Origin: Patiria pectinifera
Taxonomy: Eukaryota; Echinodermata; Asteroidea; Valvatida; Asterinidae
Assembly: GCA_029964075.1 (NCBI GenBank)
Contig: CM057141.1
Span: forward strand, 8,866,001 to 8,930,000
Length of the DNA: 64,000 nucleotides
Direction of reading: 5' to 3'
Shown in pieces: positions 1-64,000 of the stretch (position 1 is the first letter of the stretch; each line of letters opens with the position of its first letter). The position numbers were made by a program, and so were the translations under genes. The notes beneath the pieces are model-generated. The model was given only the letters and a program-made list of their open reading frames with translations, was not told where the DNA came from and did no database searches.

Positions 1-1960
1 GACTAACAGGGGAATGGTTGTGTGTACAAAGCACAAGATGAGGGGTGCAAAGCACCGGAAGAAGAGTGCAGAGAACGGGAGAGGAATGCAAAGGGCAGAG
101 CGCCCTCGTGCAAGAGGAGATTGCAAGAGCACAGGGTGAAAACCATTGGCACAAAAGGTAGGGTGCAGAGCATAGGATGTGGGGTGCAAGAGTACGCCAT
201 GAGGGCTGCAAACACAGAGTGACGAAGAACAGCGTACACGGATGAGCACAGGCACACTCTGCGCAAGCACAGGTTGAGGCGTACAGAGCACAGGGAGAGG
301 AATGCAGCATAGTGTAGTGTACGTAGTGAGTTGGAGATTTGCAGGTCACATTGATGAGGAGTCAAGAGCACGGGATGAGGGGATGCAGAGTAAAGGGGAA
401 AGGTGCAAAAACATGTTTGCAAGCGTGTACAGAGCACAAAATGAGGAATGCAGAGCACAGGAATAGGAATGCAGAGTTTAGAGGGTGTAGAGTGCAGAGC
501 ACAAAGGTAAGGAGTGTGCAAGGAGTGTGCAGAGCATATGATGAGAACAAAGAGGACACCAAGATGAGGGTCGAAAGCACAGGCTGAGGCATTATGCATA
601 AAAAGCAAAGGTTTGCAGTCGTTTACAGCACAAGTGCAGAGTACAGGGAGAAGAGTGCAGAGTAAAGGGATGAAATGTGCAGAGCACGTGAAAAGCAGGA
701 GATTTGAAGAGCCGTTAGGGCACAGGATTAATGGTGCAACGTTGGATGAGGAGATGCAGAGCATAGGATGTGGGGTGCAGAGTACGGAATGAGGGGGTGC
801 AGAGTGCGAGATGAGGGATGCAAGCACACTGGAGTGAGGAGAACAGTGCACAGGATGAGGGGTGAAGTGCACAGTGCAGAACACAGTTTGAGCTTTTAGA
901 CCATGGGAATGAGGGGTTGCACAGGATGTTCTGCGCCTTTAAGGCGTGCACGGCACAGGTTTGTGGTTGTGTACTAAGCACAACAAGCGTACAGAGCACA
1001 AGATGACGGGTGCAAAGCACAGGGTTGTGGTCGTGTTCAAACCAAAAGATGAGGACGAGGGCTGCAGAGCACAAAATGAGGGGTGCAGAGTGCGAGATGA
1101 GGGATGCAGAGCACAGGATGCAAGCACACTAGAGTGAGGAGAACAGTGCACAGGATGAGGGGTGAAGTGCACAGTGCAGAACACAGTTTGAGCTTTTAGA
1201 CCATGGGAATGAGGGGTTTGCACAGGATGTTCTGCGCCTTTAAGGCGTGCACGGCACAGGTTTGTGGTTGTGTACTAAGCACAACAAGCGTACAGAGCAC
1301 AAGATGACGGGTGCAAAGCACAGGGTTGTGGTCGTGTTCAAACCAAAAGATGAGGACGAGGGCTGCAGAGCACAAAATGAGGGGTGCAGAGTGCGAGATG
1401 AGGGATGCAGAGCACAGGATGCAAGCACACTAGAGTGAAGAGAACAGTGCACAGGATGAGGGGTGAAGTGCAAAGGCACCACTATGCCATGTTCCGTGCA
1501 GAACACAGTTTGAGCTTTTAGACAACGGGATGAGGGGTTTGCACAGGAAGTTCTGCACCCTCCACAGCTTTGTGGTTGTGTACTAAGCACAAGAAGCGTG
1601 CAGAGAGCACAGGGTGAAAAGAACAGGGCACAGGATGAGGGTTGCAAAGCACAGGATGAAGGGTGAAGAGTAAAGGGCTGGGGAAGGGTGAAAAGAGCAC
1701 ATGGTAAGGGAGGAAGTGCAGACCAGGATGTGGGGATGCAGTGCACAGGGTGTTGGTCCTGCTCAGAGTATAAGATGTAGAGAGCATATAGCACAGCTCC
1801 CTATGCTATATATTAGTTCAGGTGAGAGGATGAGGGAAGTACAGAGAGCTACATGCTCTCCATTATCCTGTGACTCTGTTATTTCTAAACCCTGTGCCTC
1901 TTACTCTCTCTATGATGGGAAGCACAGAGAACATAGGTAAGAAACCAGTACTCTGTGACT
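1..1960. repeat. G-rich degenerate minisatellite
   Basis: The whole stretch is built from a short degenerate motif close to GATGAGGGGTGCAGAGCACA, repeated dozens of times with substitutions and small indels, so spacing is irregular at about 14-22 bases. The complementary strand stays open for long distances and would give Cys/Ser/His/Pro-rich peptides, but these simply mirror the repeat. No splice signals or conserved domain are visible. I read it as non-coding tandem DNA. Confidence 0.85.
818..1545. repeat. ~300 bp higher-order unit within the minisatellite
   Basis: A complex unit recurs at about 300-301 bases. The text starting GATGCAAGCACACT appears near 818, 1118 and 1424, followed each time by the same GAACAGTGCACAGGATGAGG block. 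The segments 946-1137 and 1247-1438 look identical. The third copy diverges after about 1470. This indicates recent local amplification on top of the older short-motif expansion. Confidence 0.8.
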
Positions 1961-2039
1961 TTTCGTACTCGAACGCTATCCTAGTCTCCTTCAACGCAAG
2001 AAATGCAGTGCAATCCCAAAACCCTAAAATTCTAGTATA

Positions 2040-5000
2040 CCATTAACTCTCCACCCAGAGTTTCCGTCTGAACTGGGAAGTCTCCACCTCTGGTACTGCA
2101 ATTTTGAGCTCTGAATTTGAACTTTAAACTCCAAAGTGTGAAATTCGAACTTTGATCTGCGAGATTTAAATTCTGGACAGCCAATATTGTACTATCAACT
2201 ATGATCCTTGAACTTTGATCTTTGAGCTGCAAATATTGATCTGCGACAATTGACCTGCAAATTTTGATCGGAGAGAATTGAGCTCTGAACTTGATCTTTA
2301 ATCTCTGATATTTGAACTTTGACCTGCGAGGATTTGACTGAACTTGAACTTTTGATCTGCGTCAATTGAACTGCAAATTTTGATCGGGGAGAATTGAGCT
2401 CTGAACTTTGATCTTTAATCTTTGATCTATGACCTGCGAGGATTGGACTCTGAACTTGAACTTGAAATTTTGATCTGCTAAAAATGAAGGATTGGACTTG
2501 AACTTGAACTTTTGAATTTTGATCTGCACAATTGAACTGCAAATTTTGATCGGGGAGAATTGAGCTCTGAACTTTGATCTTTAATCTTTGATCTATGACC
2601 TGCGAGGATTGGACTCTGAACTTGAACTTGAAATTTTGATCTGCTAAAAATGAAGGATTGGACTTGAACTTGAACTTTTGAACTTTGATCTGCGACAATT
2701 GGACTGCAAATTTTGATCGGGGAGAATTGAGCTGTGAACTTTGATCTTTAATCTTTGATCTATGACCTGCGAGGATTGGACTCTGAACTTGAACTTGAAA
2801 TTTTGATCTGCTAAAAATGAAGGATTGGACTTGAACTTGAACTTTTGAATTTTGATCTGCACAATTGAACTGCAAATTTTGATCGGGGAGAATTGAGCTG
2901 TGAACTTTGATCTTTAATCTTTGATCTATGATCTGCGGGGATTGGACTCTGAACTTGAACTTGAAATTTTGATCTGCTAAAAATGAAGGATTGGACTTGA
3001 ACTTGAACTTTTGAACTTTGATCTGCGACAATTGGACTGCAAATTTTGATCGGGGAGAATTGAGCTGTGAACTTTGATCTTTAATCTTTGATCTATGACC
3101 TGCGAGGATTGGACTCTGAACTTGAACTTGAAATTTTGATCTGCTAAAAATGAAGGATTGGACTTGAACTTGAACTTTTGAATTTTGATCTGCACAATTG
3201 AACTGCAAATTTTGATCGGGGAGAATTGAGCTGTGAACTTTGATCTTTAATCTTTGATCTATGACCTGCGAGGATTGGACTCTGAACTTGAACTTGAAAT
3301 TTTGATCTGCTAAAAATGAAGGATTGGACTTGAACTTGAACTTTTGAATTTTGATCTGCACAATTGAACTGCAAATTTTGATCGGGGAGAATTGAGCTGT
3401 GAACTTTGATCTTTAATCTTTGATCTATGATCTGCGGGGATTGGACTCTGAACTTGAACTTGAAATTTTGATCTGCTAAAAATGAAGGATTGGACTTGAA
3501 CTTGAACTTTTGAACTTTGATCTGCGACAATTGGACTGCAAATTTTGATCGGGGAGAATTGAGCTGTGAACTTTGATCTTTAATCTTTGATCTATGACCT
3601 GCGAGGATTGGACTCTGAACTTGAACTTGAAATTTTGATCTGCTAAAAATGAAGGATTGGACTTGAACTTGAACTTTTGAATTTTGATCTGCACAATTGA
3701 ACTGCAAATTTTGATCGGGGAGAATTGAGCTGTGAACTTTGATCTTTAATCTTTGATCTATGACCTGCGAGGATTGGACTCTGAACTTGAACTTGAAATT
3801 TTGATCTGCTAAAAATGAAGGATTGGACTTGAACTTGAACTTTTGAACTTTGATCTGCGACAATTGGACTGCAAATTTTGATCGGGGAGAATTGAGCTGT
3901 GAACTTTGATCTTTAATCTTTGATCTATGACCTGCGAGGATTGGACTCTGAACTTGAACTTGAAATTTTGATCTGCTAAAAATGAAGGATTGGACTTGAA
4001 CTTGAACTTTTGAACTTTGATCTGCGACAATTGAACTGCAAATTTCGATCGGGGAGAATTGAGCTGTGAACTTTGATCTTTAATCTTTGATCCTATGACC
4101 TGCGAGGATTGGACTCTGAACTTGAACTTGAAATTATGATCTGCTAAAAATGAAGGATTGGACTTGAACTTGAACTTTTGAACTTTGATCTGCGACAATT
4201 GAACTGCAAATTTTGATCGGGGAGAATTGAGCTGTGAACTTTGATCTTTAATCTTTGATCTATGACCTGCGAGGATTGGACTCTGAACTTGAACTTGAAA
4301 TTTTGATCTGCTAAAAATGAAGGATTGGACTTGAACTTGAACTTTTGAACTTTGATCTGCGACAATTGAACTGCAAATTTTGATCGGGGAGAATTGAGCT
4401 CTGAACTTTGATCTTTAATCTTTGATCTATGACCTGCGAGGATTGGACTCTGAACTTGAACTTGAAATTTTGATCTGCTAAAAATGAAGGATTGGACTTG
4501 AACTTGAACTTTTGAATTTTGATCTGCACAATTGAACTGCAAATTTTGATCGGGGAGAATTGAGCTCTGAACTTTGATCTTTAATCTTTGATCTATGACC
4601 TGCGAGGATTGGACTCTGAACTTGAACTTGAAATTTTGATCTGCTAAAAATGAAGGATTGGACTTGAACTTGAACTTTTGAACTTTGATCTGCGACAATT
4701 GGACTGCAAATTTTGATCGGGGAGAATTGAGCTGTGAACTTTGATCTTTAATCTTTGATCTATGACCTGCGAGGATTGGACTCTGAACTTGAACTTGAAA
4801 TTTTGATCTGCTAAAAATGAAGGATTGGACTTGAACTTGAACTTTTGAATTTTGATCTGCACAATTGAACTGCAAATTTTGATCGGGGAGAATTGAGCTC
4901 TGAACTTTGATCTTTAATCTTTGATCTATGACCTGCGGGGATTGGACTCTGAACTTGAACTTGAAATTTTGATCTGCTAAAAATGAAGGATTGGACTTGA

Positions 5001-6190
5001 ACTTGAACTTTTGAACTTTGATCTGCGACAATTGGACTGCAAATTTTGATCGGGGAGAATTGAGCTGTGAACTTTGATCTTTAATCTTTGATCTATGACC
5101 TGCGAGGATTGGACTCTGAACTTGAACTTGAAATTTAATCTGCGACAATTGAACTGCACATTTTGATCGGAGAGAATTGAGCTCTGAACTTTGACATGCG
5201 AGGATTGGACTCTAAACTTGAACTTGAAATTTTGATCGGCAAAAATTGAAATGCAAATTTTGATCTGCCAAAAATGAAGGATTGGACTTAAACTTGATCT
5301 TTTGGACTTTGATCTGCGACAAATTGAATTGCAAATGTTGATCGGAGAGAATTGAGCTCTTAACGTTGATCTTTAATCTCTGATCTTTGAACTTTGACCT
5401 GCGAGGATTGGACAACTGAACTTGAACTTTTGATCTGCGACAATTGAACTGCAAATTTGGATCGGAGAGAATTGAGCTCTGAACGTTGATCTTTAATCTC
5501 TGATCTTTGAACTTTGACCTGCGAGGATTGGACAACTGAACTTGAACTTGAAATTTTGATCTGCGACAATTCCACTGCAAATTTTGATCTGAGAGAATTG
5601 AGCTCTAAAATTTGATCTTTGAACTGCGAACTTTGATCTGCGAGAATTCAAATGCAAACTTTAATCTGTGAGAATTTTTTAATCCTCAAACTTGAACTTG
5701 AACTTTGAATGTTGAATTTGAATTTTTGTTCTGCGAGAATTGGAGTGAAATTGAACTCGATCTGAGAGAATTGGGCCCTAAGCATTGAAATTGAACTTGA
5801 ATTTTGATCTCTGAACTTTGATCTTTGAGCTACAAATTTGGATCTGCGAGAATTGAACTGTGAACTTTGATCTGCGAGAATTGGACTTGAACTTGAACTT
5901 TGATCTGCGATCTGCGAAGTTTAAACTTTTAAGTATGAATTGTGAGCTTTGAACTTTGAAGTACAAACTTTGAACACTCGATTGATAACTGGGCAATGCT
6001 AACTTTGAAGTCTGTCTTCAAAGTGAACTCTAAACTTCCAATTCTGAGCTCTGAATTATTACTGCGGATTTTGAACTTCGAACTTGTCGACTCTGCATCT
6101 CTGATTTATTAAAATATAAAAATTGACCTTTCATTTCTGACCTTCCAAACTCTGGATTATAAACGGTGAACTTTGAATTCTGAACTTTGC
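2040..6190. repeat. Satellite domain built from a TTGAACTTTGATCTGCGA-like motif
   Basis: The domain has a degenerate left edge (2040-2240), a regular core (2240-5150) and a long decaying right edge (5150-6190) in which only the short motifs GAACTTGAACTT, TTTGATCTGCGA and GAGAATTG recur. The right edge looks like the simple substrate from which the longer monomers grew. One strand lacks stops for long stretches; this follows from the repeat composition and I do not call a gene. Confidence 0.85.
2240..5150. repeat. Regular satellite array, 166/167 bp monomers in 333 bp dimers
   Basis: About 17 monomers are present. Two main variants can be told apart: A has TGAATTTTGATCTGCACAAT and B has TGAACTTTGATCTGCGACAA, with B one base longer. 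The order read along the array is A B A B A A B A B B' B' B' A B A B, where B' keeps the GCGACAA end but has TTGAACTGC instead of TTGGACTGC. The A+B dimer is 333 bp, visible as identical text at 2644, 2977, 4311, 4644 and 4977. This is a short higher-order satellite. Confidence 0.85.
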
Positions 6191-6239
6191 ACTCGAATTC
6201 TGAAAGATGAAAAAAAAAATCATGATGTTATCAGGTCAC

Positions 6240-6850
6240 TTCAGAAGAAGGTTTATTAAATTTGCATTTGGCACTGGTCATTGATAAAGTGTGTAATAAC
6301 TTCCTCTTCTTCCAAATTCAGTGTCAACTTCACCTAAGGGCACATTGTTGGGTGCGCATTTTGACATTGGGGCCCCATTAGTTAACATCTGCTTTAACTT
6401 TTAAGGGTTTCCAGTTTCTATAATAGGGGAAGCTTGTTCCTTTGACTTACAGCGCGAGGAAAGAATACATATGGTAATGAGAAAATTGGGATTTTTAAGC
6501 TTGTGAGTTTTCTGTTGGTGTAGGGAGCAATCAAGAATCTTGGACTCAATTGGCATGTTGACGGTAGCCAAAAACAGTGAATCGTATAACATCATGAGTC
6601 CTGCTATCGCACGCATGTCATTAGGGGTTTTCCACTGAAGAGATTTCAGCATTGCTCCAACACTCAAGTCTGATAAGAAATCTCACACTTACTGAGCTGT
6701 ATTTTATAAGAGGACTAAGGATTGTTGATGTGATTGTCCAATTACATATCGTGTGTAACGGTGACACCCAGGCATTTGCATGATTGCACGTGTAGAATAT
6801 ACTAGTAGACAACAGGGTTTTTCTTACGTGTGATACCAATGAGTCCATAT
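6240..6850 (-). pseudogene. LINE (CR1/Jockey-type) reverse transcriptase C-terminal relic
   Basis: On the minus strand, 6667-6401 reads SVGAMLKSLQWKTPNDMRAI and on to MLYDSLFL, which matches the short conserved stretch (ML..L.W.tL..RR...L..lYk) near the end of CR1/Jockey-type reverse transcriptases. Upstream, in another minus frame around 6720-6790, the text CKCLGVTVTHDM resembles the usual YLGVTL segment. The pieces lie in different frames with stops between, so this is an old 5'-truncated, frameshifted copy. The clade is inferred from memory of the motif, not from a search. Confidence 0.6.
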
Positions 6851-8779
6851 TGATTTAAATTGGACACACATAGAAATTACTTTGTAGCTACCAAAGATTA
6901 AAAACAAAATTTGAATTAATTAATCGGTTAAAGTATTTTATTCCATCTGACACTTTATTAACATTGATTGTGCAGTTTCACATTAGTAAACTTGTCCCCC
7001 TACAAAAGGGAGTTCTTCGAATTATTTATCTTCACTTAAATTAAACCTATTAAAATTTAATATATCTACAATATAGATCTGGGCAAATGTTTGTATGTAA
7101 TTTTTTTTCATCTAAAAGTAGCTTATGATATTGGCTTTTCAGTCATTATGTTGGGTGCTACATATTTGTTTAAATATGAAATTTATTTGAAGGGGTTTAG
7201 ATTCCGCTTTTTTTTTAATCACCCTGTACCACAAGACGGTAGGGTGCCAAAGAAACTCAAACCAAGCTTATGTGCCTAAGAAACTCAAACCAAGCTTACG
7301 TCAAAACATTATACAGTATGTATCAAACAAATGCAAACAAAATATAACGGAATGTCACATGGAGAATGTGAAACCAAACAGTTGTGTTTCATAATACAAT
7401 TGTACTCTTGTAACAATGTTCATTCGTTTTGAACGTATGCAGGACGGGCATATGACGTGATGAAGAAATGCACTGGAAATGTTGTACATGACGTTATACA
7501 TGTATAGGAAGTGTATAGTAGTGCACAACTCAAACTCATGTTGAAACCTTTCGAAACTAATCATTTTTCTATCAATAAAAGTAAACACAAACAAATCTCT
7601 GTTTTATTGAAGCAAAACAAAATTAAAGACTTGTTATCAATTATCACATTGGTCAGCTAAGTTTGTTGATTAGTAGTTTCAGGTCAATGTTGTCTTTAAA
7701 CAGTTTGCAGCAGTAACGGTACATACAAATATTTGTTTTTATTGGGGATTCAGTAAAGGCTAATTTTAAACGTAATGAGCCAAACCTTTTTTCTCAGCGT
7801 CGTTAAACATTAAACTCTATAAACTTACGATTCACTTCATAAACCTCTTCTTTGTTTATATACTTATGGCGATATGCATTTGAAACAAGTGCCCTCTCAC
7901 ACGGGCACATTTGTCGATTTCGTGCCTCACTTTTGTCTTGCGAGTGACAGAACCCGACGGTGGCCTTTAGCTTTTATAGGCAATGTACATGTCTTGTTAA
8001 TCTGAATACTTACTGTTCCCTACGTAAGCCTTTTAATCCCACGTAGTTTCTACTGTAGCGCTCGTACCCTGCCTTAGCCTTATTCTTTCCTTACGTTCCA
8101 AGTGTATCGTTAATCTAAAAACTGACTGTAATGCTGTACCCAACATAAGCCTCCAGTATAGTTTCTATTGTAGCGCAAAACAAAGTGTTGAAATAATTCA
8201 AAAGAAAAGCCAGCTCTTCGTCGAGAAAAAAAACACCCAATAACATACGGAAAGGAACATGGTTTTGGCCACCGGATCCATGACTAATATAGGCAGTATG
8301 TAACAGTGGGCTTTAAATGCTGAGGACTCCCTGCAGTTTGAATTCATTTACCTGCACTAAACTTAAAACGTGCGTATTCTGTTGCTTTACCGACTAGATT
8401 TGTTTAGAAAACACGTCATGTACAATGTACATGTACTTGCGAAATTGCTTCGATAGAGAGTTTCAGCAGGCTTTGTGCAATTGTAAGAGATCCTCTTTGT
8501 TAGTTAGATTTGTGTACCGCTCAACGAGTTGGAATCCTCTTGTATTGCTAACATGATTAATACAAGTAGCGAACAATTTGAATAATAAAAATAAGGCAGT
8601 GGACGGTAACGGTGGTTGGGAACTGTGGGTGGAGCGTGGCAAGCAAAGCTTTTTATTCCCGTTCAAAACGAATGAACACTACTAAGTCACTTATCCTTGT
8701 GTTTTTATGTCAAACAGATATCGGAGTAAATGATAACATTTAACTTGATTTTGCTGAAATGTACATCACTTGTGAAAAA
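6851..8779. other. Anonymous A+T-rich stretch
   Basis: I see no gene, RNA or clear mobile element. The only local structure is a short direct repeat of AAACTCAAACCAAGCTTA at about 7255-7300. Open frames are short and lack codon or motif support. Confidence 0.5.
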
Positions 8780-8875
8780 AATCTGTCATTCGTTTTCGTC
8801 TGAATTTGAATTCACGTAACCCCATTTCAATCAAACGAAAGTTCAATCGTTTTCATCGTCCGAGCATTCGGACAA
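8780..8875. repeat. Diverged single-arm relative of the 9380-9650 foldback
   Basis: The text TCATTCGTTTTCGTCTGAAT followed by CCATTTCAATCAAACGAA parallels the arm of the foldback at 9380-9650 (GCATTCGTTTTCGTCTGGAT, then CCATTTCAATTAAG). It shows that the foldback sequence belongs to a dispersed family and is not unique DNA. Confidence 0.5.
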
Positions 8876-9055
8876 TAACGTTGCATGTGCATTAATTTAA
8901 CTAGCATACCTTTTCTAAATTGATTTCAGGTACAGCTATTTGAATTGACGGTCTTCTTCTTGCGTGTGAAACCGAAAACAAGTTGTTAGATCTCTGGGTC
9001 TTGCTGAGAAGACACTTTCGAGTTTCTGCATCTGCATCAACATCGAATCAGGACA

Positions 9056-9245
9056 TGGTACTCGTTTGGAGGGTGCTAGAGGGAGCACTCGGAGATGATG
9101 TGGTCAGCAGTCCGCTGCTCCGCTCCGCATTCACAAGCTGGCCTTTGGGATAGGCCCCACCTCCACATGTCAGCATTGAAACGCCAGACTCCGGTGCGAA
9201 GCCTACTGAGTTGATCCTCCTGCCTGTCGTTGGAGATCAGATCCT
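9056..9245 (-). pseudogene. LINE reverse transcriptase extreme C-terminus relic
   Basis: The minus strand reads LSRLRTGVWRFNADMWRWGL, then ACECGAEQRTADHIISECSL, before a stop and HPPN. The pattern C-x-C-G-x7-DH-x4-C is the cysteine/histidine tail found after the RT domain in Jockey/CR1-type LINE proteins. Only this ~60-residue tail is present. A related but fuller plus-strand copy lies at 20830-22995. Confidence 0.75.
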
Positions 9246-9379
9246 GGGTAACTTCTTAATGGTACAGGAATTCATCTATACAGATGGTTAATGGTTGACG
9301 ATTAATTAAAAAGAAACCCTTATTGGTGAAAGTTTCAAATCGCCCTTGTAAACGAATATGAATGGACACAAACGAAAGG

Positions 9380-9650
9380 TGTAAAATTGGGGGAAGGTCG
9401 CATTTTCATTGTTTCTGGGTGTCTAAAATAGTCATCAGTTCTTAAAATCGGGCATTCGTTTTCGTCTGGATATGAGAATCGCTCTCAACACGCGTTTCCA
9501 TTTCAATTAAGTGATTGCACTTAATTGAAATGGAAACGCGTGTTGAGAGCGATTCTCATATCCAGACGAAAACGAATGCCCGATTTTAAGAACTGATGAC
9601 TATTTTAGACACCCAGAAACAATGAAAATGCGACTTCCCCCAATTTTACA
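9380..9650. repeat. Near-perfect foldback with 134 bp arms and a 4-base loop
   Basis: Arm 9380-9513 is the reverse complement of 9518-9650 with a single one-base gap, and the loop is only ATTG. The apex reads TTCAATTAAGTG / CACTTAATTGAA and the outer ends TGTAAAATTGGGGG / CCCCCAATTTTACA. No coding capacity is visible. It could be a hairpin MITE, a recent inverted duplication, or an artefact of inverted joining during assembly. Confidence 0.9.
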
Positions 9651-9721
9651 TATTCGTACATGAATGAGCATGAATGAGCTAATCACATGCTCAAAGCCCG
9701 GTTACCTTTATTAAAGATGTA

Positions 9722-10389
9722 TACAGCGTGTGTCAATAAAAACGCAGGATTAGAAACAAAAATATTAAGAATATTCATCATAATATTAACCCTCTTTTCA
9801 AAGTACCTTTCCTTCTCTTCACTATGCTTTTTATCCCATCTCATTTGGACAATCCTGTCCAGAGATAGAGTACATTGAAGAAGGGTTATAAATTCCAAGC
9901 TGGTCTGATTTCTGAAATCACACATACCTAATGAAAGGTTTGAATTCAGTACAGGTGAAAGTATTTGTGGATCACAAAGAAGGACATGTGTGGCAGGATT
10001 TGGCTTACATAATCCTTTAGTCCACAATCAATGTTATTAGTCAATAATTCATGATGCTTTGAAACAATGATAGTCCAGTTATTAAATTTAAGTGATACTT
10101 ATCATCAGTTGTTTCAAAGAAAGTTGTGTTCTGGTTTAATCGTCTTTAATGCATACCTACATTGTACATAACTGGTCGTTGTGTTAAGGTCCTTTAATCA
10201 GACCAACCCGCTTCAGAAGGGCTTCACAAAACTCGTCATAACTTTTGAACCAAAAGTCCAAATTCCACTAAACAAAAATCTTAAAATTATGGACAATCAA
10301 ATCCTTATCAAATTAGGTACACCACTAGCATAATTTTCTCAGAAAAAAAAATCGCTTTGAATCCTGCGTTTTTATTGACACACGCTGTA
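9722..10389. mobile_element. Non-autonomous DNA transposon with ~31 bp TIRs
   Basis: The left end TACAGCGTGTGTCAATAAAA, continuing ACGCAGGATT, is the reverse complement of the right end (10357-10389). The TA at each boundary may belong to the ends or be a TA target duplication as in Tc1/mariner elements, which would put the element at 9724-10387. The ~600 bp interior is A+T-rich and carries no recognisable transposase. Calling it a Tc1/mariner-type MITE is an inference from the TA context alone. Confidence 0.7.
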
Positions 10390-11187
10390 CTATTTGGGAA
10401 GAGCAGTTTCGACAAATTAAACCAAAAACATCATAAAACATTCCTAGATTACTAAACAACTCTGTCCATCATTGGTTCAGGCGTGATATGAAGGAAATCA
10501 GAACTACATTTGAGAACGGTTTTACATAAGCAAATAAAAATGACATCACGAACTGCTACAATCGGACTACAATTGTTCTGTCCAAACAAGATAAATAACA
10601 CAAAAATGAATCCAGTGTTCAAAATTCATTAAAAAAATAGTGCAGCAAACATTAATGTCAAAAAAAAAGCTTTTTCACTCGCCCAAATACGAGGCAATTG
10701 CATACATGAACGTTTGTAACAGTCAAAAATCAAGCAAGGTCAACTTACATAAGAAATGTGTTCTTTGGATGAGCAGTTTCCACAAAATAAACTCAAGGAA
10801 ATCCTTTTAACAAATTATTCATAGATATAAACAAACAACCCTGTGAACATTACCAGGTAATTTAAAAAAAAAATACACTGCACATAAAGGGAATGTACAT
10901 CATTGGCTTTTGCTTTAATTTTCAGAAATCAAATATTGTGACATGTTTGAAGTTTAGTGTTCGAAAATGCTGGAAAAACCAAGAAATACAAAACTGTTCA
11001 AGTAGTCTGGTTCCTTGACTCCACTAAAGATAAAATGGATCAATTTATAGATGCCGGAAAAATTGTAGGGTAAGGGAACCAGTCTTGCTGGCCTGCACCC
11101 GTTCATGAACATGTAACCAATAGCAAACAAAATTTGGACTGAAAAAAAGTGTTAAGTTTGGAGCAGTAGTTGAAAAATAGTACGGTT
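10390..11187. other. Anonymous A+T-rich stretch
   Basis: No gene, RNA gene or clear repeat structure seen. Confidence 0.5.
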
Positions 11188-11221
11188 TTTCCAACGGTGG
11201 TCGGCCGACCACCGTTGGAAA
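11188..11221. repeat. 34 bp perfect palindrome
   Basis: The half-site TTTCCAACGGTGGTCGG is followed directly by its exact reverse complement with no spacer. It is G+C-rich against an A+T-rich background, so chance is unlikely. It could be a foldback remnant, two fused transposon ends, or a cruciform-prone or protein-binding site. Confidence 0.9.
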
Positions 11222-12237
11222 TGTATACAAAAATACAATTTTCTTGAAAGTGACCTCACACCAGGTGCCATAATTTTACAGGATGCTTAAGACTGTCATT
11301 AACCAACATCCTAGTAAGGTATTTCGTAAAAGCTTGGTAGTTTTATTTTTTGATGGAGATGTTGTTCTCTTTAAATTCTTCAAAGCTTTGTGGCATTTTC
11401 AATGCCACAAACCTTTTTAAAGAGGTTGTGGAATGCTCCAAGACAAAATAACAAATTTTCGCGAGTTGAGGAAGTATGGCCACAAACAATACGTATTTAG
11501 AGGTGCAAAATCAACGCAACTTTCATACTGAAAATAAAATTTAAATCGCTTTCAAACTAACACAATTGATATTTCAAATCAAAATTGGTTTTGAACTTGC
11601 CCAACAAAAAGGGACCGTTTTGGGCGATGGTTCATAATTGCAGCAGGAAAATTAACTTGTGATCTTAGGAAACACGAAGTGTAGAAAGTGTGATCGCAGG
11701 AAACACAAAGAACAAGAATTAGCGCTTAAAATAAGTCCCTCTCAGCAGACCCGTGTGCAAGAATTGACGCTTTTAGATTTCGCGCTGGCACTATAAAGCA
11801 CTCACTACACACGGGCATTTCACGTGTTCGATGAATATAAAGTTTTTAAAGTTACTTTCAAATTTTTTATGTAAATGGTGAATTAGCAGTTTGCCGATTT
11901 GGAACATTTTAAAGCCATAAAGCTATTAATCACCTTTCAAGTTCCGCTGTCTTGTCAGTACAGTACAAGTTATTCTGGATAGTCTACCGATGGCTCTATT
12001 TAAACCTACGATGAGCAGGTACTCTTGATTAATGGTGTGCCTTGATGAACTGGTGTTCAGGCACAAGTGAATTGCCATTTCAAAGGTATAAAAACTTTTA
12101 CAAGTTTAGCTTTAGCACTTCATTGTGCTTAGAAATTGTACTCTAAAAAATAACACCTGTTGAATGAAGTCGGTGTCAAGCTGTCGAAATCCGATTGGCC
12201 CTTCTACTGCGAAAAACAAATTGTTTTTCGAATCAAC
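11222..12237. other. Anonymous A+T-rich stretch
   Basis: No supportable gene or element. Small near-duplications such as AGGAAACACGAAG / AGGAAACACAAAG near 11670-11710 are the only local structure. Confidence 0.45.
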
Positions 12238-12365
12238 GTCACCAAACATCTATGAGCTTTTAAATAATAAATTAAAGTCTATCTACATTTTTTTTTCTGT
12301 TAGCAGAAAAAAAAATGTAGATAGCTTTAAATTTATTATTCAAAAGCTCATAGATGTTTGGTGAC
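12238..12365. mobile_element. 128 bp hairpin MITE-like element
   Basis: The arms GTCACCAAACATCTATGAGC and GCTCATAGATGTTTGGTGAC bound an almost self-complementary 128 bp sequence. Its centre contains TTTTTCTG and CAGAAAAA around a tiny loop. The arms differ by scattered substitutions (for example AAATTAAAGTC against AGCTTTAAATTT), so it is older than the 9.4 kb foldback. No coding capacity. Confidence 0.75.
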
Positions 12366-12794
12366 ATTTTCTCTAACGATGCAACGACGGCTTCGCCACT
12401 AAGATGATGGACGCGACACGAATTAATCACGGAAGAAACAAAACTTCTTGAACGAGAGGACCGAATGTAATGACACGAGGGAGAAAACTGGATGTGCCAA
12501 TAAGGGGTTATTACCAACTACTTCTTTTAACGCTCTTTTGGGCATTTGCGGGCTGGATTCCTGAACAAGCTATTTAAATTTATATATACTTTTAAAGGGA
12601 GTTTGCTGTTACCGAAGTTTACCTTTGACTGATGCCCATAAAAAAAATCCGAATCTTCCGAGCCTGTTAAACTAAGATGCATGGAGTTAAACTTCATATG
12701 CATGGAGTGGCACTGCCTTCATGTGGCGGGCAGTGAGATATGTGCATAATTAGTTCTATACTTCTTGTGTAAGGAAGTATATAGATATGAAGTA

Positions 12795-12965
12795 GTAAAG
12801 GGACACTGCGTCCTGGATCCAATTGGGCTACAAAACGCGCTTAGAACGAAGAGATGTTAATCGGAGAAAACATTCAAAAGTAGGATAAAACATCCACACA
12901 ACCATCCTTTGAAATATGGGCGTTTTGTGTTATTCCTGTATTGCGCGTGCGAGAACGACTTGAAA
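12795..12965. repeat. Dispersed repeat, copy 1 (partner at 26400)
   Basis: Shared with 26400-26565: AAAGGGACA, then CCAATTGGGCTACAAAA, a GCG.TT..AACGAA stretch and CCACAC.ACCATCCTTT. The blocks keep the same order with diverged text between them. No terminal repeats or coding capacity are visible; it is an unclassified interspersed repeat or MITE. Confidence 0.6.
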
Positions 12966-15003
12966 AGAAATGAAAAGAAACTTGCTCCGTATGTGCCGTT
13001 TGGCTTTAAAGTGTCAATTAACACGATCACTGTCAACAAAGTGCCAACGAGCTCATTCCTCAAAATGCACGTTTAAACTTCAAAAAAGTTGTCATCGTAT
13101 GCAATTAACTCTCATGTTGTATATAATGTAAGAAATCGGGGGAGTTTACAATCATTTATGGCGACCAAATTACAGGTACTGGGAGCCACCGTCCTTTTAC
13201 CTTTTTAATTTGCGCATGTGCTCATTGTACTATGTACAATATTTAGAAAACAAGATGGCGGCAAAAAGGCACAATTATGTCGTAATTTGTTGCTTAAAAA
13301 TTGCACATTATGAAATCCATTTTAATATTACGATATATAATGTGCTCCAACCGTTACTTTAGATATATGTATATCGTAATAATGAGAAAGGATTTTTAAA
13401 ACTTGCTTACGTTTGTTGACGCTTAATAACATGACCGAATTTACAGTAAGTTGGTGATATAAAAACTATTATAAAGTAGATGGTTCAGCCATCCCAATCT
13501 CACATTAAGAATGCACATTTTAAGTATTTTTGTTTTGTTGAAAAGGTAAAAAAATTATATTTATAGTTATCAGAAAAATGTTAGGGGTTAATAACTCAAG
13601 CTGCTTTTGATTTTTTTTAAGCAAATGGCCCACGTGAAATATTAAGACTTGAAAAAATTCACTTCAAGTTAAAGTCATACAAAATGCCAATGTTGGAGTC
13701 ACCGCCCGATTTGCAAGTCTGCTTAAAGTGGTCCATCAACCCCCATCTCAGCAGCCCCCATCTTTCCCTGTAACTATTGACTAACCGGGACACACAGCAT
13801 AAGGCATACTTCAGGTATATAATTCCAAAAAAACTTGTCGGAATTAAAAGTTTATCAAACTTGGACGGAAGAAAATCTAAATTTTTGATAACAGCAAATT
13901 TAAAATTTAGAAACAGGACTTCATTTCAACCATAAATTCTGTTTTTTGTTCTAGCAGATTTGTGAGAAAATGCGTTACTTTTTTTTGTTTTATCCCGTGA
14001 ATATCCCAAATTTCTTTTACCATATCACCCTTATAAGATAATATAACTAACTCCATGTCTCGGAGATGCCACCAATATATTAATAAAAAGCATTAGTGTT
14101 AAAAAACACAAATGCCCCGCAACCATGCCTATTGTGTTCTTTTAGGCTATATACGTAATGTATTGATGCAAATGATCCCATAATTAATTTTTGCTTCTCT
14201 GTAGGGAAGGCATTGTATGTGATTTAAGCAAACTGACTGGATATCTTCAGTCTTAAGCAAGACACTTCTCAAAGACAAATCCTTTTAGCATAATCCTTTG
14301 AGAATTTTCAAGGCCTACATGGAAATAAGAATTTTTAAATAAGCAAAAGAAAATATGGTTATTTGAATAAGCTTGAGTTATCATTATGACATCATTTTTT
14401 TGGTTTTTAATAATGAGAACAGTTGGCCTATGGGGTCCTAAAAGTGACTCAAAATCCTAAGAACAACCTACAGAGCTGCATAAACATGTACATGTACTAC
14501 GGTGCAAGTCTCAAAATTTAGTAATACATGTACACGTACATGTGTTTGTTTTCTGTTGTTTCAATTAAAAATATGACTGTCCAAGAAAAAAGGGTGAAGA
14601 AGCCACACTGATTATACAAAAAACATACAGTGTACAGGCCCATTAATATTTTAGTGATAACATTTGCACATGTATACTGGTTTGGTAAAAAAAAACAAAA
14701 AAAACATAAAATCCTATTGTTTTAATCCTAATGACCTTTGCCTTTGTCTGATGGGGTCCAAACTTATAAGTTATACTAGCAAGCTACCTTCATTGTATCA
14801 AGGTTCAAGACATACATGGACATACAATCCAGATATCGCTGTGGAACCAAATGCACACGCACACACACCCACGCTTACATAGGCATAGAAGTGGAGTACT
14901 TCCTTTGTTCTCGTGTACGTAAATGGTAAGTATAAGTCGGAGCGGCATTGGCCATTGTCACCCTTAAACATATCTTTCTTTTGGAGCATGTTAAGGTAAG
15001 GTA
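12966..15003. other. Anonymous A+T-rich stretch
   Basis: No gene found. Around 14485-14545 there are several overlapping TACATGTAC and TACACGTACATGTG palindromes of the kind common in marine invertebrate DNA. A weak inverted repeat (TTACGATATATA / TATATCGTAA) lies at about 13330-13385. Confidence 0.45.
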
Positions 15004-15053
15004 GAGTAAATATCACAATTATACCTTGGAGTAAATAACACAATTATACCTTG
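15004..15053. repeat. Two-copy 25 bp tandem duplication
   Basis: The unit AGTAAATA(T)CACAATTATA followed by CCTTG occurs twice in direct succession with one substitution. It is a recent small duplication in unannotated DNA. Confidence 0.75.
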
Positions 15054-18000
15054 GGGAAAGCTTCTTCTTTTCTCCCATATTTTTTCCCGTCAAAATATTC
15101 GACGAATGTGGACCAAAAAGCTAGATTAACTTTAAGAATTACAAACCGACCTATATAGTTTGTATTAGCAATGTTGGTTTTCCAACTGCGCATGTGCCTA
15201 TCCGAACCTTTGACGATTTAACTCAAGGACGCAAAAGCAGACAAGGAGCACAAAGATCATTTAGAGATGATTAAGAAAATCTGCAATTAGAAACTTAACA
15301 TGCAATAAGAAAAGAAGATTTGTTTTGCACATAAGGTTAGAGAACGAAAAACAATCAATATGGCGCAGTCCAAGAACTTTGTAGTTGCTTTTCAGCGACA
15401 CATTTTCTTCAGTGCGTTGGTTCTTTAATAGTATAAAGTGGAATGTGAGGGCAAACATCTCATCTGTGCCAAGTCATGTGATGATCGAACGTTGATGTGA
15501 GGCAACTGTCACTTTGTTCTTGGCGATCAATGCTTACGTGAGGCGGGGCATTAGCCTATACCCAAGCTGCCTGATCGATGGCTGGTGAGGACGAACGGGG
15601 CTATCACACGGCAATTGCAGGTCTCAGATTGTGCGCTCGGCCAGGGGCTGTTGACGCACCGAGGCAAAATGTGGGATAATTACAATACGCAAATTCCTCT
15701 CGTATCGCTTTAACTCGATAGCAAAAATAGCTGGAGAAAATGATAACATAGGAGCTTTCACGGCGCTCAAATTTTTGATGATACGTTTGCTCGAATAAAT
15801 TCATTATGAGTTAATATTTTAAAAGGCCGTCCAGCCGAGTCATGCGCTCGTCATTACGATCCGTGATTATTCTAGAACAATAGCCGGGAGCGCGCAAACA
15901 TTATTATAGCGCTTCAGAAGTATCAGAAATACATTAAAGGTATCACTGGACGGTGCCGATAGCGATGTACATGAGTGTATCACTTATACCACAACACCTT
16001 GACCTTGAGTCCTTCCAGCGTTTCGTTTTCATCATGGTCGCTAGGAAAGCTTGATACAGTGTCAGTATAGCAAACACGCCTAATGGAATAATTTAAAACA
16101 ACACGTTAATTGAAGAGCGCGTGTAAATGCGACCAGCGTGCCTAGAATTGTGTTGACTCTCTGAGGACGCCAAACGCACGCAAACGGATCATGAAGCCAA
16201 TTATACCACGGCCGAATTGCATTACAACGAGTTTGGATGACATGTGTATATCCAACGATGGTGCCGTTGGAATATTACCACGACTACGGAAATATAGATC
16301 AGTACGATCAGTAGCAGAAGCAATAAGAATATTACGTACAGTGATGTCGTCTTTATTTGTTAATGACCGACCATTCGGAGCAATTATTCGGATTTCATTC
16401 GCGCGTTGTGTAAACCTGTCAAACTATTCCGTGAGTTTGACGTTCTTCCGCTCCAGTGCTAGTCTCCTGCTGCAGTCGTGTTAACGCCCTTCTTCTATTC
16501 TCCCGATATATGGCGCTCCGGGTTTTGCACTGGTGGAGGAATCGAATGCACGCGGCCGTACGCAAGATATCACTGAATTTGAATCTTACCTCGACATACC
16601 ACTTATACGTCATGGTTATGTTAATCTTCATCGCACATCAGCCACCTTGTTTATTCATAGGCCATCTTTACAAGAGCGTTCTTGTATTGCTTGTGTAACG
16701 CCAGACCCTGCAAGGGAAATTGATATTCTTTTTTTCACTAAATACAAAGAAAACCAACCCTTAGTGATACCAATGGTCCTTAAAGTTTTACCGCCGCCTC
16801 AAAAATATTAGCAGCCGTCTCGTGTTATACATGCACCCTGTTAACTTTTTTTAAACGACACATATTGAGTGAAATCAGAAATATAACATCTCTTGTTCTG
16901 ATCAACAGGAACAGCAAATAACAACTTATTTATGACCAAAAAAAAAAAAAGTACATGCATTTCAAGAAATGTTTCACAAAATTTCCACACTTTACCCTGG
17001 CTTCGAAATATTTTCTGGCCAGATATTGTCGCGTCATTTTCAAGGAAGGAAAAGTCTTCCCGCTTCAAAATGTCTTGCAGCATCTGTGGTTCTTATTCTG
17101 TCTCCATTAATAACCTGTATTTTAAATAACGTTTCTCCCCGCCAATAATTCATTGCATTCAACGTTGCCATTAACGACAGGGAGATTGCGTGGAATATGC
17201 CGCCGGTTTTCCTCCCAATTACATGATTTGATTCGCCAAAATACATGTTGCGATTTTGAAATTGTATTAAAAACGTTTCTTTTTTCCTCCAACAAATAAA
17301 TTTAATTCAAAGTTGTCACAGCAACCACAAAATTGCATGAAATATGCAGACGGTCTTCATCCAATTAGTAGAATGCGATACGCCTCGGATCGGACGGGGA
17401 TGAAAACGCATCTTGAATGGTTGTATTTGGCGATTCCCCCACTGCAGAGTACGGAAATACACTGCTGCGTGCTGTGTGGATATCAAACTGAATTTTAGTC
17501 TTATGGGGGCAGGGTCTTGAGTGAAATTGATGGGGATGATAGATCATTAACTGTTTTAAATACAGAAACAGAACAAAACAACGATAAACATTTACTGACC
17601 GATTGTTTCCAACCGTTTTTACCCAAGACACTCGAAATTTATTATATTACTTGAAAATAATTCCCTAAAATGTCGAGACATATTAATTATATCCAATACA
17701 ATCTTGATGACCTTGCTGGCTGTTAACTCAGCGAAGGCCACACGGGAAATTTAATTGACGACTGCCCCGTACTGGCACTAAGTGACCATTTAACAAAATA
17801 TCGACAAACTGACCATAGGCATATGCACGCACACACACACACGAATAAGGCGGAAACAGTATGGCCCTTTGGCTTCGCCGGCGGGGCATAAAAAACCTGT
17901 AAACTACCCTTTCCCTTTCCACAGATATGTTTTCTTGATGTTTCAGCCTGAATCCAGCAGTTTTTATTTTGTCACATTTTTGGAGAACAAAAATCCACCC

Positions 18001-18754
18001 CGAGTTCAGGTTAAGACCTTGAGAGTGGCATTGTGAGCACAGAAAGATATTTCTTGCTCTCGTGATAACACGACAGCCAGATTTGGCGGAGAGTCTCTCT
18101 ACTTGGAAGCAGGTAAATATCACGTTTTCAATATTAATTGTACAACTTCATACTTCGACACTTTTGTGTCATGCCGACAATTAATAGTAAAAGGCGTCAT
18201 TTTACCACCGAGGAAGGCGGATTCAGCTTGGCGTGTGTAAAACCTGACTAGTAAGATATGAGGCTTTGTAATGGTGGAGATACTAAATAAAGCAAGGTTT
18301 GCGGAAACACCATGTGCGAATAATTTCTCAACCAAGAGAATGGTTCGGAAAAGAACCAGAGGTATAAACTCGACGTTCCGGTCAGTATGCTCTGACCGTC
18401 TTAAGGAGAGTGCCTCTAATGAAAGTCAATACTTAAGTAGCAAAAGCGAAATCGATGAAGTGTGAAGTTGCATCCTGTGTGGATGCCAAGTAGCTGGGAT
18501 CCTAGAGCAAGCTTGGTGCCGACTGAAGTAGGTCTCAGTACAGGGAGGACATAGTGTATAAGGAGACCCATCTAGCAACTTACGGTTACAAATAACCTGA
18601 CTAGCAACTAACAGTTACAAATAATCAAATACTAAATTATTTGAAAATTGACAGCTCACACACTTTAACGGGCTTCAGACATTATTTTAATCTTTTCTGA
18701 TCACAAAATGTTATCAGTGAATAACCACGCAAGCACATAAATCACATCTCGGGG
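15054..18754. other. Anonymous stretch, no supportable gene
   Basis: The longest open frames (for example plus strand 16533-16811) show no recognisable domain or repeat, and I could not find convincing splice structure around them. A short CA-rich run lies at 17828-17843. Host regulatory DNA or introns are possible but cannot be shown from the sequence. Confidence 0.4.
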
Positions 18755-18779
18755 ATAATAATAATAATAATAATAATAA

Positions 18780-18810
<31 letters not shown>
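18755..18810. repeat. (TAA)n microsatellite, tail of the adjacent LINE
   Basis: Eighteen or so TAA units with one interruption lie immediately beyond the 3' end of the minus-strand LINE relic. Read on the minus strand this is a (TTA)n tail, as commonly seen at the 3' end of CR1/L2-type LINEs. A similar tail is present at 63927. Confidence 0.85.
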
Positions 18811-18812
<2 letters not shown>

Positions 18813-18829
18813 CGGTGCAGTTCCAAATT

Positions 18830-19460
18830 AACGATCAAAGCGCTTTACAAACAAAAACAAAGAAACATAAACAGACACATTGAAAGAGTAAATCACATAA
18901 GAGATCAGGCAAACAGGTGCGTTTTGAGGAGGCTTCTGAATGTTTATGGGATAGGAGCCAGTCTGATGGTTGATGGGAGATCATTCCACAATCTAGGGGC
19001 ACAGATAGGGAATGACCTCTCCGCAACCATCCTTTGGCCCCTAGGCACTACGAGCCCGGGTTGTGTCTGTGGCAGAGCGTAACCCGGGTCGTGAAGGTTT
19101 GTAGAATGAAATGCTGTTCGAGAGGTATATGGGAGTGAGACCGTGGATTGACTTTTATACCATATAACAGGATTTTTGAAAATAATGCGTTGTCCGGTCG
19201 GAAGCCAGTGAAGAGATCGCAATATTGGAGTACAGGGATGTCGACGAGGAACTTGGAAAATGATACGAGGCAGCCCTGTTCTGTAGACGCTGCAGTCTTG
19301 AGATGTCAGAGCTGCTGCAACCGGCCAAAAGAGAGTTGGCATAGTCTAGTCTAGACAGAATCAAGGCCCTCATGGCACGAGTACAGCTTTCCTGGTCGAT
19401 GAAGCGACGAATTCTGGAGATGTTGCGTGGATTGATGCCTGAGGAACCCATGAACAACAT
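18830..19460 (-). pseudogene. LINE (CR1/L2-like) 3'-end reverse transcriptase relic
   Basis: Read on the minus strand, the segment begins with SSGINPRNISRIRRFID and LILSRLDYANSLLAG, then LQRLQNRAAS. A neighbouring frame continues with ILRSLHWLPTGQRIIFK, SYTSRTAF-type text and APRLWNDLPSTIR. These are the standard C-terminal landmarks (SR.DYCNSLL, LQ..QN.AAR, LHWLPV..RI.FK, WN.LP) of CR1/L2 LINE reverse transcriptases. The last codons are followed by GCGCTTTG and the TTA tail. The copy is 5'-truncated and has at least one frameshift near 19290. Confidence 0.85.
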
Positions 19461-19911
19461 TGAACCAGATTGTGAGCGTCACATTGAAGGAGCCGGATCA
19501 GCAAAAGGACAAGTCACGAGGGAACAAATAAGAGGTCGAGTACCGCAAAAGGCACAACATAAATTGAAACCGATCCTTATCAAATCCCAGTGTACTAGCA
19601 ACTGAGTTTTCCAACACGGGCGATCTCCAATACAGTGCCAATACCAAGTAGTTGCTTTGGAGAGTCCATTTTTGAAGTTTACGGTTGAGAAATAAAAGGG
19701 TGCAGGTCAACTTTCTACTCGAATCGAGTTCTCTGCTAACATAAGTTCCAACAAGTGCGTTTGATTACTCTCACGGGACTCCTCGTGCTTAAATCAAGCC
19801 TGGGCCAAGTTACCGACTCGCCGAGCCTGTTACTTGGGTAAGTATCCCTCCCATAAGGCCAAGCAATAAACATGGCTGCCAACGTGACGTCCGGCGGTCC
19901 CAGGCGCCCTG
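19461..19911. other. Unassigned stretch upstream of the LINE relic
   Basis: No recognisable coding motif. It could hold more of the decayed LINE, but I cannot show it. Confidence 0.4.
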
Positions 19912-20026
19912 AGGCCGCGTCCGAAACGGGCTTCAAGAGCTACGGCTCCGGGTCTCACATTGTCAGCATGTCCCCCGTATTCAATGGGCGTGGACCCTAG
20001 ACCTAGCTAGTTGATTCGGATGCTGG
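19912..20026. mobile_element. Short MITE-like repeat, copy 1 (GGCCG.GTCCGAAA family)
   Basis: The start GGCCGCGTCCGAAACGGGC and the end GACCTAGCTAGTTGATTCGGATGC match the copy at 25483-25600. The ends are loosely inverted (TCCGAA / TTCGGA). Size is about 115 bp with no coding capacity. It is probably a small hAT-like MITE; the superfamily is an inference. Confidence 0.6.
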
Positions 20027-20424
20027 TGTGTCATGTCAAAGTTAACCTTTCCAGCTCTTCTTGCACGAAACTTTACCCGAAACCGTTCGTTTAGTTAGCT
20101 CCACTGCGCTATCTGTCATCCCGCGATGAGCCAGGCGCGAGTAAGCTTGAGGAAGTAATCAAACGCACTCATTATAAAGCAAAGAACAGTCAACTCTGTA
20201 CCGAACCCACCTGTACACAAATAAAGATCAGGATCTTTTCACACAATGCATTGTGAAAGAGTGGACTCTCCGCGGCTTTGTTTAGGTTGCACACTGTATT
20301 TGGGAATCGCCTGTATTGCCACATGCTTTTGGAAATAATAACTGAGGATTTTAACCAACAAATGCATTTTCTTGGGTAAAAGCACATAAATTATTTGAAT
20401 GTGGAAAAAAAGGACAATCCGAAA

Positions 20425-20535
20425 GAATACACACAGAACTATATTAATTATCATAGAGCTATATTAAATACCACAGGGCTTTATTGAATACATGAAGCTT
20501 TACTTAATACCATATGGAGATATATTTATTCACTA
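20425..20535. repeat. Degenerate ~26 bp tandem repeat
   Basis: Units resembling ACAGAGCTATATTAAATACC follow each other about four to five times (ACAGAACTATATTAATTATC, ATAGAGCTATATTAAATACC, ACAGGGCTTTATTGAATACA, TGAAGCTTTACTTAATACC). No coding role seen. Confidence 0.65.
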
Positions 20536-20829
20536 GAGCGCTAAACTCATTCTTACACACGGAGATATGTAGATATGGCCCAAGTCTTTATTGCACTCGG
20601 TCTGTGCATAAAAGCGCGTTTAGCGCAGACGGTCCACACAAGCCCGCATGATATTGCTCTGTACCATCAAAGTCGGCACTCTCGCTCTGATTAATTATAT
20701 AGATTATAAGATAGCAAACCCTTGCCAACTCCCACCTGGGACAGTCAGCCAACGAAACCTGCCAACAGCAGCAGCCCCCTCCATCGTATGCGGACATTTT
20801 CAATAGCCGTCACACAAAATGAGGTTACC

Positions 20830-22995
20830 CTGGCATAAAACCCGGATGAGAAAGCTGTTGCTCGTTGGGCTGAGACACAAGACCTACACCTGCTCTACGA
20901 TGCAAAAGATAACCCTACATTCTTTTCCAGTCGACACAAGAAGTGGTCCAACCCAGACCTGAGCTTTGTATCCTCTGATATCACACCAAACTGTGCACGC
21001 ATAGTCCTCAACAGGTTCCCCCGTTCTAAGTCACTGCCCCATCATTATTGGCACCAACAGATCACAAGCCTCAACAAGAAGAGTTGGAACTTCAGAAAGG
21101 TAGACTGGACCAAGTTTGCGTCACTCACTGGCTCCCTCTCCCAAGACCTCCCCAGTCCAACAGGGAACTCATCCGAGGCATACACGGCATTCACCACAAT
21201 GCTCTCCGTCGCCGCAAAGTCATCCATCCCTTGCGTAGCCAATACGATCCCATGCTGGGATGCCGAATTCAACGCAGCCCTGAAAGATAACAAAAAATAA
21301 TGATGCCAGAGCAAGTGAGAGAGCCGAAAAGAGCAGGTTGCTCATAAATGTCCTCGGCGAGAAAAAAAAAAACTGTCAGGTGGACAGAAATTTATAAACA
21401 ACATTGATTTCAACCACTCTAGCCGCAAGGGCTGGGCTACCATCAACCGCCTTACCGGACGTAGCAGTAAAACAAAGCCTTGTCCTGTCTCTGCTAACTC
21501 CATCGCGACCACACTAGTGAAACATTGAAAAGTGGAAAGACCATGGCAAGGAGGCGAAAGCTCACGACCACAAAGTGAATGCAGAGATAAGGGAATCCAT
21601 CAAGAACCAACTAGCCACCAGCGGACTTTCTGGGCCTATCGCAACGAAGCAGCTCCTCGACGCGATCTCCTGCTTGAAGAATGGCAAAGCATGGTACACT
21701 CAGAGTTTCTGACCAACATGGGTCCGCAGGCGAACGAGTGGCTTCGTGTGTTCCTATCCAACTGCATAGTGTCCACTTATCCATCCCTGCTATATGGCGG
21801 CAGGCTTTCCGTAACGGCTTTCTGCAAGGCTTTCCATTAACCGTCACTGCTATCTTAAAACCAAAGAAACCTGCTGTGATCCAAAAAGCTACCGCCCTTA
21901 TCTCACTCCTTTGCATGCCTTTAAACTGTTGGAAAGGATTGCTAACCCGCATCAGTAGCATTGTTGAACTTCATCTACCAATATGCTCAGGCTGGTTTCC
22001 GCAAAGGTAGATCCACCACAGACCAGTTACTGCGCCTCGTCAACGACATTGAAGCCGCATTCCAGAGGAAATAACAGTTTGGGGCAATAATCGTCGACCT
22101 CACAGCCGCGTACAACACCGTATGGCACCGTGGCCTCGACATGAAGCTACTCATGTCAAGTTCATCATGATCTTTATGATCAGAAAGTTTGACCCTGAGC
22201 CAGTCTACCTAGGGGTCTCGCTTGATCGCAGCCTCATCTTCGGCCCACACCTAAAAAAGGTAGCTGAAAAGACATCGCAGCGGGTCAAAGAAGCTTGCTG
22301 GCACCAACTGGGGTGCTGATTTCACAACGCTTTGCACCTCATCTACTGCCCTGGGTGTATTCCACAGCAGAGTACGCTGCTCTCAAGCCTGGTCTCATAG
22401 CTGCCACACCAAAAGAATTGACGCTGTGACCAATGACGCCCTGCGCCTCATCTCAGGCTGCATGACACCCACACCCACAGTTATGCTGCCGATCACTGCA
22501 TGTATCCTCACACATCCGGCGTGACCATCTCGTCCTCAAAGCAGCAGAGAAAGCTGACAATACTGGGTAGCCTGGTGCCAATTATTGCCGATGATTGCCC
22601 CGCCTCGACACTTCGCTATCTGTGCCAAAGATCTCAGCAGCAGAATCCCACTATCCCCCTTCTGCATGACAGAGAGATGGAAGGATAAATGGTAGAGGGC
22701 TAACACCACACTGCATGAGTTCATCAAAGAGCCTTCAGCCAAGCCTGTAGGGCTCCACCTCGAGCACGAGCCTGGGTAAGGCTGAACCGCATCCGCACAG
22801 GGTGGGGAAAGACTCGCTCCTTCCTCCACCAAATTGGTGCTTGTGATGACGACACCTGCCCTTGTGGGTTACCACAGACAATGGAACATATTCTGCAAGC
22901 CTGCCCAATCTTCAAGCCTCCTCATGGTCCCACCGGTCTGATCAATCGAGCTTGATGAAGAAACAGCCAAAGTGGCTGCAAGAATTTGACATTCC
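20830..22995 (+). pseudogene. LINE (Jockey/CR1-type) endonuclease-reverse transcriptase relic
   Basis: Landmarks appear in the order expected for a LINE protein. The endonuclease end lies at about 20860-21040 (WAETQDLHLLYDAKDNPTFF, then SNPDLSFVSSDITPN). The linker is at 21070-21300 (SWNFRKVDWTKFASL). The RT begins at 21560-21720 (ISCLKNGKA, then HSEFLTNMGPQANEWL), with motif A-like DLTAAYNTVWHRGLD near 22095-22140. YLGVSLDRSLIFGPHLKKV follows at about 22205, and the tail LNRIRTGWGKTRSFLHQIG with CPCGLPQTMEHILQACPIF ends near 22915. Between motif A and YLGV the catalytic (F/Y)ADD region is missing, so an internal deletion has removed part of the palm. Several frameshifts split the frame. It is 5'-truncated and dead. 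Confidence 0.85.
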
Positions 22996-25482
22996 CGTGT
23001 GATTTTGCTACGGAAGCATCATACGAACGACGAAATGAAGTAAAGATAAAGCAACTGAAAATTAAAGGTCATGACACACATTTTTTGGGGGACTAAACAA
23101 TACTATGTCAATTGTGCAGGTAGTCATATTTCCTGGGATGCACTGTAAAAATGGTCTTTGCCGGGCAAGCTCTATTATTAGGTAATAAATGCATGCTTCG
23201 GAGGTTTTGGCAAGCACGTTGCAAATGTTTATTTCGTAAAATGTGTACTATGCCTAAATTAATCCAAATTTGAATGCGACTTGATTTTTTTTCTACTCCT
23301 AAAACTGCTGTGTGCTCTCTATTTGAACTTCTATGTCCGTCAAGTGTACAGAGAAATAAATATGCACACATTTATTTACAGAGTATGCTTAATGATGGAT
23401 ACGCAACTGGTAAACGTACAACACACATCGAACACGAACACATGGATCATCCTCCTCATTGGGCGGCTGCAGCCGAGATGGATGCAACCAAACTCTTCCA
23501 GACGCTCTTTGTCAAGCCAGGACAACTTACCTGTTCAAATTACATTTTTTCATTCATGGCATTTTGTCTTGTTTCATAAGTACTATACAATATTTTGTAT
23601 ATGAGTGTGCTGCTCTTTTGCGAATGTTATTTTTCTCTTGGTTGGAGTTCTGATTGAATCGTTTTCTGGGAAAGGAGCACTTACTTTCTCTTCAGGAACA
23701 CCTAGAATGGAAGCACAAAAACAAAAGTTGTGTTATTGCAAAGTAAAGCATTCATGTCTGACTTTGAATAAAACTCATTAATTAGCCACAAATTTGGATA
23801 CAAAGAAATGATACATTCTTAAAAATTCTTATGTCCCTCATGGCTAAGAATAAGTCGGATAGATTTACTACTTAGATGACCGTCTTTGAGAGAGATCTAC
23901 AGAAAATTGCTTCAGGTCCGGGGTTGCCAAATGCAGTGCTGAATGACTCCGCTTATCAAAGATCCTAATAAAATAATAAAGGCAAATGTACAATCAATTT
24001 GAAATATACAAACTATCATAAAAGCAACGTTTAAAAAATGTTATGTCATCATTTTGTCTTAAACTGTATTTCTTTTACTTGTGAAGAGCTCATTCTAATT
24101 GAACAGCATTACAGATGTGTGGTTGCTAAGGCCTAAACGTCGCCATTGTTAAACAAAGTTAATCCAATTACGTACTTGGACACTATAACAGAGCAGTGAA
24201 AATCATGCACCCCCCAAAAACATGGCCTTTTGAATGTTGAGTTTCTCAGAAAATATGCTCAGTATGATTGAAATGTTATATTATCACAGAAGAAGAAATA
24301 TAACAGAAAAAGGCTTGGGGGGGGCTTTCAATTTTTCTTTTTCTAAAAAAAAAAATTTAAAAAATGGGGGGGGGGGCACAGACTATTTTGACGTTGGTGG
24401 TGCCACTAACACCCCTATTCGAAAAAAGGGCCACATACATATCACCAAGGTCAAATCGTGGGGGGGGGGGTAATTAATAAAAAAAAAAATATGACAACCT
24501 GGACGGGGGGCTGGGCTGAAGTGATTAGCGTCACTCGGCGTGACTTCCCTCGGGTCTCAGTATCGACCAATGGAAGCTGGCAAAAAGGGTGATATTTAAC
24601 AATTAATAATTAATGAAGAAGGCTTTTCTGCAAATTCTTTTCATCTAGATGAAAAACAAATTACAAAATTAGTTTTAAAAAAGAAGTTTACCCATACCAC
24701 CAACAATTTAAAACACAGTGGTAGCCTGTCGTTTATGGCAACCATGACGCAATTTTCAACTGCTATCAATACGGAACCGTCTCTGGTTCCCTGATACATA
24801 GTAGTCAAACATTAAACTAATTCAACTTCCAAAAATTTCTGGTTGGCTGGATAGTTAGAAATGAGCTGGGTTTTTTTAAGCTAAAGTGTGATCTAAATGC
24901 TATAATGATACAGGATATTTGGCCATATTCGTGTATTACTAAGTCTAACAGTTATTTGAAAAAAGGCCTATGGCTAGTGAGTACTATCGAGTAATGTTAC
25001 TGTTCAATGCACGCCTCACGTTAATGCGTTTTGTTGGAATAACTTATCCTGTTAAAAAGTGTCACAACAACCAGTCGCAGGTCCAAATTCTCTAAATCTA
25101 ATTTGTGGCTCCAACTGCTAATGTTGAACGATTGAATTTTGCTTGAAATACTCCATTCCTAGGCCTAGTATTACAAGTTTAGCATGACAAATTTTTGATT
25201 CGGAAAGGCTTCACAGTAAATTAAGGACATGCACATGAAAAAGGACATGCACAAGGCACTAAATGCTGGACTGCCTCATGCCTATTTTACATTAAATGTA
25301 ATCGGTGCAAAGTAAGGAAAACCAAACCCACAACCAATCTCAATCAATATCAAATAAATAAAACACCACTTATATATTTAAAATACAATGCCATATTATA
25401 AATAATGCATCCATTAAATTTCATAGATATATATTCCCAAAAGAAGCAGACGCGTATGGATGTAGGCCTAACGTTAGACTTA
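22996..25482. other. Anonymous stretch with poly-G tracts
   Basis: No gene supported. Around 24315-24500 there are several G runs (8-10 G) and A runs, as in the poly-G MITEs seen elsewhere in the window, but I could not define ends for an element there. Confidence 0.4.
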
Positions 25483-25600
25483 GGCCGTGTCCGAAATGGG
25501 CATCCAGAGCTAGGGCTACGTCTATTGGCAGCGCGTCCCCGCGTATTTTTAATGGGCGCAGACCTAGACCTAGCTCTAGACAGCTGATTCGGATGCAGCC
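25483..25600. mobile_element. Short MITE-like repeat, copy 2 (GGCCG.GTCCGAAA family)
   Basis: Begins GGCCGTGTCCGAAATGGGC and ends CTGATTCGGATGCAGCC, so the ends are imperfect inverted repeats. The interior AATGGGCGCAGACCTAGACC matches AATGGGCGTGGACCCTAGACC in the copy at 19912-20026. Confidence 0.65.
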
Positions 25601-25916
25601 TTATATTTATATATTGATTAGGCAGAACAGCTACTCAAAATACTTACAAGTTAACACACCCCCTCATCGCTTCCAGGCTGCTATTTTATATTTATCAGTT
25701 TTGCTCCTCTCCAAACACCCTCTATTACACCTTTTTTTCCTTCAGAATACGAGGTTGCCAGCGCCATATATATTTCTGAATTGAATGGGCTGGACTTTCT
25801 TTTCTGTGATGTGTCACTGCAACTTTCATAAGAGGCTGCCATGATGATGATCATAAACGAAAGTGCAAAATTTACGTATCTATAAATAGGTGCAAAATAG
25901 TTCACACATTTTGCCT

Positions 25917-25963
25917 AGCAGACGACACTAGGCAGCAGACGACACTAGGCAGCAGACGACACG
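25917..25963. repeat. Three-copy 18 bp tandem repeat
   Basis: The unit AGCAGACGACACTAGGC is repeated three times, with the third copy diverging after GCAGACGACAC. No coding role is seen. Confidence 0.8.
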
Positions 25964-26399
25964 ATGTGCGCCCAACATTTTTGTGTGCTAAGCATAACAG
26001 ACTTTGAAAATTGGTGGTGAAATACACTTACGTTTAGCAGATTTTTTCCTGCTATAGTTAGCAGAAAAATGTGCTTACCGGTAAACAGCTTTATGAAATT
26101 AGGCCCAGGTAAGTTGAGTGAAGTAGACTTCAGCTATAATAAACAAGGGGTTTCAGACAGCCTCAGACAGGCAACTCTTGGTCACCTCAAAATATAAACT
26201 CACAAAAGTGTGTCAATCAACAGTGTATGTACCAGTACTCACCAACAATATACAAAATGTCAATGCATGAGCAAATGGAGCAAGCAGTCACCAAAGATGA
26301 AGAGGGATTCTACTGTCAAACTTCCAGATGGGCGAACCTGGTCTGTCATGCTGCTCCGACCCAAAGTTCATGAAACTTCCCCTGAGAGAAACACACCGG

Positions 26400-26565
26400 C
26401 TTATATAAAAGGGACATCACGGACTGGAAGGTGCCCAATTGGGCTACAAAATGCGTTTTAAACGAAATTATATTTACATGTACATGGAATAGTACCTTAA
26501 GGTAAAATATAAAAGTCCACACCACCATCCTTTAAAAACTAAGCGTTTTCGGTTTATTCATGCAA
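26400..26565. repeat. Dispersed repeat, copy 2 (partner at 12795)
   Basis: Contains AAAGGGACATCACGGACTGG, CCAATTGGGCTACAAAATGC, AACGAA and CCACACCACCATCCTTT in the same order as 12795-12965. Spacing differs by small indels. Class unknown. Confidence 0.6.
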
Positions 26566-27839
26566 GAACAAATTTCGGGAGTCAAAATAATGTCAACTGC
26601 ATTGCACAGTGGTTCGCATCTTGCAGACATGTAAGAAACAATTTCTGTGTATTTGTAATGTGTACGCTGCATTGAATAGACACGACTTGAAACACGTAAT
26701 GGGTATACCACAAAATGTCAATGACGTTCGATGTAAAAATACAATACCGGTTTTTGTTGTTGTCTTTTCTCAGGAACGGTAAGAATTAAGTTTAATTCCT
26801 TTTAAACCAGACCTTTCAAATAGTGCTTATAAACAATCCAAAACATGACATTTTCGGGGATTTCAGGCCTTAATACCCTCTATAAGTTGAAGTAATCATC
26901 CAGTTAGGCATGTAAAGGCTGTTTTGAGTCATTAAAAAGCAAATCCCTGAGTGTGAAAGACAACCTGAACGCTTGCATGCCGCCAAAGTGCGCAGAGGTC
27001 TTGGTGTGTCTGAAATGTTGGGTTGCTACATGTATTTGTATAGCTCCAAGGCATGGAGCCATTAACCAGAATTACCTGATAGTAATCCAGGCAGAATCAA
27101 AACTAAATGTTAGAGACATGCCCCTTTACAGGTATGAAAATAAAAACAAAACAATTTTTTTTGGAGACTGCAAATTTCGATTGAAAATTACATGATAACT
27201 CGACATCTACAGGCACAACTTTTTCTTTCAGTTTATAGTAATCAGGCAAGCAGTTTTATCTAGTGAATATAAGGGGATCCAGGGTTCAGGATGGTGTACA
27301 TAGTTTTTCTAAATGCCAACATAAAGTCAACAAATGTCATCACACATGTGTACATGTACCATAGAGCAATATTAAATAGCTCTATGACATGTACCAAACT
27401 CCCCCATCCCCATCCTTAGCCTGCATCTACCCCAGATCCCCCATCCAGCCCACCCTCCCCTACCAATTCCCACACTCCAACCCTCCCCCTACCCATCCCA
27501 CTCCATAACACTAAAAGATCAAACCACAAGCACATGTGTATATATACATATGACAGCTGCCAAAGACATTGCATCAAGGATAATACACGATGAGCGTGCA
27601 GATCGTGGGTGAAAATGGCCCAAAACGACCATTCAATCCTCCATGAACGGCACCCTTCAGAGTGTATTATCCTACTTAAAACCCTCCTCAAATTCCTCTT
27701 TTAGCTTAAAGGAAGGCCTTTGTACATCTTCATTGTTGAATTTGTTAAAATGGGAAAATCATTTTAACAATGCCATCACATCTTTGTTATTATTTAGTGA
27801 ATTTATTACATTTGAAGAATTTAAAAGAACAGCAGTTTT
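26566..27839. other. Anonymous stretch with a C-rich tract
   Basis: No gene supported. From 27398 to 27508 one strand is almost purely C/A/T with runs such as CCCCCATCCCCATCC, a low-complexity polypyrimidine tract. Confidence 0.45.
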
Positions 27840-27844
27840 CGAGC

Positions 27845-27905
27845 TGCCACAGTGGTTCACAAGATGAGCTATGGATTGTAAGGTCCCCGGTTCCCTGCTG
27901 TCAAT
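27845..27905 (+). repeat. Degenerate tRNA-like (possible SINE head)
   Basis: The order TGCCACAGTGGTTCACAAG, GGATTGTAAGGTC, CCCGGTTCCCTGC parallels a tRNA-derived SINE head (A-box-like TGGCACAGTGGTTA, B-box-like GGTTCGAATCCC). The B-box is imperfect, and a clean cloverleaf cannot be drawn. It is likely a decayed SINE or tRNA pseudogene. Confidence 0.4.
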
Positions 27906-28835
27906 TTTTCCAACGACCATTTTTTTTAAGTGAAGGGAAAAATTACTAAATTATCCATAAGTGGCTTCACTCACCCACAGGAAAAAATCTGTGCGCAGTA
28001 CTTCAGCACTATTGCTTTTCGCTTGCCAAAAAAATAATCCAAAAGAACAAGAAACTATTAGCAGTGTGAGTAGCTTACATATTTCATGTGGCCTTATTTA
28101 CAAACTTGTCTCAGTCTTCAAGTTAAAACGCCAAAAAAAAAAGGAAGTAAACAAGCCATCCTCGAAAAAGGAAAAAAAAACTGCATGTGAAATAAATAAA
28201 TATTTACCAAATGATACATGTATCAGCCTTGACAATGTTCCATGTATAGCCTATGTCAGTAAATAATGATATGATATTTATTTGCTTGGCAAGGATTTCT
28301 TATTTTGATGTAAAAAAAAAAAAAAAAATGGATCTGATAAAAAAAGTTAGGGAGTTACAATTCAGGATAATTACTGAATGATGTTAATAACAACCTTTTA
28401 CATTTGACTGAAAAGAGCTCATTATTAGGTTCACCCTTGAAACAGTTTTGTAAAGAAGGCGAGCTAAGATAATAGAAGAAATGAAACGCTCAGTTCCATT
28501 TCAGTGGGTTTAGAGAGGTAGTCTAACCAATCTACATGTATATTTGTGCACATGTAAGCAAAGTGGATTTAATAGCACTCTCCTGAAATCCATTCTTATC
28601 TTTTTTGCATTTTGAGTATGAAAGTAATCATTACGAAAAGTGAGGGGAAAAACAATGTAGATGCAATGTAGTCCGATATTTAGTGGTATTGAAGTGACAG
28701 CGCGGCATTCCCGCACAAGTCACGTTTGTGCACATGCCGCAAAATCTAATCCTCTTTTCAACACATGCATGTACGCGATACGGAAAACGCCGTATTCGTA
28801 CACGTCTCGCGTACGCGCACCGTTTCTAATGGTCC
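27906..28835. other. Anonymous A+T-rich stretch
   Basis: Open frames exist (for example plus strand 27961-28266), but they are lysine-rich low-complexity translations of A-rich DNA. A run of about 18 A ends at 28328. No gene supported. Confidence 0.45.
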
Positions 28836-29047
28836 CTAGTATTGCGCATGCCTACGTGAGGATTGTGAACGTTCAACCAATAAAACAGTAAGAGGCACTG
28901 GATTTTTATAATTCCAAATTTCATGTGACACTGGAAAAGACCAGCTAGCCATGTCTTTATCATCCGTTTAAGACCGGCCACGTTACGGGCTCTCGACCGA
29001 TAGGAATGGGTAAACTGCCTTAGGTATTTATGAATGCAAAATAATGG
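28836..29047 (+). promoter_or_regulatory. Free copy of the Polinton integrase-upstream block
   Basis: The segment matches 42806-43021, the sequence just upstream of the Polinton integrase, at most positions. Shared landmarks are TTGCGCATGCCTACGTGAGG, GTTCAACCAAT, AAGAGGCACTGGATTTTTA, GACCAGCTAGCCATGTC, GGGCTCTCGACC and GGTATTTATGAAT. Homology stops at the ATG triplet that begins the integrase in the Polinton copy. It contains a GCGCATGC (NRF1-like) site and CCAAT boxes. It may be a promoter fragment from a related Polinton, or a host repeat that the Polinton picked up. No integrase relic follows it here. Confidence 0.7.
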
Positions 29048-29116
29048 CGAGACAAAAAACAATAGTGTGACGTTACAGGAGGGTGTTAAATAGGCTGCCT
29101 TAAGGCTGGATTTTAG

Positions 29117-29160
29117 GGCCTTGGCCTTGGCCTTGGCCTTGAGGGTTCAGGGCCTTGCAA
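29117..29160. repeat. (GGCCTT)n hexanucleotide repeat, copy 1
   Basis: GGCCTTGGCCTTGGCCTTGG runs into TTGAGGGTTCAGGGCCTTG. The same hexamer family recurs at 30064-30180. Confidence 0.85.
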
Positions 29161-29714
29161 TTTTGAGTCAAGGCTCTTCAAGGCCCATAGAATTTTGCAT
29201 TTTCCAGATAAATGTTACCATTTTAATCGTATTACTATGGAGGAGGGAAGCACCCTATAGATTTGTGTGTTGGGCACACTTCCACTTTTATAGCATCATA
29301 TTTTGTTACCATTGTAGTAGATTTGCTGCAAAAATATTCCATACACTTGTGGGGCTAATGAGATGATCACTTTAATTGCATATAACTATGGGATATATCT
29401 GACTGGTTGTATATGTCTCCCTGATAAGTGTTAAAGATTTGCATGTATCTGTTTTAGATAATGCTGATATTTCTGACCATGTTGGGCCAGCAAATAAAAA
29501 TTTCCCAAATCAGTTTCTTGGATCCCCCTTTAGTTACACTTGGGAGAATTGTGTGTCAATATAGAAGTAAATCATTATGTGTTTAGTTAAACCATATTGA
29601 AGACCTGAACTTATACTTTAATAGATACAGTACAGTCATAAAATGGTGTACATGTAGGCCTATGCGAGCATGTTGATTGCAATTAAAGAAATGTTGTTCT
29701 TCGTCGTGATGATG
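29161..29714. other. Anonymous stretch between the hexamer arrays
   Basis: No gene or element identified. Confidence 0.4.
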
Positions 29715-29999
29715 GCGGATCAGGGCCATGCCCCCCAAAAAACGAAACCATTTTTTTTTATGTGACGTCGTAATAAAGGCATGCAATGAGTACACTACCA
29801 TCTTTTCCTCAAAAAACATCGGTTAAAATGGTCAGAAATTGCCTCAAATCGCACCACAGAGCATCTCGAATCCAAATTTTTTTCGGGGCCCTTAAGTGGG
29901 CCCAAAAGCCCAAGCCGTAATTTTTTGACCCACTTTTTTTTAGGAGGGGGACCAAATTTTGTTTCCCCCCCCCCCAATTGTGTTCTGGATCCGCCCTTG
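29715..29999. mobile_element. hAT-like MITE
   Basis: The right end CTGGATCCGCCCTTG is the common hAT-type MITE terminus (CAAGGGCGGATCCAG in reverse). The left end GCGGATCAGGGCC is a diverged, slightly shorter inverse. The flanks share CGTGATGATG (29705-29714 and 30000-30009), which contains a plausible 8 bp target duplication. The interior has the typical CCCCCCAAAA and poly-C tracts. It carries no transposase. Confidence 0.7.
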
Positions 30000-30063
30000 C
30001 GTGATGATGTGTCACTCATGTGACTATAATTAGTTCTATATCAGTGGTCATTTCATAAAACAG

Positions 30064-30180
30064 GGCCTTGGCCTTGGCCTTGACCTTGAGGGTTAAGCCT
30101 TGGCCTCGAGGCTTGAGGGCCAAAGCCTTGGCCTTGGCCTTGAGGGTCAAAGCCTTGGCCTTGAGGGTCAAAGCCTTTGC
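30064..30180. repeat. (GGCCTT)n hexanucleotide repeat, copy 2
   Basis: Degenerate GGCCTTGGCCTTGGCCTTGA units with interspersed GAGGGTCAAAGCC. It is related to 29117-29160 about 0.9 kb upstream. Confidence 0.85.
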
Positions 30181-30539
30181 TTCAACACTGATACATACAG
30201 TATATTAGAAATGAATGCATACATATACATGTAAACTAATACTAATATACTACTACCACTTCTGCTCAGTTGACTGTCAACTGGTCGTGGTGACCTCTAA
30301 CCTCCCCAGACAATTGGGCAAGTGAACAGCACTCTAAGGGTGACAGCTGCACAGTTTCTGCAACCTGCTTAAGCCAGAAGCACGACCACTGCAAACTTGT
30401 TTCCAGGGTTTCAAGCAATATGCGCCCACCACAACCTGCTCACTCACCCTGGTATTGGATCATTTGCATATGTGCAAGATTTTTGAGCACGTATGCAAAT
30501 GAGAAAAAGTCTGGTGCCTGCAACGGATTCCAAGTAAGT
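30181..30539. other. Unassigned, possibly more of the adjacent LINE relic
   Basis: Sequence downstream (minus-strand sense) of the 30540-30820 RT fragment. I could not recognise a conserved motif with confidence. Confidence 0.35.
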
Positions 30540-30820
30540 GATGCTGACACTGGCATGTGGAAAGCTTGAATGCATTCTTGTTCATTTAATGCGTAGTGTC
30601 AAGGTTTCGGACACATAATGAAGGGCAGAGAGCACACATGAGCGATAAAACCAAAGTTTTACCGAAAGTCTGGCCTTGCTCCTGCAAAGACGATCAAGGT
30701 TGCCCATTCTGCGTAGTATGTCCTTACTGCAGAAACCTGATGAGTCGATGGTGCACCCAAGATAACAAAAGCCCTCAACTGGTCCGACAACATCGGAATC
30801 CAGGAAAATTAGAACAGATG
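30540..30820 (-). pseudogene. LINE reverse transcriptase fragment (RTE-like type)
   Basis: The minus strand reads FLDSDVVGPVEGFCYLGCTI, then DSSGFCSKDILRRMGNLDRL and CRSKARLSVKLWFYRSCVLS in one frame. This matches the region after the RT palm of endonuclease-reverse transcriptases often annotated in invertebrate genomes (FCYLG....GG...DI..RI..A...F..L...W......KL..Y...VLS.LLY). Further downstream NAFHMRC-like text (AFHMRCQH) is present. It is a short 5'- and 3'-truncated relic. The clade label is tentative. Confidence 0.65.
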
Positions 30821-32365
30821 CTGCATTTTGTCATTGTCATCGTTATTTTACCCCCAATTTCCCGCAAATAAATCAACACCATGCCCCCTTTCTATGACAT
30901 ACCTGCATGTTTTTAATGTTACCAACTACAGTTTGGAAAGTCAAATAATTTTAAAGTGAATTTTGTTCCCTTATAGGGACCGGGAACATACACGATTGCC
31001 CAGTTAGCAGACTGATCCGGCGAACTCAGCAGATGGATTGGTGAATGAAAATGTGCTTGATAAACATGTGCTGAACTGATCAGTTGAGAAAAAAAGATTA
31101 ATTCTGTACATGTAAAGAAACAGGGAATTTAAGTCAAACAATATCTCATAATAATTTAACCCCGTAACCCATCTTTCTGTGACCACGTGCATTCAACAAT
31201 GTACGTTTAGAACGTGCGATATTTATTAGATATCTGTAAGTGCGGCGGGAACTTGACTGCGCAATCATAACTATATGAAATGGGCCCTGGCAACCACGCA
31301 CTTCCTTTTGTTAGATGCAAAGTTAAACTGTTTTTATGCGCGAAATTTATGGAAATGTTTACTTTAAAAAATGATTTGGTATTGAATAAGCCCTAATAAT
31401 ACTATGACTAGAAATTCATTTTAGGGAAAATTTGCTATGTTGATTTTTTGTCTTGCAAAGTGGTTGCTAAGGCGCCAAAAAAGTCTGAGTTTCGCTTAAG
31501 ACTTTGAAAGTTTTCACCAGGGCTTAAAAATACTGAACATAACCCCACATCTTTTACATACAATCACTTTCTTTTGCTGGGCTTTTTTGTTTTTGACAAA
31601 TATGAGTAATTTTAAAAGCTAACTAAACAGTATTGTTTTAGCGTTTTGTTTGTTTGCCTTGTTTGAAGGGGTTGCTGGCGACATGTGGAACATGTGCGAA
31701 ATAAAGGATCCGTCAGCATATGCGTTGTGGAAAGTGCGGCTGTAAACTACATGCGACATGATTGAACGGGCGACAAAATAAATAAGGGAACAAGCCAAGT
31801 AGCCTACGCTGTATATTGCTTTATGTACGAGCCCGAAATAAGAAGCACTGTACACGAAAATGAAGAATACATTATATATACAGAAAAGAGAAATCAAGTT
31901 CTTTGAATTAACTTATTGTATGTTTGCATGTCATTTTCACGATGTCAATTTCAACCTGTGATGTCTGGTCCTTTTGTCATTACGTTGGCTAATCAGACAC
32001 CATTGCTGCCTGCATTTTATAGCACCAGTGGGGGGGGGGGGGAGACTACAGCAGGGGTTTTCTTTTGAAAATAGCTATTGTACATGTAAGTACATAGGAC
32101 AACAAACAAAAATACGGACAACTGAAATGTTACTACTCATACTAGAAGTGATGATGTCATAAAGGTGTTGGGAAGTTTTTTTCTGACAACATTTTTTCAA
32201 CTTGTCGGGGGTGTAAGGGTTGTGGGCCTTAAAGAAATAGGGTCGTTCCTGTAAACGCAAGCCCTACCCAAGCAGAAGTAATATAACTATGGCACTATTG
32301 CTGGGCATATTTATGAGTTCCTTTTTTTTTTGCTATGCCTTGAAAAACCTTTAAGAATGCATGTT
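30821..32365. other. Anonymous A+T-rich stretch
   Basis: No gene supported. A 13-base G run lies at about 32029-32042. Confidence 0.45.
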
Positions 32366-32644
32366 AGGCCCAAAAAAAAATATTCGGTCTCTGGTCAGAC
32401 CAAAGTTCCGGAATTGACGTGGGGACGCGGCTTTTTTTTTGGAGGGGGGGGGGGTTTTTCTTCAAGCTTGGATTGTGCAGACAAGGTGGGGTATTTTTTG
32501 CTTTTTTGGTGTCCTCATGTACATTGGTGTCCTCCATAATTTGCCTTGGTGCTCTCGATCATTTGGAAAAAAACAAGATTGACGCGCATGATTAAAATCG
32601 ACGCGCGCGCTGACCAGAGACCGACTTATTTTTTTTTTTGGCCT
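32366..32644. mobile_element. MITE, AGGCCAAAAAA family, short copy
   Basis: Left end AGGCCCAAAAAAAAATATTC then GGTCTCTGGTCAG; right end CTGACCAGAGACCGACTTAT then a T run and GGCCT. The TIRs are about 35 bp. The outer AGGCC plus A-run termini are shared with the ~1 kb elements at 54236 and 56634, but the inner TIR differs. Directly to the right lies the TTATCGGT-type array. Confidence 0.75.
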
Positions 32645-32645
32645 T

Positions 32646-32880
32646 ACAACTGATAATGTAGTAACCAACGGATAACGTATCACCAACTGATAATGTATCA
32701 CAAATTGACTGATATTGTATCACTAACCGATAATGTAGCAAAAATTGCTTTGATAGTGTAGTAAAATTTGTATCCGATAATGTATCACGTGTCGACGGAT
32801 AATGTAGTTACCGAAAATGTATCCGATAATGTATCGCTACAAAACAGATACTGTATCAACCGATAACAGTATGGGAAAAG
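32646..32880. repeat. CCGATAATGTATCA-type tandem array
   Basis: About a dozen degenerate units of the type CCGATAATGTATCAC / ACTGATAATGTAGTA follow each other at about 15-30 base spacing. Read as reverse complement the block aligns end to end with 57669-57910, including TTACTACATTATCAG and ACGTGATACATTATCGGATA. It is therefore one ~235 bp repeat unit present twice in opposite orientation. Confidence 0.85.
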
Positions 32881-33004
32881 GTATATAAAAATGTCTGTTT
32901 GTCTTACGGTTTGCACGGGCTAAATCATCGTTGCGCTCACAAAATTCAAACAAATCTCAAATGGAAAAAAAAAAAACGTTGTTTACTGGTTGTTTTTTTT
33001 TTAT

Positions 33005-33075
33005 CAGGGACGGATCCAGAAATGTTTGCGGAGGGGGGGGGGGGGGGAAGGGGGGGGTTAAAGCCCGCCAGTTTT
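33005..33075. mobile_element. hAT-like MITE end with poly-G tract
   Basis: CAGGGACGGATCCAGAAATG followed by long G runs is the usual left part of the hAT-type MITE also seen at 29715-29999. The right end could not be placed. Confidence 0.5.
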
Positions 33076-33327
33076 TTTTTAATCAGCAAATCAGTACTGA
33101 AATGAAGGCACTATTTTTTCTCCGGACACTTTGCCTCTCTGTAAAATCCAAAAGTGTAGGGGGGGGGGGGCTGGTTCCATTCTTCCAATGGGGTCTTGTT
33201 CCAATCCGACGATCATGAACACTATAATAACATAATAGTGTATCATAAAGACCCCCTTACTCCCGCTGGCCACACCTCTGTGTCAGATTGTTGCGGACAG
33301 GCGGACATACAGGTAATTATTATTAGT

Positions 33328-33395
33328 ATCATCAGGTGCAGATCCAGAGGGGGGGAACCCCCCCAGCCCCAACTCATTTTTTTTTCTCCATAGAA
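33328..33395. mobile_element. Second hAT-like MITE fragment
   Basis: CAGGTGCAGATCCAGAGGGG with a C/G run and an A/T-rich continuation is a diverged copy of the same MITE start. Only a fragment is visible. Confidence 0.4.
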
Positions 33396-34040
33396 CTACT
33401 AGAAATAATGTGAAACTCCTCCAGCTCTAACGCCCCGAAATAATTATACTGGTAATCATGGTAATAATGTCCGACTGTGCAAAATAACGGGGGTATTTAC
33501 ACTGCATATTAATCACTCTGTCTGCATTTCAGCATTGATTTGATGATGATCAGCGATTAAAAGGGGCTGCTACTTTGGCGAACAGTGGAATCACATTTTG
33601 AAATGCTAACAAATCATATTTCCCAAAACTAATATTTAATGTCATCAGTTGTTTTGCTCATTACTGAAAACCAAAACACACGTACAGGTCCAGCTCAACT
33701 TGGGTTTGGGGGAAACAATGAGATATGGTTTTTAATGGCGGGTTAATTACATGCAAATTGTGTGCCAAGTCATAATTTCTAAAGCTCTGTGGTATTTGCT
33801 AACTTAAAATAACTATGTCATATTCATAACCATACGTGCATGGTTGTCGCGGGAGTGTGAGTAGGCATTGCAAAGGAGAGGTACCGTATTTCTCCAAAAG
33901 TGGGAAAATTAAAGATGCGAAAAAGACCCCCCCCCCTCCAATGCGTTTAATCTATTCACTGGATGGACAAATAAGAGAACAATGAATGAACCCTGTTTTG
34001 CACAACCAGAATTTTTCTTCTGGTTGATATGGACTTAATA
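33396..34040. other. Anonymous stretch left of the Penelope-like element
   Basis: No gene supported. A GGTACCGTATTTCTCCAAAA tract near 33881 and a C run at 33928 resemble MITE debris without definable ends. Confidence 0.4.
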
Positions 34041-34112
34041 CATGAAAGAAGTTCATCAGGCTGGTGAAATTTCAACTTTGTAAATGAATTTTCTATAAAC
34101 ACAGCCAATTAC

Positions 34113-34160
34113 TTACATAGTTTCGTTTACGTTTCGACTAGTTTCACTTGTCATCCTCAG
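34113..34160 (-). ncRNA. Hammerhead ribozyme-like motif in the inverted left arm
   Basis: On the minus strand the order is CTGAGGA, a stem-II-like GACAAGT-GAA-ACTAGTC hairpin, GAAAC, then a short TATGTA segment that can close stem III. CUGANGA...GAAA is the hammerhead core, and Penelope-like elements are known to carry hammerheads in their terminal repeats. Stem I is not convincingly paired here, so activity is uncertain. Confidence 0.5.
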
Positions 34161-34302
34161 AACGAAGCACCACCAGTTGGTTGGTGGTGCTGTTTCCTGT
34201 TGTACTTGGGGTACCACCCCAGGGGAGGACACAAGCGGCTAGACCACCAATTAGTGGCCGCAACAGGAAACAGCGCCACCAACCAACTGGTGGTGCTTCG
34301 TT

Positions 34303-34349
34303 CTGAGGGTGACTAGTGAAACTAGTCGAAACGTAAACGAAACTACGTA
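34303..34349 (+). ncRNA. Hammerhead ribozyme-like motif, left direct copy
   Basis: CTGAGGG, a GACTAGT-GAA-ACTAGTC hairpin, GAAACGTA and a TACGTA that can pair as a 5 bp stem III. It is the direct-orientation counterpart of the motif at 34113 and of 52179. The core fits the hammerhead consensus less well than the other two copies. Confidence 0.45.
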
Positions 34350-34429
34350 ACTAATTGGCTGTGTTTATAGAAAAGTCATTTACAAAGTTGAAATTTCACA
34401 AGCCTGATGAACTTCTTTCATGATATTCG

Positions 34430-35433
34430 TCACAAGTATGGACAACAGACTATGTTGGAAATTCGAAATTTGGAGAAATTGGAGCAAAGAGCAGCAAGAT
34501 ATCACAACCATGTCATTTTCAATCTACGTGTACGATGCTGTAACGAGAATCTCTTCCCGCCCAGTCTGCGTCTAAAATGCCCCATCAATACAGACAAATG
34601 CACGTGACATCGTAAGGAAAGCTCATAAAGGCCTACTACGAGAAAGAATCCGTGACAATAACAACAAATTAGATCATTTCAACAAGGAAAAAAAAAGGAA
34701 AAAAACACCGGTTGTTCAAACGATTACCTGACAATCTACAAGAAAAAAATGAAATCACATCTCGCGAGAGCACACGAGACTACGTTCACGAAAACAAAAC
34801 GATGCCATCTTGGAAAACTCAACACTGCATTGGAGAGAAAGAAAATTGATGACGATGTAATCGATCTGTCTGGACAACAACTAAAATGATTGGTGATAAA
34901 CACATCAAGCAAAGACCTAAGCCAGGATGAAACCAAAGTACTAGCAAAAGGGCTGAATGTTGCGGTGGCACCAGACAAGATTCCCAACGATGATTTCATC
35001 GTGGCTACTGAAGTTGCATGTCGGGGATTGCCCGCTGGTGAAAAGGCCGCGCTACGGTCCAAGGTAGCAGGAATTCTACGCACCGCCAAGCCTCCCAAGA
35101 GCAACATCACAAAGGGAGAACGTGCAGCCATAAAATCTTTGAAGTTGGACAAGTCTATCCTGATTATGCCAGCTGACAAAGGTCGTGATTCATGGACACG
35201 GACAAGTATACAGAACAGGTTGAGAAAATGCTCAGCGACACAAGTACGTATGAAATGCTCAATTCTGACCCCACTTCAAGATATAAACGGAAACTAGTAA
35301 AACTACTACAGGATCTAAAGAAAGAGGATAAGATCACAGACAGGCAGTACACTTATTTGTATCCCACTGCAGAGATAGTTCCCAGGTTATACTGCACACC
35401 AAAGATACACAAAAAAGACATCCCGCTCAGACC
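34430..35433 (+). pseudogene. Penelope-like protein, N-terminal part
   Basis: Visible conserved segments of a Penelope-like polyprotein are spread over plus-strand frames: FFHDIRHKYGQQTMLEIRN, then LEQRAARYHNHVIF near 34400-34530, LPAGEKAALRSKVAGIL near 35030-35080, LKLDKSILIMPADKGRD at about 35140-35190, and YLYPTAEIVPRLYCTPKIHK before 35433. ILxADKG and P.LYGLPKIHK are hallmarks of the RT entry region. Coding similarity stops at PLRP, where the foreign block begins. The region is broken. Confidence 0.8.
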
Positions 35434-35622
35434 AAAATGGCAGGTTTCAAGGTGGGTCCACCTCTTAAAATGATTCTCAGACCGTTTTGGATCTGCACGC
35501 CGTATTTCATGCTCTGATCACAAATGTGGGCACGGTTTGGGCAAAAATAATGGGCCTAAGGAGCTCCACTATTGACCAGGACATATACGTGTACATTTGT
35601 ATACAATATATATAGAAACATA
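35434..35622. other. Unrecognised block X, left part (between Penelope and Polinton)
   Basis: Sequence between the end of Penelope coding similarity and the Polinton target duplication. It is not Penelope-like and not part of the Polinton TIR. Together with 50095-50317 it seems to be an independent ~0.4 kb sequence that entered the Penelope element before the Polinton entered it. No ends or motif recognised. Confidence 0.5.
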
Positions 35623-35628
35623 TATAGA

Positions 35629-35790
35629 AGTAGGAGTGGGGGGCGGGTACCAGACTTTACCCCCACAAATAGATCCCCCTCTCCCCCAAATAGATCTCCC
35701 TCTCCCCAATATATATATCTGTCTCGGAATCAGACCAAAACCGGGGCCCAATATCTCTCTCAATATCTCTCTCAGTCTTGCTGTTGTCTC
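35629..35790. repeat. Polinton left terminal inverted repeat
   Basis: Pairs with 49868-50089. Shared text includes GGGTACCAGACTTTACCCC, repeated CCCCCAAATAGATCTCCCTC units, TCTCGGAATCA and CCCAATATCTCTC. The left copy has fewer of the ~20 bp inner units than the right. Confidence 0.9.
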
Positions 35791-35992
35791 TTAACTTTTT
35801 TAAGATGTATTTTTCATTTTTTATCTTTTGTTAAAAAAAATAAATAAATAAATAAATCTGTATAAATACGACTCATACTTCTACTTCAACCTTGACTTGC
35901 AAATATATGAAGTGACTCTTGGTGACACTGTACTTCTGCAGTTTGGGTAAACACCTATTGAAATTCAATGGGCTGTGAATTGTTTTTGTTAG

Positions 35993-36538
35993 TTGCGGCA
36001 GCCTGTATATGACCCAAAATCAAACACTTTCGATCTCAGGCTGTGCTCCGTGGTCATATATGGGTCGATGTGGCCGGCAGCCATAGGCGCCTTTAAGACT
36101 GTTGATCCAAAAGAAATTTATCATGAAATTAAAGAAAATTATAACAGGCAACAGGAAGGTAATGACAGGGTTGTCCCTAGCGTAACTGTATATGCTATGG
36201 GAAGGAGTTTATCTGATTTGGAGGGGTGTGTAAAGTCATGTACTAAAATTTATAACATGTCTGAAAATGGGGCTCTCAGAAATGCAGCTAATATGGGACA
36301 CTGGTTGGAAATATCATTTAAAACCTTTCGGCGGGATAAGAAAAGGGGGAAGGTAATTTCAGCAAACTTCAACACCTGGTTGAAAAACAATTGTAAGATA
36401 AAAAGAACTTGGGCAAAAATTCACAGAGACTTTTACGACCTCACCAAGAAGTACCTGCAATTACTTCACTGTTGCCTACCCTTAACGTTCTTCAGAAAAA
36501 ATAAAATGCATATTGTAAACTATTTTAAAGTAATTTAG
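35993..36538 (+). pseudogene. Polinton-borne ORF of unknown function (~180 codons)
   Basis: An open frame just inside the left TIR. The first in-frame ATG is at 36068; upstream the frame opens after a TTTTTGTTAG tract that could be a splice acceptor. The protein is soluble-looking and rich in K, N and R. The end (FNTWLKNNCKIKRTWAKIHR, then DFYDLTKKYLQLLHC) has a helix-rich WL..N...R....Y..L pattern that I recall from uncharacterised invertebrate and virus-like proteins. I cannot name a domain. A hairpin that looks like a transcript end lies 124 bases downstream. It may be cargo rather than a core Polinton gene. Confidence 0.5.
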
Positions 36539-36661
36539 AAGTAGGATCAAAATGGACACATGCTGTGCTTTGCAACTGTGGCCAGTGTGGGCCTTGAGTA
36601 AAAACCTTTTGATATATGACAAACCAAACAGCTATTTAAATGAATAATTTGAATAACAACG

Positions 36662-36686
36662 AAAAAGCCACTCGGAGTGGCTTTTT
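36662..36686 (+). terminator. Terminator-like perfect hairpin
   Basis: AAAAAGCCACTC, one central G, then GAGTGGCTTTTT: a 12 bp perfect stem ending in a T run, downstream of the 36538 stop. In several large DNA viruses transcript ends fall at such palindromes; for Polintons this is an inference. Confidence 0.45.
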
Positions 36687-36730
36687 ACTGTATATATTAA
36701 AATATATGAATATCAAATAAAGAGAATGTA

Positions 36731-37076
36731 TAAATGATCGTTTTATCGAGTCCAAGTTCAATTATAATAAAATAATAAATAGAGGGCGCTATTCTGGGTG
36801 GTGAGGGATATCAAAAGTTAATATAAACAGAGGGTGGTATAATAAATGATCGATTTATCGAGTCCAAGTGCAATTATAATTTAAAAAAATCAATAGAGGG
36901 CGCCATTCATGGGTGGTGAGGGATATCAATTATAAACAGAGGGCGGTATTTAATTTTTATGATAAGGGATTAATTTACCGATAGAAACAGAGGGCGCTAT
37001 TTATGGGCGCTAAGGGATCTGATATCAATTATAAAAAGATATAGGTGCTGTTCAATAAAAAAACAGAGGGCGGTAT
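36731..37076. promoter_or_regulatory. Row of six AGAGGGCG(C/G)TATT motifs (CTCF-core-like)
   Basis: Motif copies begin at about 36781, 36829, 36894, 36938, 36989 and 37064, four of them preceded by AAC. They sit in longer degenerate units (ATCG.TTTATCGAGTCCAAGT, GGGTGGTGAGGGATATCAA) of about 113 bases. AGRGGGCGSTA fits the core of the CTCF recognition motif (AGRKGGCRSYV). The block lies directly upstream of the zinc-ribbon ORF at 37118, so a promoter, insulator or origin role is possible. The binding is not shown. Confidence 0.6.
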
Positions 37077-37117
37077 TGAAAAAGTGCTATCATTTTTATT
37101 TAAAATTTATTAAATAG

Positions 37118-37375
37118 ATGGAATACTTTGAGACACCGCAACTTGGGGATAAGTGCGGTCACCATATAATCATTGAGAATGGTTTCTTAATTTGTGAAAT
37201 GTGCGGTGAAATAGTCTCACGTTACTTTGATTTTTTGGCAGAAAATGCGCAAGAAGATCGTATCAATTGGTCCATTTTAAAGAGGAATCAAAAGAAAAGC
37301 CTCGATAAACTGATTTTTTTCTGTGTCTCCAGAGCAAGACTCAGAAGACGTCCAAGAAACGATCAATCAATATAA
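37118..37375 (+). pseudogene. TFIIB-like zinc-ribbon protein relic in the Polinton
   Basis: From an ATG, the ORF reads KCGHHIIIENGFLICEMCGE around residues 12-31. The spacing C13-x2-H16 ... C26-x2-C29-G matches the N-terminal zinc ribbon of TFIIB, whose metazoan form also uses C-x2-H for its first pair, and the following acidic/aromatic stretch fits too. TFIIB recruits RNA polymerase II to promoters; many large DNA viruses encode their own version. I do not know it as a core Polinton gene. The gene body beyond the ribbon appears broken. Other Zn-ribbon proteins of the TFIIB/Brf/TFIIS kind are possible alternatives. Confidence 0.6.
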
Positions 37376-37700
37376 CGAGCTCGTTAATTACAAAACATTG
37401 AGGGGAAACGGATGTATTAAACAATCATTAATAGCCGCGTGTTTTCATCATGTAGTTTGATTAGACAAAGAACGAGTTAGATATTTATTTAAAGTGACTT
37501 TATTATCAATTTGATAAAGCACTAAAAAGATACAATGACCACTACAATAAAGGCGGGGCTGAGGGTGACACCCTAAGAGGTGATATAGAGGTGTAACTCG
37601 GTGGATCGCTTTCATACTGTTTATTTACCGAGAATTCGAACTTGTAAGTTTTTCGATAAGAGATTTTTTTCTTTTGTCAGCTGTTCGTCGACCCGTTTTT
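37376..37700. other. Polinton interior between the two gene blocks
   Basis: Decayed sequence between the plus-strand zinc-ribbon relic and the minus-strand gene block. Short coding-like pieces are present, but nothing I can name as a separate gene. Confidence 0.4.
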
Positions 37701-37762
37701 TAACTTCTTTTTCAAAGTCTGAATCGTTTTCAATTTTTTTGAAGCTTTGTGCTGGTCTTTGT

Positions 37763-38128
37763 TCAAATTTTTTGCTTAAGCTTGATAAATTTTGCGAGCT
37801 CTCTCGTAATCAATACAAACTCTTCGTGCGATATATCTCCGTTGTTGATGGCTTGAGACACGTATTCTTCAATCGGGTCGTGCTTTTTCAGCTTGGCGGA
37901 TAATCGCTTAGACGCGATTCTACGCAGAAAATCTACACCAAAAGCGCCTATAAACATTCCTTTTAACACCAATCCAACGGGGGCTGATATAACACCCAAG
38001 AGAGCGGGAATACCGACACCCGCTGCTATAGCCCCCAATCCTTCTAATCCTAGCTCTACGTAATTAATCGTGCCGATTACTCTCTTTATTTTTTTATAAG
38101 TGCGCTCTCGGTGGTCTCTCTCTTTCAA
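37763..38128 (-). pseudogene. Polinton small membrane-type protein relic
   Basis: A 121-residue frame with a basic N-terminus, then a long Gly/Ala/Ile/Val-rich hydrophobic segment (GLGAIAAGVGIPALLGVISA, then PVGLVLKGMFIGAFG, residues ~29-64) and a charged C-terminal part rich in K and E. Hydrophobic glycine-rich segments of this kind occur in small virion proteins of Polintons and related viruses. Function unknown; a membrane-active minor virion protein is one possibility. Confidence 0.5.
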
Positions 38129-38278
38129 GATTAAAGATCGAATCTCTTAAATCTTTTTAAGTCTGTACACTTTTGTTTCTTCGTTACTATTTAATCGGAG
38201 TACATAGATCTCCAGAAATATCGGGGTATAATACCTTATTATCTATACTCATGTTTTTAATATAAAAAGATTTTAAAA

Positions 38279-38824
38279 TTAAAAGATCTCCAACTCTATC
38301 ATTATACTCACACCCTTGTTGTTGATGATCTGTCCTTTTTCACCTATGATTGAAAATGTCAGTTTGTCGATTATACCGTTTTTAAGTTTTTTGAAACCCT
38401 CGACTCTATCAGGCTCGGGTTCGCGCTTACCCACGGGTACGATTTTTAAGATGTCAGACGGTCGACCATCGAGGACATTTTCACTCGTACTTAATTGCGG
38501 GCAGCGAATAAACAAAAATTTAAACAGATTAATATTGTAAGACCCCGTATACACCACTTTGGGTACCAGTCTTCCCTTGGGTAAATTGAGTAATCGAGAA
38601 ACTTCTCTGTTCAAACGCAATTTGAGTTTCACGTCGGTTACCACCAACGTCACCTTTTTAGATTCTCTTAATATTCAAAAACTTACCCCGGGTATAGAAT
38701 TTAAAATGAAATCGAACCAATCGACGTCGTACCACCCCGGTGGTATGGTGACCGAACTGGTGACTTCGGCTAGTAAGGGCACTAAATGACTCGGAGAAAT
38801 AAAATCTAAATCATCACCCGACAT
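38279..38824 (-). pseudogene. Penton-like minor capsid protein relic (Polinton)
   Basis: The minus-strand gene starts with an ATG at 38824 (SGDDLDFISPSHLV), continues through TIPPGWYDVDWFDFIL, and in the distal part has LDGRPSDILKIVPVG, then IIDKLTFSIIGEKGQIINNK and a closing IMIELEIF. The PPG.Y....I opening and the (L)TF.I.D..G..I...G..V.I.L.I ending are the pattern I associate with the Polinton penton-like single jelly-roll capsid protein, which occupies the virion vertices. It neighbours MCP and ATPase, as expected. It is broken. Confidence 0.6.
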
Positions 38825-38829
38825 GATAA

Positions 38830-39042
38830 GACTTCCCCGTATTGTTATCCGATTCTCTAATTGTTCTCACCCTAGGTTTGCTTATTCTACCTTCGATATA
38901 TTCTAGCGCTATCTTTTTACCTTCAGAGATTTGATGGCATCTTTCATATAAATTTCTTAATAAAAATATAAGCGTATTGCGTTCTACACTGTTTAGGGTA
39001 GCTACTCGTTTTTTTTATTGTACACAAGTTCATGTGCGTCAC
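38830..39042. other. Polinton spacer, no gene recognised
   Basis: A short A+T-rich stretch between the penton-like relic and the next minus-strand frame. No motif recognised. Confidence 0.4.
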
Positions 39043-39342
39043 TTATTTGATTTGTTTTTCCTGGATCGATTCTAAAGCAGAGTCTAGTCTGTCTTCTTCG
39101 TATGCTTCTATAAGGTCGTTTATAACTCTATTGAAATCATTTTCGTTGTTAATTAAAAAGTGGTAGGGGTACTCGGGTACCAATCGCGCAATAAAATCTC
39201 TATCCATTCTTATTACCGCATCTGGGTCGAGTTCACTGGGTCTTATAGAGTCATCACGTCTTTTAGCTGGTTGTCCGTCTATTTGCGTATACCAATCAAT
39301 CTCCGTGGAGCTGGAAATATTAAAATATCCAGGGTTAAACAT
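39043..39342 (-). pseudogene. Polinton hypothetical protein (99 codons)
   Basis: An acidic frame with IRPSELDPDAVIRMDRDFIA and YPYHFLINNENDFNRVINDL, predicted mostly helical at the C-terminal end. I do not recognise it. Its position between the penton-like relic and the ATPase block suggests a virion or assembly protein, but that is position-based inference. Confidence 0.45.
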
Positions 39343-39472
39343 CAGCCTTTTTACGTGTACACATTTTTGACCGTTTAATTATCTACAACGTCTTCTAATT
39401 TAAAAGTCTGCTCATTTTGAAACAAGTGAACGAATGCATTTATTTAAAAGTCTTTTTATATTAAAACTGAAA

Positions 39473-39691
39473 CTAAAATAATGAGTGATTTTGAGTCGTT
39501 AAAAAAGCAGTTTCGTACAGATGATACAATTTGTCGAGTTCTTTACTGTCAAGAGCTTCGATATGTTTAAGGGTGTATTCCTTTCCCAAGTACTTTCTAG
39601 AGTTTCCGGCTGCTACGACACTGCACAAACGATCTTTATGTTCTGTGTTGTGATCTTGTTCGTTCATTAAAGCAAGTTTTAGGTCCTCCAT
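39473..39691 (-). pseudogene. Polinton hypothetical protein (72 codons)
   Basis: The frame opens MEDLKLALMNEQDHNTEHKD, then LGKEYTLKHIEALDSKELDK and LYHLYETAF. The Y.L..I..L...EL..LY..YE pattern is known to me from small uncharacterised Polinton ORFs next to the capsid and ATPase genes. It is short, helical and charged; function unknown. Confidence 0.5.
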
Positions 39692-39937
39692 CTAATTAGA
39701 AACGAATTTTATTTTGTTGTAGCTTTTGCAACTTTGTTACAAAAGCGAAGGTATTCGTATGTGTAAAACGATAGATTAAGCGATATGATGATAATAGCCA
39801 AAACTGCAAATACTCGAATATTGCTATCATTTACTAACAGCAAAATGTATTTTGTTGACGTTTATTGAATAGGTTGCTGATTTTTGTTGATTAGCAAATT
39901 TTAATACCTGTGTAGCATGTTGAGTAGGTTGCTACTC
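39692..39937. other. Polinton spacer
   Basis: A+T-rich. No gene recognised. Confidence 0.4.
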
Positions 39938-40038
39938 ACCTAGCTTATTTTACTTGAGCAGCTAGCTTATTTTAACTTGAGCAACTAGCTTATATAACTT
40001 GAGCAGCTAGCTTATTTAACTTGAGCAGCTCGGTTATT
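39938..40038. repeat. ~24 bp tandem repeat within the Polinton
   Basis: About four and a half copies of AACTTGAGCAGCTAGCTTAT with a variable T run between them. It lies just beyond the 3' end of the ATPase relic. Confidence 0.85.
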
Positions 40039-40041
40039 TAC

Positions 40042-40647
40042 CTACTCCAATAGCTCGTAACTAACTGGAGGTTCGGTGTATACGACCAATTTACTATATT
40101 TCACATTTCTCAAACGTCGTTTTATATAATCTCGTTCTGCAATCGGTACAACATCATTTTCGTCTAACGCTTGATCAAAAGATGTTTTATCTTTGCAGTA
40201 AAATAATGCCAACCAAGCCGTATTTTCTCTATAATCTTTTAAAACGCTATTGTTGTTTTTTGAGTAAGTAACCAACAGCTGTGATTTACGTGTCTTCTGC
40301 TAAACGCCATCTTGCTTAAAGCGCACGTCTTTTTACGATATTTAATCTCTTGATCCGAAGAGCAATCGTCTACGATAGGTGGTAGCAACACCTTTGAGTT
40401 CTTTCCTGTAAATATCGATCGCTTCGTTGAGCGTCATCTTGTACAATTCCGGATCGCAGAGGTATAGCTCGGGATCTGCGTGAACCCACTTTCTTTCGAT
40501 GTACGTTTTATTTTTAAAAACGGTAGGGCAAATGATGACTATCGCTTCAAATACGTTTTTATAATCTGACTCTAACAGACCCAAAATCCATTTGGTTTTA
40601 CCTGAATTTGTTTTGCCGACGATTAAAGCGCAATGCGGTTGTGTCAT
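40042..40647 (-). pseudogene. Polinton packaging ATPase relic (FtsK/HerA type)
   Basis: The gene opens with MTQPHCALIVGKTNSGKTKW; GKTNSGKT is the Walker A loop. It continues with FEAIVIICPTVFKNKTY, the strand-and-proline pattern (IVI.CPT...N.TY..R.W) of Polinton/adeno-like packaging ATPases. Its distal piece contains LKDYRENTAWLALFYCKDKT, then DENDVVPIAERDYIKRRLRN and KYSKLVVYTEPP, the usual end of the family. The product would drive DNA into the capsid. It overlaps or abuts the MCP start region downstream of the capsid gene. The copy is broken. Confidence 0.8.
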
Positions 40648-40653
40648 TTTAAC

Positions 40654-41914
40654 TTAACAGAGATTTAAAATTACCGTCTTCCAAGTTCAATTGAGCATCC
40701 ATGATTAAAAATACGTACATCGTGAGGTCACCTTGACTTTCGGCTTCTCTGTTAAATTGAACGTTGATGCCTCCTCCGTCTCCAAGTTTCCTACCGGATC
40801 CGTGAGCGGAATTGTCGTCGTTACTTCTAAAATCGAGCCACAGACCGTACTTGTTTTTTAGATGATCTCCGAGGTCACAACCTGTTGAATTTAAGTCTTT
40901 GGATACTCCTCGTCCGCTTTTGGTATCACTGTCTCCAAAGAACTTGATAATTTCGTTCCAGTGTTAATACTGAAACATGCCTTGACTGTAGAGTTGATTG
41001 GGGTTACCTTCTACCGTCACCGATGTTTTGGTTAATTTTGGATTATAAAATCGCTGTGGATTTTTGTCCGTGGGATCTTTAAACAAAAACAAAATACCCT
41101 TGAGACTCCTGATGGGTTGATTGACGCTGACGTTCCAAAGCGTGTCCGATTTGTTGACGGATCTAACTTCTAGCGAGTGGATTTTATCAAACAGGTATTG
41201 CATTAAAACCTGGTGTTTATTCCTGATGGTGATAGCCAGGTCTCTGTTAGTCACCACTTCGTATTCAAGAGTCAAGTCTGAGATACAATACATCGCCGCC
41301 GTATCTGAGCTGTTGACTACTTATTTCGTGATCGTTAAACTTTATCTCGTACGTCAGAGGTTGTTTTAAACTGCTTGGGTAAAAAGGGTGATGCGAAGTC
41401 AGTATGTCAATGTCTAGGGGAATACAATATCTGTTACCATAAGCATCCGCGATAGCTTGATCTTTACCGTTGTTGGCGCCTGCGTTAGCATCTTGAGCCC
41501 CCGTTCTTAGTTTAGACACGTTTTCATTTTCTATGCCCGAGTACGCCATGTTTCGAGTTGTCGAGCTGTTGAGCCAATTGTCTTTAAAGTTGTGATACAC
41601 GTCGGCGTGACGATAACTCACGATTTCGTGACCTTGAAGTCTGACGCTATTTCGCTGACTAAATTTCTAGCCAAATTGCCAAAAATGGTTCTATTGTTGT
41701 CGCTTCCACCTTCGAGTTCTAAATTGAAAGCTAGTTTACAAGTGCCGGATACGATCACGTCGTCTACACCCAATTGAGGAAACTTGACCCTCAGCATTTG
41801 CCCCTCCGATATACTACTGGGATTGTGGGTAATGACCACCTCTTTTCTCTCACCCTTGATAGATCTGGGTACTTTTAATAGTCTGCGGGGGTTGAGTTTT
41901 TTTTCCGTACGCAT
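40654..41914 (-). pseudogene. Polinton major capsid protein relic (double jelly-roll)
   Basis: Three successive pieces on the minus strand carry the family's landmarks. Near the start are VVITHNPSSISEGQMLRVKF and PQLGVDDVIVSGTCKLAFNL. In the middle are YHNFKDNWLNSSTTRNMAYS and IPLDIDILTSHHPFYP, then LTYEIKFNDHEI. In the last third are LTLEYEVVTNRDLAITIRNK and a final LIMDAQLN-type strand before the stop. The order and the N.ST..G..L.V.FP.L...D.I..GT.KL.F pattern are those of Polinton MCP, the capsomer protein of the predicted virion. It is broken by several changes. Confidence 0.85.
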
Positions 41915-41940
41915 TCATTTTATTTATAAGAGTTTTAAAT

Positions 41941-42363
41941 TTAAAGGTATCTGTAAGCTAAGAAGCCCACCAACAGCGTTCCTCCCGCGATAAACGCGAG
42001 TTCTTTTTCTATTTGTTGGTCGCTAGGCTCGTAAAAATCTTTGAGTTTGGGTTCGCGTTGCAGTCCTACGGGTAGTTCGGTAGATTGTCCACTCACTTCG
42101 TTGTAGTAACGCAACGCTCGGTCTACGTCGGAAAATGTTTCTTTAGAAGCTTTTTGTTTTCTGATACGTTCGTTAAGAAAATGTAGATATTTCGTTCGTT
42201 CTCGTTGCCACCGATCTTTGGCGGCCAAGAGTTATTCTATCCCTAAGTCGTGTCTCTTACGCTACTCGTCGCTCTGTTTCAGATTTGAAAATAAAAAGTT
42301 TGAACCCGTAAAAGCTAAGGCGTTGACGATCGCGCCTCCTATCATCATAGCAACTCTAGCCAT
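41941..42363 (-). pseudogene. Polinton conserved small protein with terminal membrane segments
   Basis: The gene begins MARVAMMIGGAIVNALAFTG at 42363 and ends with EKELAFIAGGTLLVGFLAYR near 41941. Between them is a charged helical part (KYLHFLNERIRKQKASKE, DVDRALRYYNEVSG, KLKDFYEPSDQQ). GGA.VNALAF.GSN..FS, then D...RHD, ending in a C-terminal hydrophobic helix, is a recurring small Polinton protein of unknown role encoded immediately upstream of MCP. It may be membrane- or virion-associated. It is broken. Confidence 0.65.
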
Positions 42364-42386
42364 ATTATTATAAACGTCTTTTATAA

Positions 42387-42551
42387 GGGAATAAATGTGT
42401 GCTCCAGAAGTTTTTATCACTCTGTTTAATACCACTTAGAGTCTGGGTGCTGATAATTACCCGAGCCAGAGGCGAGGGTAATTATCAGCACCCAGACTCT
42501 AAGTGGTCTTAAACAGAGTGATAAATACCGACGGAGCACATATTTATTCCC
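42387..42551. repeat. 165 bp near-perfect hairpin upstream of two divergent Polinton genes
   Basis: Arms GGGAATAAATGTGTGCTCC / GGAGCACATATTTATTCCC at the base and GGGTGCTGATAATTACCC / GGGTAATTATCAGCACCC near the tip, with about 80 bases per arm and a tip of GAGCCAGAGGCGA. It lies between the minus-strand gene starting at 42363 and the promoter-like block before the integrase. It could be a hairpin MITE inserted in the Polinton, or a native structured element. Confidence 0.85.
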
Positions 42552-42805
42552 ATTCATAAATACCTTTTCGGTAACAAAAAATCCTATAATTCGTTCAGAA
42601 CATCCCGATTTTGTTCAACAAATTCACTTTATGCTTTTTGAAACATCCCTCCTGCAAAATAATGGAGTGTTCAGCTGGCGAGTAAGATGTAAACAACCCT
42701 TTTATGGAGATTGACGCGCGCGTATCATGTTCTACGCGATGTCGCGCAGAACGCACCTGGCGCGTTGGGTTTTGAATTTAGAACTATAAAATTCTAACTC
42801 CCTGG

Positions 42806-43021
42806 TAGTGTTGCGCATGCCTACGTGAGGATTGTGAACGTTCAACCAATGAAACGATAAGAGGCACTGGATTTTTAGGAGTCCACATTTTATTGTGACA
42901 CCGGAAAAGTGTTTAAGACCAGCTAGCCATGTCTTTATCATCCGTTTAAGACTGGCCACGTGATGGGCTCTCGACCAATAGGAATGCGTAAACTGTCTTA
43001 GGTATTTATGAATATTAAATA
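42806..43021 (+). promoter_or_regulatory. Promoter-like block upstream of the Polinton integrase
   Basis: A 216 bp block that ends directly before the integrase ATG (43024). Contains TTGCGCATGCC (NRF1-like), CCAAT in GTTCAACCAATGAAACG and GACCAATAGG, and CACGTG. A separate copy occurs at 28836-29047, and most of it is duplicated at 44750-44921. The combination suggests a bidirectional or host-type promoter. A repeat that merely inserted here is the alternative. Confidence 0.6.
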
Positions 43022-43954
43022 ATATGAAAACATTATCTAAACTGTATTATAGCCCGAGCGGTTATTGGAAAGGTGAAAGCGCCGTCGACCATTTACACGA
43101 TAAAACCAAAATCGATAAAAAGGTAATCCGAGATTGGCTTAAAAAACAAGCAATTTGGCAAATTTATCTACCGGGTCCCACGTATGTACCCAGGCCTACG
43201 AGTACTTCGCGAGAGTTTGAAACACCAAACGACTTTCACCAAATGGATGTGCTATACCTACCCTGGGATAAAGTAAAACGCAAGACTTATAGATACGCTT
43301 TGACGGTTGTTGACATTGCGAGTCGATACCACGAAGCAGAACCTTTGGTTTCTAAAATGGCGGATTCCACCCGAGATGCTATCATCAAGATTTACGCGAG
43401 TCTCCTTTGCGTTACCCTAAAACGTTGAGAGTAGACGCCGGTACCGAATTTAAAGGCGCTTTTAAACAATTGATGACCATAAAAAACGTCGAGATTATCG
43501 TAGGTGAACCCGGAAACCACCGATCGCAGGGTATCGTAGAAAGATTTAATCGAACGCTAGCCGAGAGACTGTTTGGTCATCAATACGCTCAAGAAATGTT
43601 AAATCCCGAGAGTAGAAACATGCAATGTGTCGAGTGATTACCCGGCGTGATCAAGGCTATAAATGACGAAACGACAAGATTATTAGCTAAAGCGCCGTCA
43701 CAGGCGGTTAAACTAGAACAGGTCCGGCAATCGCCGGCTAACCCCGTTAAAACAAAAGAGCAGAATTTACCGCAAGATGCTATGGTTAGATATTTATATT
43801 GCCCGGGTGAGCAAGAGGGGGGTACTTCGAGAAGAGCCACGGATCCCATTTGGAGCGTAGACATCTTCAACGTTGAAAAAAGAATGAGTTAATTTAAAAT
43901 GGTTAACGGAAAAAAAGTGACGACGGGCCCCACGCTGTATTACCTGCAAGACGG
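42851..43954. repeat. Duplicated block A, copy 1
   Basis: 1104 bp, identical as far as I can read to 44750-45853 (offset 1899). It spans the distal promoter-like block and most of the integrase relic. Its left boundary lies inside GAAACGATAAG and its right boundary after CTGCAAGACGG. Confidence 0.9.
43024..43954 (+). pseudogene. Polinton integrase relic, copy 1
   Basis: Begins with an ATG (MKTLSKLYYSPSGYWKGESA). Recognised by the retroviral-type integrase core: NDFHQMDVLYLP with the first Asp, LRVDAGTEFKG with the second, and RSQGIVERFNRTLAERL with the Glu. The segment AMVRYLYCPGE belongs to the C-terminal part. The family's integrase joins the element's TIR ends to a 6 bp-staggered target. 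This copy ends at the block A/B junction. It is a broken fossil and is identical in protein text to copy 2. Confidence 0.8.
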
Positions 43955-44749
43955 ATCGTGAAGATCGTCTGGGTATTCTAAATCTACTTCAAAGCAATAA
44001 CCGGTGTTTGACGTTTTCCTGAGAGATAATATCTTGGACTCGGTAAACGTTTTTGTAGACGCCCATTTAAAGTCTTTGTAAGGCAGGTATTGACTCATGG
44101 CCCAGCCGTACAGATTGTTTGCATCAAGGTAGGTAATGTAACTCGACGGCTCGTTTGGATTATGGTCGGGTAGGTATTTGTTGTTGGCTTTGTGGTATCT
44201 CATACCACCCATGCTCGAGATACCACCTCTTTTTGCCTTTTCAAAAAATAAATGTTTGTCTAGGTCGGTCAACAACTCGAGTTTAACTTCCTAGTGTTTT
44301 AACAAGGCATCCCACGACAATCCTGGTGCTGTGTAGTAATTAGCTGGATCTAACGCGTAGTTTGTAATACACGTTTGCCTAAAGTTTTCAAATACACAAG
44401 CCAGTAATAACGTATCGGTAGTGACGTACAAATCGTGATATTCCCCCAAGTTTTTGACGTTAAACTCATTCCACGTCAGTTTAGCTCTGTCGTAGTCCTC
44501 TCGCGATATATTTTTGTCTTTTAGGCTGCCGTAAAATTGTTCGATGGGGGGTAGGCTGGTCTCTGAAATCTGTCAAACGAGTCCATGTATTCACATGGAT
44601 AAACTCCTTTTTGAAACAACGAGTCGATGTTTTGGCGATTAAAATGTTCTCTGAGTAGTTTAAACGACTCTCTTGGACAAGCTTTAGATTATCTATCCAA
44701 CGAAGACGCCATAAAATTAAATGAGTCTATAAATCGCATATTTCCAATC
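43955..44749. repeat. Duplicated block B, copy 1 (PolB segment)
   Basis: 795 bp matching 46955-47750 with a handful of single-base differences. It carries the PolB region with YLDANNLYGWAMSQYLP on the minus strand. Its right end (TTTCCAATC) runs straight into block A copy 2. Confidence 0.9.
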
Positions 44750-45853
44750 GAAACGATAAGAGGCACTGGATTTTTAGGAGTCCACATTTTATTGTGACAC
44801 CGGAAAAGTGTTTAAGACCAGCTAGCCATGTCTTTATCATCCGTTTAAGACTGGCCACGTGATGGGCTCTCGACCAATAGGAATGCGTAAACTGTCTTAG
44901 GTATTTATGAATATTAAATAATATGAAAACATTATCTAAACTGTATTATAGCCCGAGCGGTTATTGGAAAGGTGAAAGCGCCGTCGACCATTTACACGAT
45001 AAAACCAAAATCGATAAAAAGGTAATCCGAGATTGGCTTAAAAAACAAGCAATTTGGCAAATTTATCTACCGGGTCCCACGTATGTACCCAGGCCTACGA
45101 GTACTTCGCGAGAGTTTGAAACACCAAACGACTTTCACCAAATGGATGTGCTATACCTACCCTGGGATAAAGTAAAACGCAAGACTTATAGATACGCTTT
45201 GACGGTTGTTGACATTGCGAGTCGATACCACGAAGCAGAACCTTTGGTTTCTAAAATGGCGGATTCCACCCGAGATGCTATCATCAAGATTTACGCGAGT
45301 CTCCTTTGCGTTACCCTAAAACGTTGAGAGTAGACGCCGGTACCGAATTTAAAGGCGCTTTTAAACAATTGATGACCATAAAAAACGTCGAGATTATCGT
45401 AGGTGAACCCGGAAACCACCGATCGCAGGGTATCGTAGAAAGATTTAATCGAACGCTAGCCGAGAGACTGTTTGGTCATCAATACGCTCAAGAAATGTTA
45501 AATCCCGAGAGTAGAAACATGCAATGTGTCGAGTGATTACCCGGCGTGATCAAGGCTATAAATGACGAAACGACAAGATTATTAGCTAAAGCGCCGTCAC
45601 AGGCGGTTAAACTAGAACAGGTCCGGCAATCGCCGGCTAACCCCGTTAAAACAAAAGAGCAGAATTTACCGCAAGATGCTATGGTTAGATATTTATATTG
45701 CCCGGGTGAGCAAGAGGGGGGTACTTCGAGAAGAGCCACGGATCCCATTTGGAGCGTAGACATCTTCAACGTTGAAAAAAGAATGAGTTAATTTAAAATG
45801 GTTAACGGAAAAAAAGTGACGACGGGCCCCACGCTGTATTACCTGCAAGACGG
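44750..45853. repeat. Duplicated block A, copy 2
   Basis: Matches 42851-43954 along 1104 bp. On its right it continues into unique sequence carrying the integrase C-terminus and the PolB C-terminus, so this copy sits in the expected gene order. Confidence 0.9.
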
Positions 45854-45911
45854 CCCCAAAAGGAGTTTTGTTAGACAAGAGCTTCAAGTTGTATCCGAGG
45901 ACGCGCAATAA
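44923..45911 (+). pseudogene. Polinton integrase relic, copy 2
   Basis: Same core landmarks as copy 1 (QMDVLY, RVDAGTEF, GIVERFNRT). Unlike copy 1 it runs on to the family's usual end (TLYYLQDG, then KRSFVRQELQVV) and a stop at 45909-45911. The PolB relic on the opposite strand ends within a few bases of this stop, a tight convergent arrangement that is normal for this part of Polintons. Broken. Confidence 0.8.
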
Positions 45912-48900
45912 CCGCCGTAGTGACCAACCAAAAGCCAGCGTGTTTATACTGTCCGGTAAAATGTACCTCTTTGTGTCCAACAGACTCAACAATAGTTTAT
46001 TTTGAGATACGGTGTAAAGGATATGATTTTCTGACCTAATGTGAGTCATGGTTTTGTAATGAGATTTCTTGTTTAAGATGCAGTGGTAATAGTGTCGGTG
46101 TTTTAATTTCTTAGAGGTGACCGATTTTGTGACACCCTTGGCTTTTTTCAGGTTGATGTCAGCGGTTAAAATCGAGTTCATTTTAGGTCTTATACAACTC
46201 GTCTTTAAATTTACCGATCACTTTCTTATTGGTTGGGTCGTACAAAGGATGATCCGTCGGATAATTCGAAGGTCGTATTGTTGCCCGTTTTGCTGCATAT
46301 CTTTGTAGACATCGTCAGTGTAGACGCTTAAGAGTAAACTGTCCGTGTCCGTATACAGTAATCTGACTCGGTCTCCATACGTCGCTTTCATTCGATTAAT
46401 CGTACATCAGCATCTTTGAGAGATCCAAGATACTCACTCCCCAGTAGATAGGTTTGTTTAACATAGTTTTAGTCTTGTACTTTTTGACAAATGACAATTT
46501 GCATTCTGGAAATGACGTTGTTGTTTTGTAGCTCGTTTTTTTTGTATAATTTTTTCGTATTTATCTTGATCGTCATCGTTACTGTCTCTGAGTAGGTAAC
46601 CGTCAATACTGTTTCTGACGTTTTCCATCGTCTTACCAAACACGCTGTTATTCATCAGTTTAAAAAAGTCTTTTGTTCTAAGTTGCGTGTTTTTATCTAT
46701 GTAAGATGCCATCCAAGGCGCTTGTTTAAATTGCAGCACTCGATGCACCTTTTTCAGTTTCAAGCCGAGTTTGAGATACAACTGCAACGTGACATAGTGC
46801 AAAACATATTTTTGTTTAGGATTAAGGGTACACGTTAATTTTTGCACGTTGCTATTAGGTTCGGTATCTAATAACTCGTTTTGATAATCAGACATCCATT
46901 CTTTAGGTACCGTATGACTATGTTTTCCGGCGCTAGGGGATAATCGTTGTGTAGATCGTGAAGATCGTCTGGGTATTCTAAATCTACTTCAAAGCAATAA
47001 CCGGTGTTTGACGTTTTCCTGAGAGATAATATCTTGGACTCGGTAAACGTTTTTGTAGACGCCCATTTAAAGTCTTTGTAAGGCAGGTATTGACTCATGG
47101 CCCAGCCGTACAGATTGTTTGCATCAAGGTAGGTAATGTAACTCGACGGCTCGTTTGGATTATGGTCGGGTAGGTATTTGTTGTTGGCTTTGTGGTATCT
47201 CATACCACCCATGCTCGAGATACCACCTCTTTTTGCCTTTTCAAAAAATAAATGTTTGTCTAGGTCGGTCAACAACTCGAGTTTAACTTCCTAGTGTTTT
47301 AACAAGGCATCCCACGACAATCCTGGTGCTGTGTAGTAATTAGCTGGATCTAACGCGTAGTTTGTAATACACGTTTGCCTAAAGTTTTCAAATACACAAG
47401 CCAGTAATAACGTATTGGTAGTGACGTACAAATCGTGATATTCCCCCAAGTTTTTGACGTTAAACTCATTCCACGTCAGTTTAGCTCTGTCGTAGTCCTC
47501 TCGCGATATATTTTCGTCTTTTAGGCTACCGTAAAATTGTTCGATGGGGGGTAGGCTGGTCTCTTGAAATCTGTCAAACGAGTCCATGTATTCACATGGA
47601 TAAACTCCTTTTTGAAACAACGAGTCGATGTTTTGGCGATTAAAATGTTCTCTGAGTAGTTTAAACGACTCTCTTGGACAAGCTTTAGATTATCTATCCA
47701 ACGAAGACGCCATAAAATTAAATGAGTCTATAAATCGCATATTTCCAATCGAAAACGAAATATACTTTTCCGAATTTTTAGCGATAACTTGTATTTCCTT
47801 TTCGTCATCGTACTCTGAAATACTCTGCATGATCAAGTGAGCGTCGTAATTTTGCAGATTGGGAAAGACGACCGGTATGGAAGTAAAACCTGGTTCAACT
47901 TGTAATTTTAGATTGCAGTAGGCGTGCGCGGCACCTCTATATCTACCCGTGACGTGGCAGTGATCTCTCACCTTTCTAAATTTGTCGATTTTCTTTTTGC
48001 ATTCGAGACATTTAGACTCGATAAATCCATTTTTGTTTTCGTACTGATGTTCTTTCATTTGTTTTTCTGTTTTTGTTTTTTTTTGGTTTCTGGCACTGAC
48101 AGTTGCTCGAGTAATTGGGATAAATTGGTTTCTCACAAATCCAACACATGTTTGTTTTATCATGATGTTCTTTAGCTCGCTCGTTACATTTCATGGGTTG
48201 GGCTTTTAAATATGCAATTTATGTCGCTTTGTATTTTTAACATTTTATTTACAAACTTTGATGCAGCATCTTTACCTCTATAAGTCTCTTGATACGCATT
48301 GGTGCCATCACATCTAACTACTACCAACGAGTAACCGCTTGCTTTGTGAATGGTTGTCTTTTGCGTGTTGTCCTTTTTATTGTCCGAGTTTTTTTCTAAT
48401 ATCGATTCAAAGTCGGCGTAAACTACAAACGGTGCTTTTTGTTTAAACGTGTAGTTTTTAAATTCTAATATTGGCACATCGTTTTCGTCGACTATCCACT
48501 CGTTATTTACATATTTTCGCTTAGCGGTAGGAAATACAATCTTTGACGGATGTGTATCTATACCATTACAATCGGTCATGTGTCTATCTAATTTTACTTG
48601 CGTTCTATAATGACTCCGGCACCTTCGACAAAAATATTTCTTACTTTTATCTTTTGTAACGTTGTGAATCAATCGCGAAAAATTATTTATCCAGCAGTAG
48701 TGATGCTTGTCGCCCTCAGGAAACAAAAACAGATCGATTGGTCATGACTCTGCTTTGTAGTTTTTAGACACGTATAATGGATATATTTCCCCATCATAAC
48801 CGTATACGTTTATCGTTAAATTATTTTGTCTTTCTATCTTTGGAATCTGGTCGATCGGTGTTGGAAAGTCTACGCCTTTAAATTCGAGTCCGTCATCTTT

Positions 48901-49748
48901 GGTGTATACAACTGGTTTTTCTTTATGAATTTTATATTTAGGATCGTTTTCATTTTTTATTTTATCAGTGTACAAGCCAAGAGCCGCTCTCAAACACCGT
49001 CTCAAACACTCGTCGTCTTTGTTTTTAATGTTTATCATCGCCGTTTTCTGTTTGATACATTTTGGTAGGTCTATGTAAGAACTACCCCTCACGGGATTAA
49101 ACCTGTTGAATGTACAACGCCATTATCTTTTTTAAAACCCAACCCGATCCTTGATTCGTATACCTTTCATCCTTTCTAAATAGCTGGTCGATGTCTTCTT
49201 TTAAAACAGGTCTGTTTTATTTGACTTTGATTTAAAACGACTCTCTTATCAGTAAAATGTGTAGCTTCGATCATTTCGATCGTACCATCCGGTTTGGTTT
49301 TTTTGTATTTTATTTTTATTGCGAGCTCTACTTTTAAACCTCTTAGCTCTCTCAATTCTGACTTGATTTTATTTACAATTTGATCTTTATGCGTATCAAA
49401 AAATCTGACTCAATCGTCGTTAAAAAGTCTAGGAATTAGTTCCCAGTTTTTAAAGTTGTTTCTAAATTTCCTCGTTGCTCTAAACTCAGTCTCTTGAAAA
49501 TCCTCGGGTTGCCTAGAGTTTTGAATCGCCGAGAGTAAATCTTTTTCCAAAAATCTACCATTATAACCCGACGGGTTATATTCTAGATCGTAATCGTCTA
49601 CAATCTGTTTGAGCTCATGTAGTGTCTTTTTCCTCAAGTTTTTAAATTGAGCTTTGTAGTTTTTTATCCCATTGATGTAGATTTTACACGTAATAGCAAC
49701 ATTTTGATTGTACGGTATATTATATCGCTGGACGTAATCGCGCAGCAT
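45912..49748 (-). pseudogene. Polinton protein-primed family B DNA polymerase relic
   Basis: Landmarks on the minus strand from right to left: an N-terminal part (INIKNKDDECLRRCLRAALG, IPKIERQNNLTINVYGYDGE), a C2H2-like finger (YFCRRCRSHYRTQVKLDRHM), exonuclease motif I (FVVYADFESILE), a Cys/His cluster (VRDHCHVTGRYRGAAHAYCN) with NLQNYDAHLIM, exonuclease III-like EYHDLYV, polymerase motif A (YLDANNLYGWAMSQYLP) and motif B (FFKLMNNSVFGKTMENV). The C-terminus (YHCILNKKSHYKTM, KRYILPDSINTLAFG) follows. The enzyme would copy the element by protein priming at its TIRs. The relic is split by several breaks. One internal segment is also present as block B copy 1. Confidence 0.88.
46955..47750. repeat. 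Duplicated block B, copy 2
   Basis: In its expected context within PolB; partner of 43955-44749 at an offset of 3000. The few differences I can read are one single-base length change and three or four substitutions. Confidence 0.9.
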
Positions 49749-49867
49749 GGCTTTATTTCATCTAGACAATCCCTTAACAATTGGCCTGATTGTATTCATC
49801 ATTTATTTGTATATCAATATAATTTTTTAAATTTTTTAAGAGGTCAGACTTTTGGATTTATAAGCAA

Positions 49868-50089
49868 TTAGACACATCGGCCAGTGAGAGAGAGATCTTC
49901 AATACGAGAGATATTGGGCCCGGTTTTGGCTTGATTCCGAGACTGAGATATTGGGAGAGGAGGGATATATTGGGAGGGAGATATATTTGGAGAGAGGGAG
50001 ATATATTCGGGGGAGGGGGAGATCTATTTGGGGGAGAGGGGGATCTATTTGGGAGGGGTAAAGTCTGGTACCCACCCCCCACTCCTACT
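49868..50089. repeat. Polinton right terminal inverted repeat
   Basis: Reverse complement of the left TIR, longer because the inner purine-rich unit (GGGGGAGATCTATTTGGGGG) is repeated more often. Variation in unit number between the two ends is the main difference visible. Confidence 0.9.
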
Positions 50090-50094
50090 ATAGA

Positions 50095-50317
50095 TACAAT
50101 CTTTAACTCTTTCTTAAGTAACTTAATCCGAATTTTTTCCGTTCTTAAGTAGCATTTTTGGTATCAGGGAGTCAATCTCAACACTTAAGTCCAAAAACGG
50201 CGCTTGTGCGCAACATGTTAATTAAACTCAAAATTTTGGACACTTGACCATGGTCCCCTGACCCCCATCCGACCTAGGGCAACTTAAGAATGGAAATTTC
50301 AGAACTACCCCTCGACG
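50095..50317. other. Unrecognised block X, right part
   Basis: Continuation of the non-Penelope, non-Polinton sequence after the right target duplication. It contains TTCTTAAGTAACTTAA, CTTAAGTAGC and AACACTTAAGTCC, so CTTAAG recurs three or more times. Penelope-like coding resumes at about 50318. Confidence 0.5.
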
Positions 50318-51085
50318 GGCAATCGATTGGTACCATCAAACCATTTGTGCTCAAATTGTTAATTAAACTCAACCTAGCTCCTGGTCTACTACTCGGCCTG
50401 ACAGATTATCATTGCAAGAACTCAAGACAGTTAGCAGAGGAACTATCAGCCACCCGAGTCCTGGAAGATGAAATTTTGATCTCGCATGACGTAGTATCAC
50501 TTTCACTAATACACCGGTTCAATGCACATTGGAGATAGCCCGTGCTCGTCTAGAAGAAGATCCCACCCTGAGACAGCGGACCCTACTCAGCATAGAAGAC
50601 TACATGAAACTACATCATGAAACTACTTGAGTTCGTCTCTAATACCACTTACTTCTTGTTTAAAGGAACAAACTACAAACAGAAGACTGGGTTTGCTATG
50701 GGAGACCCTTGTCAGCCATCATGGCCAACCTTTTCATGGAAGATCTGGAAGGAAAGGCAATCCCCCAAGCACCAGAGATGTGTAAGCCCAGTCTTTGGAA
50801 GAGATATGTTGATGTCATCTTGGAGAAAGTAAAGAAAGCGATGACGGGAATGCTGACAGAGATTCTGAACACCATTGATGACACTGGCAACATCAAGTTC
50901 ACGGTGGAGGAAGAAAAAGAGGGGAAGTTGGCTTTCTTGGACACCTTGATCGTCAAAAAAACGGATGGTAGCGTCAAGCTCCAAGTATACAGGAAGCCAA
51001 CCCACACTGACCAGTATTTGATGTTCAGCCTGTACAACACAAACTATCAGTAGTGAGAACCCTATTGGATAGGAAGACTAACATC
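50318..51085 (+). pseudogene. Penelope-like reverse transcriptase core relic
   Basis: Plus-strand pieces: GLTDYHCKNSRQLAEELSAT then ISHDVVSL near 50400-50510; LLEFVSNTTYFLFKGTNYKQ then KTGFAMGDP near 50620-50710; AIMANLFMEDLEGKAIPQAP, KLAFLDTLIVKKTDGSVK and LQVYRKPTHTDQYLMF to about 51040. The order (LTDYHCKNS, HDV.SLFTN, Y.Q..G..MG, RY.DD, FLD..I......YRKPTHTD.YL) is that of Penelope-like RTs. Together with the part left of the Polinton this is one element. It is broken. Confidence 0.85.
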
Positions 51086-51393
51086 ATAAGATGGAATTTT
51101 GCATCGGGGTGATATAAATCAAATTAGGTTTTGCCCTTCACCGACGCTTTTAAACACTGTATACTCAGTGTGTTACCTCCCGAGTGAAAGTTGGAAAAAA
51201 TCACTCGGGTGGGACTCGAACCCACGACCGCCTGCTTTCTAGTGCAGATGTCTTACCACTCGACCACCGAGCTAACGGGATCGGTTGGCTGGTTCGAATC
51301 TCATGTACATAGCAGCGGGTACCGCATAAACTATTATAAGGTGGAATTTGGCATCGGGGTGATATAAATCAAATTAGGATTTGCCCTTCACCG
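51086..51393. mobile_element. TRIM-like 308 bp element with direct terminal repeats and an internal tRNA-like sequence
   Basis: The segment starts and ends with a 58-60 bp direct repeat (51086-51145 and 51336-51395, offset exactly 250, three mismatches): ATAAG(A/G)TGGAATTT then GCATCGGGGTGATATAAATC and TTTGCCCTTCACCG. It is flanked by ACATC on both sides (51081-51085, 51394-51398), a 5 bp target duplication. Both flanks are Penelope coding sequence, so insertion into the Penelope element is clear. The centre has a tRNA-like sequence on the minus strand. Terminal direct repeats, tiny size and a 5 bp duplication fit a terminal-repeat retrotransposon in miniature; a SINE mobilised together with flanking repeats is the alternative. 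Confidence 0.7.
51201..51273 (-). tRNA. tRNA-like sequence with Pol III terminator (pseudo-tRNA or SINE promoter)
   Basis: Read on minus: acceptor AGCTCGG pairs with CCGAGTG except at the end; D-arm GTC/GAC encloses GAGTGGTAA; anticodon stem TCTGC/GCAGG holds an eight-base loop containing CTAGAAA; T-arm GTGGG/CCCAC holds TTCGAGT; a discriminator A is followed at once by TTTTTT. The A-box-like GGTCGAGTGGTAAG and B-box GGTTCGAGTCC are both good. The D-arm and CTAGAAA loop resemble tRNA-Ser(AGA), but the variable loop is short and the anticodon loop has one base too many, so a working tRNA is unlikely while Pol III transcription is plausible. Confidence 0.55.
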
Positions 51394-51398
51394 ACATC

Positions 51399-52075
51399 GT
51401 CACTGAAGAGGAGGATAAGATCAAGGAAGCCGAGCATGTCAAGACAGTATTAAAGAACTGCGGCTACCCTAATTGGACACTTGAAAAAGTAGAGCAGGAC
51501 ATCATCAGGAAAAACGACAAAACACAAGAAGACAAAGGGAGAAAGATAACCAAACTCAGGAACGAACAGAAAGCAATAGTGGTACTACCATATGTAAAGG
51601 GTGTGTCAGAGAGGATACAAAGGTCTGTGAAGAAACATGGAGTGAAATGTCCTGTCAAGCCACATCGCACACTCAGGCAACTCCTAGTACATCCCAAAGA
51701 CAAGATTGAAAAGAACAAAAATGTGGCGTGGTATACGTAATTCCATGCCAGTCATGCCAACTATCCTACATCGGGGAAACGGGAAGAAAATTCGGCACGC
51801 GGTTCGAAGAACATAAGACCAAATTAAAAAAGCTAACATCCTGAACCATGTCGAGGGCTAGAAAAACATCAACAGTAGGGAAAAATACACAATCGGCCAT
51901 AACAGAACACGCTAGAGACAACAATCATGTGATGAATTGGGCAGATTGTGAAATCTTGCACAGTGAGGGCGACAAATTTAGACGTTGGATACGGGAAAGT
52001 CTATGGATAAGGAGACGATGATCAACTCTTAACAGAGATGAGGGAGGGTATGAACTGTCACACATATGGTACCCC
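51399..52075 (+). pseudogene. Penelope-like C-terminal region with GIY-YIG endonuclease relic
   Basis: Resumes directly after the TRIM-like insert with VTEEEDKIKEAEHVKTVLKN. It continues with VLPYVKGVSERIQRSVKKHG, a cysteine pair C..C before YIGETGRKFGTRFEEHK (the GIY-YIG variant of Penelope-like elements, which nicks the target for priming), and the typical tail AITEHARDNNHVMNWADCEI then LHSEGDKFRRWIRESLWIRR and GYELSHIW. It is broken. Confidence 0.85.
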
Positions 52076-52088
52076 CTCATACCCCAAG

Positions 52089-52264
52089 TACCACCCCGGG
52101 GAGGACACAATCGGCCAGACCACCATCTAGTGGCCGCAACAGGAAACAGCGCCACCAACCGACTGGTGGTGCTTCGTTCTGAAGATGGACTAGTAAAACT
52201 AGTTGAAACGTAAACGAAACTACGTAAGTAATTGGCTGTGTTTATAGAAAATTCATTTACAAAG
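52089..52264 (+). repeat. Penelope right terminal repeat
   Basis: A direct copy of about 34211-34390: GTACCACCCCGGGGAGGACA, TAGTGGCCGCAACAGGAAAC, ACTGGTGGTGCTTCGTTCTG and TAATTGGCTGTGTTTATAGA. Similarity stops at ATTTACAAAG, which I take as the right end of the element. Confidence 0.85.
52179..52226 (+). ncRNA. Hammerhead ribozyme-like motif, right terminal copy
   Basis: CTGAAGA, then a GACTAGT-AAA-ACTAGTT hairpin, GAAACGTA, a short loop and TACGTA: the CUGANGA and GAAA core elements are intact and stem III can form 5 bp. It is the best preserved of the three copies in this element. Stem I pairing is not obvious from the local sequence. Confidence 0.5.
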
Positions 52265-52419
52265 GACTTATTCTCAGACTGATATAAAACACACAACACA
52301 CAATCATTTTTGTTTGTATGTAATTTGCCACAGCTATTTATTCAACACAACATTGCCAGATACCATGGGCAAACTGGCAAAGAAATACAATATAGTGGGA
52401 TACACCGGATCCCCTGGGT

Positions 52420-52690
52420 TGACCAGACCCAGCCATGAAAAGGGCACACCAGGCCCACCAAATATAGGTCACACAAAATCCTGAAATTATGGCACACCAG
52501 GCCTATCATATATAGGTCATACCATACCTAGGTCACACGATATCCGGAAATTCGGGAAATTAAACCAGACCCTGGTACATAGGGTACCAGACCCAGCCAT
52601 GAATAGGGCACACCAGGCCCACCATATATAAGTCACACCAGACCCTAATAAAGAGGGCACACCAGACCTAGTTACATAATGGAAGAAAAT
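52420..52690. repeat. GGCACACCAGGCCCACCA-type minisatellite
   Basis: Degenerate units containing GGGCACACCAGGCCCACCA, TATATAGGTCACACCAGACC and CCAGACCCAGCCATGAA alternate four to six times at roughly 35-40 base spacing. Confidence 0.8.
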
Positions 52691-52691
52691 C

Positions 52692-52994
52692 TTGAATACA
52701 AATACCAAAATTGAACTATTAATAAACAAATCAGGCACAGGATGTTCCCCCACTTCACGCAAGGAGCTACAAGAGGAATGGCCCCTAGTGAACCTCCAGG
52801 GAGCCATTACAGTGCCTGTCACAACAAATTTAAACTGTCATAGTATATTTACATTGTATGATAGGGCAATTAATAGTGAATTTAATAAAGTTATTGGCCG
52901 TTATGATACTGATAGGGCAATGAAAATGTTTAACCTGTGTCTGTCTAATTCCCGCCAGAAAATCATCCCCCGACTGAACCAACGGGAGGAATAA
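52692..52994 (+). CDS. Unrecognised open frame (100 codons), doubtful
   Basis: The frame starts with ATG just after the minisatellite and ends REE-stop. Content is ordinary-looking (VNLQGAITVPVTTNLNCHSI, then INSEFNKVIGRYDTDRAMKM), without low complexity, which is why I list it. I recognise no domain. It may be a decayed transposon exon, a host exon, or chance. No upstream promoter or splice evidence beyond a T/A-rich context. Confidence 0.2.
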   Translation: MNTNTKIELLINKSGTGCSPTSRKELQEEWPLVNLQGAITVPVTTNLNCHSIFTLYDRAINSEFNKVIGRYDTDRAMKMFNLCLSNSRQKIIPRLNQREE

Positions 52995-54235
52995 TCGCCT
53001 CTTGGTACACATCCAAGAAACGCATGGAATTCAGTAAGGCATAAGACGTTTATTCCTACTGCAACAGCAGAAAAGCTAAAAAAGATTTTTGTCCCACACG
53101 ATTACCCTACGAATGGAGGTGATGGGGTGGAGGTAGGTGATGGGGTGGAGGTAGGCAATTTGAAAGAAAATTATACTCATTGTGCATCACACAATGGGCT
53201 GTGACAAAGTGAGCCTAAAGTTGCACTTTCTTTTCCCACCAAAGTCAACCAGTAATATAAGAAGCTGCCCCATTGGCTGAAAGTTTGATGTAACATGAGT
53301 TCTCATTGGTCTAATCCTTCTGTTTTGATTGGCTGACACAGTATGCATAAATTAACACAGGATAATGTTTACAATCCTGTATTTTTTCACAAAAAGTAAA
53401 ATTGCATTTTAAGTAAGAAATCCTAAACCAAATCTGAACATACATGCATGGAAAGAAAGCTGCTAAAAAGTTTTTCACTTGAGAAGCTGATACTGTGCAG
53501 AATCTTTTATTTTCCATCCCATTTGTAATGTCATTTGTGAAGTCAACATATTTACCCATCCTCACACTCTGTCCTTTAAAGAATTGCTACAAATTTATTG
53601 ATCTTTCAATGAGGCAAAAACACACAGCTAAAGATACAATGGTTTTCTGTGTCACAAAGTGCAGTGTCCTTTTATAAGTGGAACTTCACTCAAAAGCTTA
53701 ACACACACACACAGCCTACAAGTAGAAATGCATATTCATAAAAAAGTTTGCCAACTCAGCAGCTGATTGGTTGCTCAAGATAGCTCACTATCCTGTGTTG
53801 CCACAAGGGCCAAGTTCGCGCAAGGACTATAGTTGACCAATGGTTAACTAACGTTTGCCCGAACTCTGTCTAGTCGACGGTGGTTGACTACGCTAGTTGA
53901 CTAGTTGGAACCTGCCTACTGGGATTGGTTGCTTCGCTGGTAACCAATAGCCGTGCACATTCATAACGCTAGCAGAGAGCCAGGATCCAGAAGTTTTGCG
54001 ATGATATTTTGACCAGCGTTTGACTAGAGATGTTCGCACGTTGCTATCAGTGCCCAGGCGTAAGGTACGTCACAAATCAACCACTAGTCGACTAATGGTC
54101 CTTGCCCCAACTTGGCCTAAGTTTGCAATGGCATTTTGTGCAGTAAATCTTTACAAAGGTATGCATGCCATGCATGCCTGCACAGTGTGTTTCCAAATAG
54201 TGGAATTCTACTGTGGGACTTCGATAGCAAAGATA
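52995..54235. other. Anonymous stretch
   Basis: No gene supported. Contains a two-copy 19 bp tandem repeat (GGTGATGGGGTGGAGGTAG) at about 53120-53157, a short (CA)n run near 53702 and scattered CTAGTCGAC-like palindromes at 53860-53910 and 54080-54100. Confidence 0.45.
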
Positions 54236-55245
54236 AGGCCAAAAAAAGGAATAGTTCTGCTTCCGGTTACCCGACCGACCCTATTTTTAGGCTGCGACCC
54301 TAAAAAATTTATCGGCAATTCCAAAAAAAAATTAAAAATAAAAAAATTGAATAAATAAAAATAAAATCCGTCTTTTCTGTCTTCACAAAATACCTCTCAA
54401 CAACCCTTTTGCATCCAAAAATGCTTGTATTTGTTTTCTTACTTACATTCGCTTTTTTCAAAAGAAACCTCCGTCATTACAAATTCGCTTCGCGATATAA
54501 CTGTTTCGCAATTCGATGTTACGCACGGTGACTATAATCACGTGGCAAAGACTGGTTCCCGCCACGCCGCCGCGCAGGGGCCAATTTGGAAGACAAAATG
54601 AAAATGCGGTAACCAGTCCATAGCTAGCTATGCGACCGATAGCACGCTTTCAGTACAGTGCAGGCCACTTTCAACTGGTCGGATTCGACATAGTAAAAAT
54701 GCCAAGAAAACACCGATGGGAAGAGAACATTTTTGCAAGTTAATTTACAGAATTGATCTAGCTTGTCTATGTATGTATTTTCTGTGTTCAAGAGTTCATT
54801 TTGAGATCGCACTACTCGTATTTGGAGTGATATGTGCCGCGTGTTTCCCGAAATTGTTGACCGTTAAAAACAGGTCTGTCGGCCCATGGCGGGCCGCTCG
54901 CCACACATGCTCGCATCACACACCTCGGAGTTTTGGCCAGCTCCCCGCGTCTTGACTAGCGTTGTGCATATGGTGCGAACGGCCTGAATTTTCCATAATT
55001 TTTTGAAATTATCGAACGTAAATATATTGACAATAATTAAAGGTAGGTTTTACTCACTTTTTGTTGCCTTTTCGTGTATAGCTTTCGTAGTGCAATAGAA
55101 ATAGTTCAGGCTAAAACTTCGCATATAATTGAATACCCCATTCAATCTGCATAAAAAAAATTGGCAAAAAAAAAAAAAATTCCGACCGACCGACCCTATT
55201 TTTGAAAGGCATGTAATCGGAAGCAGAACTTTTTTTTTTTTGCCT
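54236..55245. mobile_element. ~1 kb MITE, AGGCCAAAAAA family, copy 2
   Basis: The left end AGGCCAAAAAAAGGAATAGT then TCTGCTTCCGGTTACCCG is inverted at the right end (TAATCGGAAGCAGAACT, T run, GCCT). Sub-terminal CCGACCGACCCTATTTTT occurs near both ends. The interior closely matches copy 3 (56634-57668), including CACAAAATACCTCTCAACAA, TGGTTCCCGCCACGCC and TGCCAAGAAAACACCGATGG. No transposase domain is recognised. A short ATG frame (MPRKHRW) is shared, possibly an exon fragment of an autonomous parent. Confidence 0.8.
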
Positions 55246-56040
55246 AATTAGTAAATCGTACATGTATGTAACACAGCTGATTTCTTATTGTGAATGGCAT
55301 GTACACAACAGTTAATTAATTTGGTGTGTGATATACAAGTGTGCTTCTGTGGAATTTCCTAAGCATTTTGTCACACATGCGTAAGTAAAAAACACCAACT
55401 GAGAAATTCTGATAATAAAGCATTTAATCATTTATTCAAATGATAAAATGTCTTAATACAACAAAATAACTGGAAATATTTTTTTTTCATTACTCTGAAA
55501 CAGTCATAATCTCCAAATGTGTATGCGGTCCATGGAAACCCTCAAGGCTCAACCAATGGGTGCCTTTTCATTGGTTCATTTAAGGATGATTGCCGCGTAA
55601 AAACCAAGAAATTATTAAAGTTGTTACATTTATATTAGTGGCAGCTCAGGTTACATGATCGTTTCCAGCGGTAGATTGAGTATACAAATGCCGGGGCTGT
55701 ATCATAAATCTGACAATGCCAGTCATATGTGTTAGACATGTACAAATAAAAATGGCAGCATCAAGCATCTGTGTTTGAGATGTCTTGTTCGCAATATTTG
55801 TTGCCTTTTTGGCACTGAGCTGCTATGGTCACGGAGAACGACCCCTCTCCAATGTACAATACACAACCATCACTGATTATTTTGTTCAAGAGTAATATAT
55901 GAAAGAAATAAATTGGTCATTCTTCAGCTAAATTCGCTTGTACTTTGACACCTAATGACGCCATATCATGTTGTTAGAGTCATATACAACACTCAGGATG
56001 ACGGTTGATATGTGTTGAAGTTCATACCATAAACGGTTTA
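55246..56040. other. Anonymous A+T-rich stretch
   Basis: No gene or element supported. Confidence 0.45.
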
Positions 56041-56498
56041 GGGGTCATTCCATGTCAGACCAACGCACTTTTTTACCTCATGTCTTCCGATTTTGATAAA
56101 AATTGCTGTGCTTGTAGGTCCTGATGAGCAATGAAAGCACACCAATTTTTAGCCTAATCCGACCTACCATGTGGTCAGGGCAGAAACCATAAAAAAATGA
56201 CATTTTTGGAGTAAAATACCACACTTTTGGTAGAAATATGTTAAAACCATGTCAATTTTCATCGAATGTATGCGAATTTGGTATCAAAATAATAAGAATT
56301 GCATGCGCAAATCAACTTTTTTGTCAAAATTAAATTTTGTGAAAAGTAGGTCAAGTGACCTTTAATATGTAATCGTGACCTTTGACCCAATTTATGTACT
56401 AATGTATCATTCTGAAAATCAACGAAATTAAAATGACTTGATAGAGCATGTCTTCCGCTATAAAAATCCACTAAATACAACTTTATGACGAATGACCC
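56041..56498. mobile_element. MITE with GGGTCATTC ends and nuclear-receptor-like sites
   Basis: Left GGGGTCATTCCATGTCAG, right GAATGACCC, with TTA next to both ends. The 458 bp interior contains AGGTCAAGTGACCT (56348-56361), an inverted repeat of AGGTCA with a 2-base spacer, and TGACCTTTGACCC (56376-56388), a direct repeat with a 1-base spacer. No coding capacity. Confidence 0.65.
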
Positions 56499-56633
56499 TT
56501 AGGAGAAAAAGTATTGTTCGAAAAAGTAAGAAAGAAGATTATTAAACAATTCTAAACAGTTTTCGGGTAATTGTGCCCGACCGTGCACTCAATTAATCTG
56601 TACCATTTCCACCTTTTCCCTTACTGATACATT

Positions 56634-57668
56634 AGGCCAAAAAAAATAATAGTTCTGCTTCCGGTTACCCGACCGACCCTATTTTTAGGCTGCGACCCTA
56701 AAAATTTTATCGGCAATTCCAAAAAAAAAAACAAAAAAAAAAGATTGAATAAATAAAAATAAAAACCTTATGTCTTGTCTGTCTTCACAAAATACCTCTC
56801 AACAACCCTTTTGCATCAAAATGCTTGTATTTATTGTTTTCTTACTTACATTCGCTATTTTTTCAAAAGAAACCTCCGTTATTTTTACAAATTCGCTGCG
56901 CGATTCAACTACTTCGCAATTCGATGTCTATAATCACGTGCGTAATAAGCGCAATGCGGCGACGACTGGTTCCCGCCACGCCGCGCAGGGGCCAATTATG
57001 AAAATGCGGTAACTAGTCTGTGCACGGCTATGCGATCGATAGCGCTAGCAGTAGCATGGCTATGCAGCAGGCGCAGGCGCGTGCTCTGTCAACTGGTCGG
57101 ACTCGACATCGTAAAAATGCTGAGAAAGACATCGTAAAAATGCCAAGAAAACACCGATGGAGAAAGAACATTTTTGCAAGTTAATTCACAGATTTGATCT
57201 AGCTTGTCTGTGTATGTATTTTCCGTTTTCACGAGTTCATTTTGAGATCGTACAAATCGTATTTGGAGTGATACAATGCAGCGTGTTTCCTGAAATTTTC
57301 GACCCGTTGGCCGCGGGCCGGGTACATGTACAGTGCATCACACACTTCGGAGTTTTGGCCAGCTCCCATTCTTGACTAGCGTTGTGCCTATGGCGCGAAC
57401 GACCTGAATTTTCCACAATTTTTTGTGCGAATTATCGAACGTAAATATATTGACAATAATTAAGGTAGGTTTTACTCACTTTTTGTGGCCATTTTGTGTA
57501 TAGCTTTTGTAGTTCAATGGAAATAGTTTAGGCTAAAACTTCGCACATATATGAATACCCCATTCAATCTGCATAAAAAAAATTGGCAAAAAAAAAAAAT
57601 TTCCGACCGACCGACCCTATTTTTGAAAGGCATGTAATCGGAAGCAGAACTATTTTTTTTTTTGGCCT
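56634..57668. mobile_element. ~1 kb MITE, AGGCCAAAAAA family, copy 3
   Basis: Ends AGGCCAAAAAAAATAATAGT and its inverse (ACTATTTTTTTTTTTGGCCT), with the same inner TIR GTTCTGCTTCCGG as copy 2 and a strongly similar interior with some local insertions and deletions. The right end abuts the TTATCGGT array. Confidence 0.85.
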
Positions 57669-57910
57669 TATCGGTTCATTTTTGATACGTTATCGGTTGA
57701 TACAGTGTCCGTTTTGTGGTGATACATTATCGGATACATTTTTTTGGTAATTACATTATCCGTCGGCACGTGATACATTATCGGATACAAATTTTACTAC
57801 ACTATCACTATCAGTCAATTTTTGTGACATTATCGGTTAGTGATACAATATCAGTCAATTTACATTATCGGTTGGTGCTACGTTATCCATTGGTTACTAC
57901 ATTATCAGTT
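57669..57910. repeat. GATACATTATCGGT-type tandem array
   Basis: Degenerate units such as GTGATACATTATCGGATACA and TTACATTATCGGTTGGT. The block aligns, as reverse complement, to 32646-32880 over its length. It starts immediately after a member of the AGGCCAAAAAA MITE family. Confidence 0.85.
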
Positions 57911-58284
57911 TTAACAATGCACTTGTTATGAAATAAAATTCCACCTTTTTATTTCATTGTATTTCACCTCCGAATATTCAAATTAGAAAATAAATATTTG
58001 AACATTCGATAATCGATCAAATATTCGAAAAATTGGCACAGCTCTACTTTTCCCCGCAAAATGACTTATTTGATCCATGTGCAGTTTGACAAATGGTGAA
58101 TTTAATACTAGAGCAAACTTCCGTGACTTATTGTGCTGCTTAGCAAACCTAAGTTCTCTAAATACATGCATTTTAAATATAAGGTCACAATACCCATGAT
58201 GACATAATTATGAAGTCAATTCAATTTTCACATACAATACATCCCTGTCTACGTACAAGTGTTAACCAAATGGGATAGTAGTTC
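57911..58284. other. Anonymous stretch left of the Gypsy element
   Basis: No gene supported. Confidence 0.45.
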
Positions 58285-59440
58285 TGTAACGAAACAGGGG
58301 TAGATGTAGACTGATATCAAGTCTAGCCCAAGAAGCATCATATTAGCCCGCGCGTTAAAGCGCGTGATACTGTGGGGCAAACAATCAGCATGCGCGTCCT
58401 GCATGTACATTAGGCTGATGGGCATGTCTGGCTATGAATTATGCAGGCATGTACCGCGTGATCGAGTGCATGATAGCGCACGGCGACCAATCAGCAGCGT
58501 GCGTCCGGCATGGTCTGGGGCCTCGGCATGCCTCGTGGCCTGGTGTGGGATCGGCACTGCTGTGAGAGACTTCAATGAGTAAACTACTGGGAGAGACCGC
58601 GTTGTGAAACAAGCGATTATCGAGCAATCTCATGAGCATTTACTTAGTTCCCGTGGTTGGACCAGAGTGGGAGAAAGCCCCAGCGCGCCTGGTGTGATCG
58701 GTCAGTAAAGCTGGACTTCGTTGTTTACATCCCCCCTGTGCATTTTAAGGTCTTATCGGATAAGATTTGGGGTGGATTGTTGTTCAGAAGTCGGGATATT
58801 TCAGACATAGGGCCTGAGTTAAGATAGTAGTCGGACCCGGAGTAAATCTGAAGGTTGGGGAACAGTAAGGCTTAGTTCAGACTTAAGGATTGTCTTCCGT
58901 TGTTTGTGTCATTTGGCGTAGCTGCGGTATAGCTGCCCTGTGAGTCCGTAGGCTTGTTTGCCCATTGAGGAAATAGTGTAGCTAAGACTGTTCGGAAGGT
59001 CTGTCTGCCGTTGATCTATGCCAATTGGCGTGGCTGCGGTTGATGCAGACTTGGACAACTGAGAGCTCACTTTTCCTGCCGGGGAACCCACTTAATTGTG
59101 ACTTTGTGGAGGGAATTGCATGCCGTTGTCCTGTGCAACTTTGGCGTAGAAACGGTTGATTGCAACCCTGTAAAGTCTGTGAATCCTGAGTTTCCCGAAG
59201 GTTTACTGGGTTAAAGTCAGGGGACTATTATTATCGGGTGGGTTATAACGTTACTAAGTGTAATGATATTGGACTATTTTACTATGCGCATCAATACCCA
59301 CTAATGATATGTAAACAAGTACATTGTTTTAACACTCTCGTCATGGAAGACTGACACGAAGATACTCATGAATAAATTGGCTGAACTATTCCGATTGTCT
59401 TCATAACTTGTGTGCTTATTTACACACCCAAAATATTACA
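58285..59440 (+). repeat. Probable Gypsy 5' LTR
   Basis: Proposed bounds TGTAACGAAAC ... AATATTACA have the usual TG...CA ends with a 5-base inverse (TGTAA/TTACA). The right bound is strong because a primer-binding site follows at once. The left bound is tentative as no second LTR is present. An AATAAA lies at 59371. Three degenerate ~120 bp repeats around TTGGCGT.GCTGCGGTTGAT occur at about 58890-59165, and a shorter ~120-base near-repeat near 58360-58510. Confidence 0.5.
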
Positions 59441-59458
59441 TGGTGGCAGCGGTTCGAA
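59441..59458 (+). promoter_or_regulatory. Gypsy primer-binding site
   Basis: TGGTGGCAGCGGTTCGAA starts directly after the LTR. It is complementary to a tRNA 3' end (TTCGAACCGCTGCCA plus CCA-type terminus), the usual minus-strand primer. I cannot say which tRNA without a tRNA set. Confidence 0.65.
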
Positions 59459-60477
59459 CATAGACCCTGCTGGACTGCTTTGGCAAAGATAAACAGCCCC
59501 GCCGGAGCACTCCTCGTAACTTTCACTATGTGAACTTCAGCCGACACTCGCCAGCCGAGCGCCAAGCCTAGCCACGCACGTAAACAGCACATACAGCCAT
59601 ACGCTCTGTGCAGTGCACCGTACATGACGCGTGCCATAGTACTACACGAGTACACCCGTCCCGTGCCACAGAGTGTGGGATTGGAAGTGCGGCGCATTGA
59701 TATGCTGGTGAAAAGCTGGTAAGCTGACAAGACCATCGTATGACGTGCTTTGAGTCTGATCCCCGCATGTGAATGTTGAGTTCCTGCAGAAGAGGAAGGA
59801 TCCCAGACCGCCTCTCCAGTGATGTGACATAGGCCAAGATGCAACATTGATAGACTGGCCCACACCGCTGTTCTACACAGTCATACATACGAAAATTGAC
59901 TGGAATCCAGACGGACAGCCGAGCACCACAACACCTATCCGATAAACTTTTGGCACCAAATTTGGACCTGTACTTGCGAGTCCGAGCCGGCAAAGCCGCG
60001 TACGAGCCGAGTGGAGAGACCGAGAGTTTCGTCCCTTTCAACAGAAAACACGAAGTGGAGAGACCACGGCACCACGCAAGTGCAAACAAGAAAGACGTAC
60101 AACGGACAACCGCAATAACGGAACTGGTGAACGTCAAACACGTACATCAAAACGCTGGAAATCACGCAAACAAACAGTACATGATGACCAGGAGACCACC
60201 GCGCTACACTAGACATGTACAGTGAACAATTCAACAGCTGAACGGTACTACAGACAACAGTTGAACATTTGGACAGTTCTGCAGAAATATTATATCCTTG
60301 CCGAATATCATTGTTCAAGTTGTTCTGTTAAATGTTACATGTACATTTAATTACCTGCTGATATACATAATGATATCTTACTGTTGTTAACAGTTTATGT
60401 TGTGTTCTTAAAGACTACAATAGTTTTTATGCAAATTGAACCGATACCTGAAGGGTAACCAAGTCAAACTGGGGGAA
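59459..60477 (+). other. Gypsy 5' untranslated leader
   Basis: About 1 kb between the primer-binding site and gag. Overlapping frames occur on both strands but none resembles a known product. Confidence 0.5.
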
Positions 60478-63400
60478 ATGTCAGGTATAACACCACCCCA
60501 TATGGACTGGGATGCAGCAGATCAATCTACTGCATTTAATAAATTCAAGGCCTACTGTGAGCTTGTGTTTCAAGGCCCCCTGTCCAAAAAGTCTGAACCC
60601 GAACGTGTCAATTACCTACTAATATGGTTGGGTCAAGCAGGTATTGACATCTTCAATACATGGAAAATTGAAGATCGGAAAGTCATAATGACTAAATTCG
60701 AGAAACATTTTGAACCAAAGTCGAATTTCCGACTGAATCGCTTCAATTTGCAAAAGTTCAAGCAAACCGAAAATGAATCGGTGGATGAATATATGACAAG
60801 ATGCAAAATACAAGCTAAGCGTTGCAAATTCAGCACTGCTGAGTGTGAAGAGAGACTCATCGAGCAATTAGTCATAGGCACTAAGATTAAGAAAATCCAA
60901 GAGATCTTGCTTGCAAAAGATGATTCACTCACTCTCGACCAAGCGATGGACTTGGCACGAACCAAAGAAGCTACCCTGCAACACATGCAAGAGCTACAGC
61001 AAAGCGAAAAAGTGAATGTTGATACAATGCGATACAAAAGCAAAAGAGCACCACCGCGACCACAAGCAGCTAACTGCGGCAAATGCGGTCTGCAGCATAC
61101 GAAAGCAAAATGCCCTGCACACGGCAGTACGTGTAGGTCCTGCAGCAAAGCCAACCATTGGCAGAGCGTATGCAGATTTCGCAAGCAAACACAGGACAAA
61201 CGAACATATGGTACGCGTCCAAAATCCCGAAGTAGGAGTAGGGGTAGGCAGAAATTCACACAAAGCAAAAATGTCAGTACAGTCAATCAAGGTGATGAAC
61301 CTCAGATCCAAGATGTGTTAGACCAACTCAGTTTTGAGTCTATAAAGATAAATCATATTGGTCACACCAACACTAAACAAGATGAAGCTTATGCAGTACT
61401 AGACATAAAGCTAGATGACAAACCTAATCCTGCTACACTCAAAGTAAAAGTCGACTCTGGTGCCCAAGGTAACATCTTGCCACTCCGCATATTCCGTAGA
61501 ATGTACCCAAGGAAACTTGAAAGCACAGGTTTTCCAAAACAAGACAAAAGTACAAAACAGAAAACGGTACTCACGGCATACAATGGGACAACAATCCCAC
61601 ACTATGGTACAATGAAAATACCATGCGGACACAAAGAGAAAAATGAGAATACAGAATTCTACATTGCAGATGTTCAAGGTCCTGCCATACTGGGCCTACC
61701 ATCATGCCTCGAGTTGAAAGTTGTTTCACTCAATTGCAGCATTCAAGAGACACAGACACAGTCATTGACAAAGGTCAACACAAAACAAGACCTACAGCGA
61801 CTGTATCCAGATAGATTTGAAGGTATTGGCAACTTCGACGGAGAGTACCATATTGTGGTTAACCCAGAAATTCCACCTGTTGCCCATGCGGCCAGAAGAT
61901 GCCCTGTCCAAATTAAAGATGACATAAAGAAAGAATTGGATGACATGATCAAGTTAGGGGTAATAACACCCGTAACTGAACCTACAGATTGGTTTTCAAA
62001 CTTGGCATACTCACAGAAACCAAACGGTAGATGGCGCGTCTGTCTAGATCCAAAAGACTTAAACGCAGCTATAAAGCGCAGCCACCACCACACTCCCACA
62101 TTAGAGGAGGTCACATACAAGTTTGCTGGAAGTACAATCTTCTCCAAACTTGATGCCAGACATGGTTATTGGTCAGTTTCCCTTGATCAAGAATCGAGCA
62201 TGCTCACGACATTCAACAGTCCCTTTGGAAGATTTCGCTTCACTAGGCTTCCCTTTGGGCTATGTGTCAGTCAAGACATATTTCAACAGAAGATGGACCA
62301 AATCCTAGAGAAGTGTCCAGGCACAGTCGGTATAGCAGACAATGTTGGAGTATTTGGCAAGACCGAGTCGGAGCATGATGAAAACCTACACAACCTAATG
62401 AAGGTTGCACGAGAACATGGCCTTGTCTTCAACCTAGACAAGTGCGAGATCAAGAAACCACAGATCAAATTCTTCGGCATTGTCTACAGTGCTAAAGGAG
62501 CACAACCAGACCCAGAAAAAATGAAGTCCATCGAGTCTATCACACCGCCGAAGAATACAAAGGAATTACAACAGTTCCTTGGCATTGCCACATACATGGC
62601 CCCATTCATACCCAACTTGTCGACACTTTCTTCTCCCTTAAGAGAGCTGATGAAGCAAGATCGTGAATACGATTGGCTACTAGTACATCAAATGTCATTT
62701 GACAACATCAAGAAGGCCATTTGTGAAGAAGTCACTCTGGCATACTTCGACCCGAGGAAAGAAACCGTCCTACAAGTTGATGCCTCATTGAAAGGTCTCG
62801 GAGCAGCACTAATGCAAGACTCCAAACCAATCTGCTTCGCATCCAAAGCGCTGACCGATACAGAGCAAAGATATGCCAACATTGAACGTGAGATGCTAGC
62901 CATAGTATATGCTTGCGAAAAATTCCACACATACGCATATGGCCAACCATTCACTGTCCAATCAGATCACAAACCCCTAGAAATGATCCACATCAAAAAC
63001 CTCAACGCAGCACCACCAAGACTGCAAAGACTTCTACTAAGAATCCAAGGGTACGATGTGAAGATCAAATACAAGCCAGGCAAAGAAATGCTACTGGCAG
63101 ACGCAATGTCATGTCTCCATCCACTACCGGGAGCACCGGTAGAGACAGAAGAAATACGAGTACACCATGTTCAATTCTCTGATCAAAAGGTGTCCCAGCT
63201 GCAAGAAGCAACAAATGCTGATGCAGAACTCGCAGCCCTTCGCGAGATCATACAGAATGGATGGCCAGACAACCGACAGATGATTCCCAAACCACTAGGG
63301 AAATACTGGGCATATCGGGACGAGCTGTCTATTGAGAGTGGGCTCATAATGAAAGGCCAGAGGATCGTCATCCCCAAAGTAGAAAGACAAAACACCCTCA

Positions 63401-63579
63401 ACACCATACATGAAGCCCACCAAGGCATAATCAAATCCCAGCTCAGAGCAAAGACATGTGTCTTTTGGCACAACATCAATGATGACATTGAAGAGATGAC
63501 AAGGTCGTGTGACATATGTCAATCCCATGGCAAATCACAACCATCAGAACCTATGAAACCACATGTCTTACCAAACTGA
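60478..63579 (+). CDS. Gypsy gag-pol open frame
   Basis: The first in-frame ATG (MSGITPPHMDWDAADQSTAF) is at 60478; codons upstream to 60436 lack an ATG. Gag helical part covers about residues 1-190. Cys-rich knuckles CGKCGLQHTKAKC and CRSCSKANHWQSVC lie at about 61075-61175. Aspartic protease VDSGAQGNILPL is near 61450, RT with PNGRWRVCLDPKDLN near 62020 and FGRFRFTRLPFGLCVSQDIF near 62230, and RNase H with LQVDASLKGLGAAL near 62775 and SDHKPLEMI near 62965. The integrase zinc-binding part (HEAHQGIIKSQLRAKTCVFW, CDICQ) lies near 63410-63520. Gag and pol share one frame. The product would package and reverse-transcribe the element RNA and integrate the cDNA. As part of an old element the frame is not whole. 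Confidence 0.9.
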   Translation: MSGITPPHMDWDAADQSTAFNKFKAYCELVFQGPLSKKSEPERVNYLLIWLGQAGIDIFNTWKIEDRKVIMTKFEKHFEPKSNFRLNRFNLQKFKQTENESVDEYMTRCKIQAKRCKFSTAECEERLIEQLVIGTKIKKIQEILLAKDDSLTLDQAMDLARTKEATLQHMQELQQSEKVNVDTMRYKSKRAPPRPQAANCGKCGLQHTKAKCPAHGSTCRSCSKANHWQSVCRFRKQTQDKRTYGTRPKSRSRSRGRQKFTQSKNVSTVNQGDEPQIQDVLDQLSFESIKINHIGHTNTKQDEAYAVLDIKLDDKPNPATLKVKVDSGAQGNILPLRIFRRMYPRKLESTGFPKQDKSTKQKTVLTAYNGTTIPHYGTMKIPCGHKEKNENTEFYIADVQGPAILGLPSCLELKVVSLNCSIQETQTQSLTKVNTKQDLQRLYPDRFEGIGNFDGEYHIVVNPEIPPVAHAARRCPVQIKDDIKKELDDMIKLGVITPVTEPTDWFSNLAYSQKPNGRWRVCLDPKDLNAAIKRSHHHTPTLEEVTYKFAGSTIFSKLDARHGYWSVSLDQESSMLTTFNSPFGRFRFTRLPFGLCVSQDIFQQKMDQILEKCPGTVGIADNVGVFGKTESEHDENLHNLMKVAREHGLVFNLDKCEIKKPQIKFFGIVYSAKGAQPDPEKMKSIESITPPKNTKELQQFLGIATYMAPFIPNLSTLSSPLRELMKQDREYDWLLVHQMSFDNIKKAICEEVTLAYFDPRKETVLQVDASLKGLGAALMQDSKPICFASKALTDTEQRYANIEREMLAIVYACEKFHTYAYGQPFTVQSDHKPLEMIHIKNLNAAPPRLQRLLLRIQGYDVKIKYKPGKEMLLADAMSCLHPLPGAPVETEEIRVHHVQFSDQKVSQLQEATNADAELAALREIIQNGWPDNRQMIPKPLGKYWAYRDELSIESGLIMKGQRIVIPKVERQNTLNTIHEAHQGIIKSQLRAKTCVFWHNINDDIEEMTRSCDICQSHGKSQPSEPMKPHVLPN

Positions 63580-63925
63580 CCATGGCAGACAATAGCTGCC
63601 GACATCTTCTTCCTAGATGATGAGGAATACTTACTCATCGCTGACTACTATTCCAAGCACACAATCTTGCGAAAGATACCGAAAGGTCACTCTAACAGCA
63701 ACACCATTGTCTATCTGCTTAAAAACATATTTGCAGAACAAGGAAATCCTGAAACACTGATAAGTGACAATTGACCCCACTTCAACAGTGAAACTTTCCG
63801 CAACTTCTCCAACAACTGGAATTTCACACATACCACATCATCCCCCAGATATCCTCAATCCAATGGGTTCATAGAAAGGAACATTCAGACAGTCAAACGC
63901 ACCATCAAAAAGGCAAAGCAGTCAA

Positions 63926-63927
<2 letters not shown>
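63580..63927 (+). pseudogene. Gypsy integrase core, remaining part
   Basis: Downstream integrase core landmarks are visible on the plus strand (IAADIFFLDDEEYLLIADYY, NPETLISDN, SPRYPQSNGFIERNIQTVKR). The region ends at the (TAA)n tract, so the integrase C-terminus and the rest of the element are missing. Confidence 0.8.
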
Positions 63928-63956
<29 letters not shown>

Positions 63957-64000
63957 TTTATAACGCGCCTTTTCCAAAGGTTACAAAGCGCAACCAAGGA
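63927..64000 (-). repeat. (TAA)n plus 3' end of a LINE-like repeat entering from the right
   Basis: About nine TAA units followed by CATTTATAACGCGCCTTTTC and CAAAGCGC. The same order, (TAA)n then text with AAAGCGC, occurs at 18755-18845 at the 3' end of the CR1/L2-like relic. I read this as the tail of another minus-strand LINE or derived SINE continuing beyond the window. Confidence 0.55.

Follow-up and report, generated by a model that had tools for sequence, protein, structure and literature searches.

The window analysed here, a 64-kb stretch of DNA taken as a whole, lies on contig 13 of a genome of 613.5 Mb in 1020 contigs. At 37118–37375 on the + strand it contains an open reading frame (ORF) of 85 codons with an ATG start, and the motif C-x2-H...C-x2-C-G ascribed to it in a preliminary description of the sequence is present at 37154–37207 (+) as a zinc ribbon of the form C-x2-H-x9-C-x2-C-G. 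A motif of this C-x2-H/C-x2-C-G type, with 7–14 residues between H and C, was found only once among the window open frames of at least 60 aa, and it appeared in one of 100 Markov resamples of the window (mean 0.01). The ORF is real, but it is not a whole gene: about the first 67 codons are in the frame used by its relatives, after which the frame is lost and the remainder is out of frame. By comparison with the relatives, the gene continues in another frame at 37314–37457 (+), where a cyclin-repeat-like sequence leads to a stop. A longer gene, standard in a high-copy Polinton family, thus stands here in a frame-broken copy, of which the 37118–37375 ORF makes up the front half. The two halves of the window gene were handled as separate pieces throughout, and the 37314–37457 continuation on its own gave no Pfam match.

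The element that carries this gene occupies 35629–50089; inverted repeats of about 120–175 bp form its ends, and ATAGA lies on either side. The left terminal inverted repeat (35629–35748) starts with AGTAGGAGTGGGGGG and is preceded by ATAGA at 35624–35628, which was read off the sequence; the right terminal inverted repeat (49916–50089) is followed by ATAGA at 50090–50094. The flank duplication of this element is 5 bp, whereas the target-site duplication of Polintons is usually 6 bp. Since the terminal repeats are so short, the ORF does not lie inside the left one, where it had been placed previously, but about 1.4 kb inward of it.

The genes of the window's element are fragments, shorter than their counterparts in relatives. 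After the zinc-ribbon gene comes a convergent neighbour (37763–38128, −), which measures 216–218 aa in six of eight long loci, and then a further gene (38279–38653, −) that reaches 393 aa in another copy. At 39509/39510 about 3.6 kb is missing from the window copy; six of the eight long loci carry this stretch and resume their match to the window beyond it. Of the other two, L148 contains a large ORF unlike the element and L151 contains parts of the extra genes of the 3.6-kb stretch, both with no further match to the window. The element is 14.5 kb long in the window; copies that retain the 3.6 kb would probably measure about 18 kb. Its remaining part contains a fragment of an A32-type packaging ATPase recognised with Pfam (40342–40647, −), two fragments (40964–41621, −) corresponding to a 422-aa ORF of another copy, by position a putative capsid-type gene, a fragment of an rve integrase (43024–43428, +) with a second, duplicated copy at 44923–45327 (+), and a broken, partly duplicated PolB-like gene (43940–49748, −).

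Relatives of the window copy were used for the assignment of these genes. In relative copies, the Pfam matches to rve (E 3.9e-11) and Pox_A32 (E 1.4e-9) are over the cut-off, while the window ATPase fragment gave a Pox_A32-type match with E 0.0056, under the cut-off. The PolB-like gene has open frames as long as about 1319 aa at the paired places described below, but no Pfam PolB match. NNLYGWAM and NNSVFGKTMEN, present in window ORFs, and YTDTDS, present in the PolB-like gene of other copies, are sequences that we take to be PolB motifs. The 422-aa ORF adjoins the ATPase and matched only phrog_28965, of unknown function (E 0.027), with no Pfam match and no PDB sequence match. Since the terminal inverted repeats come together with integrase and ATPase ORFs that pass the Pfam cut-offs in relatives, Polinton is the right name for the element, in agreement with the preliminary description. 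A search of IMG/VR with the protein family, a PolB piece and the integrase confirmed no relative.

Some additional features were observed in the course of this annotation. Exact duplications are found within the element at 42851–45049 and 43954–47754, with spacings of 1.9 kb and 3.0 kb; the duplicated stretches are 100% identical over the reported 190–300 bp, indicating that the duplications are recent or an assembly effect. The N-terminal part of the PolB-like ORF includes an endonuclease VII-like stretch (L155:3664-6522 (-), L156:4164-6488 (-)), with Pfam E-values of 0.00039 and 0.00055, under the cut-off, and a PHROG E-value of 6e-5. Elsewhere in the window, a 1047-aa open frame at 60436–63579 (+) is, by eye, of the retrotransposon pol type.

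Searching the genome with the 85-aa ORF returned at least 150 copies, as the best 150 of 835 candidates were scored and all of them match; because the last residues of the query are out of frame, the ranking favours copies with the same break. Fifty loci were read, 20 of them hand-picked from the 150-copy genome list, mainly for long open frames. An ORF of at least 157 aa was present in 21 of the 50, a frame break of the window's kind in 17, and another 12 were broken otherwise. The intact protein is about 157–163 aa long and consists of the ribbon, a linker and a helical-looking half, with helices assigned by eye. The copies fall into two subfamilies, the MEYF type and the MTFFQ type, which differ in their first residues and in their upstream DNA. 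The linker frame break common to 17 of the 50 loci (L004-L053) occurs in eight of one subfamily and nine of the other, with a query that favours such copies, and it may be a repeated slip or a broken lineage that spread in trans.

The gene is also found at a fixed place. Recurrence in independent copies at one position, to which the preliminary description had looked for support, was observed: 43 of 49 loci retain 100 bp or more of the convergent neighbour gene, and 46 of 49 retain DNA of some downstream gene, the window's own locus being left out of both counts. In the stretches of about 10 kb, the neighbour gene DNA is present in all eight, with an ORF of 162–218 aa in seven; the genome list for this neighbour holds the best 150 of 978 candidates. 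Three copies traced rightward all contain ATPase-region DNA, with a 201-aa ORF in two, and integrase DNA, with a 333-aa ORF in two, and PolB-like ORFs are present in all three. On the scale of the genome, at least 50 of the best 150 gene copies have a PolB-like match on the opposite strand 7–18 kb further ahead, with 28 pairs at about 11 kb, against two pairs on the same strand, two behind and 0–3 with six shifted position sets. This comparison, with positions in whole kb, took the best 150 of 835 gene copies and the best 150 of 636 PolB-like candidates, and the count of 50 is a lower bound because both lists contain the best 150 only.

Selective constraint was estimated from the 153 pairs formed by 18 intact copies, all equally long. 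With pN of 0.018 and pS of 0.093, the pooled pN/pS is 0.20, a value that is indicative since the choice of intact copies favours low pN, and it is alike in the two halves of the protein (0.21 and 0.19). Variable positions number 31 of 146 at the third codon position, 16 at the first and nine at the second. That the window copy is frame-broken and its element full of broken genes would suit a chance ORF within decayed repeat DNA, but such an origin is refuted by the at least 150 scored copies, the ORFs of at least 157 aa in the loci read and the pN/pS. From the copy number, these long ORFs, the PolB pairing and the constraint, it is near certain that this is a real, conserved and regular gene of one Polinton family.

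The copies are not evenly distributed. Contig C7, which accounts for 44.85 of the 613.5 Mb, holds 72 of the best 150 gene copies, 69 of them in its first 24 Mb, and 65 of the best 150 PolB-like matches, 64 of them in the same 24 Mb. This strong pile-up of Polinton copies on a portion of a single chromosome might be as expected of a sex chromosome or a low-recombination region. Elements of Polinton type whose long open PolB frames match Pfam DNA_pol_B_2 were also seen, for example at C21:39717308, C16:11423257 and C6:1517500. None of these PF03175-positive places was found by eye among the best 150 of 636 PolB-like matches listed, and they look like other Polinton families.

Upstream of the ORF, the motif-rich block noted earlier is indeed present and consists of five AGAGGGCGSTATT-type motifs at 36781–37077 (+), one with a single mismatch; elsewhere in the window there are none, with 0.07 expected. 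The motif core appears to resemble a CTCF site. On the same strand, the 8-base core lies upstream in 24 of 26 MEYF-type loci versus none of 24 MTFFQ-type loci; on the other strand a single match was seen in four of the 24 MTFFQ-type loci, and the MEYF-type L019 has an extra lone match. In 11 long loci, motif clusters occur only before the zinc-ribbon gene and only in MEYF-type copies; two of these loci each have a single 7-base match elsewhere. The motif block was therefore discarded as an element-wide promoter, and the proposal that this Polinton lineage has transcription control of its own is weakened at the level of the family, the block belonging to one of two subfamilies and to one gene.

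The hairpin that had been called terminator-like was also located. Its unit spans 36627–36710 (+), has a stem of 11 pairs at 36662–36686 and folds as RNA at z −5.3; the hairpin itself is real, but terminator-like patterns in the region (1) are not above the shuffle mean (1.7). Ten of the 50 loci, every one of the MEYF type, contain its core, 1–9 times and about 83 bp apart where repeated. The strong hairpin of the window unit is also seen in L013, L044 and L051, and in MEYF-type elements its core recurs up to nine times. Rather than a family-wide promoter, the motif block and the hairpin seem to be DNA with a regulatory or structural role in one subfamily.

Regarding the protein, an open frame with the C-x2-[CH]...C-x2-C-G pattern exists in all 50 loci searched, and C13, H16, C26, C29 and G30 are invariant in the 46 aligned copies, four of the 50 loci having been left out with ORFs of less than 75 aa. 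The preliminary description had recognised a TFIIB-like ribbon. In its favour, the only Pfam match of the window ORF is the TFIIB ribbon (PF08271), and other copies carry a second half that resembles a cyclin repeat, but the match (E 0.091, 12.8 bits against a 29-bit cut-off) is below the threshold. No profile match of the protein reached a curated cut-off. Over the 46 copies, all Pfam matches are weak: a ZHX finger in 13 (best E 0.0024), HTH_23 in nine, two unrelated families in five each, the TFIIB ribbon in two (best E 0.03) and an ORC6 cyclin-like domain in one (E 0.098). In PHROGs, the ribbon best matches a family with no known function (E 0.0072), and the candidates from PHROGs and NCBIfam, weak and either of unknown function or ribosomal L33, were rejected.

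A better match to an unrelated zinc finger had been named as the result that would speak against TFIIB, and here the outcome is mixed. The ZHX matches, which outnumber those to the TFIIB ribbon, would make the protein an ordinary C2H2-type zinc finger of the ZHX kind. In the copy that was tabulated, however, this match reaches 12.6 bits versus a 27-bit cut-off, and the matched residues 23–66 hold no histidine, while the invariant columns of the 46 copies are C13, H16, C26 and C29. Since the matched stretch has no histidines in that copy, a C2H2 finger is highly improbable and close to refuted.

More direct comparisons were made with TFIIB-type ribbons. Scored with an archaeal and viral TFB ribbon profile, the median copy was equalled by none of 3000 shuffles; the TFB profiles were built from 79 archaeal and 20 viral TFBs, one of 80 and one of 21 loci, respectively, having failed the ORF filter. 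In local alignments with the ribbon stretches of the host GTF2B, BRF1 and BRF2, 0, 1 and 1 of 1000 shuffles scored as high. Such scores are loose, as shown by a false pairing of the ribbon half with the BRF1 repeat exon, for which only nine of 1000 shuffles were as high. Alignment by hhalign gave low probabilities, 41% for the ribbon and 13% for the full TFB. The AlphaFold model of the window's 67 residues has three strands at modest confidence (pLDDT 59), and Foldseek with this model returned nothing at E ≤ 0.001, listing mixed zinc ribbons at E > 1. Among the structures listed are initiation complexes that contain TFIIB. Part of this evidence would be expected of any zinc ribbon.

Other searches were less productive. 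A PDB profile search with the family found no TFIIB, and its top matches, oxidoreductase and ribonuclease J stretches, were not credible. The Pfam TFIIB models run against the genome at E 0.001 and at E 10 gave no Polinton copies among the 17 candidates scored each time; PF00382 matches on contig C2 were TRIM-like ORFs by eye, and the one on C5 is a BRF2-like gene.

The second half of the protein, as it stands in other copies (YNELV...TLRG...LIAAC...KERVRDVFKV), aligns with cyclin repeat 1 of TFIIB/TFB. Against TFB repeat 1, the median copy is equalled in 53 of 3000 residue shuffles, versus 488 of 3000 against repeat 2 and 133 of 3000 against both repeats stacked, and when the ribbon and the second half were compared with the full TFB profile, this fell to four of 3000. 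Profile alignment to repeat 1, with two of 15 alignment rows left out of the column-shuffle test, gave a probability of 1%, with 8 of 200 column shuffles as high, and the profile–profile probability for the repeats does not exceed 1%. For the host repeat exons, the shuffles as high were 40 of 1000 with GTF2B repeat 1, 113 of 1000 with BRF1 and 296 of 1000 with BRF2; the TFB line of this comparison took 25 of the 99 TFBs. For 80 of the 99 TFBs, the repeat-1 region is where the best local match begins (over the TFBs, median z 2.1, top z 6.0), and the top matches have Y...V..k.LRG, AAC and KVT in register. A reversed-sequence control gave a top score of 54 vs 55 and a median of 36 vs 39. The copies have no PF00382 match, and the protein has room for one repeat. 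An AlphaFold model of the window's 48-residue second-half piece was a single long helix and was set aside as uninformative. The likeness to TFIIB repeat 1 is marginal against shuffles, no better at its maximum than the reversed control, and suggestive at most; since the copies carry a second, helical-looking half, the TFIIB reading appears to fit better than the ORF alone showed.

Taking both halves together, we lean, by a little, towards descent of the gene from TFIIB, which would make its product a cut-down factor with a Cys3-His ribbon and one cyclin-like repeat. A zinc-ribbon regulator of other descent, in which a generic ribbon is joined to an HTH-like or helical domain and the protein would bind DNA or polymerase and so switch element genes, is possible though rather unlikely. 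No TFIIB match reaches the cut-off; HTH_23 was matched in nine of the 46 copies (best E 0.051; residues 102–149 in the tabulated copy); and zinc ribbons are common to many transcription and ribosomal proteins, a mixture such as Foldseek gave. Those HTH matches are, however, as weak as the TFIIB ones, and the order of the ribbon followed by Y...V..k.LRG...AAC...FKVT, at near the spacing of TFIIB repeat 1, speaks for TFIIB descent.

In TFIIB, the ribbon docks on RNA polymerase II and the cyclin repeats contact TBP or DNA. If the Polinton protein is such a factor, its ribbon would dock on the host RNA polymerase II, its single cyclin-like repeat would contact TBP or DNA, and the element's own promoters would be favoured during expression of the element in the nucleus; here we infer all the binding partners and promoter effects. 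For the full reading, in which a one-repeat TFIIB encoded by the Polinton family itself would direct host RNA polymerase II to element promoters, we estimate a tentative probability of about 0.35. Among the Pfam matches of the ORFs scanned, no RNA polymerase gene was recognised for this virus-like element of less than 20 kb.

The same descent would also allow a TFIIB-like decoy, which would compete with host TFIIB at RNA polymerase II and damp host transcription. A single repeat and a short ribbon loop would suit a truncated competitor, and the one repeated motif that was searched for is not spread over the other genes of the element. On the other side stands archaeal TFB3, a truncated TFB paralogue with a ribbon and a reduced core that acts beside the normal factor. 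The title of Paytubi and White (2009), listed among the references of PMC3062615, calls it a general activator, which leans towards activation over competition, and we consider a decoy improbable. TFB3 is cellular and archaeal, and its likeness to the Polinton protein would lie in the reduced domain make-up.

If the steering of host RNA polymerase II by a one-repeat TFIIB is correct, a transcription-initiation factor would be carried by a virus-like element of less than 20 kb with no recognised RNA polymerase gene, so that small nuclear virus-like elements, like giant viruses, could carry part of their own initiation machinery. A TFIIB-like gene in a Polinton would give a handle on Polinton expression, and a natural one-repeat TFIIB could serve to dissect which parts of the factor are required. 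In the literature found by a non-exhaustive search on Polinton/Maverick elements, adintoviruses and virophages, the available parts of the sources name no TFIIB-like Polinton gene, and the main texts of PMC11071308, PMC4028283 and PMC8097293 have no words starting with 'transcription'.

Compared with known systems, the element shares with Polinton/Maverick the terminal inverted repeats, the rve integrase, the A32-type ATPase and the PolB-like gene, to which a TFIIB-like zinc-ribbon gene is added 1.4 kb inward of the left repeat. The core genes of vertebrate Polintons are int, ppolb, atp, pro, the major and minor cp, pz and pw; as given in the available part of the source, this list has no named zinc-ribbon or TFIIB-like gene, and it includes pz and pw as genes whose function is not known (PMC8097293). 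Giant viruses (Nucleocytoviricota) likewise have a virus-side TFIIB: in the available part of the BEREN description, TFIIB is a marker gene of these viruses together with RNA polymerase subunits (PMC12638062), whereas among the Pfam matches of the Polinton ORFs scanned there were no RNA polymerase subunits. With TFIIB and archaeal TFB (PF08271 + PF00382), the Polinton protein shares the N-terminal C-x2-[HC]..C-x2-C-G ribbon and a second half whose LRG and AAC motifs fall into the register of cyclin repeat 1. It differs from them in staying under the Pfam cut-offs, in having one such repeat instead of two within its 157–163 or so residues, and in a ribbon loop, from H to C, of nine residues versus 15 in the genome's own GTF2B.
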